Shown here: piece by piece, positions 1-64,000 of the stretch
Layout of the letters: each line of letters starts with the position of its first letter
Numbering within the stretch: the first letter of the stretch is position 1
From: Antedon bifida
Lineage: Eukaryota > Echinodermata > Crinoidea > Comatulida > Antedonidae
Length of the DNA stretch: 64,000 nucleotides
Reading direction: 5' to 3'
NCBI GenBank assembly: GCA_963402885.1
Contig: OY727098.1
Coordinates: 9,968,717 to 10,032,716, forward strand
Made by a program: the position numbers and the translations under genes
Notes under the pieces: generated by a model
The model's database searches: none
What the model was told of the DNA's origin: nothing
What the model saw: the letters and a program-made list of their open reading frames with translations, nothing else

Positions 1-369
1 CATATACATTTCTATTTAGTCTAATACAACAGTTTGCCCTCAAATGCTCGGAAGTAAGTTAATTTATTGAAAACTTAAAAAATCAAAGAGCTACATAGGC
101 AGAGGATATGAATACTGTAGAAAAAATCTAAATCAAAGTTTTAACTCAGGTCTTAAAACATGTTTTGGGCATAGCACATCATCAGGTAAAGTGAATTGTT
201 ACAAAAAGAAAATATAAAGTCAATAAATTACAAAGAATAACTGTCAGTGGCTAATCAAAGTTGGTTAAGTAAACAAAAGACAATTGGCAAATACCTATGT
301 ACACAGCACATCCGACCATTTATATGCAATTTTGAGTTGCGTGCAAACGCGACTCTATTGCTCACTATG

Positions 370-790
370 TCGGTCGGTAAACACTAACTGTACTCATATT
401 CATATTTTTTCGTTATTTTGACACTGGATATTAATACTACAAATATAAATGTTTTTAAACATTTTTCAACATTTTTTTACCTTTCAGCAATTTCAGTTGG
501 TTGGTCAGTCGGTAAACACTAACTCACATTCATATTTTTTTGTTATTTTGACACTGGATATTAATACTTGGAGGCAAATATAAATGTTTTTACAAATTTT
601 TTTACATTTTCAGCAATTTCGGTTATTCGGTCAGTTGGTAAACACTAACCCATATTCATATTTTTTCGTTATTTTGACACTGGATATATTATTTAATACT
701 TGGAGGAAATGTTTTTAAAAATGTGAACTTTTTTAAACATTTTCAGCAATTTAAGTTGGTCGGTCAGTAAACATTAACTCAAATTTACGC
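370..790. repeat. Tandem repeat, ~126-136 bp unit, about 4 copies
   Basis: The word ggtaaacactaac recurs at about 375, 511 and 637, with a variant at 766. Each is followed by a shared cattcatattttttc and gacactggatat segment. The array lies inside the inverted element. The gactgcagccatgtat words after it also occur at about 29450, next to another ggtcggtcagtcggtaaac segment, so pieces of this unit are dispersed. Confidence 0.8.
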
Positions 791-1009
791 ACGCGACTGC
801 AGCCATGTATATGGCCTTGTTGACTTTGTAAAAATAATGCATTTTGAAACATTCCTTGATTTAAATGTTTGTTGTATGGCTTATTTATGATAAAAAGAGA
901 ATATACCCTAGGTATTTCACGTCAAACGCTCTTTACTTGGCATGCATAGACTTTCTTTTCCAGATTCAGATTTGATTTGGTCCTTGCTGAAATCTATGAA
1001 AAATAGATT

Positions 1010-1081
1010 GGAATACCCGGGCAATGATCCCGGTACCTCTCACATGCTAAGTGAGAGCTCTACCATTTGAGCTAGTCCCCC
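1010..1081 (-). tRNA. tRNA-Ala(AGC)-like gene or pseudogene
   Basis: Read on minus, the sequence folds as a cloverleaf. The acceptor is GGGGGAC against GTATTCC (six of seven pairs including wobbles, G3-U70 retained). The D arm is GCTC...GAGC, the anticodon stem is CTCAC/GTGAG with loop TTAGCAT (anticodon AGC), and the T arm is CCGGG/CCCGG. A run of five T follows about 8 nt downstream, as a Pol III terminator would. The acceptor mismatch and the location inside a repeat element make a pseudogene or a SINE head possible. Confidence 0.6.
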
Positions 1082-2207
1082 AGTTACATTAACTGTTTAA
1101 AGATGAAAAAGTATCGCCATATGCCCTATATATGATTTATTAAATATTGAAAATATGCAAAATAAGGGTCTTTAAATCACTTCAACATTGATCAGCAGCA
1201 TTCTGTTACAGTCATTCATCATCTGATGTTGCATCTTCAACTTTTTGGTGTTTGTTGCTTCTTTCACATCATTATCATCATGTTCATCTGCATGGGTGTT
1301 GTTGCATGTTTGCCCAAAAGTTATGACGTTATGACGTTAGAGAACGTTCAATAGTGCATTCTCTTTTAAAACAAGGAATGACCTGGTTTTATGTTTCAAA
1401 ATGCATTATTTCTACAAATAAAATGGTCTTTAACATTAAGTTTTTGACAATCCGGAGTATAATATATGCCATGTACATAGTTTTCCCTGCCAATTGAGCA
1501 TTTCCATGCGAAATGTATATGACCTGAACATTTCATTCTCATACTCACAGTAGTCTATACATTTCCTAAATTACATAAAATTTCTACTTTTCTGAAAAAA
1601 AATAATTATCATAATTTCTATAATAAATAATAAAAATAACGACATGATTTCAACAAAAGCACTAATTCGCGTATGTACTGTAATGCGAGTTACAGACGAA
1701 TAACGCATTTAAAATGTATTCATGACATCTACATATAGGTGACATTTTGTAGCAATAACTTTTCAACCATAACTAGTATGAGAATTTCAATTAACGTGTC
1801 CCTTTGTTCTATCGAAGTTAAATAAATAATTATTTTGGTTTTTTCTTGTATAGTTCATACCCTTATTACAGTAAAATTTACCCTCAAGGTTATTGTTGAA
1901 AATAACAAAACACTCTTCAACTACCCAATAAAATGTTGCAGAATAACCCATTTTTTTGTTTACTTAACCAACTTTGATTAGCCAATGACAGTTATTCTTT
2001 GTAAGTTATTGACTTTATATTTTCTTTTTGTAACTTTACCTGATGATGTGCTATGCCCAAAACATGTTTTAAGGCAGAGATAAAACTTTTAGATTTAGAT
2101 TTTTTCTACAGTATTCATATCCTCTGCCTATGTAGCTCTTTGATTTTTAAAGTTTTCAATAAATTAACTTACTTTCGAGCATTTGAGGGCAAACTGTTGT
2201 ATTAGAC

Positions 2208-2650
2208 TAAATAGAAATGTATATGTTCCAAACAATATGACACCAAAAGTAATGCTCTACGACAAATATTTCTTGAGATACGGTAAAGAGATATGAATAG
2301 GTCAATAAGAGGTCAATAACCTCACTTCTGGTCATTTTGGGATAAAATATTTCATTAAACCAAATAAAAATATGCATGTTCTGAACAATTTGGGCCTAAT
2401 CTTAATTCTCTATGACAAGCCATTACCGAGATATGATAAGAGCAGGTCAAAGGTCAAACTGCCAGAAACTGTAGTAGCGGCCATTTTTTGACAAAATTTT
2501 CTGTTAGAGCAAATAGGAATGTATATATTGTGAACTATTTGACACCAAAATCGATACTCTACGACAAGCGGTTACAAAGTTATAGACCAATTTAAAATGG
2601 CAGCCATTTTGGACGCCATCTTGGATTTCTCGGAGAGCACAAGGAGGATT
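2208..2650. repeat. ~150-bp tandem repeat with DR1 word, 3 units
   Basis: Units start near 2208, 2361 and 2510 at a variant of aaata-aaatatgtatgt-tc-aac, with a shared order of words (a tctacgacaa-like word, then gagata, then paired ggtca words). The middle unit carries a perfect DR1 at 2444-2456. The same architecture and unit length recur at 30730-31190 (inverted) and 33955-34530, so this is one satellite family. The minus-strand open frame at 2504-2800 overlaps the array and is not credible as a gene. Confidence 0.7.
2444..2456 (+). promoter_or_regulatory. Perfect DR1 nuclear-receptor word
   Basis: AGGTCA-A-AGGTCA, the RXR/HNF4/PPAR-type half-site pair, inside the 150-bp satellite. Occupancy is unknown; the word could be incidental to the repeat. 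Confidence 0.4.
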
Positions 2651-3639
2651 TTTCAGGACTTTTAGTATGATGTTCCAATCATAGTTCTCGACCTTTCCTG
2701 AAAAAATTAGCTTGTTACCAGAAATTTCCGGGTCAAACCCTAATGCTCTTGGACTATATTCTGTGTGTTTATCCATATCCATAAACTTTATTTTAAACAA
2801 GTAAGTTTATCGCATCTAAAGGTAATGAATATCTCCGATAATCAGTGTATAACATTAGTACAAGCATCGTCGTTATATTTTGTCAGGTTTTTAAAAAATA
2901 AAGTGTTCATAGTTGTCAAACATAAAATTGATGTGATCATTTTTTACGAAGATATAGTATATTCTGTGCATTAATGGGGGTAGTAAATTGACGCTGGAAG
3001 CGTATTCCATGGTTACTTATGGGTCTCATGATTCTTAATAGTTCTTTCGTTAGATGCACTTGGGATATCAATGACAGTACAATATTCATTCATTAAGGAT
3101 TTACTCTTAAAAGAAATAAATTGGTGAATTTCGGTGTTTGGAGGATTATGACATACACTTGATGAACAGGAAAATTACAGGTTTACTTTCAAAGAAGAAG
3201 TGCGTAAAGCAATGTTGTAGCCTATACGAAATGTGCATACTGTGCCACTGTACAATTAATACAAATATTAACAGATTTGACAGTTAATTAATGCACACAA
3301 ATTATTTTGCAAACATTTTACATCGGCAGGTCATGAAGATTTTGCTTAAATTTAGTTCACAAAGAGTCCATAAGCTAAAACTATCGGTTCGCTTAAATGA
3401 AAAACACGTTTTTGCGCAATATTTCAAACGTCTATATTTCCTTATTTATGGCTCCATTTTAGCAAATAAGGTATCACTGGATAGGAAATCAGGAATCAAC
3501 AAACCCAATTGATTTACAATGCTGCCAACTGTTGACCCTTGTTGAACAGTAGAAATTGTCTTTTTTTGCCTACCACAAAACAGTACTATACTATCCATCA
3601 AAATGTTTTATCAGGGGGATTACCACCTATCTGATAGGA
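2651..3639. other. No gene recognised
   Basis: AT-rich sequence with short chance open frames (2765-2974, 3291-3512) lacking domain, splice or codon evidence. Confidence 0.5.
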
Positions 3640-3720
3640 CAGTGATTTATTCACTATTGGTAATCCTTGGCCACATAGCCTTAAGACATAAAATTTAAAA
3701 AAAAAATTTAAAAAAATTTA
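3640..3720 (+). repeat. Shared retroposon 3' tail
   Basis: A stretch including ggtaatccttggccacata, followed by gacataaaat and an A/T-rich tail, also appears at about 15298-15345. Two copies ending in similar simple tails suggest the 3' end of one LINE or SINE family. Confidence 0.6.
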
Positions 3721-3793
3721 AAACAAAGAGATCACATTATTTGTAAGTTAGTGACACTGAGGGTTTTTGGCATTTTAAGTTTTTATTAATCAG

Positions 3794-4103
3794 CATCAGT
3801 ATTCGAAATGTTAATCTGACATCGCATCTGACTGCCTGCTATCAACATCTAGTTGCCACAAAAGACCGCATTCTTAAAGAGCTACCAAAACCTGAACAAA
3901 CTTGGGACGAGATTGATGTGAAATCTGTGCCTCGACGTGCTGTTTTTGATTGGATATTATTGATGCAGAAGTTTGTTGCTGCTGCTTTGTTGACGCTATC
4001 ACTGACTTACTGGCAACATGGAGGAAATCCTCCATGCTGGCAAGTACAGTATATCTTTGTTCATTCCAGTGGCATCCGACAGATTTGTCTGAGCAACAGA
4101 TGA
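3794..4103 (+). CDS. Exon-like open frame, unknown product
   Basis: An acceptor-like site (ttttattaatcag) is followed by about 102 open codons to a TGA at 4101-4103. The peptide contains the segments KDRILKELPKPEQTWDEID and TYWQHGGNPPCWQVQ. The composition is protein-like and not low complexity. I do not recognise the family. No start codon is required if this is an internal or last exon, and no companion exons were identified. It could be a relic of a transposon gene. Confidence 0.35.
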
Positions 4104-4944
4104 CAGCTCAGAATGAAGAGCATTATCGTTAGATTAATTATTATTAGATTATTATTATTACAAAACTTAGGCTAGTAGAAGCTGGCCCTGTGTAGAAACC
4201 TAGCCCTACTTACTACTAGGCCTAGAGGCCCATTAAGCCTTGTAGAAAGAGTCAATGTTGTTGTTTCGTTTTTGACACCCGCGCCTTTGATAAAACCCCT
4301 ATGGTGGACAGAAAAACCCTCATAATGGCCAAATAAAACATCTATTATGGACAGAATTCAACCCCGCCACTGTGGTTTGGGTGCTGACATCGATTCGAGA
4401 TGCTTCTTATAATATTCTGCAAACATCTTTAAAGTCTTTTTTCTGAGAATGTATGTTGTATGTCTTGTAGCCTTCTCTAGCACATTTGCAGTGTATTATG
4501 ATAATTCGTGTCGTACCTAGTTACAACCACTATCAGTGATGTTTATCTTTCTTAATTTATATTCTTCAGTTTCACAAAATTAGTCACGTGATGATGGAAG
4601 GAGATTATATCGGGATTTGCTGATCAAGGACAAGATTACGGTTGCTTCCGAATTGATTGATGAATTGTAAACGTGCTCCATTTAGGGTCATAAGTTCACC
4701 ATTCTTTATCACTGAGATTTTCAGTTTGAAAAATGTAAATTAGAATGGTGGCATTTCTAATGACAAATTTATGACAATGCGGTAGGGCCTAATTATGAGT
4801 TTATTTGGCTAAAAATCGTAATTTTAGAGTCGTACTTTTTTTTAAATTTTAATCTCGTTCCATTTAATTTTATTCGATATCAAAGCTGAATTATGATGCT
4901 TATAAATATAAAACAACCAAACTGATAAATGCGAAATGCTTCAA

Positions 4945-5063
4945 TTCACCGTTCTGGATTCTGCAGATCCCGCCTTTAAACTTAAGTTCAAGGAAGCCCT
5001 CCACATCACGTGGAGGAAACGTTCCTTGAACAAACATATCTATAACTTAGGCTTCCCACTTGC
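4945..5063 (+). pseudogene. PLE polyprotein C-terminal relic
   Basis: The frame reads DSADPAFKLKFKEALHI, then WRKRSLNKHIYNLGFPLAI. This matches the closing segment (KLKIKEALHI...LNKQ type) after the GIY-YIG domain of Penelope-like elements. It sits about 110 bases upstream of a hammerhead motif in the same orientation, as in the two PLE copies near 47-48.7 kb. Bases about 4989-5032 also form a strong hairpin (gttcaaggaa against ttccttgaac). The rest of the element is missing. Confidence 0.65.
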
Positions 5064-5172
5064 GATTATTATGATTGTTTGTTGTCCGCTTACCTCGTTT
5101 TTATCATGCTAATCACTGCCTCATTTAAATACAACCGGTGTTATTGGTATATAAGTACTCTAGGCGTTGAAT

Positions 5173-5228
5173 TCAGTTCTGAGGATGAGAATAGTATTCT
5201 CGAAACATGTCAAGGTATTTTAAACTGA
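5173..5228 (+). ncRNA. Hammerhead ribozyme motif (PLE family A)
   Basis: Core box CTGAGGA is at 5179-5185, stem II GAGAAT/ATTCTC closes on a 3-nt loop, and the GAAA box is at 5202-5205. TCAGTT before the core and AACTGA at 5223-5228 are perfectly complementary and could form stem I. Stem III is weak and the cleavage site uncertain, so activity is doubtful. Hammerheads in PLE terminal repeats are established; this assignment rests on motif order and the upstream PLE coding piece. Confidence 0.6.
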
Positions 5229-5239
5229 CAAGTACATAA

Positions 5240-8153
5240 ACCACCGAATTTTGTAGCAAATGAGTAATTAACAATTATTTGATTTATTTTTTTCTTTTAA
5301 TCCTAATATTACAGTCTCTCATTTCCAATACCAGACATCGTTCTGTAATGGTTCTATTTCAGTTTGCAATAATGTTGACCAAAAAACGTTGAGGGTTGAT
5401 GACTGATGGAGGATGAATATTTACAAGACCATGTTTGTATTTTGTAGAACATAGTTGATCGTCGAATATTTAGAGAAAACCCAAGGTGGAAATTAATTGA
5501 CTCACACGAGTTCTGCGGTACACGGAGGACCATAAGCGAGCAGATGTTCTTTGGACCTGTTCAAGGCGCTTGATCCCATCCAATGTGAATTCCATATTTC
5601 GCCATCATGGGCCTATCTCAAATTGTGGTAGCTAGGCTTAACAGCATATAGATAAACACAGGAAATTACACCAAAACATAATAATTTGCTATAGTTCAGC
5701 AGTTATTTTTGTAATGTGCTTAGTGAGATTACTGTATACAACATTCTAACTTTAATGAAACACACAAAGTTTCTGAAATGTGTTCATTGAATTAGAAAGA
5801 TCCCCTCACGCTTCAAATGTGTTCATTCAATGCGTAACAGTTTTAAATATTGTCTATTATCTATTTAATAATTTAAGAAACAATGATTTTTTATCAATTA
5901 CTTCAAAAATAAATAAATAAAATCAGTAGTAGCCATTTTGTGTAACGATAAATAATATTGTCTGAAATGCTCTATTTAATTATAAAATAGGACCTATCAA
6001 GTATCAAATACATACAATTTTATTGGATTCAGGTTTCCTTCTGTAGTTGATTTCTATCAATAAATTAATTTTATTTCAGAGTCTGTGGCGTACTCTGTCA
6101 AATAATCCTAAAATTAAACTATATAGGCCTTGTACTGTATTTTTTATATTCAGTAGTAGTGAAGTGACCCACGTCCCAACATTCCAGTAAACAAAAATTA
6201 ATGTCTAATTTCCAAAGAACCTTCGTCGTCAGCCGCAGACAAACTTAGACCTACTCACTATTCAAACAATTCTTATACTATAATAGGCCTACACAGCATT
6301 CGCCAACAATATTTACCATAGAGGGAGGATGGTTTGACCATTATTTAATGATAAATTGCGTTGACAGCCACACGAAAACAATGCTTATTCAACAGGCCTT
6401 ACTGACTATTGTCTGCATACATCTCATAGACTGTCTTCGGCCAGACGTGCTTAGGAGTTTACGCATGCTCATGCGCATTTTTTCAGACAAACTATAAGCT
6501 TTCACGTGATACAGTTTCCTAATGCTTCCGTCCTCTTGAATATAACTGCCTAAAGGCGCGACGCGAAACACATTTTTATTTCAACTAAAAATGTCTATAC
6601 ATTTTGTTGAGTTGTTCATGCCTAGTCCACGTATGTCTGTATTTGGCAATGCCTTAAATTTAAGTAGACATAATTGTTTTCATCATGCATGGAATGGTCC
6701 CAAGATGATGTTTCATGAGAGTGTTGCCACTCTCCATTTTCATGACAGCGCCCCCTCTTTAAATTGCGTTTGAAGTAATACTGAAAATTGGAAGTTAATG
6801 GATTTTGTACTAAAAATGCTTTTGATATGACAGTGAAATGACCTTTAAAAAATGACGGCGAATTTTGTAGCCCTACTGAATTTTCGTTTGAAATAATTTT
6901 GTAATGAAAATACGGTTAATGCGACAGTGAAAATGATGTTTTACATAAATTTGTTTAAAGTGAATTGATTTTGTACTGAAAAAATCATCATCATTATCAT
7001 CGTCGTTGTCGTCGTCATCAACAGCAACAACAACATTTGCTTACTATCGAAAATGTGTTCTTAATGTATCATAATTTCCTTGTTGTTGGCAGTCAAATAT
7101 AAGTACTGATCTATTAGAAGAGATTAACATTTGTTTGTAAATTAAGGTTGTTATACCGGGAGTGACTACAAGGGCGTTCATGATTATTACGCATCATGTC
7201 ACTTAATCCACTGTTACCATAGAAACCATTGTATCTGTAGAGTCCACAACCGTTATCTTTTAAATAATTGAATTAACAATTAACAATAATGCAGCTGTTT
7301 TCTAATTTGTAAGTTTAAAAAATGAAATAAATATGGAAAAATGATTCTGATGAGAATATGCGTACTTGTAAAAGGTGTTCATTGAATATGAATGAGTATG
7401 AACCGAGTAATTGTGTTGTGGAATAAAACCACACATAGATCAATTTAGGCCCTATTTAGCGTTTGTTCAGGGCGCTAGTTGGTAGTGCATTTTGCGCGTG
7501 ATTATTTTCTATAAAAGACTTTTTTTAAATACTATAGGCTAAGTTCAATCGTTTAATTTTATTTAATAGACCTAAGGTTAATTTCAATCATTAGATTGTT
7601 CATACCAGATAATTCACGATTTTAGAAATGGTAAAAGCATAATTATTCCTATCCCATGTTGTGGAGAGTTTTGAAGATCATTCATGTTTATTCAAAATGT
7701 TCCCCTTATGCTTTACTGTAGGCCTACGCTTATTAAAAGCCTGTGGATTAAGAGGTCATTACAGAGGATTCGACACTAACTGCTAATATATAGATACATT
7801 CCCACCAATATCCTGTACTTAATAAATAATAATTAAAAGTATCGTTGACACAATTATTTAAAGATAATAATTTTTAATTTTACGATATATTCAGATTAAG
7901 TTGGGTTTTTTTTTCAAAATAAAATATAAAATCATAGGCCTATATATATATATAAATATTAAATAATAATCAATGTAATATTTCTGTTTTGTTTTCTTTG
8001 TATTAATAGCGATATGAGAAAGGTTGACCCGAAACCACCTGGATAAAATAGAAAATTATACGAAAAGAAAATAATAAGCCTATGCACACTCTGGCCAATA
8101 ATCGCTCTGGTTGGAGAACTTTATTTGACTCAATAATAATAACGGTGGACAGA
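5240..8153. other. No gene recognised
   Basis: AT-rich sequence with no splice-supported frame. A minus-strand frame at 6389-6571 is open and contains a GCGCATG-type palindromic region near 6462-6478, resembling an NRF1-type promoter word, but there is no further support for a first exon. A short ATC/GTC-rich run lies at about 6986-7030. Confidence 0.4.
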
Positions 8154-8405
8154 TTAATATAATCTGCAAGTCTGTTTCATATCATTATACGTAACATCAA
8201 AAAGGTATCCAGAAATGCACCAATGATTGCTCATGGGTTCACACTCTAATAACATCAAGACTGGATTGTTGCTGATGCAATCCTCTATGGTATTCCTGCC
8301 AATTGATCGGATGTTGAACACGGCAGCTCGTCTAGTTTCAAGTATCTCGAGACAAGAAAACGAATGTTCTTCAAGAATTGCATTGGTTTTTGACAGACGC
8401 ATCAT
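8154..8405 (-). CDS. Exon-like open frame, 83 codons, unknown product
   Basis: The frame from a paired ATG to TAA encodes a varied, non-repetitive peptide including EILETRRAAVFNIRSIGRN and CEPMSNHWCISGYLFDVTYN. Composition and codon variety look more like protein than the other short frames here. No family is recognised, and no flanking exon or promoter was identified. It could be a single-exon remnant, a host exon or chance. Confidence 0.3.
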   Translation of the reverse strand: MMRLSKTNAILEEHSFSCLEILETRRAAVFNIRSIGRNTIEDCISNNPVLMLLECEPMSNHWCISGYLFDVTYNDMKQTCRLY

Positions 8406-8699
8406 TTTTTAGATTATGCTTTTAGGCGCTGAACAAAAGGCTCAATCATATATAAGTTGCGTTCACTAAAGGAATACAACTTTGCTGTCAATTCCAACAT
8501 CACTGCTCAAGACACATGTTGATAGAGCCTTCTGTATTTTGCGGCCCCAAGTTAAAGTCAGTACCATCTAGCAGTTGAGAAAGAAACTCCATTTCAACAT
8601 AAAATGAAAATGCTATCTAGCTCCGCTTTGTATATAATGTTAGACATGCTCACATCGTTATGACACTTACATTTAGATTAAAGAGATAATTGGAGATAA

Positions 8700-8790
8700 T
8701 GACAATGCTGGTGATGATAATGATGCTGCTGCTGCTGCTGATGATGATGCTGCTAAGGGTGATGATGATGATGATGATGATGATGAAGAA
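8700..8790. repeat. GAT/GCT microsatellite
   Basis: Runs of gatgat and gctgct triplets, a short relative of the large array at 9.8 kb. Confidence 0.9.
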
Positions 8791-9827
8791 ATATCAATAT
8801 TATTGTTTTTATTAATGATAATAATAAATTAAGGTAGATAAAGATTAAGTGTGTTTTCGCATATTAACATAATAATAATAATTAGCCTAATCAAAACAAT
8901 ACTCTTTTAAACACATCTATTTTGCGTCCTTTCCCGCAGGAACCCGACCTTCTGTTTTTAATCAGACTAAGGCCGTGCCAAGCCGATAATCAAATCTCAC
9001 CAAATTGTTGTTTAAATACGTGTTAGTTTTATGACTATTGATTTTATCAGATAGTGTATTCATAACCATCATATAGACATAATGCAGCGTGATGTGATCA
9101 TTATTTTATTCTAGGAAGGTGTCATTGCAAGTGCTCTACAACAATGCATTTTGGTTGTCAGATCGTACAGTTGTCACTCTAGGCGAATTTATATTATTCA
9201 ACATTCGGTTGATTATTACCGCGTATCTTGTTCAACGAAAGTCATTTATCTGTCGTGAATTTTAGTATAAACCAAATGATGCCTTATACGGTATTTTTGC
9301 CATCGCAGTCTAGGTTTTAAACCATTTACACTCATTCTGTCAGCTATAGAGTTATTATTATCATTACTAAAATTGTGCGGCTCCAAATTTTGAAAACAAA
9401 AAAATTAAACTAACATTTAAAATCGCTGCCTTAAGTTGAAGATTGTGATGATTGTCAGTAAGGGTACTGTTTTTGTTTCATTTTCAAATCAGTTGGATAT
9501 ATCTGTGTAATATTTTTGTTTATCTTTCTATCTAACTGACCAATAACATTATTTGTATGGCCTACATAGAATCTTTTCTATTTTCAGTACTGTATAACAG
9601 GTCGTGTAAGTGTGTCATAGATATTCTACTTAAAATATTAACTACAGTATCTAAGCCTAGTTATGGTTCAGAATTACAATAATGCACTTTCGCGTTAATC
9701 AATGTTTGATTCGATCCGAGATATTAATTTAGTCAGTCTTATGATATATTACTTTCTTTATTTCGCTAATTAGAACCTACGCTGGATTTCTACACTGCAA
9801 TTTAGTTTAGTCAGTAAGTAATAATAT
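8791..9827. other. No gene recognised
   Basis: AT-rich sequence without exon-like frames or recognised repeats. Confidence 0.5.
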
Positions 9828-11150
9828 TTATGATAATGATGATGATGGTGGTGGTGGTGATAGTGGTGATAGTGATGAGGATGATGGTGGTGGTGGTGGT
9901 GGTGGTGGTGATGGTGATGATGGTGTTGATGGTGATGGTGATGATGGTGGTGGTGATGGTGGTGATGGTGATGAGGATAATAATGATGATGGTGGTGATA
10001 ACGATACTGATGACGACAACGATGATGATGGTGATGATGACGATGATGATAATGGTGGTGATAACGATGAGGAGGATGATGATGATAACGATGATGATGA
10101 TAGTGATGACGATGATGATGGTGGTGACGATGATTGAGGATGATACTGGTGATGATGATAGTGATGATGATGATGATGGATGATGGTGGTGATGATGACG
10201 ATGATGAAGATGATGCTAACGATGATGACGATGATGGTGGTGATGATGATGATGATAACGGTGATGGTGATGACGATGATGACGATGATGGTGGTGATGA
10301 TGATGATGATAACGATGATGGTGGTGATGACGATGATGAGGATGATGGTGGTGATGATGATAGTGATATGATGATGATGATGATGGTGGTGATGACGATA
10401 ATGATAATGATGGTGATGATGATAGTGATGACGATGATGGTGGTGATGATGATAATAACGATGATGATGATGACGATGATGAGGATGATGGTGGTGATGA
10501 TGATGGTTATGACGATGATGTTGGTGATGATGATAATGATGATGATGATGATAATAATGATGATGTTGGTGATGACGATGATGATGGTGATGACGATGAT
10601 GAATATGATTATGGCGATGATGGTGATGACGATGATGGTGGTGATGATGATGATAACGATGATAATGATGAGGATAATGATTAGGGTGATGGTGAGGATG
10701 ATGAGGGTGATGGTGGTGATGATGACGATTATGATGATGATGATTATAACGATGATGATGATGATGATGAGTGATGATGATGATGGTGGTGATGGTGTTG
10801 ATGATGATGATGATAACGATGATGGTGATGACGATGATGGTGGTGATGATGATGATGATGATAACGATGATGGTGATGACGATGATGGTGGTGATGATGA
10901 TAGTGATGATGATGATGGTGGTGATGACGATAATGATAATGATGATGGTGGTGATGATGATAGTGATGACGATGATGATGATGATGACGATGATGAGGAT
11001 GATGGTGGTGATGATGATGGTTATGACGATGATGTTGGTGATGATGATGAGGATGATGGTGGTGATAACGATGATTATGATGATGATAGCGATGGTGATG
11101 AAGATGATGGTGATGAGGATGATGGTGGTGATGATAGTGACTACTGTACA
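9828..11150. repeat. 1.3-kb GAT-type trinucleotide array
   Basis: Almost entirely GAT-register triplets on plus (gat, gac, gag, ggt, aat variants). Long frames on both strands (Asp/Met/Val-rich on plus; His, Ile or Ser/Pro-rich on minus) are by-products. A longer order exists: the block starting gaggatgatggtggtgatga at about 10481 recurs at about 10995, a ~514-bp step that includes the same rare variants (ggttatgacgatgatgttgg). The array therefore grew by segmental duplication as well as slippage. Confidence 0.95.
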
Positions 11151-11390
11151 TGATTGATGTACAAAAACGCGACAAAGTATTACAGAACAAGGGTATTTTA
11201 AATAAAACAACTCTACAACAATACATTTTATTTCTATTTGAAAATGTAATTTGTTTGTAAACTAACGCCAAACATTCAATAAGTAAAACTAGGATTCCCG
11301 ATATAACGCAGTTTATGATGCAACTTTCTTCTGACTTTCTAAATGTAGTATCGAGTGCTGCCATCAAACATCACTCATCCGTCTGTCCAC

Positions 11391-11590
11391 AACTACGGGG
11401 ACTGAGATGGACCATACACTCGGGTAACTCCTCACTTTTCGAAAGATGATGTACACACTGGACCTCCAGTTTTAAAGCCTTATCCGACCACCAGAACAAC
11501 TGGTCGAGGAGTGCCTTGATCATGTGCCGTCCACTTGACTTGGCAATTAACCACTCGACTCGACGAAAAGAAATGCTTATAATAGACGAG
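11391..11590 (-). mobile_element. tRNA-headed SINE with conserved core
   Basis: Read on minus, an A-box-like cgagtggttaa word (tRNA-Ser/Leu style) at the right edge leads into a core with ggataaggctttaaaa, ggtccagtgt, catctttcgaaaag and gttaccc. The same core words in the same order occur on plus at 21085-21300, where the head differs. I infer two SINEs sharing a core domain, as known for several ancient SINE superfamilies; which one is not determined. Confidence 0.6.
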
Positions 11591-11599
11591 ATAATAAAT

Positions 11600-12575
11600 T
11601 GAATTTGTCAGGCATTGTGTTCAAAATGATTGGGAAGTATTCATACGATCAACCATGAAGTATTCTCCATGGATCAACACAATACAATCCTAATGAAAAC
11701 ATAGGTAAATGACTTTCGCTTAAATGCAAAGATTGCAAGAAAGAAATATTGTATTCACTAAATAAAATACCCTATCACTGTTTATTTAGATTTTTATACA
11801 ATGGCGTATCATAAAAGGTAATCGTTTACACTAAAAATAAAAATGTATTTCTATTTTTGATTTTATATTATAATGATAACAACGGATGAATGCGTAAATG
11901 GAAAGTTTATTTTGATAAAATCTCTTGATATCTTAATGAAAATATTTCACTCAATATTGTGTCCCAATAATTAGACCTAAGCTCATTCATTTCAATATGT
12001 TTTTTTGATAATAAGTAACAAAGTAGGTTTGTTCAAGTCGAGGCAGTCATACATTTAAAATAACTTAATGTTTATTTTTTTTAAATAATAGTTTCGCAAA
12101 AAGATATTAAAATAATTACGGGATTGTTTTCAGAATGCAAGAATCATAAAATTACGTTTGTTTAATGTTGATAGTTCAGGGTGATGATAGGTAATTTCTT
12201 TTTAAAGCAGAGGTTAAATCTTTTGATTGCACTACTGTATGCTTTTAGTAAATTACAAGATGCGCCATGCAATTGAATACTGCAGTCTGTGTTGCTGTCC
12301 TTGATTGTCCAAAATAATGTTTACTGAGTTCAATTGAGTTTCTAACAATTATATAAATAAACAACTGTAACTCATTTTGATTTTCTACTAGGGATAAAAA
12401 TGCCGGTGTTGATATTGGTGCTGACGTTTGCTGTAGTGTGTTTTTGTATCCACTGTCGATAAGAGCTTTACACGGCTTATGGATTCTTGTCGGATGACAA
12501 AGACGAGAGTTGTTTATTTATTTCGACTGGTATATTCATTCATATTCGTGTCTTTATTGCACTTTTCTTTGATGT
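11600..12575. other. No gene recognised
   Basis: AT-rich spacer; nothing supported. Confidence 0.5.
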
Positions 12576-12579
12576 TATG

Positions 12580-13440
12580 ACATGTCGTACACAGTTTGTT
12601 AGACTTGCTTCTCAGACCTTTTCAGACCTTATTTTCTCAAATACGGGAGGACCTCAAGGGACAGTGTGGGCTTCTTTTATTTACTGTATCTATACATCTG
12701 ATTACATATCCACCTCAAGTTTATGTCCTCTAGTGAAATATGCAGATGATTCTGCACAGATAGGCCTTCTGAATTCACTGAATGGATCTCTTCTGAAATA
12801 CAAGGCTGAGATTGTTGTTATTCAATATTGTAAGAACAATTTTCTAGAAATAAATGTAAATAAAACGAAGGAAATGATAATTGATTTCCGGAAAAAGAAA
12901 GAGCATCATGAACCAATATCTATACTAGACGATAATGTCGAAGTGGTTTGTACCTTTAAATATTTAGGCATCACATTTAACAATACATTGACTTGGTCTG
13001 ATCATATTGACACCCTGATAAAAAAGATAAATAGCAGGCTATATTGTCTTAGGAAAATGAACAATTTCAATGTGGACAAGAAGATCCTAATTATTTTTTA
13101 TAATGCTGTAATCTGCAGTATCTGGTCGTATTGTATAACAGCGTGGGGCGGTAATGTCGGGAAGGGAGATAAAGTAGAATTCACAGAATGGGAAGGAAGG
13201 TAGAGAGGATGGTCGGTCAGGGCTGGAGGTCGGTTGATGATGTCTATCACGACTGCGCCTTGGGTCGGGTACATTTGTGTCTGTCACGAAGGATGAAAGT
13301 CATCCTCTTTTCGAGAGGATAAACTGTCACCTGAATGTTATAGGTGGAAGATATCGTCTGCCGGCCTCCCGCACTGAACGATATCTTCTCTCCTTCCTTC
13401 CACAAGCCATTAAACTTTTTAACAAAAATTACAAACGATG
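12580..13440 (+). mobile_element. LINE reverse-transcriptase relic (jockey/CR1-L2-like)
   Basis: A 5'-truncated non-LTR retrotransposon. In order: the RT motif GGPQGTV (usually APQGxxL), the catalytic KYADDS, then NFLEINVNKTKEMIIDFRKK, YLGITFNNTLTWSDHID and INSRLYCLRKMNNFNV, matching palm and thumb of LINE RTs. The frame closes at 13203. A different frame then gives RMGRKVERM, WRSVDDVYHDCALGR and later HLNVIGGRYRLPASRTERY and FLPQAIKLFNKNYK, so at least one frameshift separates the RT from its C-terminus. Clade is not resolved. Confidence 0.85.
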
Positions 13441-13702
13441 AAAATAATAAGTGAAACATACTGTAAATAGTTCTGCATTTTATTGTTTATATAATGTTCT
13501 TTGCCTGATTTGTTTATATATATATATATATAAGTGGAAGATATCGTCTGCCGGCCTCCCGCACTGAACGATATCTTCTCTCCTTCCTTCCACAAGCCAT
13601 TAAACTTTTTAACAAAAATTACAAACGATGAAAATAATAAGTGAAACATACTGTAAATAGTTCTGCATTTTATTGTTTATATAATGTTCTTTGCCTGATT
13701 TG
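13344..13702 (+). repeat. 190-bp tandem duplication of the LINE 3' end
   Basis: The segment beginning gtggaagatatcgtctgccg at 13344 recurs at 13534 almost unchanged, through the LINE C-terminal codons and 3' UTR to ttgcctgattt. A short TA run sits at the junction. A third fragment (atgttctgtgcctgatttg) appears at about 13805. Two identical minus-strand open frames here are by-products of this duplication. Confidence 0.9.
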
Positions 13703-13822
13703 GTCGGTTGGGGCGACTTTTTCTCATTCTCACAGATTTCCTCATCTTTATCGTTTCAAATTAATTAATTAAATTTCAGTATATCACCGGGCGGTTTAGA
13801 ATTAATGTTCTGTGCCTGATTT
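13702..13822 (+). mobile_element. tRNA-derived SINE 3' portion
   Basis: Carries the family words ggttggggcgactttttctc, cacagatttcctcat, aattaattaaatttcag and caccgggcggtttagaatta. The same words occur at 24960-25056 (inverted), partly at 25241-25285, and in the 26.8-27.2 kb cluster. The tRNA-like head is missing here. Confidence 0.7.

Positions 13823-13873
<51 letters not shown>
13823..13873. repeat. TA microsatellite
   Basis: An uninterrupted TA run directly abutting the SINE/LINE tail. Confidence 0.95.
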
Positions 13874-13874
<1 letters not shown>

Positions 13875-14299
13875 AATATGTTTTATTGTAACGTAATTTC
13901 AATTGTTGTTTTTTAATGCAAGCAATGGAATTTCCAGAAATGGATAAGAATCAATTTTGAATTTTGACTTTTTGAATCTTTGAATTAGAATGACCGGTGG
14001 ATGGTTACTTTATTGATGGACATACTGCAGTAGTGTTTGTTTTAGCGTAGGACAGGTATCGTGTTCTTAGTTGGATAAATGTCCGTAAATTAATGATTTA
14101 GTTTCTTACGTTAGTGTCTGAGAGCGAGGAATATGTTTTACTTTCTTTATAGCAGTTCCGATGTACAGTATTCCTGTTTATAATTTCTTTTCCGGAGAAA
14201 CCTATTAGTATCTTTGAATGAAAGGCATCATCTGGTAACCAGCAACCGGATAAGTGTGAAATAAATTACGGTTGTGCCTTAGCTTCAAATCCCTTCTGT

Positions 14300-14672
14300 A
14301 TTTATAAATTTTATTTTATTTTAATTTTTTTTAAATTTATTTTATTCAATGGAAACCAACAGCGATAATTACCGCCACTACGGGTTTGATACAAAATTAA
14401 TTCTAACATTGATCAAGGGCTTCTCTCGTCCAATGCCCACCTTGACCAGAGGAAAGGCATGGGCCAATACGTCTGAGGCAGCTACTAAATGCAGGGGCTG
14501 CCATAAGAGTCAGCAGTGCTGATTTCAAATACCTAACGGGACCCCAGCTCCATATATAGCACCCGATATTCCCAGATGGTCTCCCATCCAAGCTCTAACC
14601 AGACTCCACGTTGCTTAACTTCGGTGATCTGACGAAAACCGGTGTTTCAACGTGATAAAGCCCGTATCAACG
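14300..14672 (-). mobile_element. 5S-rRNA-derived SINE
   Basis: Read on minus from about 14672, the sequence follows metazoan 5S rRNA: the segments accggttttcgtcagatcac, cgaagttaagcaacgtgg, ctggttagagcttggatggg, agaccatctgggaatatcgg and gtgct correspond to the internal control region (A box, intermediate element, C box). It then runs into about 200 bp of non-5S body and ends in an A-rich tail at 14300-14345. The body and tail argue for a SINE3/Deu-type retroposon rather than a 5S gene. Confidence 0.8.
14547..14672 (-). rRNA. 5S rRNA-like segment (SINE head)
   Basis: The 5S-homologous part of the element above. The central and 3' portions align best and the 5' end is diverged. Not expected to be ribosomal, because it reads directly into a SINE body and lacks a T-run terminator at the 5S end. 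Confidence 0.7.
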
Positions 14673-15297
14673 TGGTAAAGCCGTATAAATGTTGTTCTTG
14701 TAACTCCGTAGCAAAGCAACTGAATTTATAGGCCTATACATTAATAATATTAATCAATTGTTCTTGCAGTTAAAAAAAACTGAATTACAACAATCGTGAC
14801 AATTTATATAAATTGGATAAATAATATAATAACATTTAACATTAATATTAACATCTCCATTAATCAACAATATACAATTACAATTTAAAATATGCATTAT
14901 ATAATAAAATACAATTATCAAAACAGAAATTTGGAACTGTTTAGTATTGAATAATATTGCCCTGCGAATATGAATTGTAGTAAATTGCATTAGGCCCGGT
15001 TATTCAAAATATTTACGAGGTAGGGAATGGGGCTACGTTTGTATCGTTCTGTTTTGACACTGGGATCGTATGGTGTTTCCTATTTCTTAAATTGTACTTA
15101 TGGGTTTCTTCTCTTAGGGGTAGTAACCATTCTTTAAATTCAGAATTAAGTAAAGAAGTACCAAACTTAATACATATTTCGGTTCTTCATTCCTTAAGGG
15201 GTTATAATTTTAAGCTTTACATTGTAAACATACACTTTTTAACCTTGCAAGACGCAAGGCAAAAACCAAAAACCAGCTAATTACTGAACAATTTGCT

Positions 15298-15345
15298 ATT
15301 GGTAATCCTTGGCCACATAGTCTAAAGACATAAAATAAAATAAAA
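15298..15345 (+). repeat. Shared retroposon 3' tail, second copy
   Basis: Same ggtaatccttggccacata word and A/T-rich tail as at 3640-3720. The preceding ~270 bp (with the 15092-15280 frame) may be the 3' UTR of the parent element. Confidence 0.55.
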
Positions 15346-16230
15346 ACTTCTCTTTACAGATGACATAGCGATAAGTCTCATAATGAGGGATACCTCCTGA
15401 ATATCGTGAATCAATTGGAAAAATGTAGGTGCCTTTTCAGTCAGCAACAGAAAATCACAATCTTCCCTTCCCTTCAATCCAAATTGATGGCGTAACATCC
15501 AAAGTCAAAAAGCTTCAACTACCTTGAAAGCATAGGTTTAAATTACAACAGAGTTGATATAGAAACATAAAAAACCGAATTCATAAGGCATTTTCATCCT
15601 TCGAAAAGCTTGAAAAGCGCAATGGTCACATCTGGGATCCGACAGCCCACCGAAATATGTCTACAAAGCAGAGCATAATTATCCCTGCTTTATTATACTG
15701 AAACTAGTACATTATATCATTATGAAGTTGTCAGCAGTAGTTCAATAAGACACTTGAGGAAAATCATGTTTTATTACTGTGGCAGGGTAAAATTACAAAT
15801 GTAGAAATACTTGAAAGAGCTGGTATACGTGCAGCATGGATGCGACCCCAACACGTTCACAATTGAGATGGGATGAACATGTGTTCAGGATATTAGACAG
15901 ACATTATGTAGGGCCAACGGCGACCTTGCGACCCGACATAGAACAAACGTCATATCAAAGCCACACATATCAATATTGAAAACTGGGAAGAACTATAGCC
16001 TCAAACGACAGAACTGGAGCTATCAAGCAAGGAGTAGAAAAAAAGGACGCACAATATAGGCAGTAAGTCCAACACTGACAATTTTGATCATCTTTGTACA
16101 CACAATGATCTTTCAGCAACATTTCCTCTGCATGTTTGGCTGAAGCACACACAGATACCCAACTAGTCATCATCGGATACGATGGACGGCAAAAGAAGAA
16201 GACTCCATTGTCCTAAACATGTAGGACATA
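15345..16230 (+). mobile_element. Decayed LINE RT C-terminal relic
   Basis: Multi-frame remnants resemble the C-terminal third of the endonuclease-RT proteins ending in a zinc finger: FTDDIAIS (catalytic FADD region), SKVKKLQL (usually YLGS next), NRIHKAFSSFEKL, KYVYKAEHNYPCFIIL, LERAGIRAAWMRPQ, SQLRWDEHV, and near 16105 an ATFPLHVWLKHTQIP segment where a finger would lie. Numerous frameshifts and stops; clearly dead and old. Confidence 0.65.
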
Positions 16231-17819
16231 ATACAGCATTTCATTGTCGTCTGAGAAATTCCAAAGTATGTTAATATCAGTTCCGACTACAGAACAGCGA
16301 CAGTTGAATATTCTTGCAATCTCCTGTTGTTCAGTGTTTTTAATGTATTTATTTGTGGTGGAAAGAATGTTTGGTGGTTGGTCTTTAAGATGAACTGTTT
16401 TCTGGTGATGTAATTATAAATTGAAGTAAATATGATTGCATCCTCCCTGTAGCTCCTCTTACATCCCTGGAAAAGAAATTACATAAAACAATTAAATATC
16501 AAATATCACATTAAATATCCATCGGTAATAGGTTTTGTTTTACTCGTATAAAATTCGTTCTTGTGTAAGAATTTCGCCACTTTTAGAGAGAAAGAGAATC
16601 TCAATTGATGGCATAATGATTATGAACTTTAACTGTACAATAATGGATGAATACATTTTGAATTAGATACAATATAATCAGAATTAATCAAAAATAATCG
16701 ATATCCATGCAGTCGGAGAGAAATCGTTGATTACATGATTGAAGAACAACATGACATCAAAAGTACAAGTATCTCAGCTGAAATAAATTTCCATTATTTC
16801 ATTTGTAGACCAACATTATTGATTTATTATGTATTGTGATTGTTTTATTTAACGTTTTAGCATACCATCTTTCAGTATAGAAGATGATCAAAATGAATAG
16901 AAATTTCTTTTTATTTTATGCTAAAATACAAAAATTGATGGTAAATACCTTCTTGACAGTTTCGTTGTTCCTTACACGATCAGCTTGAAGAAAAATGACA
17001 ATCTGTAACTAGCCCTCTAGAGGGCCAATTCTTTATAATCACAGCAAAGGGCATAAAGGCCTATGTGACTCATTTGGTGTGCGCCTTCGTTTCGATTTAT
17101 AGAATTATTCTTATTCTCGTATCCACACTATATTGAAAAGGCTGCACACAATTGCGACCACCATTTAAATTCGTATTTTACCATTCACCATAAAACATTA
17201 TTATTACACTATAGTTGAAGGTGGAACGAAACGCTATCATTGAATGAATGAATGACTTATTACTCTTCGAAGAATGAAACTAAAATACGCTGTGTCAATA
17301 AAAGTCATTTCATAGAAATTTCAAATTACCCATTAGATCATAAATAACCAGTGTAAATGACAACAATATCGTACATAATGGCACATCAACTGGATTATGC
17401 TGTTTGGTTTCTAGCGGCAAGTTATTTATTAGATGAAACACTCATTTCCGTTATGATATATTCTTTTGAGACATAAGGTTTTTGAGAAATGATGTTAGAT
17501 TTTAATTCATCTTTTGTTATTTTTGAATATTTATATCGAAGCAAGTTTAATGACAATAATGATTAATGTATAGGCCTACAACAATATATTCTTTTATAAA
17601 CAGGGCTTACCAAGATTAAACTAAAACTTTGGATTATTACGACGTTATAGCCACGTCAGACAACGCCACGTATCAGCAAACGGGCGTCTGTGCTTATAAA
17701 CAAATAAAAGTAGTATACAAATAATGAATGTTATAAATGCGATGGTAAAAATAATTTCATGAGGTTAAAGATGAAATTTTATTTTACGAGGCGAAGGCGT
17801 GTGTTACACGGCTATAAAA
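16231..17819. other. No gene recognised
   Basis: AT-rich spacer with no supported feature. Confidence 0.5.
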
Positions 17820-17835
17820 ACAATCATTATTTGTT

Positions 17836-18064
17836 TTAGAGGAGAGAAAAGAGAGGCATCCAAATTAGAAGAAAAGGAGAGAAGAGAAACATTAGAGACA
17901 AACGAAAAAGAGAGGGAAGAAAAATAGAGAAACAAGGAGAGAAGAATTAAGGAGAAAAGAGATGAATTAAAAAGGGAAGAAAAAGAATGAAGAGAAACAT
18001 TAGAGAGAGAAGAACATGGAAAAAGGGAGACAGAAAGAGTGGGAACAAGAGAGAAGAGGCACAG
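17836..18064 (+). repeat. Polypurine (GA-rich) tract
   Basis: About 230 bases almost purely A and G on plus, with repeated gagagaagag-type words. The minus-strand Leu/Ser/Phe-rich frame here is a by-product. Such tracts can form triplex structures; no gene is implied. Confidence 0.85.
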
Positions 18065-18069
18065 CACAA

Positions 18070-19898
18070 GTACTTTCTTTTAACTAAGGATGTGGTATAT
18101 AAATGTGGGTAGATTTCAGAGTAATAGAAGTTTTAGTATAAATGGTATATTGTTTCTAACGGGTAATTAAAAAGTGAATGTTAGTCAAGGGGGACACTTT
18201 ATCAAAGTTCCAACCACAGTTATAATTTACACTTTATTTCTGCAGACCAACGGGTATATCTAATAGTGGAACCACAAAAATGTAGGATAGGCTAATTTTT
18301 GGCAACCAATGGGAATTCAGAATGTTTTTAGTTGTTTACTAAGATGCATACTAGCACACTTCATTGTTAAATTAGCCGTTCAATAGTTGTACAAACTTTT
18401 CAATCTACTCACCCAGCCATCCCCCGGCATCATCCAACACTTAACTTCAACACAGGCGCTATTCATATGTTACTCATTTTATTCGCTGATTTGGCTGGTA
18501 TAATTCTGGGGAATTATTTTTCCCCCAAATTCCACAATTTACCTAACGGATGTCACTTACATCCTTACCATTTTGATTTACTGGCTCCTGTGACAACACA
18601 CTGGACCTTTAATACAGCGATGTCATATGAGTGGTAGCCCACAAGAGGCCAAAATGTAGTTTATTAAGCTTTAGTAGTAGTATTTAGCATTGCTTGTACA
18701 GTAATAAATAGTAGTAAATAAATATTATGTATTGTTAAATATGTATACTCTGAATAAACTGGGGAAGCTCAACTTATTTTTGTTGTGTGTAAACTAGTTT
18801 TTATTTATTGTTACGTATATATGAAAGTGAATATAACATACATGCACTGTATTGAAACATTCATATTGCATTTGAGACGAACTTTAAAACATATGTTTCC
18901 TGAAAATATCGATTAAATAACATTCATTTTGTACGATACGGTAGCTGGTAGTTAGTAACATATTGGTTAAATACAAAATTCATACCTCTGAGGGTGTAGA
19001 AATCAAATATGTTGCCAAATCGGTACATCACATGATAGTAGGCTATGGTTATTTTTCAAAAAATAAAAAATTCTAATACTTTCTACTTTTGTGTCACATT
19101 CCAAATTTAGCAGGATTTCCCATCATGCTAGCAAAAGGTATTCATATTACATCGATCATTCGTATGATTGGTTATTTCAAAGACACATGATAAAAGCAGT
19201 TTTCAAAATTGTTCAGGGACAGATGTACTGCATGTTGTATTCTATGGTGTTGTCAAGTTCGCGGCATTTGCAACATAAGCCATTTACAACATACGGTATT
19301 GGCCTATGTATGATGGGTTTATACATTGGTAGATAGACAGGTAAGATGAAAAGATTTCTTTCATGATGAATTTGACTCAGTAACAATGTTGCAGATATGT
19401 AGGCTAAAATTGGATTGGGAGACTTGTTATCATCTTCTTCTATCTTTAAATATTGAGGTGCTGTTTGAATGGGGCTATTAACAGCTGATCTCAAAGCGAC
19501 ATTTTGAATGAGTTGCGAAGATTTTAAAACAGATAGAAAAAGCTTCTTTATTTTTGTGATGAATTGATGCCGATTATCCCGTTTAGGCTATGCTAGATTG
19601 GAAATTGTCATAAGCTCTACTAGCTAGCATATTGTGTGTCAGGTCCATCTAATGCATTATACAGTAACCAAGCTATTATAAGCATATGATTAAAGCCCCC
19701 ATACATACAGTCAGTTCAAGCAATGTTAGCTGTATTTGTACCATGAAAAATTATTTTGTAGTTTTAAAACTTCCGTAGAAAAAAAATGTTTTCATTTATA
19801 AAATGACAAAATAAATGGTTAAATTCAAATTTTTCAGAAGGACAATAGTATATCTTTAAAGTCTGTTTTGCTGCTGTTGATTTTTTCTCTTATTTCAG
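18070..19898. other. No gene recognised
   Basis: AT-rich sequence. AATAAA-type words near 18700-18765 could mark a 3' end, but no coding exon leads into them. Short frames at 19091-19336 and 19213-19494 overlap on opposite strands without support. Confidence 0.4.
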
Positions 19899-19938
19899 GA
19901 ATCAAAAAAGCATCATCATGATCATGTTTATCAGACAG
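19899..19938 (+). CDS. Possible 40-bp microexon
   Basis: A strong acceptor (tttttctcttatttcag) and a strong donor (CAG|gtaagt) bracket 40 bases. One frame reads ESKKHHHDHVYQT and all three are short enough to be open by chance. No partner exons were located. Confidence 0.3.
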
Positions 19939-20017
19939 GTAAGTCAAGACAAGTCGTCAGCTAATTGATAAACGTAATGTCAGGAGATATTACAATAATC
20001 AATATTAATTTGAAAAG

Positions 20018-20105
20018 TTAAATTAAATTAAATTTTATTTAACCACGGAGGCCAGATCAACACATGGTTGTTAGTCTACATACAATGTTCACAAAAATAA
20101 CTGCA
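20018..20105 (-). mobile_element. LINE/SINE 3' end with ATTTA-type tail
   Basis: Read on minus: a gatctggcctccgtggtt segment, then aaataaaatttaatttaatt. The simple pentanucleotide-like tail is typical of a retroposon 3' terminus. Little of the body is recognisable upstream. Confidence 0.5.
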
Positions 20106-20716
20106 AATAATAGTTCTAGTAATGTTTACTGTTTTATCATCAGTGTGAAACTTAAATTAAAGGGTTCAAGTTCAGTCTTATGATTTATTTATCTGAATGT
20201 ATCTGCAATGTAATATTATACAGTAATTTTATTATCCACACAATTCAATGCATTTTTGTTTGTGAATCAGTAAAGAAATAGAATAAGCTATTTTTATAAT
20301 AAAAGATTGCATTAATATAATATATGACCATGGGAAATAGGTATTGATTCACATTCAATGTAAAAAAAAGAAGAAATAAAGGGTTAAAATTATTTGTTTA
20401 AAATTAAACTTAAAGTATTTTGAAATGATACCAAGGTCTGTAAAAATATCAGCTACACAATAATTTGCCCGATGTAACAGGAATAGAAGTATCCAGCATT
20501 ATGAACAGTATAATTCAAATTGCATTTTCATAGCTACAATTAAATTGCTGCGTCTCACATTTTACACACTTAATTGTTGGTCACTGTAATTTGATTTCAT
20601 GTTTATATAGAATGTAAACTGTTATACAGACTCGTATATATTGGACACTAATGGTATCTGTAATTTAAGTCATAGAACCGAGACTACATTGAACAGATTG
20701 TTATTTTGAATATCTC

Positions 20717-21045
20717 ATGTTTTTATAGAAATTAAAGACATTATCTGATAATGTTACTGTGGACGTTAACAAGTCGAATAAAAGAAACAGAATATTTGTG
20801 TTTCCACAACGTCAAAATCCTTTGTATAAATGTTAATATAAATACGTTGTTAGTGCGTTATATAAACGTTATTGTAGACGTTTTAAATATGTCTCAAGTA
20901 CGTTATTTTTAAACGTTATTGCGGACGTTAAAGTCGTATAAAATAATTCACATTTTCGTGTTCCCGCAACGTTCACGTTTTCATAACCAAACAAATAACG
21001 TAATCATAACGTTACCAACACGTCTAGGCCTAATTGTTAGCTGGG
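20717..21045. repeat. ACGTT-rich non-autonomous element
   Basis: Dense ACGTT/AACGTT words (near 20763, 20810, 20843, 20866, 20878, 20903, 20916, 20930 and onward). It is preceded by the word tgtttttatagaaattaaag, which also precedes the AACGTT array at 50.9-51.66 kb. Likely two members of one DNA-transposon-derived family with subterminal repeats; ends not defined. Confidence 0.5.
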
Positions 21046-21084
21046 AAGTTACGTAAAGGGCTAACTTTCAATGATGTATAGTGA

Positions 21085-21300
21085 GTGAGTGGAATATCGG
21101 CCAGTCCTCGAAGCTCCCTCACTCCATAGTTCTGTTGGTAGAACGAGTACTTCTCGGATAAGGACTATAAACGGTAGGTCCAGTGTACACATCTAGCTCA
21201 TGTGCACTTTAAAGAAGGACATCTTTCGAAACGAGTATTGGTTACCCCGATGTATTATTAGGCTACACACAAAGTCATTGTCACACACAGCCACTCATCA
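21085..21300 (+). mobile_element. SINE with conserved core, second copy
   Basis: A tRNA-like A-box word (tagttctgttggtagaacg) is followed by ggataaggactataaacgg, ggtccagtgtacacat, ctcatgtgcactttaaagaa, catctttcgaaacgag and ggttacccc. Core words match the minus-strand SINE at 11391-11590. The LINE at 21.3 kb begins just downstream. Confidence 0.65.
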
Positions 21301-21329
21301 TAACCGGGCCATATGCATAACGCGCATTC

Positions 21330-24301
21330 ACAATTCTAAATTGACGAAATTAGCATTCTGTTAGATACCATAGGTCGTGCGTTTGATGTACTTGGTTTCT
21401 CGGAAACCTGGATAAATAAGAACACGCCAATTGACTTATTAAATATCAATGGATACAATATGTACACTTGTAATAGAGAAGGTAGAGTCGGTGGTGGAGT
21501 TTGTCTATATTTAAAAGAACAAATCAACACCGTAACACGTGATGATTTTGTATTTAATGATAACTCCATTGACTTTTTCTAGAAATAATAAACACAAACG
21601 GCAAAAATACTATTGTCTTTATGTTGTATCGACCACCAAATTCAAACGTCAACTCATTTAACTCTGATCTGGAAGAAATCTTACATAAGCTTAATCGCGA
21701 AAACAAAAACTGCTATATCTTAGGAGATTTTAATCAAGACTTATTAAAATATGACATTCAAAAAACAACACAGGAATTCACAAACATTATTTACTCAACA
21801 TCTTTTAATCCATTAATCAACTTACCCACCAGAATAACATCGTCTTCTGCTACAATTTTAGATAATATTATTACAAATGATGATAACATTTCGCATTGTG
21901 GAGTAATAGTCACAGACATTACCGATCATCTACCCATTTTCATGACAACACACCTGTCATTAAATACTAACACACAAGCTCCAATTACAAAACAAAAAAT
22001 AATTAATGATACAACATTAAATAACTTGCTTATTGCTATTTCTAATGAGGATTGGGGTAAACTATATTTATGCACAGATACCAATACATCATATAACCTA
22101 TTTATTAAAAAACTATCCAATCTCATAGATAATAACATACCTACAAAAAGTAATAAGCCAAATGGTAATACAAAGAAAAAACCATGGATCACAACAGGAA
22201 TTTTGATTTCAATAAAAAAGAAAAATAAACTTTATAAAAAATACCTTAAAAACCCAACACAATTATTAAAAAATATAGGCCTATATAAAAAGTACAAAAA
22301 TAAATTAACTCATTTAATTAGAATTCGGAAAAAACAATATTATTCCAAAAAACTGGATGCGGCTCGACACGATTCAAAGCAAACATGGAAAGTTTTAAAT
22401 GAAGTTCTAAATAGAAAAAAATCGAGTGTTAGGCCAAATGAGGTAATTAACCATAGTAATACAACTTTGGTATGTGATCCAAAAGGTATGTCTGACGCTT
22501 TTAATGACTTCTTCTCCAACATTGGAAATGAATTAGCAAACCAAATACCAAATGTAAACAATTCTGACTTTAAACAATATATGAAAGAGAGTCAATCCCA
22601 ATCCATATTTTTCAATCCTACGAATGAAGAAGAGGTCATTGAAATAGTTAGTCAAATCAAAAATTCAAATTCAGAAGGTGTTGATAACTTAAGTAATCGC
22701 ATTCTAAAACATATTATTGCTGCTGTGGCATCTCCTCTTGTACATATCTTTAACCTCTCTCTTGAGACAGGCATGGTCCCTGATAGTATGAAAGTAGCTA
22801 GAGTAGTTCCAATTTTGACATCTGGCAATAAAAGTGACGTCAGTAATTATAGGCCGATCTCTATTCTGCCTACCGCTTCAAAAATTCTTGAAAAAATTGT
22901 TCAAATTAGGTTAAATAATTATATCACAAAGTTTAACATCCTTAATAATGCACAATATGGTTTCAGAAAAAACAGTTCTACTTTTATGGCCGTTATAGAT
23001 CTGGTTGAACGAATAACCGATGCGCTTGATAAGAAAAAAAATACCATCGGAATATTTATTGATTTGTCAAAAGCGTTTGACACCATCAACCATGATATAC
23101 TTCTAAAAAGATTGGAACACTAAGGCATAAGAGGCACGGCCCTTAAATGGTTTAGAAACTATATTAGTGGAAGGAAACAATTTACGTCTATTGATAACAC
23201 AAGTTCGTGTTTGATGGATATAAATTGCGGTGTACCACAGGGTTCAATTCTGGGGCCTCTACTTTTTATTTTGTACATTAACGATGTATTTAATTGCTCA
23301 AACTCGTTATCTTTTGTTTTATTTGCTGACGACACAAACATATCTGCATCTCACGAAAACTTGGATACGCTCATAGAAAAATGTTTCGGATTGGTTCATG
23401 TGCAATAAACTATCAATCAACGGTAAAAAAACTAATTACATAATTGTCCGCAATCAGCGAAATCCAAGTAAATTAGAGAATGTAAATATTTATGTCAACA
23501 ATAAAAGAATAGATAGAGTTAAATCGACTAAATTCCTTGGAGTACATATTGATGAATTTCTCACATATAAGAACCACATCAATGTTACAGCTAGGAAAAT
23601 ATCTCGATATGTAGGCATACTATATAAAGTAAGACATTTTTTACCAACCTATGCTCTCTGGACAATATACAAATCACTCATTGAACCAGTATTAAATTAT
23701 TGCAACATAATATGGTGTAGTACATTTCCAAGTTATCTAGATGAGTTATTTAAACTCCAGAAAAGGGCATTACGAGCTATAACATGGTCAAAGTTTAATG
23801 ATTCAATGACTGAATGTTTCTATAAATTTAAACTTCTTAAAATTGCGGATATCAATAAGTACCAAATTGGGCTTTTCATGTATAATGTTACTACTAACCA
23901 GGACGTGCGTTTTTCATCGCTCTTTATTAAAAATGGTTCTTACCATAATTATAATACAAGATCTAAAGACAAAATGAGACTCAGAAAACGTAATCGTACT
24001 TCTACTAGTTTTACTGTGTCATGTGTGGGACCCAAATTGTGGAATGACTTGAATTACGAACTACAAAGTACCAAATCAATATATATATATTTAAATCATT
24101 GTTTAGAGAACATTTATTATCATTTTACAAATAATTTTAAAAATAATACTTGTTGCAGGATTTAGCTTTTTTATTATTTATGTTCAAGCTCTTTTGAGTT
24201 TTTATGTGTTTCCTTTTCATCTTTTTTTATGTTCTCATATATTGTTGTTGTATATTTTCATGATTGAGGATGAATAAAGAATATTTGAATTTGAATTTGA
24301 A
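21330..24301 (+). mobile_element. LINE: APE endonuclease + RT (jockey/CR1-L2-like), 5'-truncated
   Basis: The largest retroelement here. Endonuclease pieces: VLGFSETWINKNTPIDLL, GGGVCLYLKEQ, then in a shifted frame MLYRPPNSN and ILGDFNQDLL, with DITDHLPIF. RT pieces in the 21621-23123 frame: RVVPI, NYRPISILPTASKILEKIV, NAQYGFRKNSST and IFIDLSKAFDTINHDILL. A TAA at 23121-23123 replaces an expected Tyr codon. The same frame resumes with GIRGTALKWFRNYISG, GVPQGSILGPLLFILYIND and the catalytic FADDTN. A one-base shift near 23385 leads to KLSINGKKTNYIIV, TKFLGVHIDEFLTYKNHIN and the C-terminus ending at 24165. The 3' UTR ends at 24301 in a TTTGAA-type microsatellite tail. ORF1 and the N-terminal endonuclease are missing. 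Three frame breaks make it inactive but fairly young. Confidence 0.92.
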
Positions 24302-24884
24302 AATAATTTAGAGAGAGAGTTGACGTTTTGAGCATTCGACTGTTCTTGGCATCCGGATGTTTCACGTAAGAGGTTAAACCACTAGATACGTCTATTACAC
24401 GATTCCACATCAAATGGGAACATAATGCTTGGTGAAGTTGTCTCTGTAGTTGAACAGCACACTTCACAGATGAAAATGGTGATAAATCCCTTCAAAGATG
24501 AGTTATGGGTTCTCTTTCCAAATCTATAAGCCTTCTATTCTATAGACTCGCCTCTGACTGACTATGGCATAAGGTTAGCTACGTTAGTATTCAATACGTT
24601 GAAATTAGAATAAAGGATGCGTTGAAATTGATCTTTCAACTACGTGTATTCTCAAGCAATAACAGCACTAATATGTATTATCAACCTGACAATACCCGTA
24701 ATCAAATAGATCGCCTGCCTCTGTCCATCATTCTTTTTCATAACGTTTAGATTGCCGTAGTTTTAGGCACAACTCCTTGTGTGGGGTGTCAATATGGTTT
24801 TGTTAAGTGAAACCTCATTTCATGTTTACAGAAAAGATCCAACAGGAGAATGGTCACCACTGTATTCATCGACATTAAAAGAAC
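24302..24884. other. No gene recognised
   Basis: Spacer downstream of the LINE tail; nothing supported. Confidence 0.5.
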
Positions 24885-24958
24885 ATATCCATTTGTGCAG
24901 TGCCTGTCACAGGTGTACAAGAGAGTTGTATTTCTATTGAGTAATATATGTATGTATA
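24885..24958. repeat. Dispersed repeat fragment, copy 1
   Basis: The segment with catttgtgcagtgcctg, caagagagttgtatttc and attgagtaatat recurs at 26728-26795. In both places it lies beside pieces of the tRNA-derived SINE family. Confidence 0.7.
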
Positions 24959-24959
24959 T

Positions 24960-25053
24960 AAACACAACGGGCAAAGAACATTAATTCTAAACCGCCCGGT
25001 GATATACTGAAATTTAATTAATTAATTTGAAACGATAAGATGAGCAAATCTGT

Positions 25054-25056
<3 letters not shown>
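24960..25056 (-). mobile_element. tRNA-derived SINE 3' portion, inverted
   Basis: Reverse complement of the family words at 13702-13822 (aaccgcccggtgatatactg, aattaattaatttg, caaatctgtgaga). It ends directly in a TA run. Confidence 0.7.

Positions 25057-25086
<30 letters not shown>
25057..25086. repeat. TA microsatellite
   Basis: Sits exactly between the inverted SINE tail and the PLE-repeat fragment, suggesting that the TA run derives from element ends. Confidence 0.9.
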
Positions 25087-25088
<2 letters not shown>

Positions 25089-25210
25089 AAAGGCAAATTA
25101 CCGAAAATGACAATGATGTGGGTATCAGTGGCTGGATCTCAGTGGAGATACAAATAAAATAAGGAAGAAGCTAAATCAAAATGATAAAGTAAAACAGCCA
25201 GAAAATTTGC
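25087..25210 (-). mobile_element. PLE terminal-repeat fragment (family B)
   Basis: Shares ccaaaggcaaatta, atcagtggctggatctca, gagatacaaataaa and gataaagtaaaacagccaga with 56607-56772 and, inverted, with 46712-46842 and 60580-60705. The copy stops just before where the hammerhead core would begin. Confidence 0.7.
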
Positions 25211-25220
25211 ATGAATTTTG

Positions 25221-25290
25221 AATCAAGCCGAAGTTTCCGTGTTCGAATTTCGGTTGGGGCGATTTTTTCTCATTCTGGTGTGATGACGTA
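25221..25290 (+). mobile_element. tRNA-derived SINE fragment with B box
   Basis: Contains the aatcaagccgaag word, a B-box-like gttcgaatttc and ggttggggcgattttttctc, matching the family at 46361, 26801 and (inverted) 27000. The A-box half is not evident. Confidence 0.55.
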
Positions 25291-26727
25291 TGTTTAGGTT
25301 ATGTATGTATATGTGAGCATATTCTTATTTATTTTATTTTTGTAATCCGCTTCAGAAGCATTTGTTAGTAATAGCAACAGACTTTTACCACCACGTTTAT
25401 GAAGGGACGTGTACCACTGTCCACTACATGGAAAGAGTAGCAAGTACAATTTAATTTACCTTGAAGATTACTTACGGACTAACCTTATTTTTCATTCGAC
25501 TCTTCATTTACATACGGGCGAAACTTAAGGTGGTGGACCATGTTTTAGCTATTCCTGCTTTTAATACATATTGATCGAAATGGCTTGTACTATCTGGTTT
25601 TTAAAATGTTTTAGGCCTATTGTGAACATAACATCAGAAGTACGACTGGAAATAAATAAAGCATCATGATTTATCTTAATATAGGTTTCGTAACTGTGCC
25701 AATTATGATGAATCAACGCAGCGAGTTTTATTTTGCAAATAATGCTAGAAGACGCAAACTCTTTATACAATTCTTGTATCGATTGTCAATATAAAATTAA
25801 CGTTGACTATCCTTAGATCGACAAAGTAACAAGATACGCTCATAAAAATCTATAGATATTGTATTAAATGCATCGTATTCAGATTTCAAATTGAGAGATA
25901 GCTTTTGACACTTACGAGGTACACACTTACTGAACACATAAATCAGTTATTTTGTTTTATTTTATGTATATTTGCACTCATAAACCGCATGTACAAAATA
26001 ATTTAATCTGTGAAAGTTTTAACGGTTGTATAATGTTTCAATGAATGAGTGAGTCAGTGATGCAAAGATTGTGACTTTATTTTTCTTTGCCTTTTGGATA
26101 GTAGTATCATGTATGATGATGATGTTGATGTTGATGATGATGCTATGATGATGATGCAAAAGTAGGCTTATAATCATAGCATAAGGTTTAGTTATGAACA
26201 TATATATACTAAGATTATACGATTGGATGATAGAAAGGCTGGGATGAATGGCTACTAAGTGGATTAAGAAGCGCAGCTGTAGAACTGACTACTGCCATGA
26301 TTGATAGAGAAATTTGTGGCTAAATTGATGTTCATACATGAGCCGGTTGAAGGTTGATCAATATTGTCTTTCAGAAGCTTTTGTTAAATATCCGACAAGA
26401 AAACCAAAACTTACTGTTAAAGTTTCAACAAAACGACGGAAATAGAAATAAAAAAACAAGTATAATCAACCAAACTCTGCATAAACATGCAAATTAAATG
26501 AAGAGAAACTGAAGGAGCTGCAGTGACGTCATCTCATTGAAGACGAATTTGTTAATAGTTCCACTCGAGTGCTTTCTCGATTGATAGTAGAAAACTTCGT
26601 TACCGTACGTTTCCTGTCGCAGATGCATTTTTCTTACAAATGGATTTCAGCGCTAATAGACTTCTTTCAAATTAATACTAAATGAATCATTGGTAACCTT
26701 ACGAAATTAAAAGATCAATATAAAATA
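25291..26727. other. No gene recognised
   Basis: AT-rich spacer with a short gatgat/gttgat run at about 26110-26160. Confidence 0.5.
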
Positions 26728-26795
26728 TCCATTTGTGCAGTACCTTGCACAGGTTTACAAGAGAGTTGTATTTCTATTGAGTAATATGTATTTGA
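26728..26795. repeat. Dispersed repeat fragment, copy 2
   Basis: Second copy of the 24885-24958 segment, directly upstream of SINE pieces. Confidence 0.7.
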
Positions 26796-27190
26796 ATTAT
26801 ATCAAGCAGAAGGTTCTGGGTTCCAATCTCAGTTGGGCTACTTTTTCTCATTCTCACAGATCATCTTCATCGTTTATAATTAATTATATAAGGACAGAAA
26901 ATTAATTCTAAACCGCCCGATGATATACTAAAAATTAATTAATTTTACACGATAAAGGAAAAGAACAGATAAGAAATAAATCTGTGAGAATAATTAAAAG
27001 TCGCCTCAATCGAGATTCGAACCCGAAACCTTCTGCTTTATGTGCAGATGTCTTAAGCATTAAACCATGGTATTGTTCTAACTCGATTGAATATCGACGC
27101 TTAGCGTGGTACGACGGAACAGCACTAGTTCTTAATTTTCTTAATTGTACGTACGCGCACGAGATCAGTATATCGCCGGGTGGTGATTTT
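26796..27190. mobile_element. Head-to-head pair of tRNA-derived SINEs
   Basis: A plus-oriented piece (atcaagcagaaggttctggg then ctactttttctcattctcac) is followed by an inverted copy. In that copy the tRNA-like part, read on minus at about 27000-27088, has an A-box-like tggtttaatgcttaagac and a B-box ggtttcgggttcgaatctc. SINE-body words (aaccgcccgatgatatac, then its inverse atcgccgggtggtg) flank both sides, consistent with two insertions or an inverted duplication. Confidence 0.65.
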
Positions 27191-28669
27191 TTTTCAATGC
27201 AGAAATTATGAATTATTCATTTTTTTCTATGTGAAAGAATTACAAGATAGCAGACCTGCTTCATTGATATTAACCTAACTGGCCCTCTAATAATGCTCGT
27301 GGGAATCGAATCCCACACATCGACAAGCAAAGTCCACTGAAAGCGTTTGCATTAGCGAATTGCAGTCTGGTTAATTCTTATGTCACACCTTATGGACAGG
27401 ACTAATGAATTATTCATGTTTACTTTGTGACGTTTTATGAGGGGTCCCCAACCCGAGTATGAAAAAAAAAATTATCGCAGCCAGTTTAGTAGTAGTTAAT
27501 ATACTTAAAGATGAGGTCGTATCAATTTGATTGTTTGCCAAATAAATCACGGACTTTAGCATGTATAGGTTTATCTGATAATTCATTAATGTTACAGGCA
27601 AATATCGATACTTGAAATTTGTATAACAATAAAACATTATTTATTTCTACATCGTATTTTGATAACATACATATATTCTAATCTGTAACTCGACCATAAA
27701 GCTGTCATGTAGATACTTACAATTATTTGAATGTTATCAAAACCACCGAGGTGTTTAGATGCATAATTTTACAATGTTCAAATATTGCAATGATATCGCA
27801 GTTACAGTTAGTCCCCAAGCAATCGGGCCCGCAACGATTGTAATTATTCTCTAAATTATAGAGTATCTCCCGTAATCTTATATATGTAATCAGGCTCATT
27901 ACAAGCATATTATTTAAATGTTGTGTAATTACTAAATGCTAATCATTATTTTATAGGTCAGTATCCGGAGGTTACGCACTATGATTATTACACCCATCGA
28001 TATCTACCTCCCTGATTGGTCAATTTAGAACCATTATGAAGGCATCGAATAAACTTGATATGATGATAGCCAAGCATAATGTGATGCATTATTAATATGT
28101 ATAGTTTTTCTTGCAAGGAAAACCCCTTGAATAATTTTTAACATGGTATTTATGACAATCATTTTTTTAATAACTCAATATGATTTTAGAATACAATTTA
28201 TAAAATAATATTTCTTTCTGTGCAGTAAGGTAGGTGTGTCGGTGTTTAAAACGAGAAGAACTAAGCAAAAATAATATCACGAATATTTCCGATAAAAAAA
28301 ACCCACACAATTGATCACGTCATGTCGACATTTTAACAACATCCAGTATCGTGTCGTCTAACAGCAACCTCTATCTCACATGGGATACTAACGTCTCTTG
28401 AAACTATTTATTTGGGGCAGTTGTCGTTAGCACAAAGTAAAATATTTATATGGAAAACGACATTGAATTTGGAAAGAAATAGTTTTTTTAAAACTACTCG
28501 TATAAAAAAACCTGTACATTAAATCAAAGTATGTTTTAGAATTAAAAATCACAAATTATAACGCCTGCCTCTTGTACAAAAATGAAGTTTTTTGGACAAG
28601 TAGTTCTCGAGAAAATGCAATTTCAGTTTACTTGACTGCTTTGAAAACGGCTTTTGAAAATTCTGTCCT
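27191..28669. other. No gene recognised; weak tRNA-like arm
   Basis: Near 27300-27325 a gtggg...cccac arm with a ttcgatt loop resembles a T arm on minus, but no full cloverleaf could be built. The rest is AT-rich with nothing supported. Confidence 0.4.
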
Positions 28670-28872
28670 ATCTTTAACACTAGCAGGTCTGAAAATAATA
28701 CAAAAAAAGTGGAATTGGGACCGTTGTCCGGATTGCCTCCAAAATCTATTGGTCCTTGACAACATATCTATCTGTATTTTAATTTTTTTTCAAACTTTTT
28801 GAGTAATCCTGCTAATAAACAAACAGACAAACACGACATATTCATTAAGTATACCTCCTTGGCGGAGGTAAT
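28670..28872. repeat. Dispersed repeat ending in CCTCC-TTGGC-GGAGG hairpin
   Basis: The segment caaactttttgagtaatcct, gctaataaacaaacagacaa and then tacctccttggcggaggta resembles a repeat end that I recall from many fish and marine-invertebrate genomes. The terminal palindrome is visible directly. The overlapping 76-codon plus frame is probably not a gene. Confidence 0.55.
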
Positions 28873-30144
28873 AGGGGGTTTTCGCACGAGCACGTAAAAA
28901 CTTTAACGATATATCCCAACATGCAACGCGCAAGCTCCGCCCATTTTGTAAACAAATCGATCTGCGCGTGCGCAAGCATTACAAAAAACTTTAGTTACGT
29001 GCGTCTCATTAACCTTATTTCTGAAAAATATAGCGTCAATGAAAAACGTTAAGGGTATCGAAACATGGAAGAATCGTTAAATTTCTGCAAAATGATTAAC
29101 AACACAAATGGTACATTAAAAAAAGAAGAAAAAAATAATGTTTTCACTCATGAAATGACAAAATAAACGGTTAAATTCGACCAAAACCCCATTGGCTGGG
29201 AGCCAATTTGACTATTTTTTTGCTTTAAGCTCTGTCTATACTATCAAGCAAGTTTGACAAAAAAAAGTGTGATGTGCCCAAATATATGGTAGTGATATGC
29301 CCAAATATGATAGTGATATGACTTCATCATGTCCATATATGGGCACATCAAATTTTTTTACAGCTCACTATATCGGTCAGTTGGTCGGTCGATCGGTCTG
29401 TCGGTAGGTTGGTCGGTCAGTCGGTAAACATTAATTCAAATGTGTGCACACGACTGCAGCCATGTATAAGGCCTTGTTTTGTCACTTAAAGTTTAATAGT
29501 GTGGACAGAGTCTTAAATTACAGTTTTTTCAGGTAAATTTTCTTTTTTCGATCAGATTATTATATTATCAGACAAGAGTGAAATTGTTTTGCTATTTTGT
29601 AACATTAAATTGCCATATTCCAAAACATTTTTTTTAAATATATTTTTAGGGGGATAATTATGTCTTTAATGTTAACAATTCTCATAACGTAAGTAGCCCC
29701 AATGACTACTTAATAAAATATTGATCCAGTACATTTTAATTTACAAAATAGAAAAAAGTATTTAAGATAAGATTGTTAAATTAACTATCCTATCTTAAAT
29801 ACTTTGTTATATTATGTTTAAATATGTTTTTAAATATTTTTTGCAAGGCAAATCCAATAGGCCTAATAACCATTCTAATTGTGACTGATTATAAATAGCA
29901 TCATTGTTGGTTATAATACAGGTAGATAGTTTTCTGAATGCAAGTGAATCGTCTTATTTACATATCAATGGGAACTAGCCGACAATGATTTGCTTATATT
30001 AAACCGATTTAGCCTGTGCGATACAAATTACGTGAGCAGACTCCCTTGCTGGTTCAACATATTATTATTAACTATGCCCGCAGATGGTTCTCGAATACAC
30101 AGTAATTTCAGCCTTTAAAAAAATGGCGATTTCAAATGTACGTA
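28873..30144. other. No gene; fragment of the 0.4-0.8 kb repeat
   Basis: At 29370-29470 a run of ggtcggt words, then gtcggtaaacatta and cgactgcagccatgtataag, is shared with the array at 370-830. Nothing else is supported. Confidence 0.5.
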
Positions 30145-30729
30145 TAGTTAGGGAATTTTAGGTCAAAAAAATGCCAATCTGTGAAATAATTATTAACAAA
30201 GGTTTTTCAGTGGATTCATGTTCTAATGCATCCCAAGTCATCCCAAAAAATTCCTCCATGAATTTTGACCTGGGGAAAGGGGTCATTTTGAGGTCAAAGG
30301 TCATTTGGTATGGTAATTAGAGATACGCCTGTTATTGTTTTAACAACGTTGTGAATTTTGAATGTACCTCATTTTATTTAGTATCAAATGATAGCTTACT
30401 AAATTATCTTTATTTTGATATATAGTTATGCAGGTATATATTGGGTTATATTATGAATTTTGGTCAATTAATACTAATTTATAAGCATTTTTTCCCAAAA
30501 AACAAAAAAATTATATTTTTTACACCAAAAAAAAAAAATTAAGGTAGCACTCAATGGTAACGAAACTTCTCTAAAAATATCTCTCCAATATAATGATCAT
30601 GTGTAAAAAAATTTGAATCATTTGATAGTTGATTGTGGACATGGGTGTAGATTGAAGTTATTGAAACTAAAACTGAGAAATATCATGTTTTTCATGTACT
30701 CTGTACTGTTTATCATGTAAACAAAATGG

Positions 30730-31190
30730 CCACTATTTTCATACAACATGCTATATTGTATTGAGTTAATTTTGGTGTCAAATTGTTCACAATGTATATG
30801 TTAATATTAGTTCTAATAGAAAATTTTTTGTAAAATTGACCGGAAACCCCATTTCCAGCAATTTTGACCTTTGACCTCTTTTCGCCATATCTAAGTAACG
30901 GCAGGTCGGAGAGAATTAAAACTAAGAGCAAATTGTTCCCAAGATATATATTTATATTCAGTTTAACAGAAGATCTTGCTTGAAAATGACCGGAAGTGTG
31001 GTTATTGACCTTTGACATAAATTTATAGTTTATTTATTCTAGTATTACTTCTATCACCCATTTTTTTATGAAATTTTAACCTTTGACTTGTTTTTCTCAT
31101 CTAAATAATGACATGGCATAGAGAGTTGGAACTAAGCGCAAATTGTTTATAATAGATATATATTTATATTTAATCTAATGGATTATATTG
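30730..31190 (-). repeat. ~150-bp DR1 satellite, inverted, ~3 units
   Basis: Reverse-complement counterpart of the units at 33955-34530 and 2208-2650: paired tgacc words followed by ctaagta/ctaaata words and gttcccaaga or gtttataata segments. A perfect DR1 on minus lies at 30865-30877; imperfect ones lie near 31006 and 31080. Confidence 0.65.
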
Positions 31191-31379
31191 TTTGAAAATA
31201 ACTATACAAGAAGTACATAGGAGCCTCTCGGGATGGATTTTAATTCAAAGAGGTGTTGGGCGGGGGGTGTGTGGTGGTTGTTTGGTAACATATAATATTA
31301 TATCCTAATTTAAGAAATATTTACAGAATGGTCAGAAGTTATTGGACAACATAATACAGTGTTAATATGTCTCAACCAA

Positions 31380-33340
31380 AGTTAAAATTTGAGCTGCAGA
31401 CCACCTTAAAGATTTATTGAGTACCTTTTCCCACATAGACCGATGCAAGGGACCCACAGTTCGATCTACATGTTTCCGATTCAAGGCCAATTTATAGGCC
31501 ATAGAGTACACAAAAGGTTCATTTGGGCAAATCGATAGGAGTTCCTTAAGAATCGTATGTAATAGCTTTTTCCCATATGGTCGAATCCATAATATAAGAC
31601 AAACAGTTTCATCCAGATATCCATGTATCTCCAATAAAGGGCATGTATGGCCATAGAGAATCCAGAGGTTACCCCTGGTTCATTTTGGCAAATCCATATG
31701 GGTTCCTTAAGGATCAGGGTTGCACAGATAAGCTGGAATCCACAGTTTTACCCGATATATTTCTAATACAGGGCCTTATGTAGCCAAATGCATTGATCTG
31801 ATACAAGGGCCAAATGTAGAACTGAACATAATCATAATAATAATATCCTGGATTTATATAGCTCCTAATATTGTGAAATCTCTAAGCGATGTACACAAAC
31901 TAATACGATTAAAGGGATTCCAACCATGCCAAAAATAAAACCCAAACCGAAGTAAGGGGATACGCTCTCGTCACTAACCAGAGATCAGTCTAACTGAACC
32001 TCGGACAGCACTAGTTGTGTCTCGGTCATCCCGGACTTGGGCGCCTCCTGCCCTACTTAAACTAGATCTAAAAAAATCTAGGTGGCATGGAAAATGAGAA
32101 AAAAGGGGAGTAATATGCTTTATTAAACAATATATGTTAACAAATATGTCTTTTAAGAAGCCTCTTAAAAAGAGCCATTGACTGTGCATCTTTAATGCAG
32201 TTTGGAAGAGGATTCCAAAGCATAGGAGCTGCATAAGATAATGCACGGTGACCATAAGATGGTCTTCACTTTAGCAGGAACAAGATGATTCTGAGAATTG
32301 GAACGAAGACTGTGACAACAGGATTGTGGAGTGAAAACACGAAGAGATTTATATGTGAGCAGCAATATCTTGAAGTTGAGACGCTCCTTCATAGGAAGCC
32401 AGTGCAGTTCATGCAAGATAGGTGTTATGTGGTTCGACACACTATACGGGCAGCACTATTTTGTAACATCTGCAACTTCCTAAGCAGGGTCTTGGGCTGT
32501 GCGACATGAATACTGTTACAGTAGTGCAGACATAAAGGCATGCAGAAGTCGTGCAGTTGTTACCCTATCCAGAAATCTACAAATTAGACCAATCTTCCTA
32601 ATCCCAACCATAGCAGAACGATGGCATTGATGTTAGCATCCATCTGCAAGTGGGAATCGATGTAAACCCCAAGATTTCGAACTTCTGGGGATGGCTTAAG
32701 ATCTAATAAAGAAGATGGTTGCAATGGCAGAGATGATGTAATATGGATAAGCATACAGTAGAGAACCACGGAAGGGTCTAAATAGATGACCTGCTGTTGG
32801 TTCATTTTAGGCAAATACATATGGATTCCTTAAGGATCGAAAGTGCACAGGCAGCTTTATTCCATGAACCCACATTGTCATCCATTATATTTCCAATATG
32901 GGGCTTTATGTAGCCCCAGCCACATAGTGAACCCAGAAGGTATCCATGAAGGACCTGCCCTTGGGTTAATTTGGGTAAATCCATAAATGTTCCTTTAAGT
33001 ATCGAGGGTGCACAGGCAGATTTATTCCATGGACATATCTATATGAACCCACATTTTCATCCCACATACAGCATTTCCAATATAGGGCCTCTTGTAGCCC
33101 AACATAGAGAATCCAGAAGGGTCCATGGAAGATCGGCCCTTGGGTTCATTTGGGCAAATCCATAATCAAGATCAAGGGTGCATATTTAGTTTTATTATAT
33201 ATGGTCCAATCTATGAACTATTTACCCCATATTAATTACTAATAGTAATACAAAGCCTTATGTAGCGCACCACATAGAGATCCCAAAAGGGTCCTTAGAT
33301 AGAGGGTTCATTCGGGCAAATCCATATGGGTTAGGTTTTT
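31380..33340. repeat. Central tandem array, ~160-180 bp unit
   Basis: The word ttcatttgggcaaatccata or a close variant recurs at about 31518, 31679, 32801, 32966, 33145 and 33307. Between copies are shared segments such as ttccttaaggatc, gggtgcacaggcag and gggccttatgtagcc. The array is interrupted by the LINE at 31830-32790. Minus frames such as 31362-31634 and 32802-32984 are repeat by-products. Confidence 0.8.
31830..32790 (-). mobile_element. L2-type LINE 3' fragment inserted in the array
   Basis: Minus-strand RT thumb and C-terminal segments in several frames: KPSPEVRNLGVYIDSHLQMD, RFLDRVTTARLLHAF-like remnants, LQMLQNSAARIVCRTT, HITPILHELHWLPMKERLNF and KILLLTYKSL, then SLRSNSQNHLVPAKVK. 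This is the signature C-terminus of L2/CR1-group LINEs. The 3' end lies near 31830, next to a taataataata-type simple tail. Frameshifted, 5'-truncated and dead. Confidence 0.8.
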
Positions 33341-33539
33341 TTTTATAGTTTATCCTGTTATGAGACAGACTATATGGGAAATGTTTGACCCATGTCCATT
33401 ACAGAGCCGGTATGGCCCATGAATATAGCATGTGAGATTAGGAGGAGACAAAATTAACTTTTGGGATAAGGGTACTTTATTATACAATAACAAAATATGT
33501 GAGGTCAGAAGACATAATTAACTTTTTCGGATAGGGATA

Positions 33540-33842
33540 CATTATGGGTGTGTGTTTGTTTTGTGTCTGTAACTGTAATCGTGCTTTGTTTCGAACCTTA
33601 GTTAATATATGGCTCCTCCCACTCAGACTTGCCTTTTGGACTTTGCCACCTTCCTTTAATTTCTATTATTTATTACACAGAATTGAAATTTTGACATTCT
33701 TTTAATGATTCTCTGATGAAAGTTATGATTTGTATGTTACATTTTATTTTTTTAAACCTTATTATTACGTTTCATTGTTGTTCTTTATTATGTTTCTATT
33801 CTGCAATTAAAGGAAATAAATGTTTATTTTGAATTTGAATTT
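33540..33842 (+). mobile_element. LINE 3' UTR fragment
   Basis: Non-coding sequence ending in gaaataaatg and a tttgaatttgaattt tail, the same tail type as the LINE ending at 24301. An insertion inside the 4.5-kb element. Confidence 0.55.
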
Positions 33843-33954
33843 ATTATGATAGGAGAATTCAAATATGTAATCGGGCTATATGTTTTTCAGCATTAAATAA
33901 AGCTTTTTTTGAGGAAAATACCATAATAAACAATTTTTGGTAGAATAGGCCTAC

Positions 33955-34530
33955 TTTATTAATATATATGAATATGCCCATAAGAAACATTAAGTCTCTA
34001 CGACCAATGGTCTTCAGAATACAGCTTCATGACCATCTAAGGTCATGATTTTCCACCATTTCTAATTCCTTTTTTATAAAATACTTTATTACAAGTAATA
34101 TAAATATGCATATAAGAAACGTTTTGATGCCAAAAGTAAGTCTCTAGGACCAAGGATCGCTGAGATACATGTGTTATATGCCTTAAAAGGTCAAAGGTTA
34201 ATTTCCACCATTTCTAATGAATTTTTGAAAAAATACTTCATTATAGAAAATATAAATATGTATGTAAGGAACATTTTGGTGCCAAAACTAAGTCTCTAGG
34301 ATCAAGGATCACTGAGATACACCTGTTATATGCTTAAAAGGTCAAAGGTCATTTTCCACCATTTCTAATGAATTTTTGAAAAAATACTTCATTATAGTAA
34401 ATATAAATATGTATATAAGGAACATTTTGGTGCAAAAACTAAATCTCTCGGACCAATGGTTATCGAGATACAGTGTCATATGCCTTGTAAGGTCAAAGGT
34501 CAAATTTAACCACTTTCCCCATCCCCTGAG
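33955..34530 (+). repeat. ~149-bp DR1 satellite, 4 units
   Basis: Units begin with tataaatatgcatataagaa-type words near 33965, 34100, 34250 and 34399. Each runs through ctaagtctctagga-ca, gagatacac and paired ggtca words, then ccaccatttctaatgaattt. Perfect DR1 words lie at 34339-34351 and 34490-34502, with an imperfect one at about 34188. Confidence 0.85.
34339..34351 (+). promoter_or_regulatory. Perfect DR1 nuclear-receptor word in satellite unit
   Basis: Same 13-mer. Further perfect copies lie at 30291-30303, 30865-30877 (minus) and 34490-34502, all in the 4.5-kb element. Confidence 0.4.
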
Positions 34531-34637
34531 GTCTGGAGGAATTTTTTGGTGTATATTGGTATGTGATAGAGTATGAATCTGCAAAAAAACCTTTGTTAAT
34601 AATTTTTTCACAGAAAAATCAAGATATTCCCTAACTA

Positions 34638-36769
34638 GTACCACAGGACTATAATACATTGTCGTTTACAGAAACGAATAAATAGACACGATGATTTAGT
34701 CAACTAAAATTAACACCCTGGGAATTACTTTCGAATAAGAAACTTGTTAGAAAATGAGTCCAAATTCTTAAACAACCCCAATTTTTGTTTTGTATGTAAC
34801 ATTAAGGTTGAGGGATGGGGAAGAGGATGGGTACAAAGAGGAACAATTTTTAAATATATTCTTTATCCACTCAGTAACGAAATATCTTGTTTTATATGCC
34901 TATAAATAATATACCACTAAATACAGTAAAACATTGCGATTTAATACTTTGTTAAAACTGTCATAGTCGATTGAAATAGTAGAGTACATGTAACGATACA
35001 CCACTACGACGTTTATATTTGTTGTAATTATTAATTAATACAAACGTTGAGAAGCAACTGTCTGTAATAAAGTTTATTTGTATATTATGTGTTTATATAT
35101 CTAACAGTACCCACACTTCAGTAAGAAATTTGCTATTCAAATGGCGACCAAAATACTTATTTACAGTATTGTCAAATTATTGCAATACTATATCTAAAGG
35201 TTTTAAGTTTATCCCCCAAGAGCCCATACTAATTTACCTACTTGTGTTAGACCAAACAATTATATTGGGAGAGATTGGAATGTTCCATTCATCGCAAATC
35301 AATACATTTGTATATATATTCAATCTATCAAAAGACTATTTTTTTATAGAAAATCTTTAACATTATGATGTTGTACTCGTGAGCGGTTCAACAGATTTTC
35401 AGCTATTAAAAACAATTATCCTAGAAGGAGATAGGTAAATGCGAAGCATCCTCGTATTATTGTGCGCGGGTATTTTTCAAGATGGACATCCATTATCTGT
35501 GATTATACCATATATTCGAAAACCAACATACGCCGCTCGTATTAAAACAAATTATGAAATACCTTGGTCCTAAAGACAAGGCATAGGTAGGCAAGTTTAA
35601 TCATGCATAGGTGATAAATAGCATATTGTGATGAACGATTATTATTATAAATAACGGGGTTAGTGATTATTTGTCGTGTGGTTATCAATTCGGTATGATT
35701 ATACCAGGGAGTTGTAAAATAAGTCCATGATTATAAAGTAGGGCCTACCACGAATAAATATATAAAACCTAGTATTCTATTACGCAATGCGTGTTGATTA
35801 CTGAGCTCTTTGATATTGTTTGGAGGCCTATTTTTCAACTGAGAATGCAGTCGACACTTTTCAGGTGTTTTTTCAGGTCTGTTAATGTTGTACCGTAATA
35901 CACATTGTCAATAAAGAATCAGATGAACAATTAATTAAGTCATTATTTTATTTATTTCATTTTAAATTACTTCTCTTTAATTCGTTGTATTATCGAATGT
36001 GCCTACAAGTCTCAATTTAAGTAAATTACAGTTTAGCATTTTAATAATAGCCAGTGTTGGGCATTGTCTTGTTGTGAACTCTTACTACTTTGTCGGAAAA
36101 CGCAGTAAATTCGTTGATGTCAACTATCATTTAGTAACAATATACGTCGTCGAGAACATCACTTCTTTCCGACCGATGTGCGTATTCATTACATTAACAA
36201 CTCGGATTGTAACTAATGCGTTGCATTAATAAAACAATTAGAGAAGAAAAATCACTCCGATAGCATATGCAAATTAAATTTAATGAACTGTTTTTACGTA
36301 TTCCTTAAAAACACAATATACACTACACCAGATCAGGAGACCTAGGTAAATAGATACGGTATACTCGGCGAGCATTTTGTCCTCTTCGTATTTTGTTCCG
36401 ATTCTAACACTTCGTCTTTTTTGTAAAATCATTTTCTGAATATCATGAATATTCCACGTTTTATCTTATCATTATTTTATGCTTACTGTAGTTTTACTCG
36501 GAATAGTATACCGTAATCGAATCCAATTTATAATTAAATTATTGATTAAAACTGTCATTATTATTGTATATCATAATACGCCTTTGTCATTGTACGTATT
36601 TATCTAAAAGATTATAATGTTTCTTGTGTATTAGACATAATTTTATTTAATAAACCGATGAATATTTAATGAGTTGTACCTCAACTAAGCCGATACTCCA
36701 AAAGCTGATTTATTAATGTAATTCATTTATATTCAAGCATAACACAATAATAAATAATTTTTATAATAC
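34638..36769. other. No gene recognised
   Basis: AT-rich sequence; short frames (35130-35360, 35999-36229) have no support. Confidence 0.5.
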
Positions 36770-36925
36770 TCTAATGATGCTGATGATGGTAATGATGAGG
36801 GTGATGATGTGATGATAATGATGATGTGATGATGATGATGACGATGATGATGATGACGACGATGATGATAATGATGTTAATAATGGTGACGATGATATTG
36901 ACAATGATAATAAAAATGGTAGGCC
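36770..36925. repeat. GAT-type microsatellite
   Basis: gatgat/gacgat/aatgat triplets; the Ser/His-rich minus frame here is a by-product. Confidence 0.9.
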
Positions 36926-39900
36926 TAATGATAATGATTTTGTTTTGCTTGAAATAGCCATTGTAGGTCTATTCCAATACATCAAACTCTAACATGATTG
37001 TTACAACGTTGTGCAGTAAACCATTATCGTTCAATTCATCGGAGAATTTTTTTTTACAATCGCTACCTATAAAAATCAAAGTCAATGGAAGAATGCCATT
37101 GCTGTAATCGAACGAAGGAAAACAGAAAGTAAATACTACCCAATGAAAACTTCTACATGTATGACTATTAAAGTACGTGTGTAGTAAAAAAAAAGTTAAA
37201 TGAATATTGATTGATCAAATACCGAAAAAGAGGCCTACATGTAAGCGATTGATATCCGTGTCTGAGAGGGAACATAACAATTATGCTTTTAAAATAATGT
37301 ATTAGTTAATAGAATATATTGCCTACAATAGTGTTGCCTAATAAATATCATCTACACATTGTAGAAGATAAATGACGCGCTAACAACGGTATTTATCATA
37401 GCAAAACCAACTGTTATTTATTCCTATTTCATTTTTTACATAAAAAAATATTTATACGTAAGTGATGCATCCCTTCTAACAGGATTAATACCAAACAATG
37501 TTCAAGAATACAGTGGAATATTGTTATATATACATTATTATACAACGTATGGTTACTGGAATAATTTCTCATTTTATGTAAAACGAAACAGAAATTTTTT
37601 AATTATTATATAAAATACATACTTTAATTATAATATTATAATGAAATAAACAATCGGCCCACTTTTTTCATTCACAAACTACAAGAGAAGATACTAATCA
37701 AATATTAGCTACAAACGCGCATAATTTCAAGCCATAATAGCTACCAATAATGAATTAAGTTAGATGTGCGTTACGCACAAACCCCGTGAGTTAAAAGGAT
37801 TTTAATCTGTCAGTGAAAATGAATATAATCCTGTTATAATTACGATAAATAACAGTACCATATGTTTGACTGCACTGATCTTTAATAATGCACGTTTATA
37901 AACGACAACGTAAACAAAATTAAAACAATTTACCTTTCCGAATATGTCTTGGTAATCATCATTAAATAATCGTAGCTGAAAAAAAACCAGTTTTGACCAG
38001 AAGTACCGATACCTCAAAAAAAATATACTGATAATACCATCTCCTCCACAACTATTCTCAAGTCGTCAACGCTAAAATGTATGTCATTTCTTGTTCAGTT
38101 CTTCTATTTTAGTACCAGTCAGAAATTCAATCTTACCACAGTCAGTATATACCACTGTATACAATTCATCCCACACGACAATCACAGAACAATGGGCGAG
38201 TTCGGCATCACCTGTACATTTCCGCGCTTGCTGGTGGTGACAAAACGACTGATGCATCCAGAAGTGTTCGTATATAACTGATTCAAAATTGTTATAACAG
38301 ATTTTAAAACAATACGTATCAATTATTGACAACCTTATCTCATGAATAATTATTCAATTCACGCCGCCCTTTGTTAATGTACCGTTTTCTCGCGCAAACA
38401 ATAATGCCGTTTTCACCATATGGTACATTCGAGCAGCGTATCTCAAGATTCGTATTGATATGATGGTCATAGATTGCTACAGCCTGGCCGTGTATATAAT
38501 GAGAATTACACTGAGCAACAAGGTGAAAGCTAGCCTGTAATTACAGTCAGTCAACCGTTGACTAATAAGCAGCAACAAATATTGATAATTATAATGTTCG
38601 CTATACCTAATACCAACGTCTGATTAACATTGTTTTGTATATATTATATAAAAATGTGTAATCCTCTTGAATAATTTGTTAAGCATGAACAAAATCCTAA
38701 TAATTATATTAGTTGTCCATCGATGATTGAAGATAAATATATGAACGAAATAATAAGACAGAGTTGAGCGTAGCGGTATCAACATACGATGCGTCAGTAA
38801 ACGATGATGTACGCATGCTTGAATGGACGATGAAACACGTGTAAATATATCACAGCTCATAGATGATTTGCTGATAAATTTACGTACGATTGTGTTTGTG
38901 GAAAGATAAATCCGTATATAAAAATGGACACGCCTACGCTAATGATAATGCACACAATCCTAATAGTGAACCAACCGAACAATATTGTAATCTGAAAATA
39001 CATAATTAAACATAAAGGGAAAAGTAGTTATATATGTTTGTTGTCTTGTACCAGACGATGGTTGAAATATTTACTTCTATCCAATTATTAATATTATTTA
39101 ACGTGACAGTATTGAGCCAAGGAAATGAACAGGACGATGAGCTCCGGAGATCAAAGGGTTTATCTGTGGCTGCGACATGATCAGTTCCACGCCCCTTAAC
39201 GAACACCGCGCGCCGCGGAGAATATGTACATACATGGAGGAAATATATAGAGGAGGAAATTTATATATATCTATTATTTCCTCCATGGTACAAGTACTGT
39301 TGCTATTTTTTGTGGCGTTAACCACTACTTTAATTAATTTCATCTTCAAATGATCAATACATGAATGATTTTATCCTCCTAATATATATTCCATTGTAAT
39401 TCTGATTTTTTTCTTTCATACGATTTGACTTTAAAATTCAATCGGTAGTATGTTCGTAAAAGTCTATAGGCCTACTTTTATTTGTCGTATTATCCACTTT
39501 TTTCATAATTTTCTTTTATGTTGCTATTTTTCTTTTCATCTAAAACTTAAATATTAAAATGCACAAAAAAAAACATTTTATACTGTAATGTAATAATTTT
39601 CTTTCATTTTTTATTATATTTATCTTAACAGTATGCCTGTTGTCACTGTACATATACACACAAACACAGTAGTACTGTATTTATCGCAGCCAGATATAAG
39701 ATTCAATGTCAATTCAATTCAAATTCAATGTGTTACACGAGTTAACACATTTGAAAACATATTAGTTTAAACCACTTTTATTCATTAAGTTTCATTTATT
39801 CATCCATAAGAAAATAATTATAGTAAAAGCATAAAAACATCAATATAACAGAGTGATATATGGACAAAAAGGGAGGAGAGAAAAGGCAACTACATGCCTT

Positions 39901-40728
39901 ATCGAGCTCAACTTTCATTTCTAGAAGATATCAAGCAAATCATGTAAAGCTCATGTAGGGGCCTATATTCGTAAAATATAATACGTTCATAATTCTGTTA
40001 ATTATCCACCTTAATTAATATCATTTTAATTTATTTCTTTTTCTTATGTATAAGAAGTTAAACACAATGAAACATTTACTATAGGGCCTACTGTATTCAT
40101 GTAATCATTTTTCAATTTGTTTTTTTTACATTTTTATCTTCATAGTATGTCCCTGTACATTTTATACATATACATATAAAAAATAAACGATTTAGTTACT
40201 AAAATAGACGATTTAGTTACTAAAATAGACGATATTTCTTACTCGTACATAACGTATCTATACGAATAAACTCCCCATGCGTTTATTGTGCGGACGAGTT
40301 TTTATGGGATGTTTATTCGATAGAGGCGTTTATTTGTTTTTTTGTTATAATATGATAACATGTATAATAACATAAAATATGCACCCTAGTTGTAAAAAAA
40401 ATACAACACAATTAATATCAAAAGTGATAAAATATAGTAAAAATTTAAGTTAAATGCTAAACCTCCAATAAAACGCAGAGACACATCGGCCTATTCCTGA
40501 AACAACAAGTTGTTTTTAGAGTAACGGTTACTCTACGGTTTTATTTATGTATTCATTTATTAATTATTTAGCGGATACAAATAAAAAGGAAGCAGATATG
40601 AACAAGATGAACACAGATGGGATATGATTTTGCTAAAGTACCGTAGAGTACTAGCATTTGTTTTATTCAGACTTCATATAGTTATTTGTGCCTCCTCCTG
40701 TTCCTGCTCGCATTATTTTATTTATAAA
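36926..40728. other. No gene recognised; one strong hairpin
   Basis: Mostly AT-rich spacer. At 39233-39289, catggaggaaatatatag pairs with ctattatttcctccatg around a ~20-nt loop, a likely tiny fold-back element. At 40178-40240 a ~24-bp unit (gatttagttactaaaataga) repeats two to three times. Confidence 0.5.
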
Positions 40729-41270
40729 CACGTGTGTACTTTTGGGTAGGCCCTACTGCAACATGTTTCTTCGCGAAGCGATGTGATGATGAAAGTTTGT
40801 GAAGGCTAGAAATGATTTTATGTCTATCTGGTAAACATTTGATGATATTTTTAAACTCGTCTTGGTATGGATGATAGGCTAGCTTCTCTGCAAATCAAAC
40901 ATTGAATGGATCATTATTATGCGGAGATAATTTGATTAATTCCCACACACCCAGACCCTGCCCTGTGTGGTAAATGTGCCGGTGGTATATAGGCCCTACC
41001 TATTTATTGGAGTTTATTTGGCAGGTAACGTACGAGTAGCCTACGAGGCCTAGGCATATAGGCTTGGTAATGTAATTAACAAAAAACTCGGCAACACTCT
41101 AGTCCTATAATAATACCTGTTATTTCAATCTCGAACGTACATACGTAATCTTTTTGAAACCTAATGACGTCCGTTTGGTAATTGGTTGTTTCGAAATCCA
41201 TAATATTTACATACCGCCCGCCCCATATATCCAAATACGGTAAGATAACCTCTGTCGTATTTTAGGCTTT
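40729..41270 (+). repeat. Dispersed ~530-bp repeat, copy 1
   Basis: Shares with 52340-52900, in order: acgtgtgtacttttg, gaaggctagaaatgatttta, tctggtaaacatttgatg, gcaaatcaaacattgaatgg, ttatgcggaga, cacccagaccctg, acgtacgagtag, ggcaacac, tttcgaaatccat, accgcccgcccc and ccaaatacggta. No coding content seen. Family unknown; ends not sharply defined. Confidence 0.8.
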
Positions 41271-41476
41271 CTACGTCGGCTAAATTATACCTAAAGCCTT
41301 TGCAAGTGCCTCTAGCCTACGTACCACGTATTTGATTTGTCATTTTGTGTTTTTCATGTCTGCATCAGCATGTAATTTAGACATTTCATCCTCATTCAGC
41401 AGAACAAAATTGCACTAATATAACCGGAGATAGCCACTGCATTGTTGGCGCTACTCAGTGCTGTTTCGCATCACAC

Positions 41477-41608
41477 CGTTAAGTCGATTTTCCACTATAA
41501 TTTGTTCCCGCGAATCGAAAGCGTTAGCTTATACGCATGCGTATTCATGTTTCCATCATCCAAATCGATTCGCGCCAACAAATTCGCCTAGTGGAAAATC
41601 GGCTTTAG
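41477..41608. mobile_element. Small palindromic MITE
   Basis: Arms taagtcgattttccacta and tagtggaaaatcggctttag are inverted, and homology continues inward (gcgaatcga against tcgattcgc; aatttgtt against aacaaatt), giving ~45-bp arms in a 130-bp element. A short unrelated centre remains. No target duplication is certain. Confidence 0.75.
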
Positions 41609-41784
41609 ACCAACACTTTCACACGATTTCGCCTACTTATTAAAGTAGGCTACCCTTCATAAGAAAAACTGCCTTTCAAAGTGGAATCTTTTCCGAACTA
41701 AGGCCATTTTAGAATAAAAAATGGCAGAAATCAATGTACGTTTTATTTCGTGTATAGCGCCAATTGTCATTAATTATAGAATAG

Positions 41785-41835
41785 AGGACAGCGTTATATA
41801 CTTATATATATATAACACTGCCCTCTTTAGTTTGT
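41785..41835. repeat. Short inverted repeat
   Basis: agaggacagcgttatata pairs with tatataacactgccctct across a few bases: a fold-back of about 50 bp. Confidence 0.6.
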
Positions 41836-42764
41836 ACATTTTATGTTTATGATTTTAATTTTTGAAGAAATGAAACATTCATTCGAAATTAGTTTCGTTG
41901 CGAGCTCACGTCGTTTGAATGTTTCAAAATCTATTATTTTTTTTATTTACTTCGTAAGTGGTTGAATCGTATAGAAACGTTACATAAGATTATGTTTTGA
42001 TGCTAAAAATAATAAAATAAGAAAAAAGGTAAAACAAAATGATAAATTAAAACTGCCAGAAAAATTTGCAGAGCTCTTTGACGATACTTGTAACCATATA
42101 TTAACCAAAACAATGGTACATCTGCAAAAAAATTGCAAAGAAGCTGATTTCAACGGATTTGTGTAGGTATGGGTATACAGATATACCAAAAAAAGTAAGG
42201 AAGGATAGGGGGTGGGGAAAATTTTTTTTGGGGTGTTAAAGTTCATTGACCTCCTTTTAAAATGCTAAAAATTGTATCTTCGCAACAAAATAATTGGTAT
42301 ATGGTTGATCCTGGTGTCAAAATGCACACAATTATGCCAGGAATTAAGCAAAAATTAAATTGGACCCTTATGACCTTATCTTGACCTTCAAAAATCAGGT
42401 CAAATGTCAATATACCCATTTTTTTGGTTTAACATATACTTATAATGCACTATCAAGTCAAATACTACATTATAAAGTGCATGTCAACTGAATTGTGTAG
42501 GTATGGGTAGACAGATATACCAACAAAAAGTAAGGAAGAATATGGGTGGGGAAATTCTTTTTTTGTATCTTCGCAACAAAGTATGATATAAGGTTGATCC
42601 TGGTGTAAAAATGCAAAACTATACTAGAAATGAACCACAAATAAAATTGGTCCAATATGACTATACCTTCACCGTTAAAAATGAGGTCAAAGGTAAATAT
42701 ACCCATTTTTGTGTTTTACGCATAAATTAGGATAGTCCAGTATTGCATTATATTATAAAAAAAA

Positions 42765-42975
42765 CAGGGTTGTAATTGTATTAAACTACTGTGGAGTAGC
42801 TTTGTGTTAGGGAGTTGAGTAATTGGTCAGGCCACCCGAGAAATACTCAAATTCTCAAATGTACTTAGTATGAAGTACAAATTACGTCAGAGTAGGGCAA
42901 AACATCTGACCAATTACTCAACTCCCTGACGCAAAGCTACTCCACAGTAGTTTAATACAATTACAACCCTGTTGA
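42765..42975. mobile_element. Fold-back MITE nested in the 1.8-kb element
   Basis: cagggttgtaattgtattaa through gagtaattggtcag (about 64 bp) is inverted at 42910-42973, ending caattacaaccctg. The ~80-bp centre is unrelated. Arm identity is very high. Confidence 0.85.
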
Positions 42976-43028
42976 TGCAGTACCCGCTGCTTACTTGGAC
43001 TCGAATCTAACCACTAGCCATTAGCGCA

Positions 43029-43100
43029 AGCTCGGTGGTCTAGAGGTATGAACGCCAGGCTAGTGATCTGGAGGTCGTGGGTTCGAGTCCCACACGAGAA
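43029..43100 (+). tRNA. tRNA-like sequence (anticodon AGT) or SINE head
   Basis: A-box-like tggtctagaggta, an anticodon-arm CCAGG/TCTGG with 7-nt loop CTAGTGA (AGT), and a perfect T arm GTGGG-TTCGAGT-CCCAC. The acceptor pairs at only about four of seven positions, so this is probably a pseudo-tRNA or the head of a SINE. Confidence 0.5.
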
Positions 43101-44134
43101 CTACTTGATAACATAGTTAACACTAGTGCATCAAGCAGAAGATGACGGAGAAACACTCACTGATCGTACTGCAATAGATTTGGTCAAAAATGTGAACATC
43201 CCAGCCTGTCGTAGTAGCACAAGACACGGATATACTAGTGTTACTATGTTATAATCGGCCTGGTAACTGTTTTAATCTTTTTCTACAATCAGATGGTGAT
43301 GGCCTCTATGATGATATATCTAAAATAGTTATCGGTGACAAGGAAGAGTTTCTGTTTAAGTATGGTTCGTCAAGAAACGACACTGTTTCGTGCATTTATG
43401 GCCACACCAAATGTTCAATCTATAAATGCAAGTTTCCCAATACATTTACGAATATGCAGTCGACTGATAACGCCATCCAAACAGCAGGGTTAATAGCAAT
43501 GGAGGTTACATAATGGAAGCGAAAATACACTTCTTGAAAAGTCTCATTATGAAAAGTTAAAAAAACAAGCAGCAAAGGGTAAAATTGACCCAGACCGTCC
43601 ATGGGTATATTGACCTTAATTCCTGGCACAATTGTGTGCATTTTGACACCAGGATCAACCATATAATATACCATATTTTGTTGCGAAGATACAATTTTTA
43701 GCATTTTAAAAGGAGGTCAATGACCTTTAACACCCCAAAAAAAAATGTCCCCACCTCCTATCCTTCCTTACTTTTTTGGGTATATCTGTATACCCATACC
43801 TACACAAATCCGTTGAAATCAGCTTCTTTGCAATTTTTTGCAGATGAACCTTAATATGGTTACTATACTAGCTCTTCTTCAGTGCAAGTGAGAGAATACT
43901 AGAAAGTGTTAGGAATATATAAGTCAGGCAAAGCGCTACATGAATTATGGACTGGAATAAAATAAATAAAGCAAAGGAGACACAGCCAGACTGGTGGATA
44001 GAGGGTAGAAAACTGAATAAGAGTAGAAAACAATGAAGATAGCTTGGTAGATATAAACGATTTAGGAATGAAAAACCAAATAACAACTCAAATGGTGGTT
44101 AATGTTGAAACTTAAATTGGTGAATAATGAATAT

Positions 44135-46290
44135 ATATATAAACTTTATTTAGACACGAGACTGATGTACAGCACAACTCGTTCAATCAACATTGATTGT
44201 TTTTACACAAGTTCGTGATACTGTATTACACAAAAAAACCAACACCATATAAATACGAAAGAAACGAAAAAATTGAAATTGAAAAGAAACAAAATTACAG
44301 CAGAATCCCCTTCATCTGACACCTCTATTTAGGGTACACCATACCGGTACTTCCCGTGTAAACGGGAACCCTTATCGAAGTGTATAATTTATGGGGATTC
44401 TACTGTAATACATAATAAATTTTTTGATTTCATTTACCTTAAAATAATACTGATAAAACACATATTTTACATGGTATTTAGCCATGGAATGTTACTGATC
44501 TGGGAGTATGTTCTTAATGTGGAGTCCAAAAGGTTGTGGTTTAAGTAGTAATTACTAGGCCTAGTGGTTTTCTTTTTTTTTTGTTAAAAAATCTGTCTTA
44601 ATTTCTTTGTAATATTTCAACCTTGGAGAAAGTTTAAATTATTCCTCGATATGCTTTTGCCTTTCAATATCCCTTAGACGTTTCTATAATAAAATATATA
44701 TGATCTTCTACATATCCAAAACATATTTGAAAAGGTAAGTTCTTAACTTGCATCACCCAACATTCTTCGTTTCTCTCAACCTTTTAATTTGAAACTATAC
44801 AAAATAGCATTTTGATATGAATCTTACTTTACTAGTGTTTTATGCGAGTTACATTTATCAGAAAACGCCACATTTCTGAAAGAACTGAAAAATCTGTGGC
44901 ATTATTTCCGATTCCAGGGGCATATCTACACAATCGTGTGTGTACCCTTTTAACACTCTTTAAACTATGCAATCCCCATAATTGAGTATTGGTATTACTT
45001 TCAAATCAAATATATGGTTCCATTCATTAGCAGGTAAGTATTTATTATTCGTTTGATGCTTCTTCATTGAAAATAATGCATTTTTTGCTAGACAACATTT
45101 AGTATCTATTGTATTCCTTCCACTTGCGCTAAATACCACTCCAATATACTTTAACGAATCAACAGTTTCAAATGGAGTTAACTTTATAAAACCATTAATG
45201 TTTCAATACTTCTTTATAGTTTACCCGCATTTTTAAATACAATAACTAATATAATCCCCAGTCATCACAATATTTACCCAAGATGTTAATCAGTCTCTGT
45301 AAACCTTTAACAGTGTCTCCTATTAGTACAAGATCGTCTACATATAATAAGTTAAAGATGTATTGTCCCTTTGTCAAATTCCAAAAAAATAAAAAATAAA
45401 AGATTTCGAAAAAAAGTAGGTCATTTTGAAGTATCATAATAGTTGTTAACTTTCACCAAAAATTAGTCGAAAAAAAAATCATTTAACTGAAATACAGACG
45501 TTTTTTGGTTAAAAAAATAACTTTGACTTCCAGTCAAAGTTTTCGATCAAAACATATCTCATAATGCAACGCGCTTATTTGGCTACTCTGTATGCATAAT
45601 CATAAAACTTCCTCGCGATCTGTGTGAAAACACCTTCTCAACCGTGACGAGTTGTAAACAATCCTAATTAGCATCATGCATAATGTATAACCATGGTTTG
45701 AAATCTTTGTTTACTTTCACTCGCGACGATTTTCCAGACGAAATGTAATCAAATTAATTTAGCTGTTAATTACGTAAAATTGTTATTTTTGGCTCGAATT
45801 TTCGACTTAAAGTGAATAACTTTAATATTACTTTGATATGGCCAATTTAAATTTAGAATATTCTGACCTTCATTTTTTTGTGTTTCAAGGGACAATACAT
45901 CTTTAATAATTTCACAGTCCCTAATTTGTATTTTATCAGATTGTTTTGTGGAACTCAAATTAACACTTAAAAGTGTTGTAGAAAGATATTAAATAAAAGA
46001 AATGATAATGGTGACCCCTGTATACCAATTTCATTATTTAGGGAATTTGATAATTGATTTTCAATTTCAAGACTTTAGCTTTGAATTAATGATGTTTAAA
46101 ATTTCGCCTTGCAGACCTAGTTTCTTTAATTTGTAAGTAAGATAATTGTGATTTATTAAATCAAAGTCTACAAAAGTAACACAAATTCTTCCCAATTTTT
46201 CAAGATATTTTGATACAATTTTCGAGGGTTCTATATCCTTTCCTAAACCCGGCTTGTTCCTGATTCAAATTGTTACATTCATCTGCCATT
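44135..46290 (-). mobile_element. LINE RT relic, split by a MITE
   Basis: In minus-strand order from about 46290: NNLNQEQAGFRKGYRTLEN, VDFDLINHNYLTYKLKKLG, then beyond the inserted MITE the catalytic LLYVDDLVLIGDTVKGLQRL and KYCDDWGLY, then TPFETVDSLKYIGVVFSASG and CLAKNALFSMKKHQTNNKYL. The 3' end near 44135 carries an aaataaagtttatata tail. Many stops and frameshifts. YVDD is unusual for a LINE, but the flanking GFRKGYRT and YIGVVFSASG-type segments fit non-LTR RTs. Confidence 0.75.
45356..45902. mobile_element. TTAA-target MITE, copy 1 (547 bp)
   Basis: TIRs agatgtattgtcccttt and its inverse aagggacaatacatct bound the element. TTAA is duplicated at 45352-45355 and 45903-45906, as piggyBac and Kolobok elements produce. 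It shares nearly all of its sequence with 62071-62608 and has no coding capacity. It sits inside the LINE RT just before the YVDD motif. Confidence 0.92.
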
Positions 46291-46360
46291 TTATTTGATG
46301 GATTGGTTTTTTTATAGTTTGAGTCGCTATCCAATCGGGTTTGAACTATACCATGAAAGC

Positions 46361-46429
46361 TCTAGTGGTCTAATGGTAAAGACATATGCATATCAAGCAG
46401 AAGGTCCGGGTTCGAATCTCGGCATTAGA
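46361..46429 (+). tRNA. tRNA-like SINE head (cloverleaf-capable)
   Basis: Acceptor TCTAGTG/CATTAGA pairs at all seven positions (one wobble). The D arm is GTC...GAC with an A-box-like word, the anticodon loop is ATATCAA and the T arm is CCGGG-TTCGAAT-CTCGG. The word caagcagaaggtccgggttc is shared with SINE copies at 26.8-27.1 kb. It could be a tRNA gene, but the family context favours a SINE source. Confidence 0.55.
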
Positions 46430-46477
46430 AACATACTCCTAGATCGGTACAATTACTCCATTAACTACCTAAATTTA

Positions 46478-46842
46478 AGTTTTAATATTAACCACCATTT
46501 AAGCTGTTTTTTTAGTTTTATTCCAAAATTGTTTATATCTACCAAGCTATCTTCTTTGTTTTCTACCAAATACTATCTCCACCCTCTATTCACCAGCCTT
46601 GTGCCTTTTTTTATTTCTGTCCACTCAGGCAGCGCTTGCCTGATATGTTTATCTATCTTTGTAACTTCACTTGCACTGATGAAGGGCTAGTGTTGCCCGA
46701 AAGCTCTGCTAATTTGTCTGGCAGTTTTACTTTATCGTTTTGATTTAGCTTTTCGCTTCGTATCTTCATTGAGATACAGCCACTGATACACACAGCATTG
46801 TCATTTTTTCAGTATTTTGCCTTTGGATTTATATAATATCCA
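46478..46842 (+). mobile_element. PLE terminal repeat, family B
   Basis: Runs from ttaaccaccatttaagctgt through gtccactcaggcagcgctt, the hammerhead, gcagttttactttatcgttt and gagatacagccactgata to tgcctttggatttatata. Other copies or pieces: 25087-25210, 42006-44108, 48735-48905, 56607-56772 and 60511-60705. Confidence 0.8.
46676..46711 (+). ncRNA. Hammerhead ribozyme motif (PLE family B)
   Basis: CTGATGA at 46676-46682, stem II GGGC/GCCC with a 7-nt loop, GAAA at 46699-46702, then stem III A-GC/GC-U with loop TCT and predicted cleavage after A46711. Stem I is weak. The core is identical in the copies at 48855 and 56733 (minus). Confidence 0.75.
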
Positions 46843-46869
46843 TCTGACATTACCGTGAAATCTCTAAGA

Positions 46870-47470
46870 AAAGTTTGCCAGTTAACGCACGAGGACACAT
46901 TGCAACCTACACATAATACAAATGCTTGTGACCAATACCTCTAGTCCTCATGTATTATCATTTAACATTGTCCGCGATAACTTTTCGATTTTGACTGAAG
47001 ATAAATCCGCTACAAAAGATATTTTTCAAGAACCACCCATGATAGCTTACAGACGTGATCAAAGCATTAAAGACACTTTAGTTAAATCTAAATTACAAAA
47101 TAAAGCTAATGAATCAACTGGAACATTCAAAATGTAATAGAAATAGATGTTCGACATGTAATTACGTTTCATGTTAAAACAAAATAGTAGGACCTTCTGG
47201 TAATTATGTATCTCACAGATCGTATTACTTGCACCACTAGAAATCTAGTTTATTGTATTTCGTGTACTAAATGTAATATGCTTTATATTGTTGAAACTAA
47301 ACGCAGGTTAGGTGATAGGTTTGTAGAACATTTAAGGTCTATTAGACTAAAGACTCCCGGGTTACCTGTAGCCACCCATTTTTATAATAATGAGCATCCC
47401 CTTTCGGATATTACAATTTCTGGTGTTAATGTATGTACGGTTCTGAGACATCTCGTAGAATTATAGAAGA
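46870..47470 (+). pseudogene. PLE RT C-terminus and GIY-YIG endonuclease relic
   Basis: Segments in order: SPHVLSFNIVRDNFSILTED, PPMIAYRRDQSIKDTLVKSK, a Cys-rich CNRNRCSTCN linker, then the GIY-YIG domain NLVYCISCTKCNMLYIVETK, RRLGDRFVEHLRSIR and LPVATHFYNNEHPLSDITI. This is the domain order of canonical PLEs (RT, linker, C-terminal endonuclease). The N-terminal RT is absent and the copy has several breaks. It lies upstream of the hammerhead at 47777 in the same orientation. Confidence 0.85.
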
Positions 47471-47776
47471 AAGAATCATTTTTAAGCTTGGCACTCTTGC
47501 CCTTATCGGCATAAATGTACAATTTAGATCTTTTAAACATTAATTTTGCCAGAGACATTGACATATTAACAATTATTCACACTTAAAAGGTTTTATCTTT
47601 GTTTTAAATGTTCTGCTTTATAAGCAACCATTTCTGCTTTGTACCCCAAAGCTTTTGGAGGCGTGCCTTTATAACTATGTCATTTGTTTGTTAACATCTT
47701 TGATTGGCTGAATTGTTTTAGTATGTAATTTTGTGACTTATTATTATATGATGTCCTTTGTTACAATTCTCTTCAC

Positions 47777-47808
47777 CTGATGATGGGCTATGCCCGAAAC
47801 ATGTCGTA
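47777..47808 (+). ncRNA. Hammerhead ribozyme motif (PLE family C)
   Basis: CTGATGA at 47777-47783, stem II GGGC/GCCC with loop TAT, GAAA at 47796-47799, stem III AC/GT with loop ATGTC, predicted cleavage after A47808. Stem I is short or supplied in trans or by dimers, as in other PLE hammerheads. The upstream ~70 bp match the right inverted arm at 1971-2040. Confidence 0.75.
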
Positions 47809-47861
47809 CAAATAAACAAGATCAGTTTTAACTTGATCTTGATTTTATATATATATATAAA

Positions 47862-48530
47862 TCGCGCACCAGAAACATAATTTGGTTTAACCCACCATTC
47901 AGCAAAAACGTAGCAACCAACATCGGCCACAAGTTTTTAGCTATAGTAGAAGATTGTTTTCCTGCCGGCAACAAGCTCAGACAAATATTTAACAGAAATA
48001 CTTGAGCTAAGCTACAGTTGCATGCCGAGCGTCGATAAAGTATTTAACGCACACAACAAACACGTGATAGCCAAAGTAAAGTCTACTGAAACCAACGCGA
48101 AAAAAAGCGGATGTAACTGCCGCAATCCCAATGAATGCCCGCTTCCAGTCTAACAAAAGGAGTAGTTTACCAAGCTACAGTAAAGAGAGAAGATACATTA
48201 AAAGAAGAAACATATGTCGGACTAACTGAAAACCAGTTTAAAAACAGATACAGAAACCAACGTCTTAATTCCGGAACGAAAAACTAAGAAACGCAACGGA
48301 ACTCAGTAAATATATATGGACACTTAAAGACTCTAAAACAAATTTCTCAATTAAATGGAAAATTATAAAGAAATGCAAACCTTACTCAAATATTAACAAA
48401 AGATGAAATTTATGTATATGAAAAGTATATTATTATAATGTCAACCAGAGCTATGCTCACTGAACCGTAAGAACGAGTTATAATTTCTACTTGTAGACAT
48501 AGGAAAAAGTTCTTACTAAATTGCAGATCC
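47862..48530 (+). pseudogene. Second PLE RT-GIY-YIG fragment
   Basis: Segments: RNIIWFNPPFSKNVATNIGH, KFLAIVEDCFPAGNKLRQIF, NRNT, SYSCMPSVDKVFNAHNK, the linker CNCRNPNECPL, GVVYQATVKR, EETYVGLTENQFKNRYRNQ, RNATELSKYIWTLKDSKTNF, SIKWKIIKKCKPYSNINKRC and CRHRKKFLL. This is a different PLE lineage from the copy at 46.9 kb (CxC...CPL linker). Broken in several places and lacking the N-terminal RT. Confidence 0.85.
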
Positions 48531-48635
48531 AAATAGTTTATCTAATTGAAACAATATGCTATTGTCTACGACTTCCTGATGACTCACTTGAATTAAGCCC
48601 TGTGATATAACTGTGTCACATATGTTTTTTATATT

Positions 48636-48691
48636 TCGCCTGAAGAGTGCGACCAGCTACATGCTGGTCATACGAAACAGATTTGTAGCGA
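48636..48691 (+). ncRNA. Complete hammerhead ribozyme (PLE family D)
   Basis: Every element can be drawn. Stem I is TCGC (48636-48639) with GCGA (48688-48691). The core is CTGAAGA at 48640-48646. Stem II pairs GTGCGACCAGC with GCTGGTCATAC, with one mismatch and one wobble, around TACAT. GAAA is at 48674-48677, stem III is A-C-A/T-G-T with loop GATT, and cleavage is predicted after A48687. It lies ~110 bp downstream of PLE coding sequence, same strand. The best-formed ribozyme in the window. Confidence 0.85.
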
Positions 48692-48734
48692 TTAAAACAA
48701 TGAAGTAACCAAGTTTTCTGCTGTTATTTTTATT

Positions 48735-48905
48735 TATTTCCACCCACCATTGAACACCCTGTCTCTTTTTGTTGTATTTCTTTTATTCCTGTCCACCCAG
48801 GCAGCACTTGCCAGTTCTTATGCTATGACGTTATCCAAATTCCTTCACTTGCACTGATGAAGGGCTAGTGTTGCCCGAAAGCTCTGCTAACTTTTCTGGC
48901 TGTTT
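48735..48905 (+). mobile_element. PLE terminal-repeat fragment, family B
   Basis: Matches 46540-46725 (tgtccacccaggcagca, ttcacttgcactgatgaagg) and stops soon after the hammerhead at ggctgttttac. It directly follows the family D ribozyme region. Confidence 0.75.
48855..48890 (+). ncRNA. Hammerhead motif, family B, second copy
   Basis: CTGATGA at 48855-48861, GGGC/GCCC stem II, GAAA at 48878-48881 and stem III AGC/GCT; same sequence as at 46676. Confidence 0.75.
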
Positions 48906-50272
48906 TACGTACCAGAACTCAAATAGTCAATGCGTTTAACGTATTTACTCAATATATCTATAAATAAATTACAGTGTGTTCATATATATTGTTGGCTTAT
49001 GTGTGCCAAATTTTGATTAATAAAACTAAAAGAGTTCGGAGATATTTAAAAAATATTGCTCGTTTTGGCCGTTTGCTACGTATTTTCTTAATTTTTAAAA
49101 TGCTTTTACAACGTGGTTACTTTATGAACACAAACTATGTTTAGGTATGTTAGTCTAAGTTTAGCGTACTATCGATCTGCTATTTTGATTTTTTTAATTT
49201 AAGCGTGTTTATATTTTTAATAAAAACCGAGTTTTTTTAGATTTTGTGGTCGCTAGAACTCAAATATAATTGTCTCCGTTCACTCAAAGTTTATTATAAA
49301 TGTAAAATGACTTATTAAAATATCTTTATTATCATTAAATTGCAATTTACATAATGAAAAGCTTTAATTTCATTATCAGTCATCATTTAGTTAGCAAATG
49401 ATTATTTTAAAAGTACATATTACAATTTTTCGGAATTTTGTTGTCATTCTAAAACTGGAAAACGTTTCAAATTTAAGGACTTGTGGCAGGTCTTGTATTA
49501 AATTACGATTTATTTTGTTTATTAAACATTTTAGAAACAAAAAATCCTTTAATATGTGTAATCATTAAAACATTCTGCATCAACTAGACGTTGATGTTAT
49601 TGATTTATATAGTTTTAAAGCTATTAAATTGGCGATTAAATGTCACGTATTTTCAAAGTCCTAAGCATTTTCACTGGAACCACAGCATCCTAGTCCCAAC
49701 AGCATCAACAGCCTACAGTAGTAAACTATAGATAAACCAGGTATAATAGTTCTTAACTTTAATATTGAATAAATATTAATACAGTGTTGCAATATTATTT
49801 ACATACATTGAATTGATTGCATATTTTACGTGTAAGTGTGAAATGATGTTCTGAATTGAATTTTTGTTTATGTACAGTATGATTTTTGAACAATGTGTTA
49901 AAGATATAATTGAACTGAACAATTTTTTTTTTCATGTTTTGTTGAATATGCCGTCACTATAGAGTTGTTCACTTTGACCAAAAATTAGATTTTAAAAAAT
50001 GCATTTGTACCTGAAAAGGGGGACAATTTAAACAAACATGGTTAAATATACTGTTTATTTTGTATTTTTGTTAAGTGAAATCTTTATTGTTTTTGTTTAT
50101 TTTCTACGGCAAGTGAATATCTTTGATAAAATTGCAAAATGGCAAGGTATTCAAAGTATGATTGTATTAATCTTCATTGTTCATGTTTTTTGGGGACAAT
50201 AAATCTTTCAATTAATTTTTTACTGTATTATTTTTGTTTAATACTACAGTAACTTGATTGAATTTGTTTCAG
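48906..50272. other. No gene recognised
   Basis: AT-rich spacer; nothing supported. Confidence 0.5.
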
Positions 50273-50434
50273 GTTTGGAAAAATGATATTGCCACACTTT
50301 TGGAAAGCATAGGACAATGTCAACACAGGAATCGAGGCAACTGTTTATTGACTAATCGGAACAATGCAATTACAGCATTGTGTTATTGCCATTTCATTTG
50401 GACTTCTGCAACATTAGCACAAGGCACCTGTGAC
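50273..50434 (+). CDS. Candidate 162-bp internal exon, unknown product
   Basis: The acceptor ttgaatttgtttcag and donor GAC|gtatgt bracket exactly 54 open codons. The peptide includes VWKNDIATLLESIGQCQHRN and a Cys/His-bearing CYCHFIWTSATLAQGTCD. Length divisible by three and strong sites favour a real exon. No family is recognised and no partner exons were found. It lies just upstream of the AACGTT element. Confidence 0.45.
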
Positions 50435-50859
50435 GTATGTTGTATTTATTGTGTTTTACTGTAATCAGCCAATATTTATAGTTATTCAATCATGTTAGTT
50501 GGCAAACATATTACAAACTGGTTATTAGTATATTTTTTATACTTAACTTTGGTACCTGAGAACTGTCAGTGAGGATGTACATTATTTGATCGTTGCTTGG
50601 ATTTTACCTGATGATTTGATAACACCTGATTAAATGTTATTTTATGTTTTTATAGAAATTAAAGATTAGTAAGATATACAGTATTTATAAAATGTCTCTA
50701 TTGATGGATTCTGCGACGTAACAGTATACTTTACTACCAACTACTTTAAAACCGTTGATTCAAATTGGATATAGTAATTCAACAAATCAATTACCATTGA
50801 AAATATGCCAGATTTCAGCTTGATTTATTTTGGTTGTATTACTATAAGCTGTTCTTCTA

Positions 50860-51668
50860 TTAACTAAACCATTGCTATGTTAAATAATTGTTGAATCAAC
50901 GGTAAAAATGTGTTTACACTGAATCAACGTTGATCATGTTGATTAAACGTTATTTTTTCTACCTTGAATTTGGTTGATTACTCTACAATGGATCAACGTT
51001 GATATTTTTTTTAATTTGAACTTTAATTCAACAGTTTTTCAGCGTTATTTCAACGTTTGCGGATAATGTTGAATTAACTTTAATATTTCAACATTGAATC
51101 AACGTTGATAATTTTTGTTGAGGCAAACTTTCATTTTCAACCATTTTTTCAACGTTATTTCAACGTTACTTATTTTAACGTTGTTTCAACGTTGATAATT
51201 TCTATGTTGATTCAACGTTGACATTTACGTTGAGGCAAACTTTCATTTTCAACCATTTTTTCAACGTTATTTCAACGTTACCTATTTTAACGTTGTTTCA
51301 ACGTTGATAATTTCTATGTTGATTCAACGTTGACATTTAAGTTGAGGCAAACTTTCATTTTCAACCATTTTTTCAACGTTATTTCAACGTTACTTATTTT
51401 AACGTTGTTAATCAACGTTGATAATTTCTATGTTGATTCAACGTTGACATTTACGTTGAGGCAAACTTTCATTTCAACCATTTTTAAACGTTATTTCAAC
51501 GTTACCTATTTTAACGTTGTTTCAACGTTGATAATTTCTATGTTGATTCAACGTTGACATTTACGTTGAGGCAAACTTTCATTTTCAACCACTTTTTCAA
51601 CGTTATTTCAACGTTTGCAGATAACGTTGAATTAACGTTAATTCAAGCAATTTTTGCCCACTGGGCCG
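50860..51668. repeat. AACGTT-rich element with ~112-bp tandem array
   Basis: The word gttgaggcaaactttcattt recurs at about 51117, 51229, 51341, 51455 and 51565 (steps 110-114). Units are packed with TCAACGTT/AACGTTGA words. The right edge reads tttttgcccactgggc, a terminus style seen in DNA transposons, but the matching left terminus was not found. The minus/plus frames here are by-products. Confidence 0.85.
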
Positions 51669-51889
51669 TAAGTTTTTATTTATTTTTGTTGTAATATAGA
51701 TTTTTAAATAGTTATAGTTCAATGTTATATATTTATCATTGTTGTTATCTGACTCTCTGGCGGTAATCTATGAGAGGTAAATTGGCCTTATTAGGTCTAT
51801 GATGCACATAAAATGCCAAACCTTGTGTACGGCCCGGGGGCTGCCGCGCCCGGCCCAGGCGGCCTAATTAGGCTTACCGCTTAGGCCTC

Positions 51890-51985
51890 GGTCTACATTA
51901 GGCCTCGGTCTACATTAGGCCTCGGTCTACATTAGGCCTCGGTCTACATTAGGCCTCGGTCTACATTAGGCCTCGGTTAGTCTGG
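51890..51985 (+). repeat. 17-bp minisatellite
   Basis: About six copies of attaggcctcggtctac in direct array. A second array of about five lies at 53024-53120, and a single copy in repeat copy 2 at about 61445. Confidence 0.95.
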
Positions 51986-52339
51986 GCTCCAGACGGAGTT
52001 TTGTCTTAATATTAGTAAAAATATAAATATTTGTGCACATATGGCGTTTCATACGTGTATACTTGAGTTTGGATACTCCATCTGTGTGGGCATGGAACTA
52101 TAATATAAGATAGTTCCATTATAGCCGATGGGAAACACGCACAAGTCACGTGGTTTGACACCAAGAATTCTTGGTGCATAGATTATCCAGTTGACTAGTT
52201 TCAGCCGCATGCGATTGGCTACTCACTCGTACGCTGTTTTAATATTCATATTTTAGAATTTCAAAGACTCGCGCAACAACAACTAAGATGTTGCGCATGC
52301 GCCATGTTACGTTTAGACAATGTGTGGAGAGACGTACAC

Positions 52340-52900
52340 ACACGTGTGTACTTTTGTATATTGATGAAAGTTTCTGAAGGCTAGAAATGATTTTATATGG
52401 AATGCCTATAGAGTAGTATAGTCTGGTAAACATTTGATGGGATTTTCTCCAAGAACATGAAAACTCTTCTTGATAATGATAGGCTATAGCTTCTCCGCAA
52501 ATCAAACATTGAATGGATTTATTATGCGGAGATTATCCCACCCAGACCCTGTCCTCCTAGCCTGGATCCTGTCTGTGTGATGGTGTACGTAGCTCTGTTA
52601 TGTGCCGATGGTGGTTGTACCTTATTGACGTTTTATGGCAGGTCATAGGCCTACTACGTACGAGTAGGCCTACGAAGGAGGCCTAGACAATTAATAAACA
52701 AAACAACTTGGCAACACGATTTTATATTTCAACAGTTGTTCAGTCTCATCGTACATTCAGCACTGTACGTACTCGATCTTTTCATTTTTAAACAAAATAA
52801 TCATTGGTTGATTCGAAATCCATTATTAATATTACATACACCGCCCGCCCCATAATAGCCAAATACGGTATGATAACCTACGTCATTATTCTTATCGGAT
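52340..52900 (+). repeat. Dispersed ~530-bp repeat, copy 2
   Basis: Counterpart of 40729-41270, lying inside the copy-1-specific segment of repeat R and between the two 17-bp arrays, so probably an insertion there. Confidence 0.8.
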
Positions 52901-53023
52901 GTTTGCGGTCTGCAAATCGATTTCTATACGTGTTTCACAAGTCTGTATTTTGAGACAAAAATAAAAACGACGACGTGTGGAATGACATAAAAAAGACAAT
53001 ATACAGACTTGGATGGAGCAAGT

Positions 53024-53120
53024 CTAGGCCTCGGTCTACATTATGCCTCGGTCTACATTAGGCCTCGGTCTACATTAGGCCTCGGTCTACATTATAGGCC
53101 TCGGTCTACATTAGGCACTA
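53024..53120 (+). repeat. 17-bp minisatellite, second array
   Basis: Variants of attaggcctcggtctac, including attatgcctc and attataggcctc forms, where repeat R resumes after the 1-kb segment. Confidence 0.9.
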
Positions 53121-54566
53121 GGGCCTATAGTGTCTGTTTACAGGTTTGTAAGTGCATAAACAGAGTAGGCCTAGACCTAATTTTTCTGGAATCTAGGCAT
53201 AGATTAGTATAGGCACTGACTAGGCCTATGTCTAGAAATAAGCATGGCCTAGTATTATTTACAGCTTTTTAGCCTGGGGGCCTAGGCTAGGATAGGCCTA
53301 CTCCTAGCCTAGTTTAGCTAGGAGGCATAGCCTATCTTAGGCTAGGCTAGGCCTAGGTAGTACTCAGTACTAGAAGCCTGCCTAGGCCTAGATGTAGCCT
53401 ACATCCTAAAACTAGACTAGGCCTAGGCTAGAACCTCTAGTAAAGGCTTTGACAGGTATCTAGGCCCTACCTACATTATGTATGTTAGGGCCTATCTGAC
53501 TTCTAGCATAGGCCTAGCCTAGACATTTACCAAAGGTGTACTGTATGTTTCCCTTCTACATCATTAACAGCTAGCTTAGAACAAGCCCCGCATTAAATCA
53601 AGCATCCATCCTAAATATTTTTAATATAATTTTGTAATAAATACACTGTACTATTATTCACGAATTAAACATACTATTATGACTTACAAAGCAAATTAAT
53701 TTTTAGTTTTAGTGTCCGGTTTGGAGTATTCAATCAACTACTTAATTAATTAACGTTTTAATGTGACTAACAACATATGAAAATATAAATAACAATTACT
53801 CCTTAAAAAAATTATAAATAAAGTAATAAAAAATAATAATTCAATCCAAATAATGGTAGTAGGCCTATCTAGTAGTAACAAAAGAGATTTCTTAAAATAG
53901 TAACTATTGAATGCTGTTGATGTTGACTGTATTCAGTTTTTTCAGTTAAAAACAAGATGGTACAAATGGAAAAAAGATCTAGAAGAGAGGAAAATAACAA
54001 GATGAAGGAGCAGAAAATATATGGTTGAATATATGACTAAAATCATACCTTACATTAAAACAATCAATTAAATTAATATTTTATATAAAGCATGAAATTA
54101 ATGGCAGGACATGTAATGAGGCCAGTCAAACTAATAACATATAGCATTGAAATAGTAATAGTAAATGTAAAATAAAGAGGTAATTTAGGTGGAAAAATGC
54201 TAATAAAAAAAACAAAATCTGCTAATATTAAACTACAAGTAAAAATGTTTATTCACATATTTTTTTTATTAATTATATTTTCAGCCTCTGCTATGATTAG
54301 TACCAAGTATTGTTAATCAGTCACCACTTCTCATGCTTTCAACAAGATTTACTTAACAATTTGATGTCTTTTAAATGTAATTGGTCATCTCAATATTGAT
54401 TTATGTTTTAAACCATCAGATAATAGTGCTAGTAATAATTGTAGCAGTACAATTAAAAATTAAAATTTGTAATGTGATTAGTTCACAACACAATTACAAA
54501 AGACAGTAAAAAAGTAGTTAATTTAAAATTCCCAAATTCAATTTAACTTTCCGGAAAACGCTTGCC

Positions 54567-56565
54567 TCATTTTTTTAGGTTTCTCACCTTGTCATACACA
54601 CATTTTATGACCATATGTTGAATGGATACGTTTTTGTCATAAATGGCTTTAACCTTTAAAAAATAAAAATATTTATAATTAATATTGTTATTTTTTTTAT
54701 CATCATAAGATTGGAATTGTAGCTCTTACATTGCTTGTTCACTTTTATTTATATTTATAAATTATATAAATTTATTGTATTTTAATTATGATGAGATTTA
54801 TTTTTATTATTACAGTACATTATTTGAAATCATGGCTAAAAATACCGTATTTATGTGGTAGGAAGTTAGAAAGTTCAAATAAGGTTTCCGAATTCAACAT
54901 AACTTGCATTTTCAACAAAATTAAATTCACGGTATGTTGAATTTTTACAGTGCTGTAAGCCTATTTAAACTGTCTAACCTACCAAATAATGTTATTCCCA
55001 CTTACCTTATCCATTGTAATTTTGCCTTTGAGGACATCAGCATACAACGTTTTCAACAGGCCAATATCCATTTCAGAAAACACATGTCTGATTTTTCGAC
55101 TGGTCAACTAAAAAAATGAAGATAGTGTGTAAATGAATGTATAAACATTTTTTCATACTTGATTTTAATCTATAAGTGAATTCAATTAATGTGTTGTACA
55201 TAGATGAAACAGTAGGCCTATGATTAGATACATTTAAAATATATTAAACTAATTTATAATTGTTACCGGCAAAGGTGTATAATCTTCATCTGATGATGAG
55301 TTGAAGTTTTCTTGATCTTTAGCTGACAAAAAACATAAATGGCATATACTTTCATAAGTAAAATATAAAAAAAACAACATCAACATGGAGTGATGCATGT
55401 ATGATGCCACATGTTCTCTATTTGCGTTATTGTTTTTATTTTTTTCCCATGACTGAAAAATAGAATATATAAAATCAGTAATAGTGTTTATTTCAAATAT
55501 TTGTTTTAAATTGTCTTATTCAGTAGCCTAGAGTGTTTTTCCTTACCAAAGTTGCTAGCTGCTTCCTAAAATGTGTGCAGTTTATTGTCTTTTCTCTTCG
55601 TACACCTAGGCTGTGCCACATCCGTGTTAACTCTTGGCAATTTTTTCACCAGTTGTGGTTTTAAAAAATGTATCAGACTCTTGAATGTTTGAGAGGTTTT
55701 TTAAATGATTCATTAATTCAACAAGGTCTTGTTCAAGAATCAAAACTGCTGGTCCTTGTGTTGCTGTTTTGTGATTTGTAACCTATTATTGTTAAAAAGT
55801 AGATTTGATAGTCTTCAACAATGCTTTATTATTAAACAAATAAATCAAATTTTTTATATTATGAAAATGCATAATAATTAGTTTTTCCTTATTGACAATT
55901 TGCTGTGCTTTGTTTTTGGTAAGATAATAATACAAAAAAAATACAAAAATTGTTACAATTTTAATGCCACCTAATATTGTAAGTAATTTAGCTAAATTTA
56001 AAAATTCAACATACAATCTTTTTTACTTGATATGATAATTTAAGCCTGTATACTGTATAATTCATAATGTATATAACGTAATAATGTTGTGATCTACAGT
56101 ACTTCTTGACATTTAAGAGTTCATCTGTACTTACTGAAACACAATAATTACCATTGATTTCCTCGGCCTGCTGGAATTCAGATACAGTCATCTTCGAGAT
56201 GATGCTGGAGCGACAGCCATTGCGCAGGCAAATCAGTGATAAGTACCTTTGAAAAACACTATGTCATCCAACGACAGTGTTTTACCATGATTTAGCTTTT
56301 CTGAAAGTTGTAAAATTATAACACAATTTTATTTTCTATAGAGAAATAAATTAAATAAATAGGGGAGAGGGAAGAGAATCAAATAAACTAAAAATGAATT
56401 CCAGTTGTAATGTGATGTACCTATTCTGGTTCTTTTTTTTTATATATTTCAATGAATGAAAATAAAAAAAATGTTTTTATTAAATTGAACATGCTGCTAT
56501 TCAATTTACTATAATAATAATATTAATAATAATAATAATAATAATAATATAATAATAATATTAAT

Positions 56566-56609
<44 letters not shown>

Positions 56610-56780
56610 CCAAAGGCAAATTACTGAAAAAAATGACAATGCTGTGGGTATCAGTGGCTGGATCTCAATGGAGATACAAATAAAAAAAGCGAAAAGCTAA
56701 ATCAAAACGATAAAGTAAACAGCCAGAAAAGTTAGCAGAGCTTTCGGGCAACACTAGCCCTTCATCAGTGCAATAATAAT

Positions 56781-56820
<40 letters not shown>

Positions 56821-59051
56821 AATATATAAATATAATAATCATTATATGAAATAATAATACCCTTTATTTTCCTTGCCAGTGGTTTTGATCGTTCCAAAAA
56901 ACAGTTCTTCTTCCTGCGTCGTTATCATCTCATCTAATCAAACAAAAAATGTGAGTTTATCTTCTCTGCATAGCACTTAAATGTTCTTTAGATCTGTTTC
57001 ATGCCATTTTTTTTTTTTTTTTTGTAAATGTTTTGTAATGGCTGAGAGATTGTTGGATGGTTTTGCTACATGTTCTATGAGTCGTTCACCAAACCTTTGG
57101 TTTTACCTACATATAGTTTATCACAGCTGTAGCATGGGATCTACATCTATTTTATCTCCCTGTCTAATTGTACAAATATTCAGTAGTTCATCTGAACTCA
57201 ATCATTTGTGAAGCATATTTTTTTTTTTATTAAGAGGACAAAAATATTTGTAGGGTTTATACAGGACAGCTTTGTAGTTTAGTTTCCTGTTTAATTTTGT
57301 TGTTAATTAGTGAGTAATATACAAGCAAAACATTTTTAATTACAAAACTCACCCTTTATTTTTGATTTTTTCTTCTCTTTCTGCAAAGCGATTCCTTTAT
57401 TTAACAACTTTGCTAATATTCGCAATTTATTTTGGCTGTCAAAGACCATTTGTGTTGTATACTCTGGCACGTCAAAAGTGGCGAAGTCTAAGTAAGTTTG
57501 TCCACTTGTTAAGTAGTGTCTGACTGTGCTCGGAGTTCTTTTTGCACGTAGATCATCGATTTTACTATTATTTTAAAAATAAACAATTATGAATTTATCA
57601 ATAGCTATCACAAATTATGAATTCATTATTGTGAAGCTGTTTATTTTATGTTACAATCTTACCTTCTGAGGTGTTGTGTTTCAAAAAAGTTAATGGGGTC
57701 GCCATCAGTCAGATATTTTAATTTCCGAACAGCATTGTTTCGCCTGGTTTCTATTAAACATGCGGCTTTTGGTTAGGTATTTCATGAAATCCCTTTTTTG
57801 CGTTTCTAAATATATTATATTGAAATAAAGGAAAAAGGGTGGTTATTCTGAAATATATCTAAATATTAATGTAAATTGATTTGACATTTTATTAAAATGC
57901 TAGTTCCTAATGAAGATGTAACGTAAAAACTCACCCTCCTGAGGAATGTCAATTGTTTGCTTCATAGCATCTTTGTATCTGCTATCATTTATCTATAAAG
58001 AAAAAAAAACCTAAATAATCAAGATGGTTGCATGTTTTTTGTTGAAGATTTGTCACATTGATAATGTAAAGATTCAAAACTTTCTGAATAAAAATTTTAC
58101 CTAATATAAATACAATATAATAATAATTAAATTTGAATGTCTGTGTTGAATGTGAAAAAAATGTTTACATTGAGCTTGTGCACTGACTGAAGATGAAGTC
58201 GGACAACATTTGCCTCGCAGATGGCACATTCTTTACTTTTGGAGTTTACAGACTCTTCTTCTTTTATCCTAATAAATTTAGTGTGAAAAAAACTTTGAAG
58301 CAATTTCATACTGTAATTCAAAATAATATGGTTAATGTTATTGTTTATTACTGTGAAAACCCAAACTGTGTAATATAGTTTGAATGGCATATGCCCACTC
58401 ACTTCATTTTCATTTCTTTTAAAATTCTCTTTTTGAATAAGACATTTACTTTATGGACTTCAGCAATGTGGCGCGAAGTGTTCATTGTGTATTTTCCACA
58501 CACACGGACATGCTTAAAAAAGAATAAATACCCATTATTAAAAAAAAAAATATTGGCAAATATGATTTATTAATTGACTTAAAGATAAAAATAATAAATT
58601 GCATTTTTCAAGAAACTAAAGTTAATGTTTTGTTACAAAAAAAACAGCCCAATGAATTCATGCTGTAAAAAAATTATAATACAGATTACAATACTTAATA
58701 AAATTATAATTATAATATAAATTATAATATTGAGTAGTTTAATACAGATAAAAATAGAACAAAAACAAACTCAGTGAACGATGATGAATTGAAAGTAAGA
58801 AACCAATGTTATAGTTGTGTAAAATTCTAATTATGTTTCTACCTTCTTGGCACGTGCAACTTTGTCTTGTTTACTGAAAAGTATAAAATAAACTGAATGT
58901 TTGTACAACATAAAAAAACACTCCCTGTTTCTGTTAATATCAAATGCCCTAACTTTTTTTAAACCAAATATACTCACATTTCTTTAGCATGTTCATGTGA
59001 TATGTGATGCTCTATGTCGCATACTTTTTTACCACATAAGGTGCACAGAAT
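54567..59051 (-). CDS. Multi-exon zinc-finger tyrosine recombinase
   Basis: Fourteen minus-strand exons with conventional splice sites and matching phases: 58978-59051, 58843-58873, 58403-58512, 58169-58268, 57935-57992, 57663-57750, 57353-57564, about 56880-56933 (GC donor), 56135-56300, 55547-55782, 55350-55452, 55267-55322, 55006-55107, 54567-54653 (TGA). Product at least ~480 residues; the first exon is not found. N-terminus: C2H2-like CTLCGKKVCDIEHHISHEH, VCGKYTMNTSRHIAEVHK (one Cys unclear) and CAICEANVVRLHLQSVHK. Core-binding region: KRTPSTVRHYLTSGQTYLDF. Catalytic part: CLRNGCRSSIISKMTVSEF (Arg I), VTNHKTATQGP (Lys), THFRKQLAT (Arg II), SYMHHS (His III) and a Tyr nine residues later. 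C-terminal extension: SSSDEDYTPLP, KITMDKVKAIYDKNVSIQHM. One-base frame slips occur in a T-run near 56255 and an A-run near 55645. Host gene versus transposon is unresolved. Confidence 0.8.
56505..56606. repeat. AAT and TA microsatellites in the recombinase intron
   Basis: taataataa runs followed by a TA run abutting the PLE fragment; similar runs follow it at 56773-56815. Confidence 0.9.
56607..56772 (-). mobile_element. PLE terminal-repeat fragment in intron, family B
   Basis: Inverted relative to 46676-46842: ccaaaggcaaattactg, gtatcagtggctggatctca, ataaagtaaacagccagaaa and the hammerhead. Inserted within the intron between the exons at 56880 and 56300, flanked by simple repeats. Confidence 0.85.
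56733..56768 (-). ncRNA. Hammerhead motif, family B, third copy
   Basis: Minus-strand CTGATGA (56762-56768), GGGC/GCCC stem II and GAAA (56742-56745), followed by the AGC/GCT stem III; the core is unchanged from the 46676 copy. Confidence 0.75.
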
Positions 59052-59200
59052 CTAAAAAAATAACAGAATATTGTATTTATAGATTAAAATATTCTAATAT
59101 TAAATGAAATTGTAACTGTTACAAATTGTGTATTGGATGTTTTGTTTTTAATTTTTTTTCTTTTTTATCATTCAACTTTATATTTTCTTTTATATTTCAG

Positions 59201-59260
59201 GTATCTAAAACATAAAGATTTATTCACTGTAAATGGTGAAAGAAAAGTGATATTAGGGAG
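59201..59260 (+). CDS. Candidate 60-bp exon on the opposite strand
   Basis: The acceptor tttcttttatatttcag and donor GGGAG|gtatgc bracket an open frame YLKHKDLFTVNGERKVILG in phase 1. Composition is protein-like. It lies 150 bp from the first visible recombinase exon, on the other strand. No partner exon found; family unknown. Confidence 0.35.
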
Positions 59261-59369
59261 GTATGCAAATATATTTTTAATAGCTTGTTTTTTTTAGCAG
59301 ACAGACATGTCTTCACTAAAAAAAAAAATAGTTATGCTGTTAGATCTAAATCTTTAGGAATTATATTGG

Positions 59370-59898
59370 TAAATGTGTATAGGGCCACAGAGTGATCAAA
59401 AAAAAAATTCCAAGAAATAAAAAATAAAGGTCTATTTATATACTATAAGTTGCCCCAGATAGTAGGTAGTAGTATTTCCGATTCCGACCCTTACAAGATT
59501 TTAATAACTTGAGGAGCCACATGGCATATTGTTAAACTTTCCATAGCAGGGGATATACGAAAATACCATTCACGGCAACTTTATTCTGTACGTTTTCCAA
59601 GACAGTAACCTACAAATTCTCCAGCCACTACAAGATTTAACCACACAACTATTTTTTTTCTGCATTGTAATTATTACCCTTGGGATATACGAAAATACCA
59701 TTGAGATATAAAAAATACATGTGAGCCAGTAGCAATTTTCCCCCAGACAGTAACCAAATATCTACTATATCTAACCAATATCTACACAAAGATTTAAGCG
59801 TGTGAAGAGAGATGACTAATTCCACTTTACAATACGAAAATACTCATGACAGCAACTTCAATTTTTTAAGTTGTCACAGACAGTATCCCATAGACAAG
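59370..59898. repeat. Decayed tandem-like sequence
   Basis: Words such as gatatacgaaaataccatt, gacagtaacc and cactacaagattt recur two to three times. No coding content. Confidence 0.5.
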
Positions 59899-59941
59899 AT
59901 ATGTGATGCTTTATGTCGCATACTTTTTTACCACATAAGGT
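59899..59941 (-). pseudogene. Duplicated fragment of the recombinase zinc-finger exon
   Basis: The ~43 bases including gatatgtgatgct, tatgtcgcatac and ttttttaccacataaggt repeat the 59001-59042 part of the first visible exon, with one substitution in the body. The fragment lies at the head of a tandem array. Confidence 0.85.
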
Positions 59942-60510
59942 ACCTCTACCCATGTCTAACTACTAAAATGTCCTGTATTATTATGTTATCTTATTCTGTT
60001 ATATTTGTTTAAAATATTTACTCTTAAATTGTGTTCTATAGTAACTGTACCCCTACACATGTCTAACTACTTGAATATCCTGTATTATTATGTTGTCTAA
60101 TAGATGATTTCTCAACAAATCTTTCTGTTATATTTTTCTAAAATATTTACTCTTAAATTGTGTTCTATAATAACTGTACCACCACACATGTCTAACTACT
60201 TGAATGTCCTGTATTACTATGTTGTCTAATAGATGATTTCTCAACAAATCTTTCTGTTATATTTGTCTAAATTGTTTACTCTTAAATTGTGTTCTATAAT
60301 AACTGTACCCTACACATGTCTAACTACTTGAATGTCCTGTATTATTGTGTTGTTTAATAGATGATTTCTCAACCAATTATTCTGTTATATTTGTCTAAAA
60401 TATTTACTCTTAATTGTGTTCTATAGTAAACTGTACCCTACACATGTCTAACTACTGTACTTGAATGTCCTGAATTATTGTGTTGTTTAATAGATGATTT
60501 CTCAACCAAA
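59936..60510 (+). repeat. Tandem repeat, ~120-135 bp unit, ~5 copies
   Basis: acatgtctaactacttgaat or a variant recurs at about 59952, 60057, 60187, 60308 and 60443, with shared atagatgatttctcaac and cttaaattgtgttctata segments. Confidence 0.9.
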
Positions 60511-60705
60511 TAACCACCATTTAAGCTGTTTTTTTAGTTTCATTCCAAAATTGTTTATATCTCTACTATATATATTATAGTGTTAGCCCTGCTAACTTTC
60601 TGGCTGTTTTACTTTATCGTTTTGATATAGCTTTTCGTTTTTTTTTTGTATCTCCATTGAGATCCAGCCACTTATAACCACAGCCCTGTCATTTTTTCAC
60701 TAATA
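60511..60705 (+). mobile_element. PLE terminal-repeat fragment, family B, ribozyme lost
   Basis: taaccaccatttaagctgtt through ctgctaactttctggctg, gatatagcttttcg and tgagatccagccact. Where the hammerhead should be, only a tgttagccctgctaac scar remains, so most of the core is missing. Confidence 0.75.
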
Positions 60706-61037
60706 TATATATATGTTATTGTATATTAATGAATTAGTAAAGTAACTAGTAGTGTTCGCAATCATAATTTAATTACAATAACATGATGACAGTACAAAGA
60801 TGACATTTATTTATTGAATATCCATTATACCTTCAGATATATAAATATTGATCAATTTAAAATGAGTTTTAAATACTAAAATAAGATGCAAGTGCAATTA
60901 TTACTGCCATCAATTACTTCTTACAATTTACTTTTATGTAGTTTATTTCTATACTTATAAATAATTGGCTATGGTTTTAAATTGTAGGCGACGTGTGCTA
61001 CAAAGTTATTAGTTATATCGGATCGGAACAAGTGACA

Positions 61038-61184
61038 TTAATAATATTGCATCCAATTCAATGCTAGCTCTGTGCGAGGTCCTTCTTGTGCGTCCGTCGC
61101 CTTGCAAATAGTGCAATGTGTTCGTTCGTAAAACCATATCACATATTGGCGAAAACGTGTGAGCTTGTTCATAGATAAAGTCAT
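61038..61184 (-). CDS. Small ORF, 48 codons, possible zinc-ribbon-like
   Basis: ATG to TAA frame with THCTICKATDAQEGPRTELA. It lies upstream of the recombinase exons on the same strand and contains a CxxC pair, so it might include a first exon, but no convincing donor joins it. Could be chance. Confidence 0.2.
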   Translation of the reverse strand: MTLSMNKLTRFRQYVIWFYERTHCTICKATDAQEGPRTELALNWMQYY

Positions 61185-61354
61185 GTTTTTTGATAACATA
61201 ACGATTAAAACCGAAATCTTTTTTTAGAATCTATTAATTCAAGTTGTTATCACGATTTTGTATGATTTTGGTCGGATTTTGTGCACATACCATTTCAAGG
61301 GTCTTTCGCTTTCGCGGTCTTCGCTTTGAGGTCTTCTTTCGACACACCCCTTCT

Positions 61355-63422
61355 GATGCACATAAAATGCCACACCTTCTTGTGTACGGCCGGCCCGGGG
61401 GGCTGCCGCGCCCGGCCCGGCCGGCCTAATTAGGCTTACCGCTAAATTAGGCCTCGGTCTACTTTAGGCATAGGCCCTAGTGTCTGTTTACAGATTTGTA
61501 AGTGCATAAACAGAGTAGGCCCTAGTAGGGTAGATTAGACTTAACTTTTCTTGAATCTAGGCCTAGGATAGGCACTGACTAGGCTAGGCCTATGTCTCGA
61601 AATAGGCATGGCCTATTATTTACAGATTTTTAGCCTGGCTGGGCCTACTTACTAGCTAGGCCTAGGCCTATTCTGGATAGGAGACCTAGTCTACCTAGGT
61701 AGTACTCAGTGCTAGTAGCCTGCCCAGGCCTACTAATGTAGCCTACATACATCCTAAAACTAGGCCTAGGCTAGAAAGAACCTCTAGTAAGGCTTTGGCA
61801 GGCATCTAGGTCTACATATGTTAGGGCCTATCTGACTTGCATAGGCCTAGACATTTACAGAAGGTGTATTGTAGGTTTCCCTTTATCATCATTAACAGCT
61901 AGCTTAGAACAAGCCTCGCATTAAATCAATCAAGCATCCATCCTAAATATTTTTTAAATAATTTTGTAATTATTCACGAATTAAACATACTATGGCTTAC
62001 AAAGCAAATTAATTTTTAGTTTTAGTGTCCGGTTTGGTGTATTCAATCAACTACTCAACTCAATAATTAAAGATGTATTGTCCCTTTGACTAATTCCCAA
62101 AAAAAATTTTTTTTATTATTTCAAAAAAAAGTGTGTCATTTTGAAGTATCATAATAGTTATTAACTTTCACCAAAAACTAGTCAAAAAAAAAATCATTTA
62201 ACTGAAATACAGACGTTTTTTTGTTCAAAAAATAACTTTGACTTCCAGTCAAAGTTTTTGATCAAAACATATCTCATAATGCAACGCGCTTGTTTGGGTA
62301 CTCTGTATACATAATCATAAAATTTCCTCGAGATCTGTGTGAAAACACCTTCTCAACTGTGACGAGTTGTAAACAATCCTAATTAGCATCATGCATAATG
62401 CATACTCATGGTTTGAAATCTTTGTTTACTTTCGCTCGCGACGATTTTCCAAAAGAAATGGTATTAAATTAATTTACCTGTTAATTACGTAACTTAAACG
62501 TAAATTTTCGACTTAAAGTGAATAACTTTAATATTACTTTGATATGGCCAATTTAAATTTAGACTATTTTGACCTTCATTTTTTTGTGTTTCAAGGGACA
62601 ATACATCTTTAAGGTATTTATGACTTCAGGTATTTTGTTTAAGTCCCAAGCTTTTTCAACTCATGTTTGACTAACAACATATGAGAAACAATTACTTTTA
62701 GGTCATAAAAATAACAATTACTTCTTAAAATTTTAAATAAACATTATTAATTCAATCCAAATAATGGTAGCAAAAGAGATGTTTTAAAATAGTAACTATT
62801 TAATACTGTTGGTGTTGAATGTATTCAGTTTTTTTTCAGTGAAAAACATGATGGTACAAATGGAAAGGATCTAGAAGAGAGGAAAATAACAAGATGAAGG
62901 AGCAGGAAAAATATGGTTGAATATATGACTAAAATCATACCTTACATTAAAACAATAATGAGTAAATTACATTAATATTTTGATATTACAATAAAGCATG
63001 AAGTCAATGACAGGACATGTAATGAGGCCAGTCAAACTAATAAATAAAGACGTAATTTAGGAGGGAAAATGCTTATTAAAAAGAACAAAAACTGCTAATT
63101 TAAAACTTGTTTATTGTTCATTCATGCATTTTATTTATTAATCTTATTTTCAGCCTCTGCTATGATAGTACCAAGTAGTGTTAATAAGCCACCACTGCTC
63201 ATGCTTTCAACAATTGTCTTTTAAAGGTAATTGGTTAACTCAATATTGATTTATGTTTTAAACCATCAGCTAATAGTGCTGGTAATAACTGTGGCAGTAC
63301 AATTAGAAATTAGATTTACAGTTATCGAACAAAATTTGTAATGTGATTAGTTGACAACACAATTACAAAAGACAGTAAAAAAGTAGTTAATTTGAAATGC
63401 CCAAATTCAGTTTAGCTTTCCA
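61355..63422. repeat. Long direct repeat R, copy 2
   Basis: Same order and orientation as 51801-54552, without the 1-kb segment and with a MITE inserted at 62071-62608. Similarity stops at agctttcc near 63422. Part of its 3' half (gatctagaag..., ggttgaatat..., cattaaaacaa) is echoed, diverged, at about 63650-63780. Confidence 0.9.
62071..62608. mobile_element. TTAA-target MITE, copy 2 (538 bp)
   Basis: Same TIRs and body as 45356-45902; TTAA at 62067-62070 and 62609-62612. Repeat copy 1 has an aattaattaacg sequence at the corresponding site (about 53740), i.e. an empty target. Confidence 0.92.
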
Positions 63423-64000
63423 TGCCCCATCAGCGGTTCTTATTTGGGTACATTGTTAAAAATCACAATATGGTGCACAGAAATTCACAGTACAGATTTA
63501 ATGTAATTATAGAATGAATAATTCACGAACAATGTTATTAGTTTATATAGTATACTATACTATTACTACTATACTACTAATTATATTTATACTAATAATG
63601 ACTGAATATAATGTGTTTTTATAAAACCGTGATACTGGATAAGAAAGAGGATAATCTAGAAGTGGAAGGTACCAAACAACCAGATGAATAGTAAATTGAG
63701 GAAGAAACAAAAGGAGATGGTTGAATTATTATTATGGCAATTTTCATACACATTAATTCATGTTAAAACAAAATGACCATTAAACTATTTTAAGTCCAAT
63801 TAAAAACAATAAAGCACCCAAGTCAAAGACATGAAATGTAATTTAACAAGTGTCTTTAAATTAATTCTAAAGCCAATACAAAGCAAATACATTTTCAATT
63901 AAAATGAAGTGAGAAAAGTGTAATGTAACAGAATTGTCAGAAATATAATATAAATAAAATACATAATTAAAACTTTTATTTTAGACAACTTCTAATGTTT
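63423..64000. other. No gene recognised
   Basis: AT-rich, with a diverged partial echo of repeat R at about 63650-63780; the window ends without a boundary. Confidence 0.5.

Follow-up and report, generated by a model that had tools for sequence, protein, structure and literature searches.

The 64,000-nucleotide stretch of the Antedon bifida genome analysed here (C11:9968717-10032716; hereafter, the window) carries a copy of a multi-exon gene on its minus strand, at positions 54567-59051. Read in order, its exons encode C2H2-like units, a core-binding region, a tyrosine-recombinase (YR) catalytic domain and a conserved C-terminal region (Table 1). The splice sites are credible, all GT-AG with one GC-AG, and the motifs NGCRSS, NHKTA, THFRKQLAT and MHHS are all found on the minus strand, as a preliminary description of this DNA had reported. 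The exons that it listed are real, given their match to a crinoid protein (see below), but its exact set of fourteen was not reproduced: we delineate 13 segments, or 14 pieces when exon 11 is split as in tandem copy 3. The C2H2-like segments are likewise present, albeit the unit in exon 3 has lost a cysteine and that in exon 4 is two residues shorter than in the copy at C11:10.89 Mb. A core-binding region is probable at exon 7, while the helices ascribed to it appear only in the low-confidence structure model of the Anneissia japonica homologue (pLDDT 38, unusable). No start codon was found and, as a splice acceptor precedes exon 1, further 5' exons must once have existed.

Table 1. Features of the recombinase-like locus and of its surroundings, in window coordinates.
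Feature	Positions	Strand	Basis or remark
Second, partial exon 1 copy (open segment), located upstream of the gene	59861..59959	-	similarity by eye
Exon 1 (least certain; C2H2-like unit CTLCGKKVCDIEHHISHEH)	58978..59051	-	splice sites; weak matches to A. japonica and C16-copy fingers
Exon 2 (short linker)	58843..58873	-	splice sites; within DNA common with tandem copy 2 (58744-58971)
Exon 3 (C2H2-like unit lacking the first Cys that A. japonica and copy 3 have)	58403..58512	-	splice sites, sequence comparison
Exon 4 (C2H2-like unit CAICEANVVRL..HLQSVH)	58169..58268	-	splice sites, copy comparison
Exon 5 (linker)	57935..57992	-	splice sites, copy comparison
Exon 6 (frame change near 57713-57716)	57663..57805	-	comparison with A. 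japonica and copy 3
Exon 7 (probable core-binding region)	57353..57564	-	splice sites, copy comparison
Exon 8 (GC donor)	56877..56933	-	splice sites, copy 3 alignment
Exon 9 (Arg I box NGCRSS; frame change near 56250)	56135..56300	-	splice sites, A. japonica and copy 3
Exon 10 (boxes for Lys, NHKT, and for Arg II, THFRKQLAT; frame change near 55642)	55547..55782	-	splice sites, A. japonica and copy 3
What remains of exon 11a, up to His III (MHHS); Tyr-bearing end and donor deleted	55387..55452	-	copy 3 alignment
Intron remnant with spurious Tyr codon	about 55323-55386	-	aligns to copy 3 intron
Exon 11b (acidic/serine linker)	55267..55322	-	splice sites, copy comparison
Exon 12 (first half of conserved C-terminal region)	55006..55107	-	splice sites, A. 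japonica match
Exon 13 (second half of conserved C-terminal region and stop codon)	54567..54653	-	splice sites, A. japonica match
mir-137 precursor	24635-24706	-	sequence match
Non-LTR retrotransposon-like ORFs, more than one frame	21573-24165	+	first ORF: endonuclease and RVT_1 (Pfam)
5S rRNA match	14551-14667	-	sequence match
1.3 kb imperfect ATG trinucleotide array	9830-11135		long open frames on both strands

A short interspersed repeat of about 120-180 bases occurs at 56580-56773, 25057-25211, 46671-46839 and 60585-60704, the first of these being flanked by AT/ATA microsatellites within the intron that follows exon 8. Two segments, 53066-54552 and 61422-63421, form a repeat pair with 77% identity, and their homology ends at 54552, 15 bases past the stop codon in exon 13.

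The joined exons matched a single protein, the uncharacterized A. japonica LOC117114584 (isoform X3, P0001, 697 aa), with an E-value of 6e-142; the alignment covers 92% of the query at 40% identity, a similarity far beyond chance. The two share their domain order, with 39-45% identity over the finger, core-binding, catalytic and C-terminal regions. The A. japonica sequence retains R426, K456, R530, H555 and Y564. Unlike the window copy, it has an open reading frame that includes the tyrosine; the predicted protein also bears an extra catalytic part in front, 91% identical. No other relative was returned from 5.8 billion proteins, E-values up to 10 included, in a search that can miss distant relatives because it needs shared 5-residue words.

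We searched the A. bifida genome (315.6 Mb in 27 contigs) for further members, obtaining 19 exon matches with the A. japonica protein as the query and 16 with the copy 3 peptide. Copy number, which the preliminary description had proposed to count, proved low. Copies 1-3 are arranged in tandem on C11, a fourth lies at C11:10.886-10.892 Mb (its aligned parts match copy 2 at 88-96%), further pieces are found on C10, C12, C13 and C16, and a diverged subfamily occupies two loci on C8. At the DNA level, the window copy is 76-80% identical to copy 3 and 70-77% identical to copy 2, with exons and introns in common. The DNA comparison covered copies 1-4 and the C10, C12 and C16 loci; intron DNA is common to all of these except the C16 locus, which gave no DNA match and whose exon matches run only from the fingers to the core-binding region (one with an internal stop). 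All the compared copies are tandem or partial and end at differing points; no common termini were seen among them, and no full-length dispersed copy was found. All six copies checked for lesions (c1-c6) carry a stop codon in frame or a shift of frame; the C13 and C8 loci are outside this set.

Copy 2 itself carries a 4.4 kb insert (L009:4263-8640, C11:10036979-10041356) whose ends are inverted, at 92% over 332 bases and at 96% over 126. Its ORFs include '..VRTVDTDIIIILI..LWVAFGTGNHF..', and none of the four tested had a Pfam match. By eye, similar ORFs are found at L011:8782-9855 and at window positions 43196-43513.

The C8 loci (L037, C8:475001-485000; L038, C8:19320001-19330000) encode the R-K-R-H-Y set in their matched exons. 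The second, at 19.3 Mb, has two tyrosine exons, a stop in the core-binding match and an upstream C2H2 unit; the exon at L038:8391-8507 was used in the five-row family alignment, as the nearer one (6172-6279) has proline in place of histidine. Another zinc-finger YR-like gene, with long ORFs, lies at 16.83 Mb on C10 (L039:841-5271, C10:16826841-16831271). It encodes the C2H2 unit 'CLYCNLPQMKLPRHLKSQH' and the end 'FLGHDIRTHRQYYRLP', appears by eye to have a second partial copy upstream, and yielded no YR Pfam match in four ORFs. Uncharacterized proteins with fingers and a similar end occur in fish, corals and molluscs.

Alignment to A. japonica and to tandem copy 3 shows that the homologous frame of the window copy shifts within exons 6, 9 and 10. 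Exon 6 has a net gain of one base, by our own reading of the alignments, and exons 9 and 10 are, respectively, 4 and 7 bases shorter than in copy 3. A start of exon 6 at 57750 was discarded as a phase-fitting artefact, given that A. japonica places it at 57805. We sought in-phase bypasses by enumerating GT/GC-AG joins. Those around exons 6 and 9 either skip conserved residues (exon 5 to mid exon 6; exon 8 directly to VFQRYL) or require introns of 13-17 bases, and no in-phase bridge was found within exon 10, up to CQELTR. The phase consistency attributed to the fourteen exons is, therefore, a product of splice choice.

A similar outcome holds for the catalytic tyrosine, said to stand exactly nine residues after the third-box histidine. 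The sequence HHSLxTxNxYYK is found at this site in A. japonica (MHHSLNTQNAYYKA), copy 3 (MHHSLATQNKYYKA, followed by the intron) and a C10 copy (MHHSLATRNKYYKA). In the window copy, by contrast, what follows MHHS aligns to the 3' part of the copy 3 intron, up to the acceptor, and the sequence expected in between (about 200 bases: the end of the tyrosine exon, its donor and the intron's 5' part) is gone. The tyrosine codon at the ninth position (55363-55365) is inside this intron remnant and is thus a coincidence in a T-rich intron, so that the window copy has no catalytic tyrosine in frame. Nor is copy 3 an intact gene, since its tyrosine exon carries an in-frame stop.

That the window locus nonetheless holds a functional 14-exon recombinase gene can hardly be true: the good splice sites and the in-phase bypasses of exon 6 and from exon 8 to exon 9 speak for it, but those bypasses lose sequence conserved in A. 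japonica and the paralogues, exon 10 has no bridge and the tyrosine is intronic. It is also very improbable that the gene is intact and its lesions are assembly errors. Short homopolymers do adjoin the frame changes, and homopolymer error was considered as their cause; however, it was rejected on the copy 3 alignment, where losses of 4 and 7 bases, together with the roughly 200 missing bases, are not single homopolymer slips, and lesions recur in every one of the copies checked. Judging from these alignments, the window copy cannot perform YR catalysis. A zinc-finger YR family with many introns is supported, but not the intact recombinase envisaged at this locus, in view of the frame changes and the tyrosine deletion.

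As a measure of past constraint, we compared the window copy with copy 3 in 14 segments, taken from exons 3-13, that stay in frame. Differences at codon positions 1, 2 and 3 amounted to 57/414, 45/414 and 136/413, respectively, with 262/1770 in introns. Third positions thus differ far more often than first and second positions together (136/413 vs 102/828, p 3e-17) and also exceed the introns; positions 1 and 2 show no significant slowing relative to the introns (p 0.09). An alternative count with another aligner and fewer segments, leaving out those with low local scores (e7, e8, e9a and e12 for copy 3), gave 38/291, 26/292 and 83/284, and 469/2279 for introns. The excess at third positions points to past constraint at the protein level and suggests that the window copy and copy 3 diverged largely as coding genes.

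The assignment of the family to the YRs was assessed through profile searches, with a divided result. No Pfam YR profile matched the window protein, P0001 or a four-row family alignment. A C8 stretch, made of three exons joined with X filler, matched PF00589 with an E-value of 2.8e-4, its score of 21.2 bits being under the curated cut-off of 27.1 bits. Against six bacterial and phage YRs, the family profile without C8 rows gave an E-value of 0.0047 and a probability of 7.5%, a score equalled in 1 of 200 column-shuffle controls, while adding the two C8 loci brought these values to 9e-5 and 59%; in the latter alignment, the five catalytic residues, Arg I, Lys, Arg II, His and Tyr, fall in matching columns. 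The family also has its catalytic residues in the YR order and, judging from A. japonica, at YR spacing (30-74-25-9 vs 24-75-23-9 in XerD). The family departs from the HxxR signature, having T-H-F-R or T-N-L-R, with threonine three residues before Arg II in 5/5 rows; in the window family, histidine sits one residue after its usual position in HxxR. Based on the C8 match to PF00589, the profile comparison with bacterial and phage YRs and the catalytic spacing, the sequence support for regarding this gene family as a YR is good but not overwhelming. Other searches were negative: no integrase was listed for P0001 in PHROGs, a PDB profile search gave 0 matches, and none of the stretches matching the pattern in viral_contigs (133) and genome_contigs (13) encoded a relative.

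The genome contains at least 50 places matching PF00589; 16 of 50 have open frames of 329-333 codons, and none is in the window cluster. In a tree of 17 rows, built from ORFs of both strands (L044, L045 and L047 were left out, and the L039 row consisted of two ORFs joined with X), the window, C8 and C10 16.83 Mb families grouped apart from five ORFs of PF00589 loci with a local support of 0.98, the window-C8 pairing alone having 0.31. The lysine column failed to align in this set, and the separation is suggestive only, as YR sequences are too diverged for it to carry weight.

Eukaryotic YRs are described mainly as mobile elements and as domesticated domains without the full catalytic set (PMC3212892). 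Animal Cryptons and DUF3504 genes resemble the present family as eukaryotic YRs that have been repeatedly domesticated, the animal Cryptons being reported there (Kojima and Jurka 2011) to be without a C-terminal domain; no DUF3504 match was among the Pfam matches listed for the window family (E up to 1-10, with HMMER filters dropping most weak matches). Bacterial and phage YRs (XerD, lambda Int, P2 Int and FimB) agree in catalytic positions and spacing but have neither fingers nor introns, and keep the histidine of HxxR that is replaced here. DIRS and Ngaro elements have an RT-RNase H beside the YR, which the window locus does not: the region 54-60 kb contains a single stop-to-stop ORF of at least 100 aa (107 aa), and the RT ORF found with Pfam, in a scan of 3 of the 24 window ORFs, is 30 kb away. 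There is also a likeness by description with endogenous nimavirus and decapod YRs, for which a nimavirus study (PMC10871703) reports a C2H2 unit, a SAM-like region and a YR, genes of several exons in some cases, and YR-like decapod proteins. The nimaviral YRs differ in being part of large viral genomes that are integrated at telomere repeats or 28S rDNA. No description of this crinoid family was found among the titles and abstract openings listed in literature searches. The family is little described, but C2H2-bearing and multi-exon YRs are already in print for nimaviruses and decapods; a distinct zinc-finger recombinase lineage, as previously proposed, is a fair reading of the sequence and of its single homologue, without being the first of its kind.

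Taken as a whole, the window locus is probably a decayed tandem pseudogene of a low-copy, multi-exon host family that combines C2H2 fingers, a core-binding region, a YR catalytic domain and a conserved C-terminal region. Its three frame changes and the deletion of the catalytic tyrosine mark this copy as a pseudogene, and the low copy number, the abundance of introns and the duplication as DNA make the family look like a host gene family over an active transposon. YRs usually derive from mobile elements, and the locus could instead be the decayed remains of a YR transposon that carried introns, a kind of element named in the preliminary description. We consider this unlikely. The dispersed pieces on C10, C12, C13 and C16 fit such an origin, as do the AT microsatellites in an intron of the window gene, given that some CryptonV families insert into microsatellites (PMC8869645, citing another work). 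However, the copies compared are tandem or partial DNA duplications with introns in common, differing end points and no common termini, and their number is low relative to the PF00589 places (at least 50, of which 16 have long open frames, and none in this cluster).

For the host gene family, function can be approached by analogy with other YRs. In intact members, the fingers and the core-binding region would hold a DNA site, and the Arg-Lys-Arg-His set would assist the tyrosine in forming a 3'-phosphotyrosine link; such members might recombine DNA or might only bind it. A broader proposal, which on these sequences we hold to be distinctly improbable, is that an intron-rich zinc-finger YR family is passed on vertically in crinoids and perhaps in further animal groups, that its five catalytic residues persist in some members (A. 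japonica, C8) and that it may serve a host function in DNA rearrangement or in chromosomes. The window copy offers a lesson for gene finding, as a pseudogene can yield phase-consistent splice choices and a tyrosine at the right distance. If the multi-exon structure, the gene-like duplication and the retention of catalytic residues in some members hold true, the family would be a good test case for the domestication of an active recombinase.
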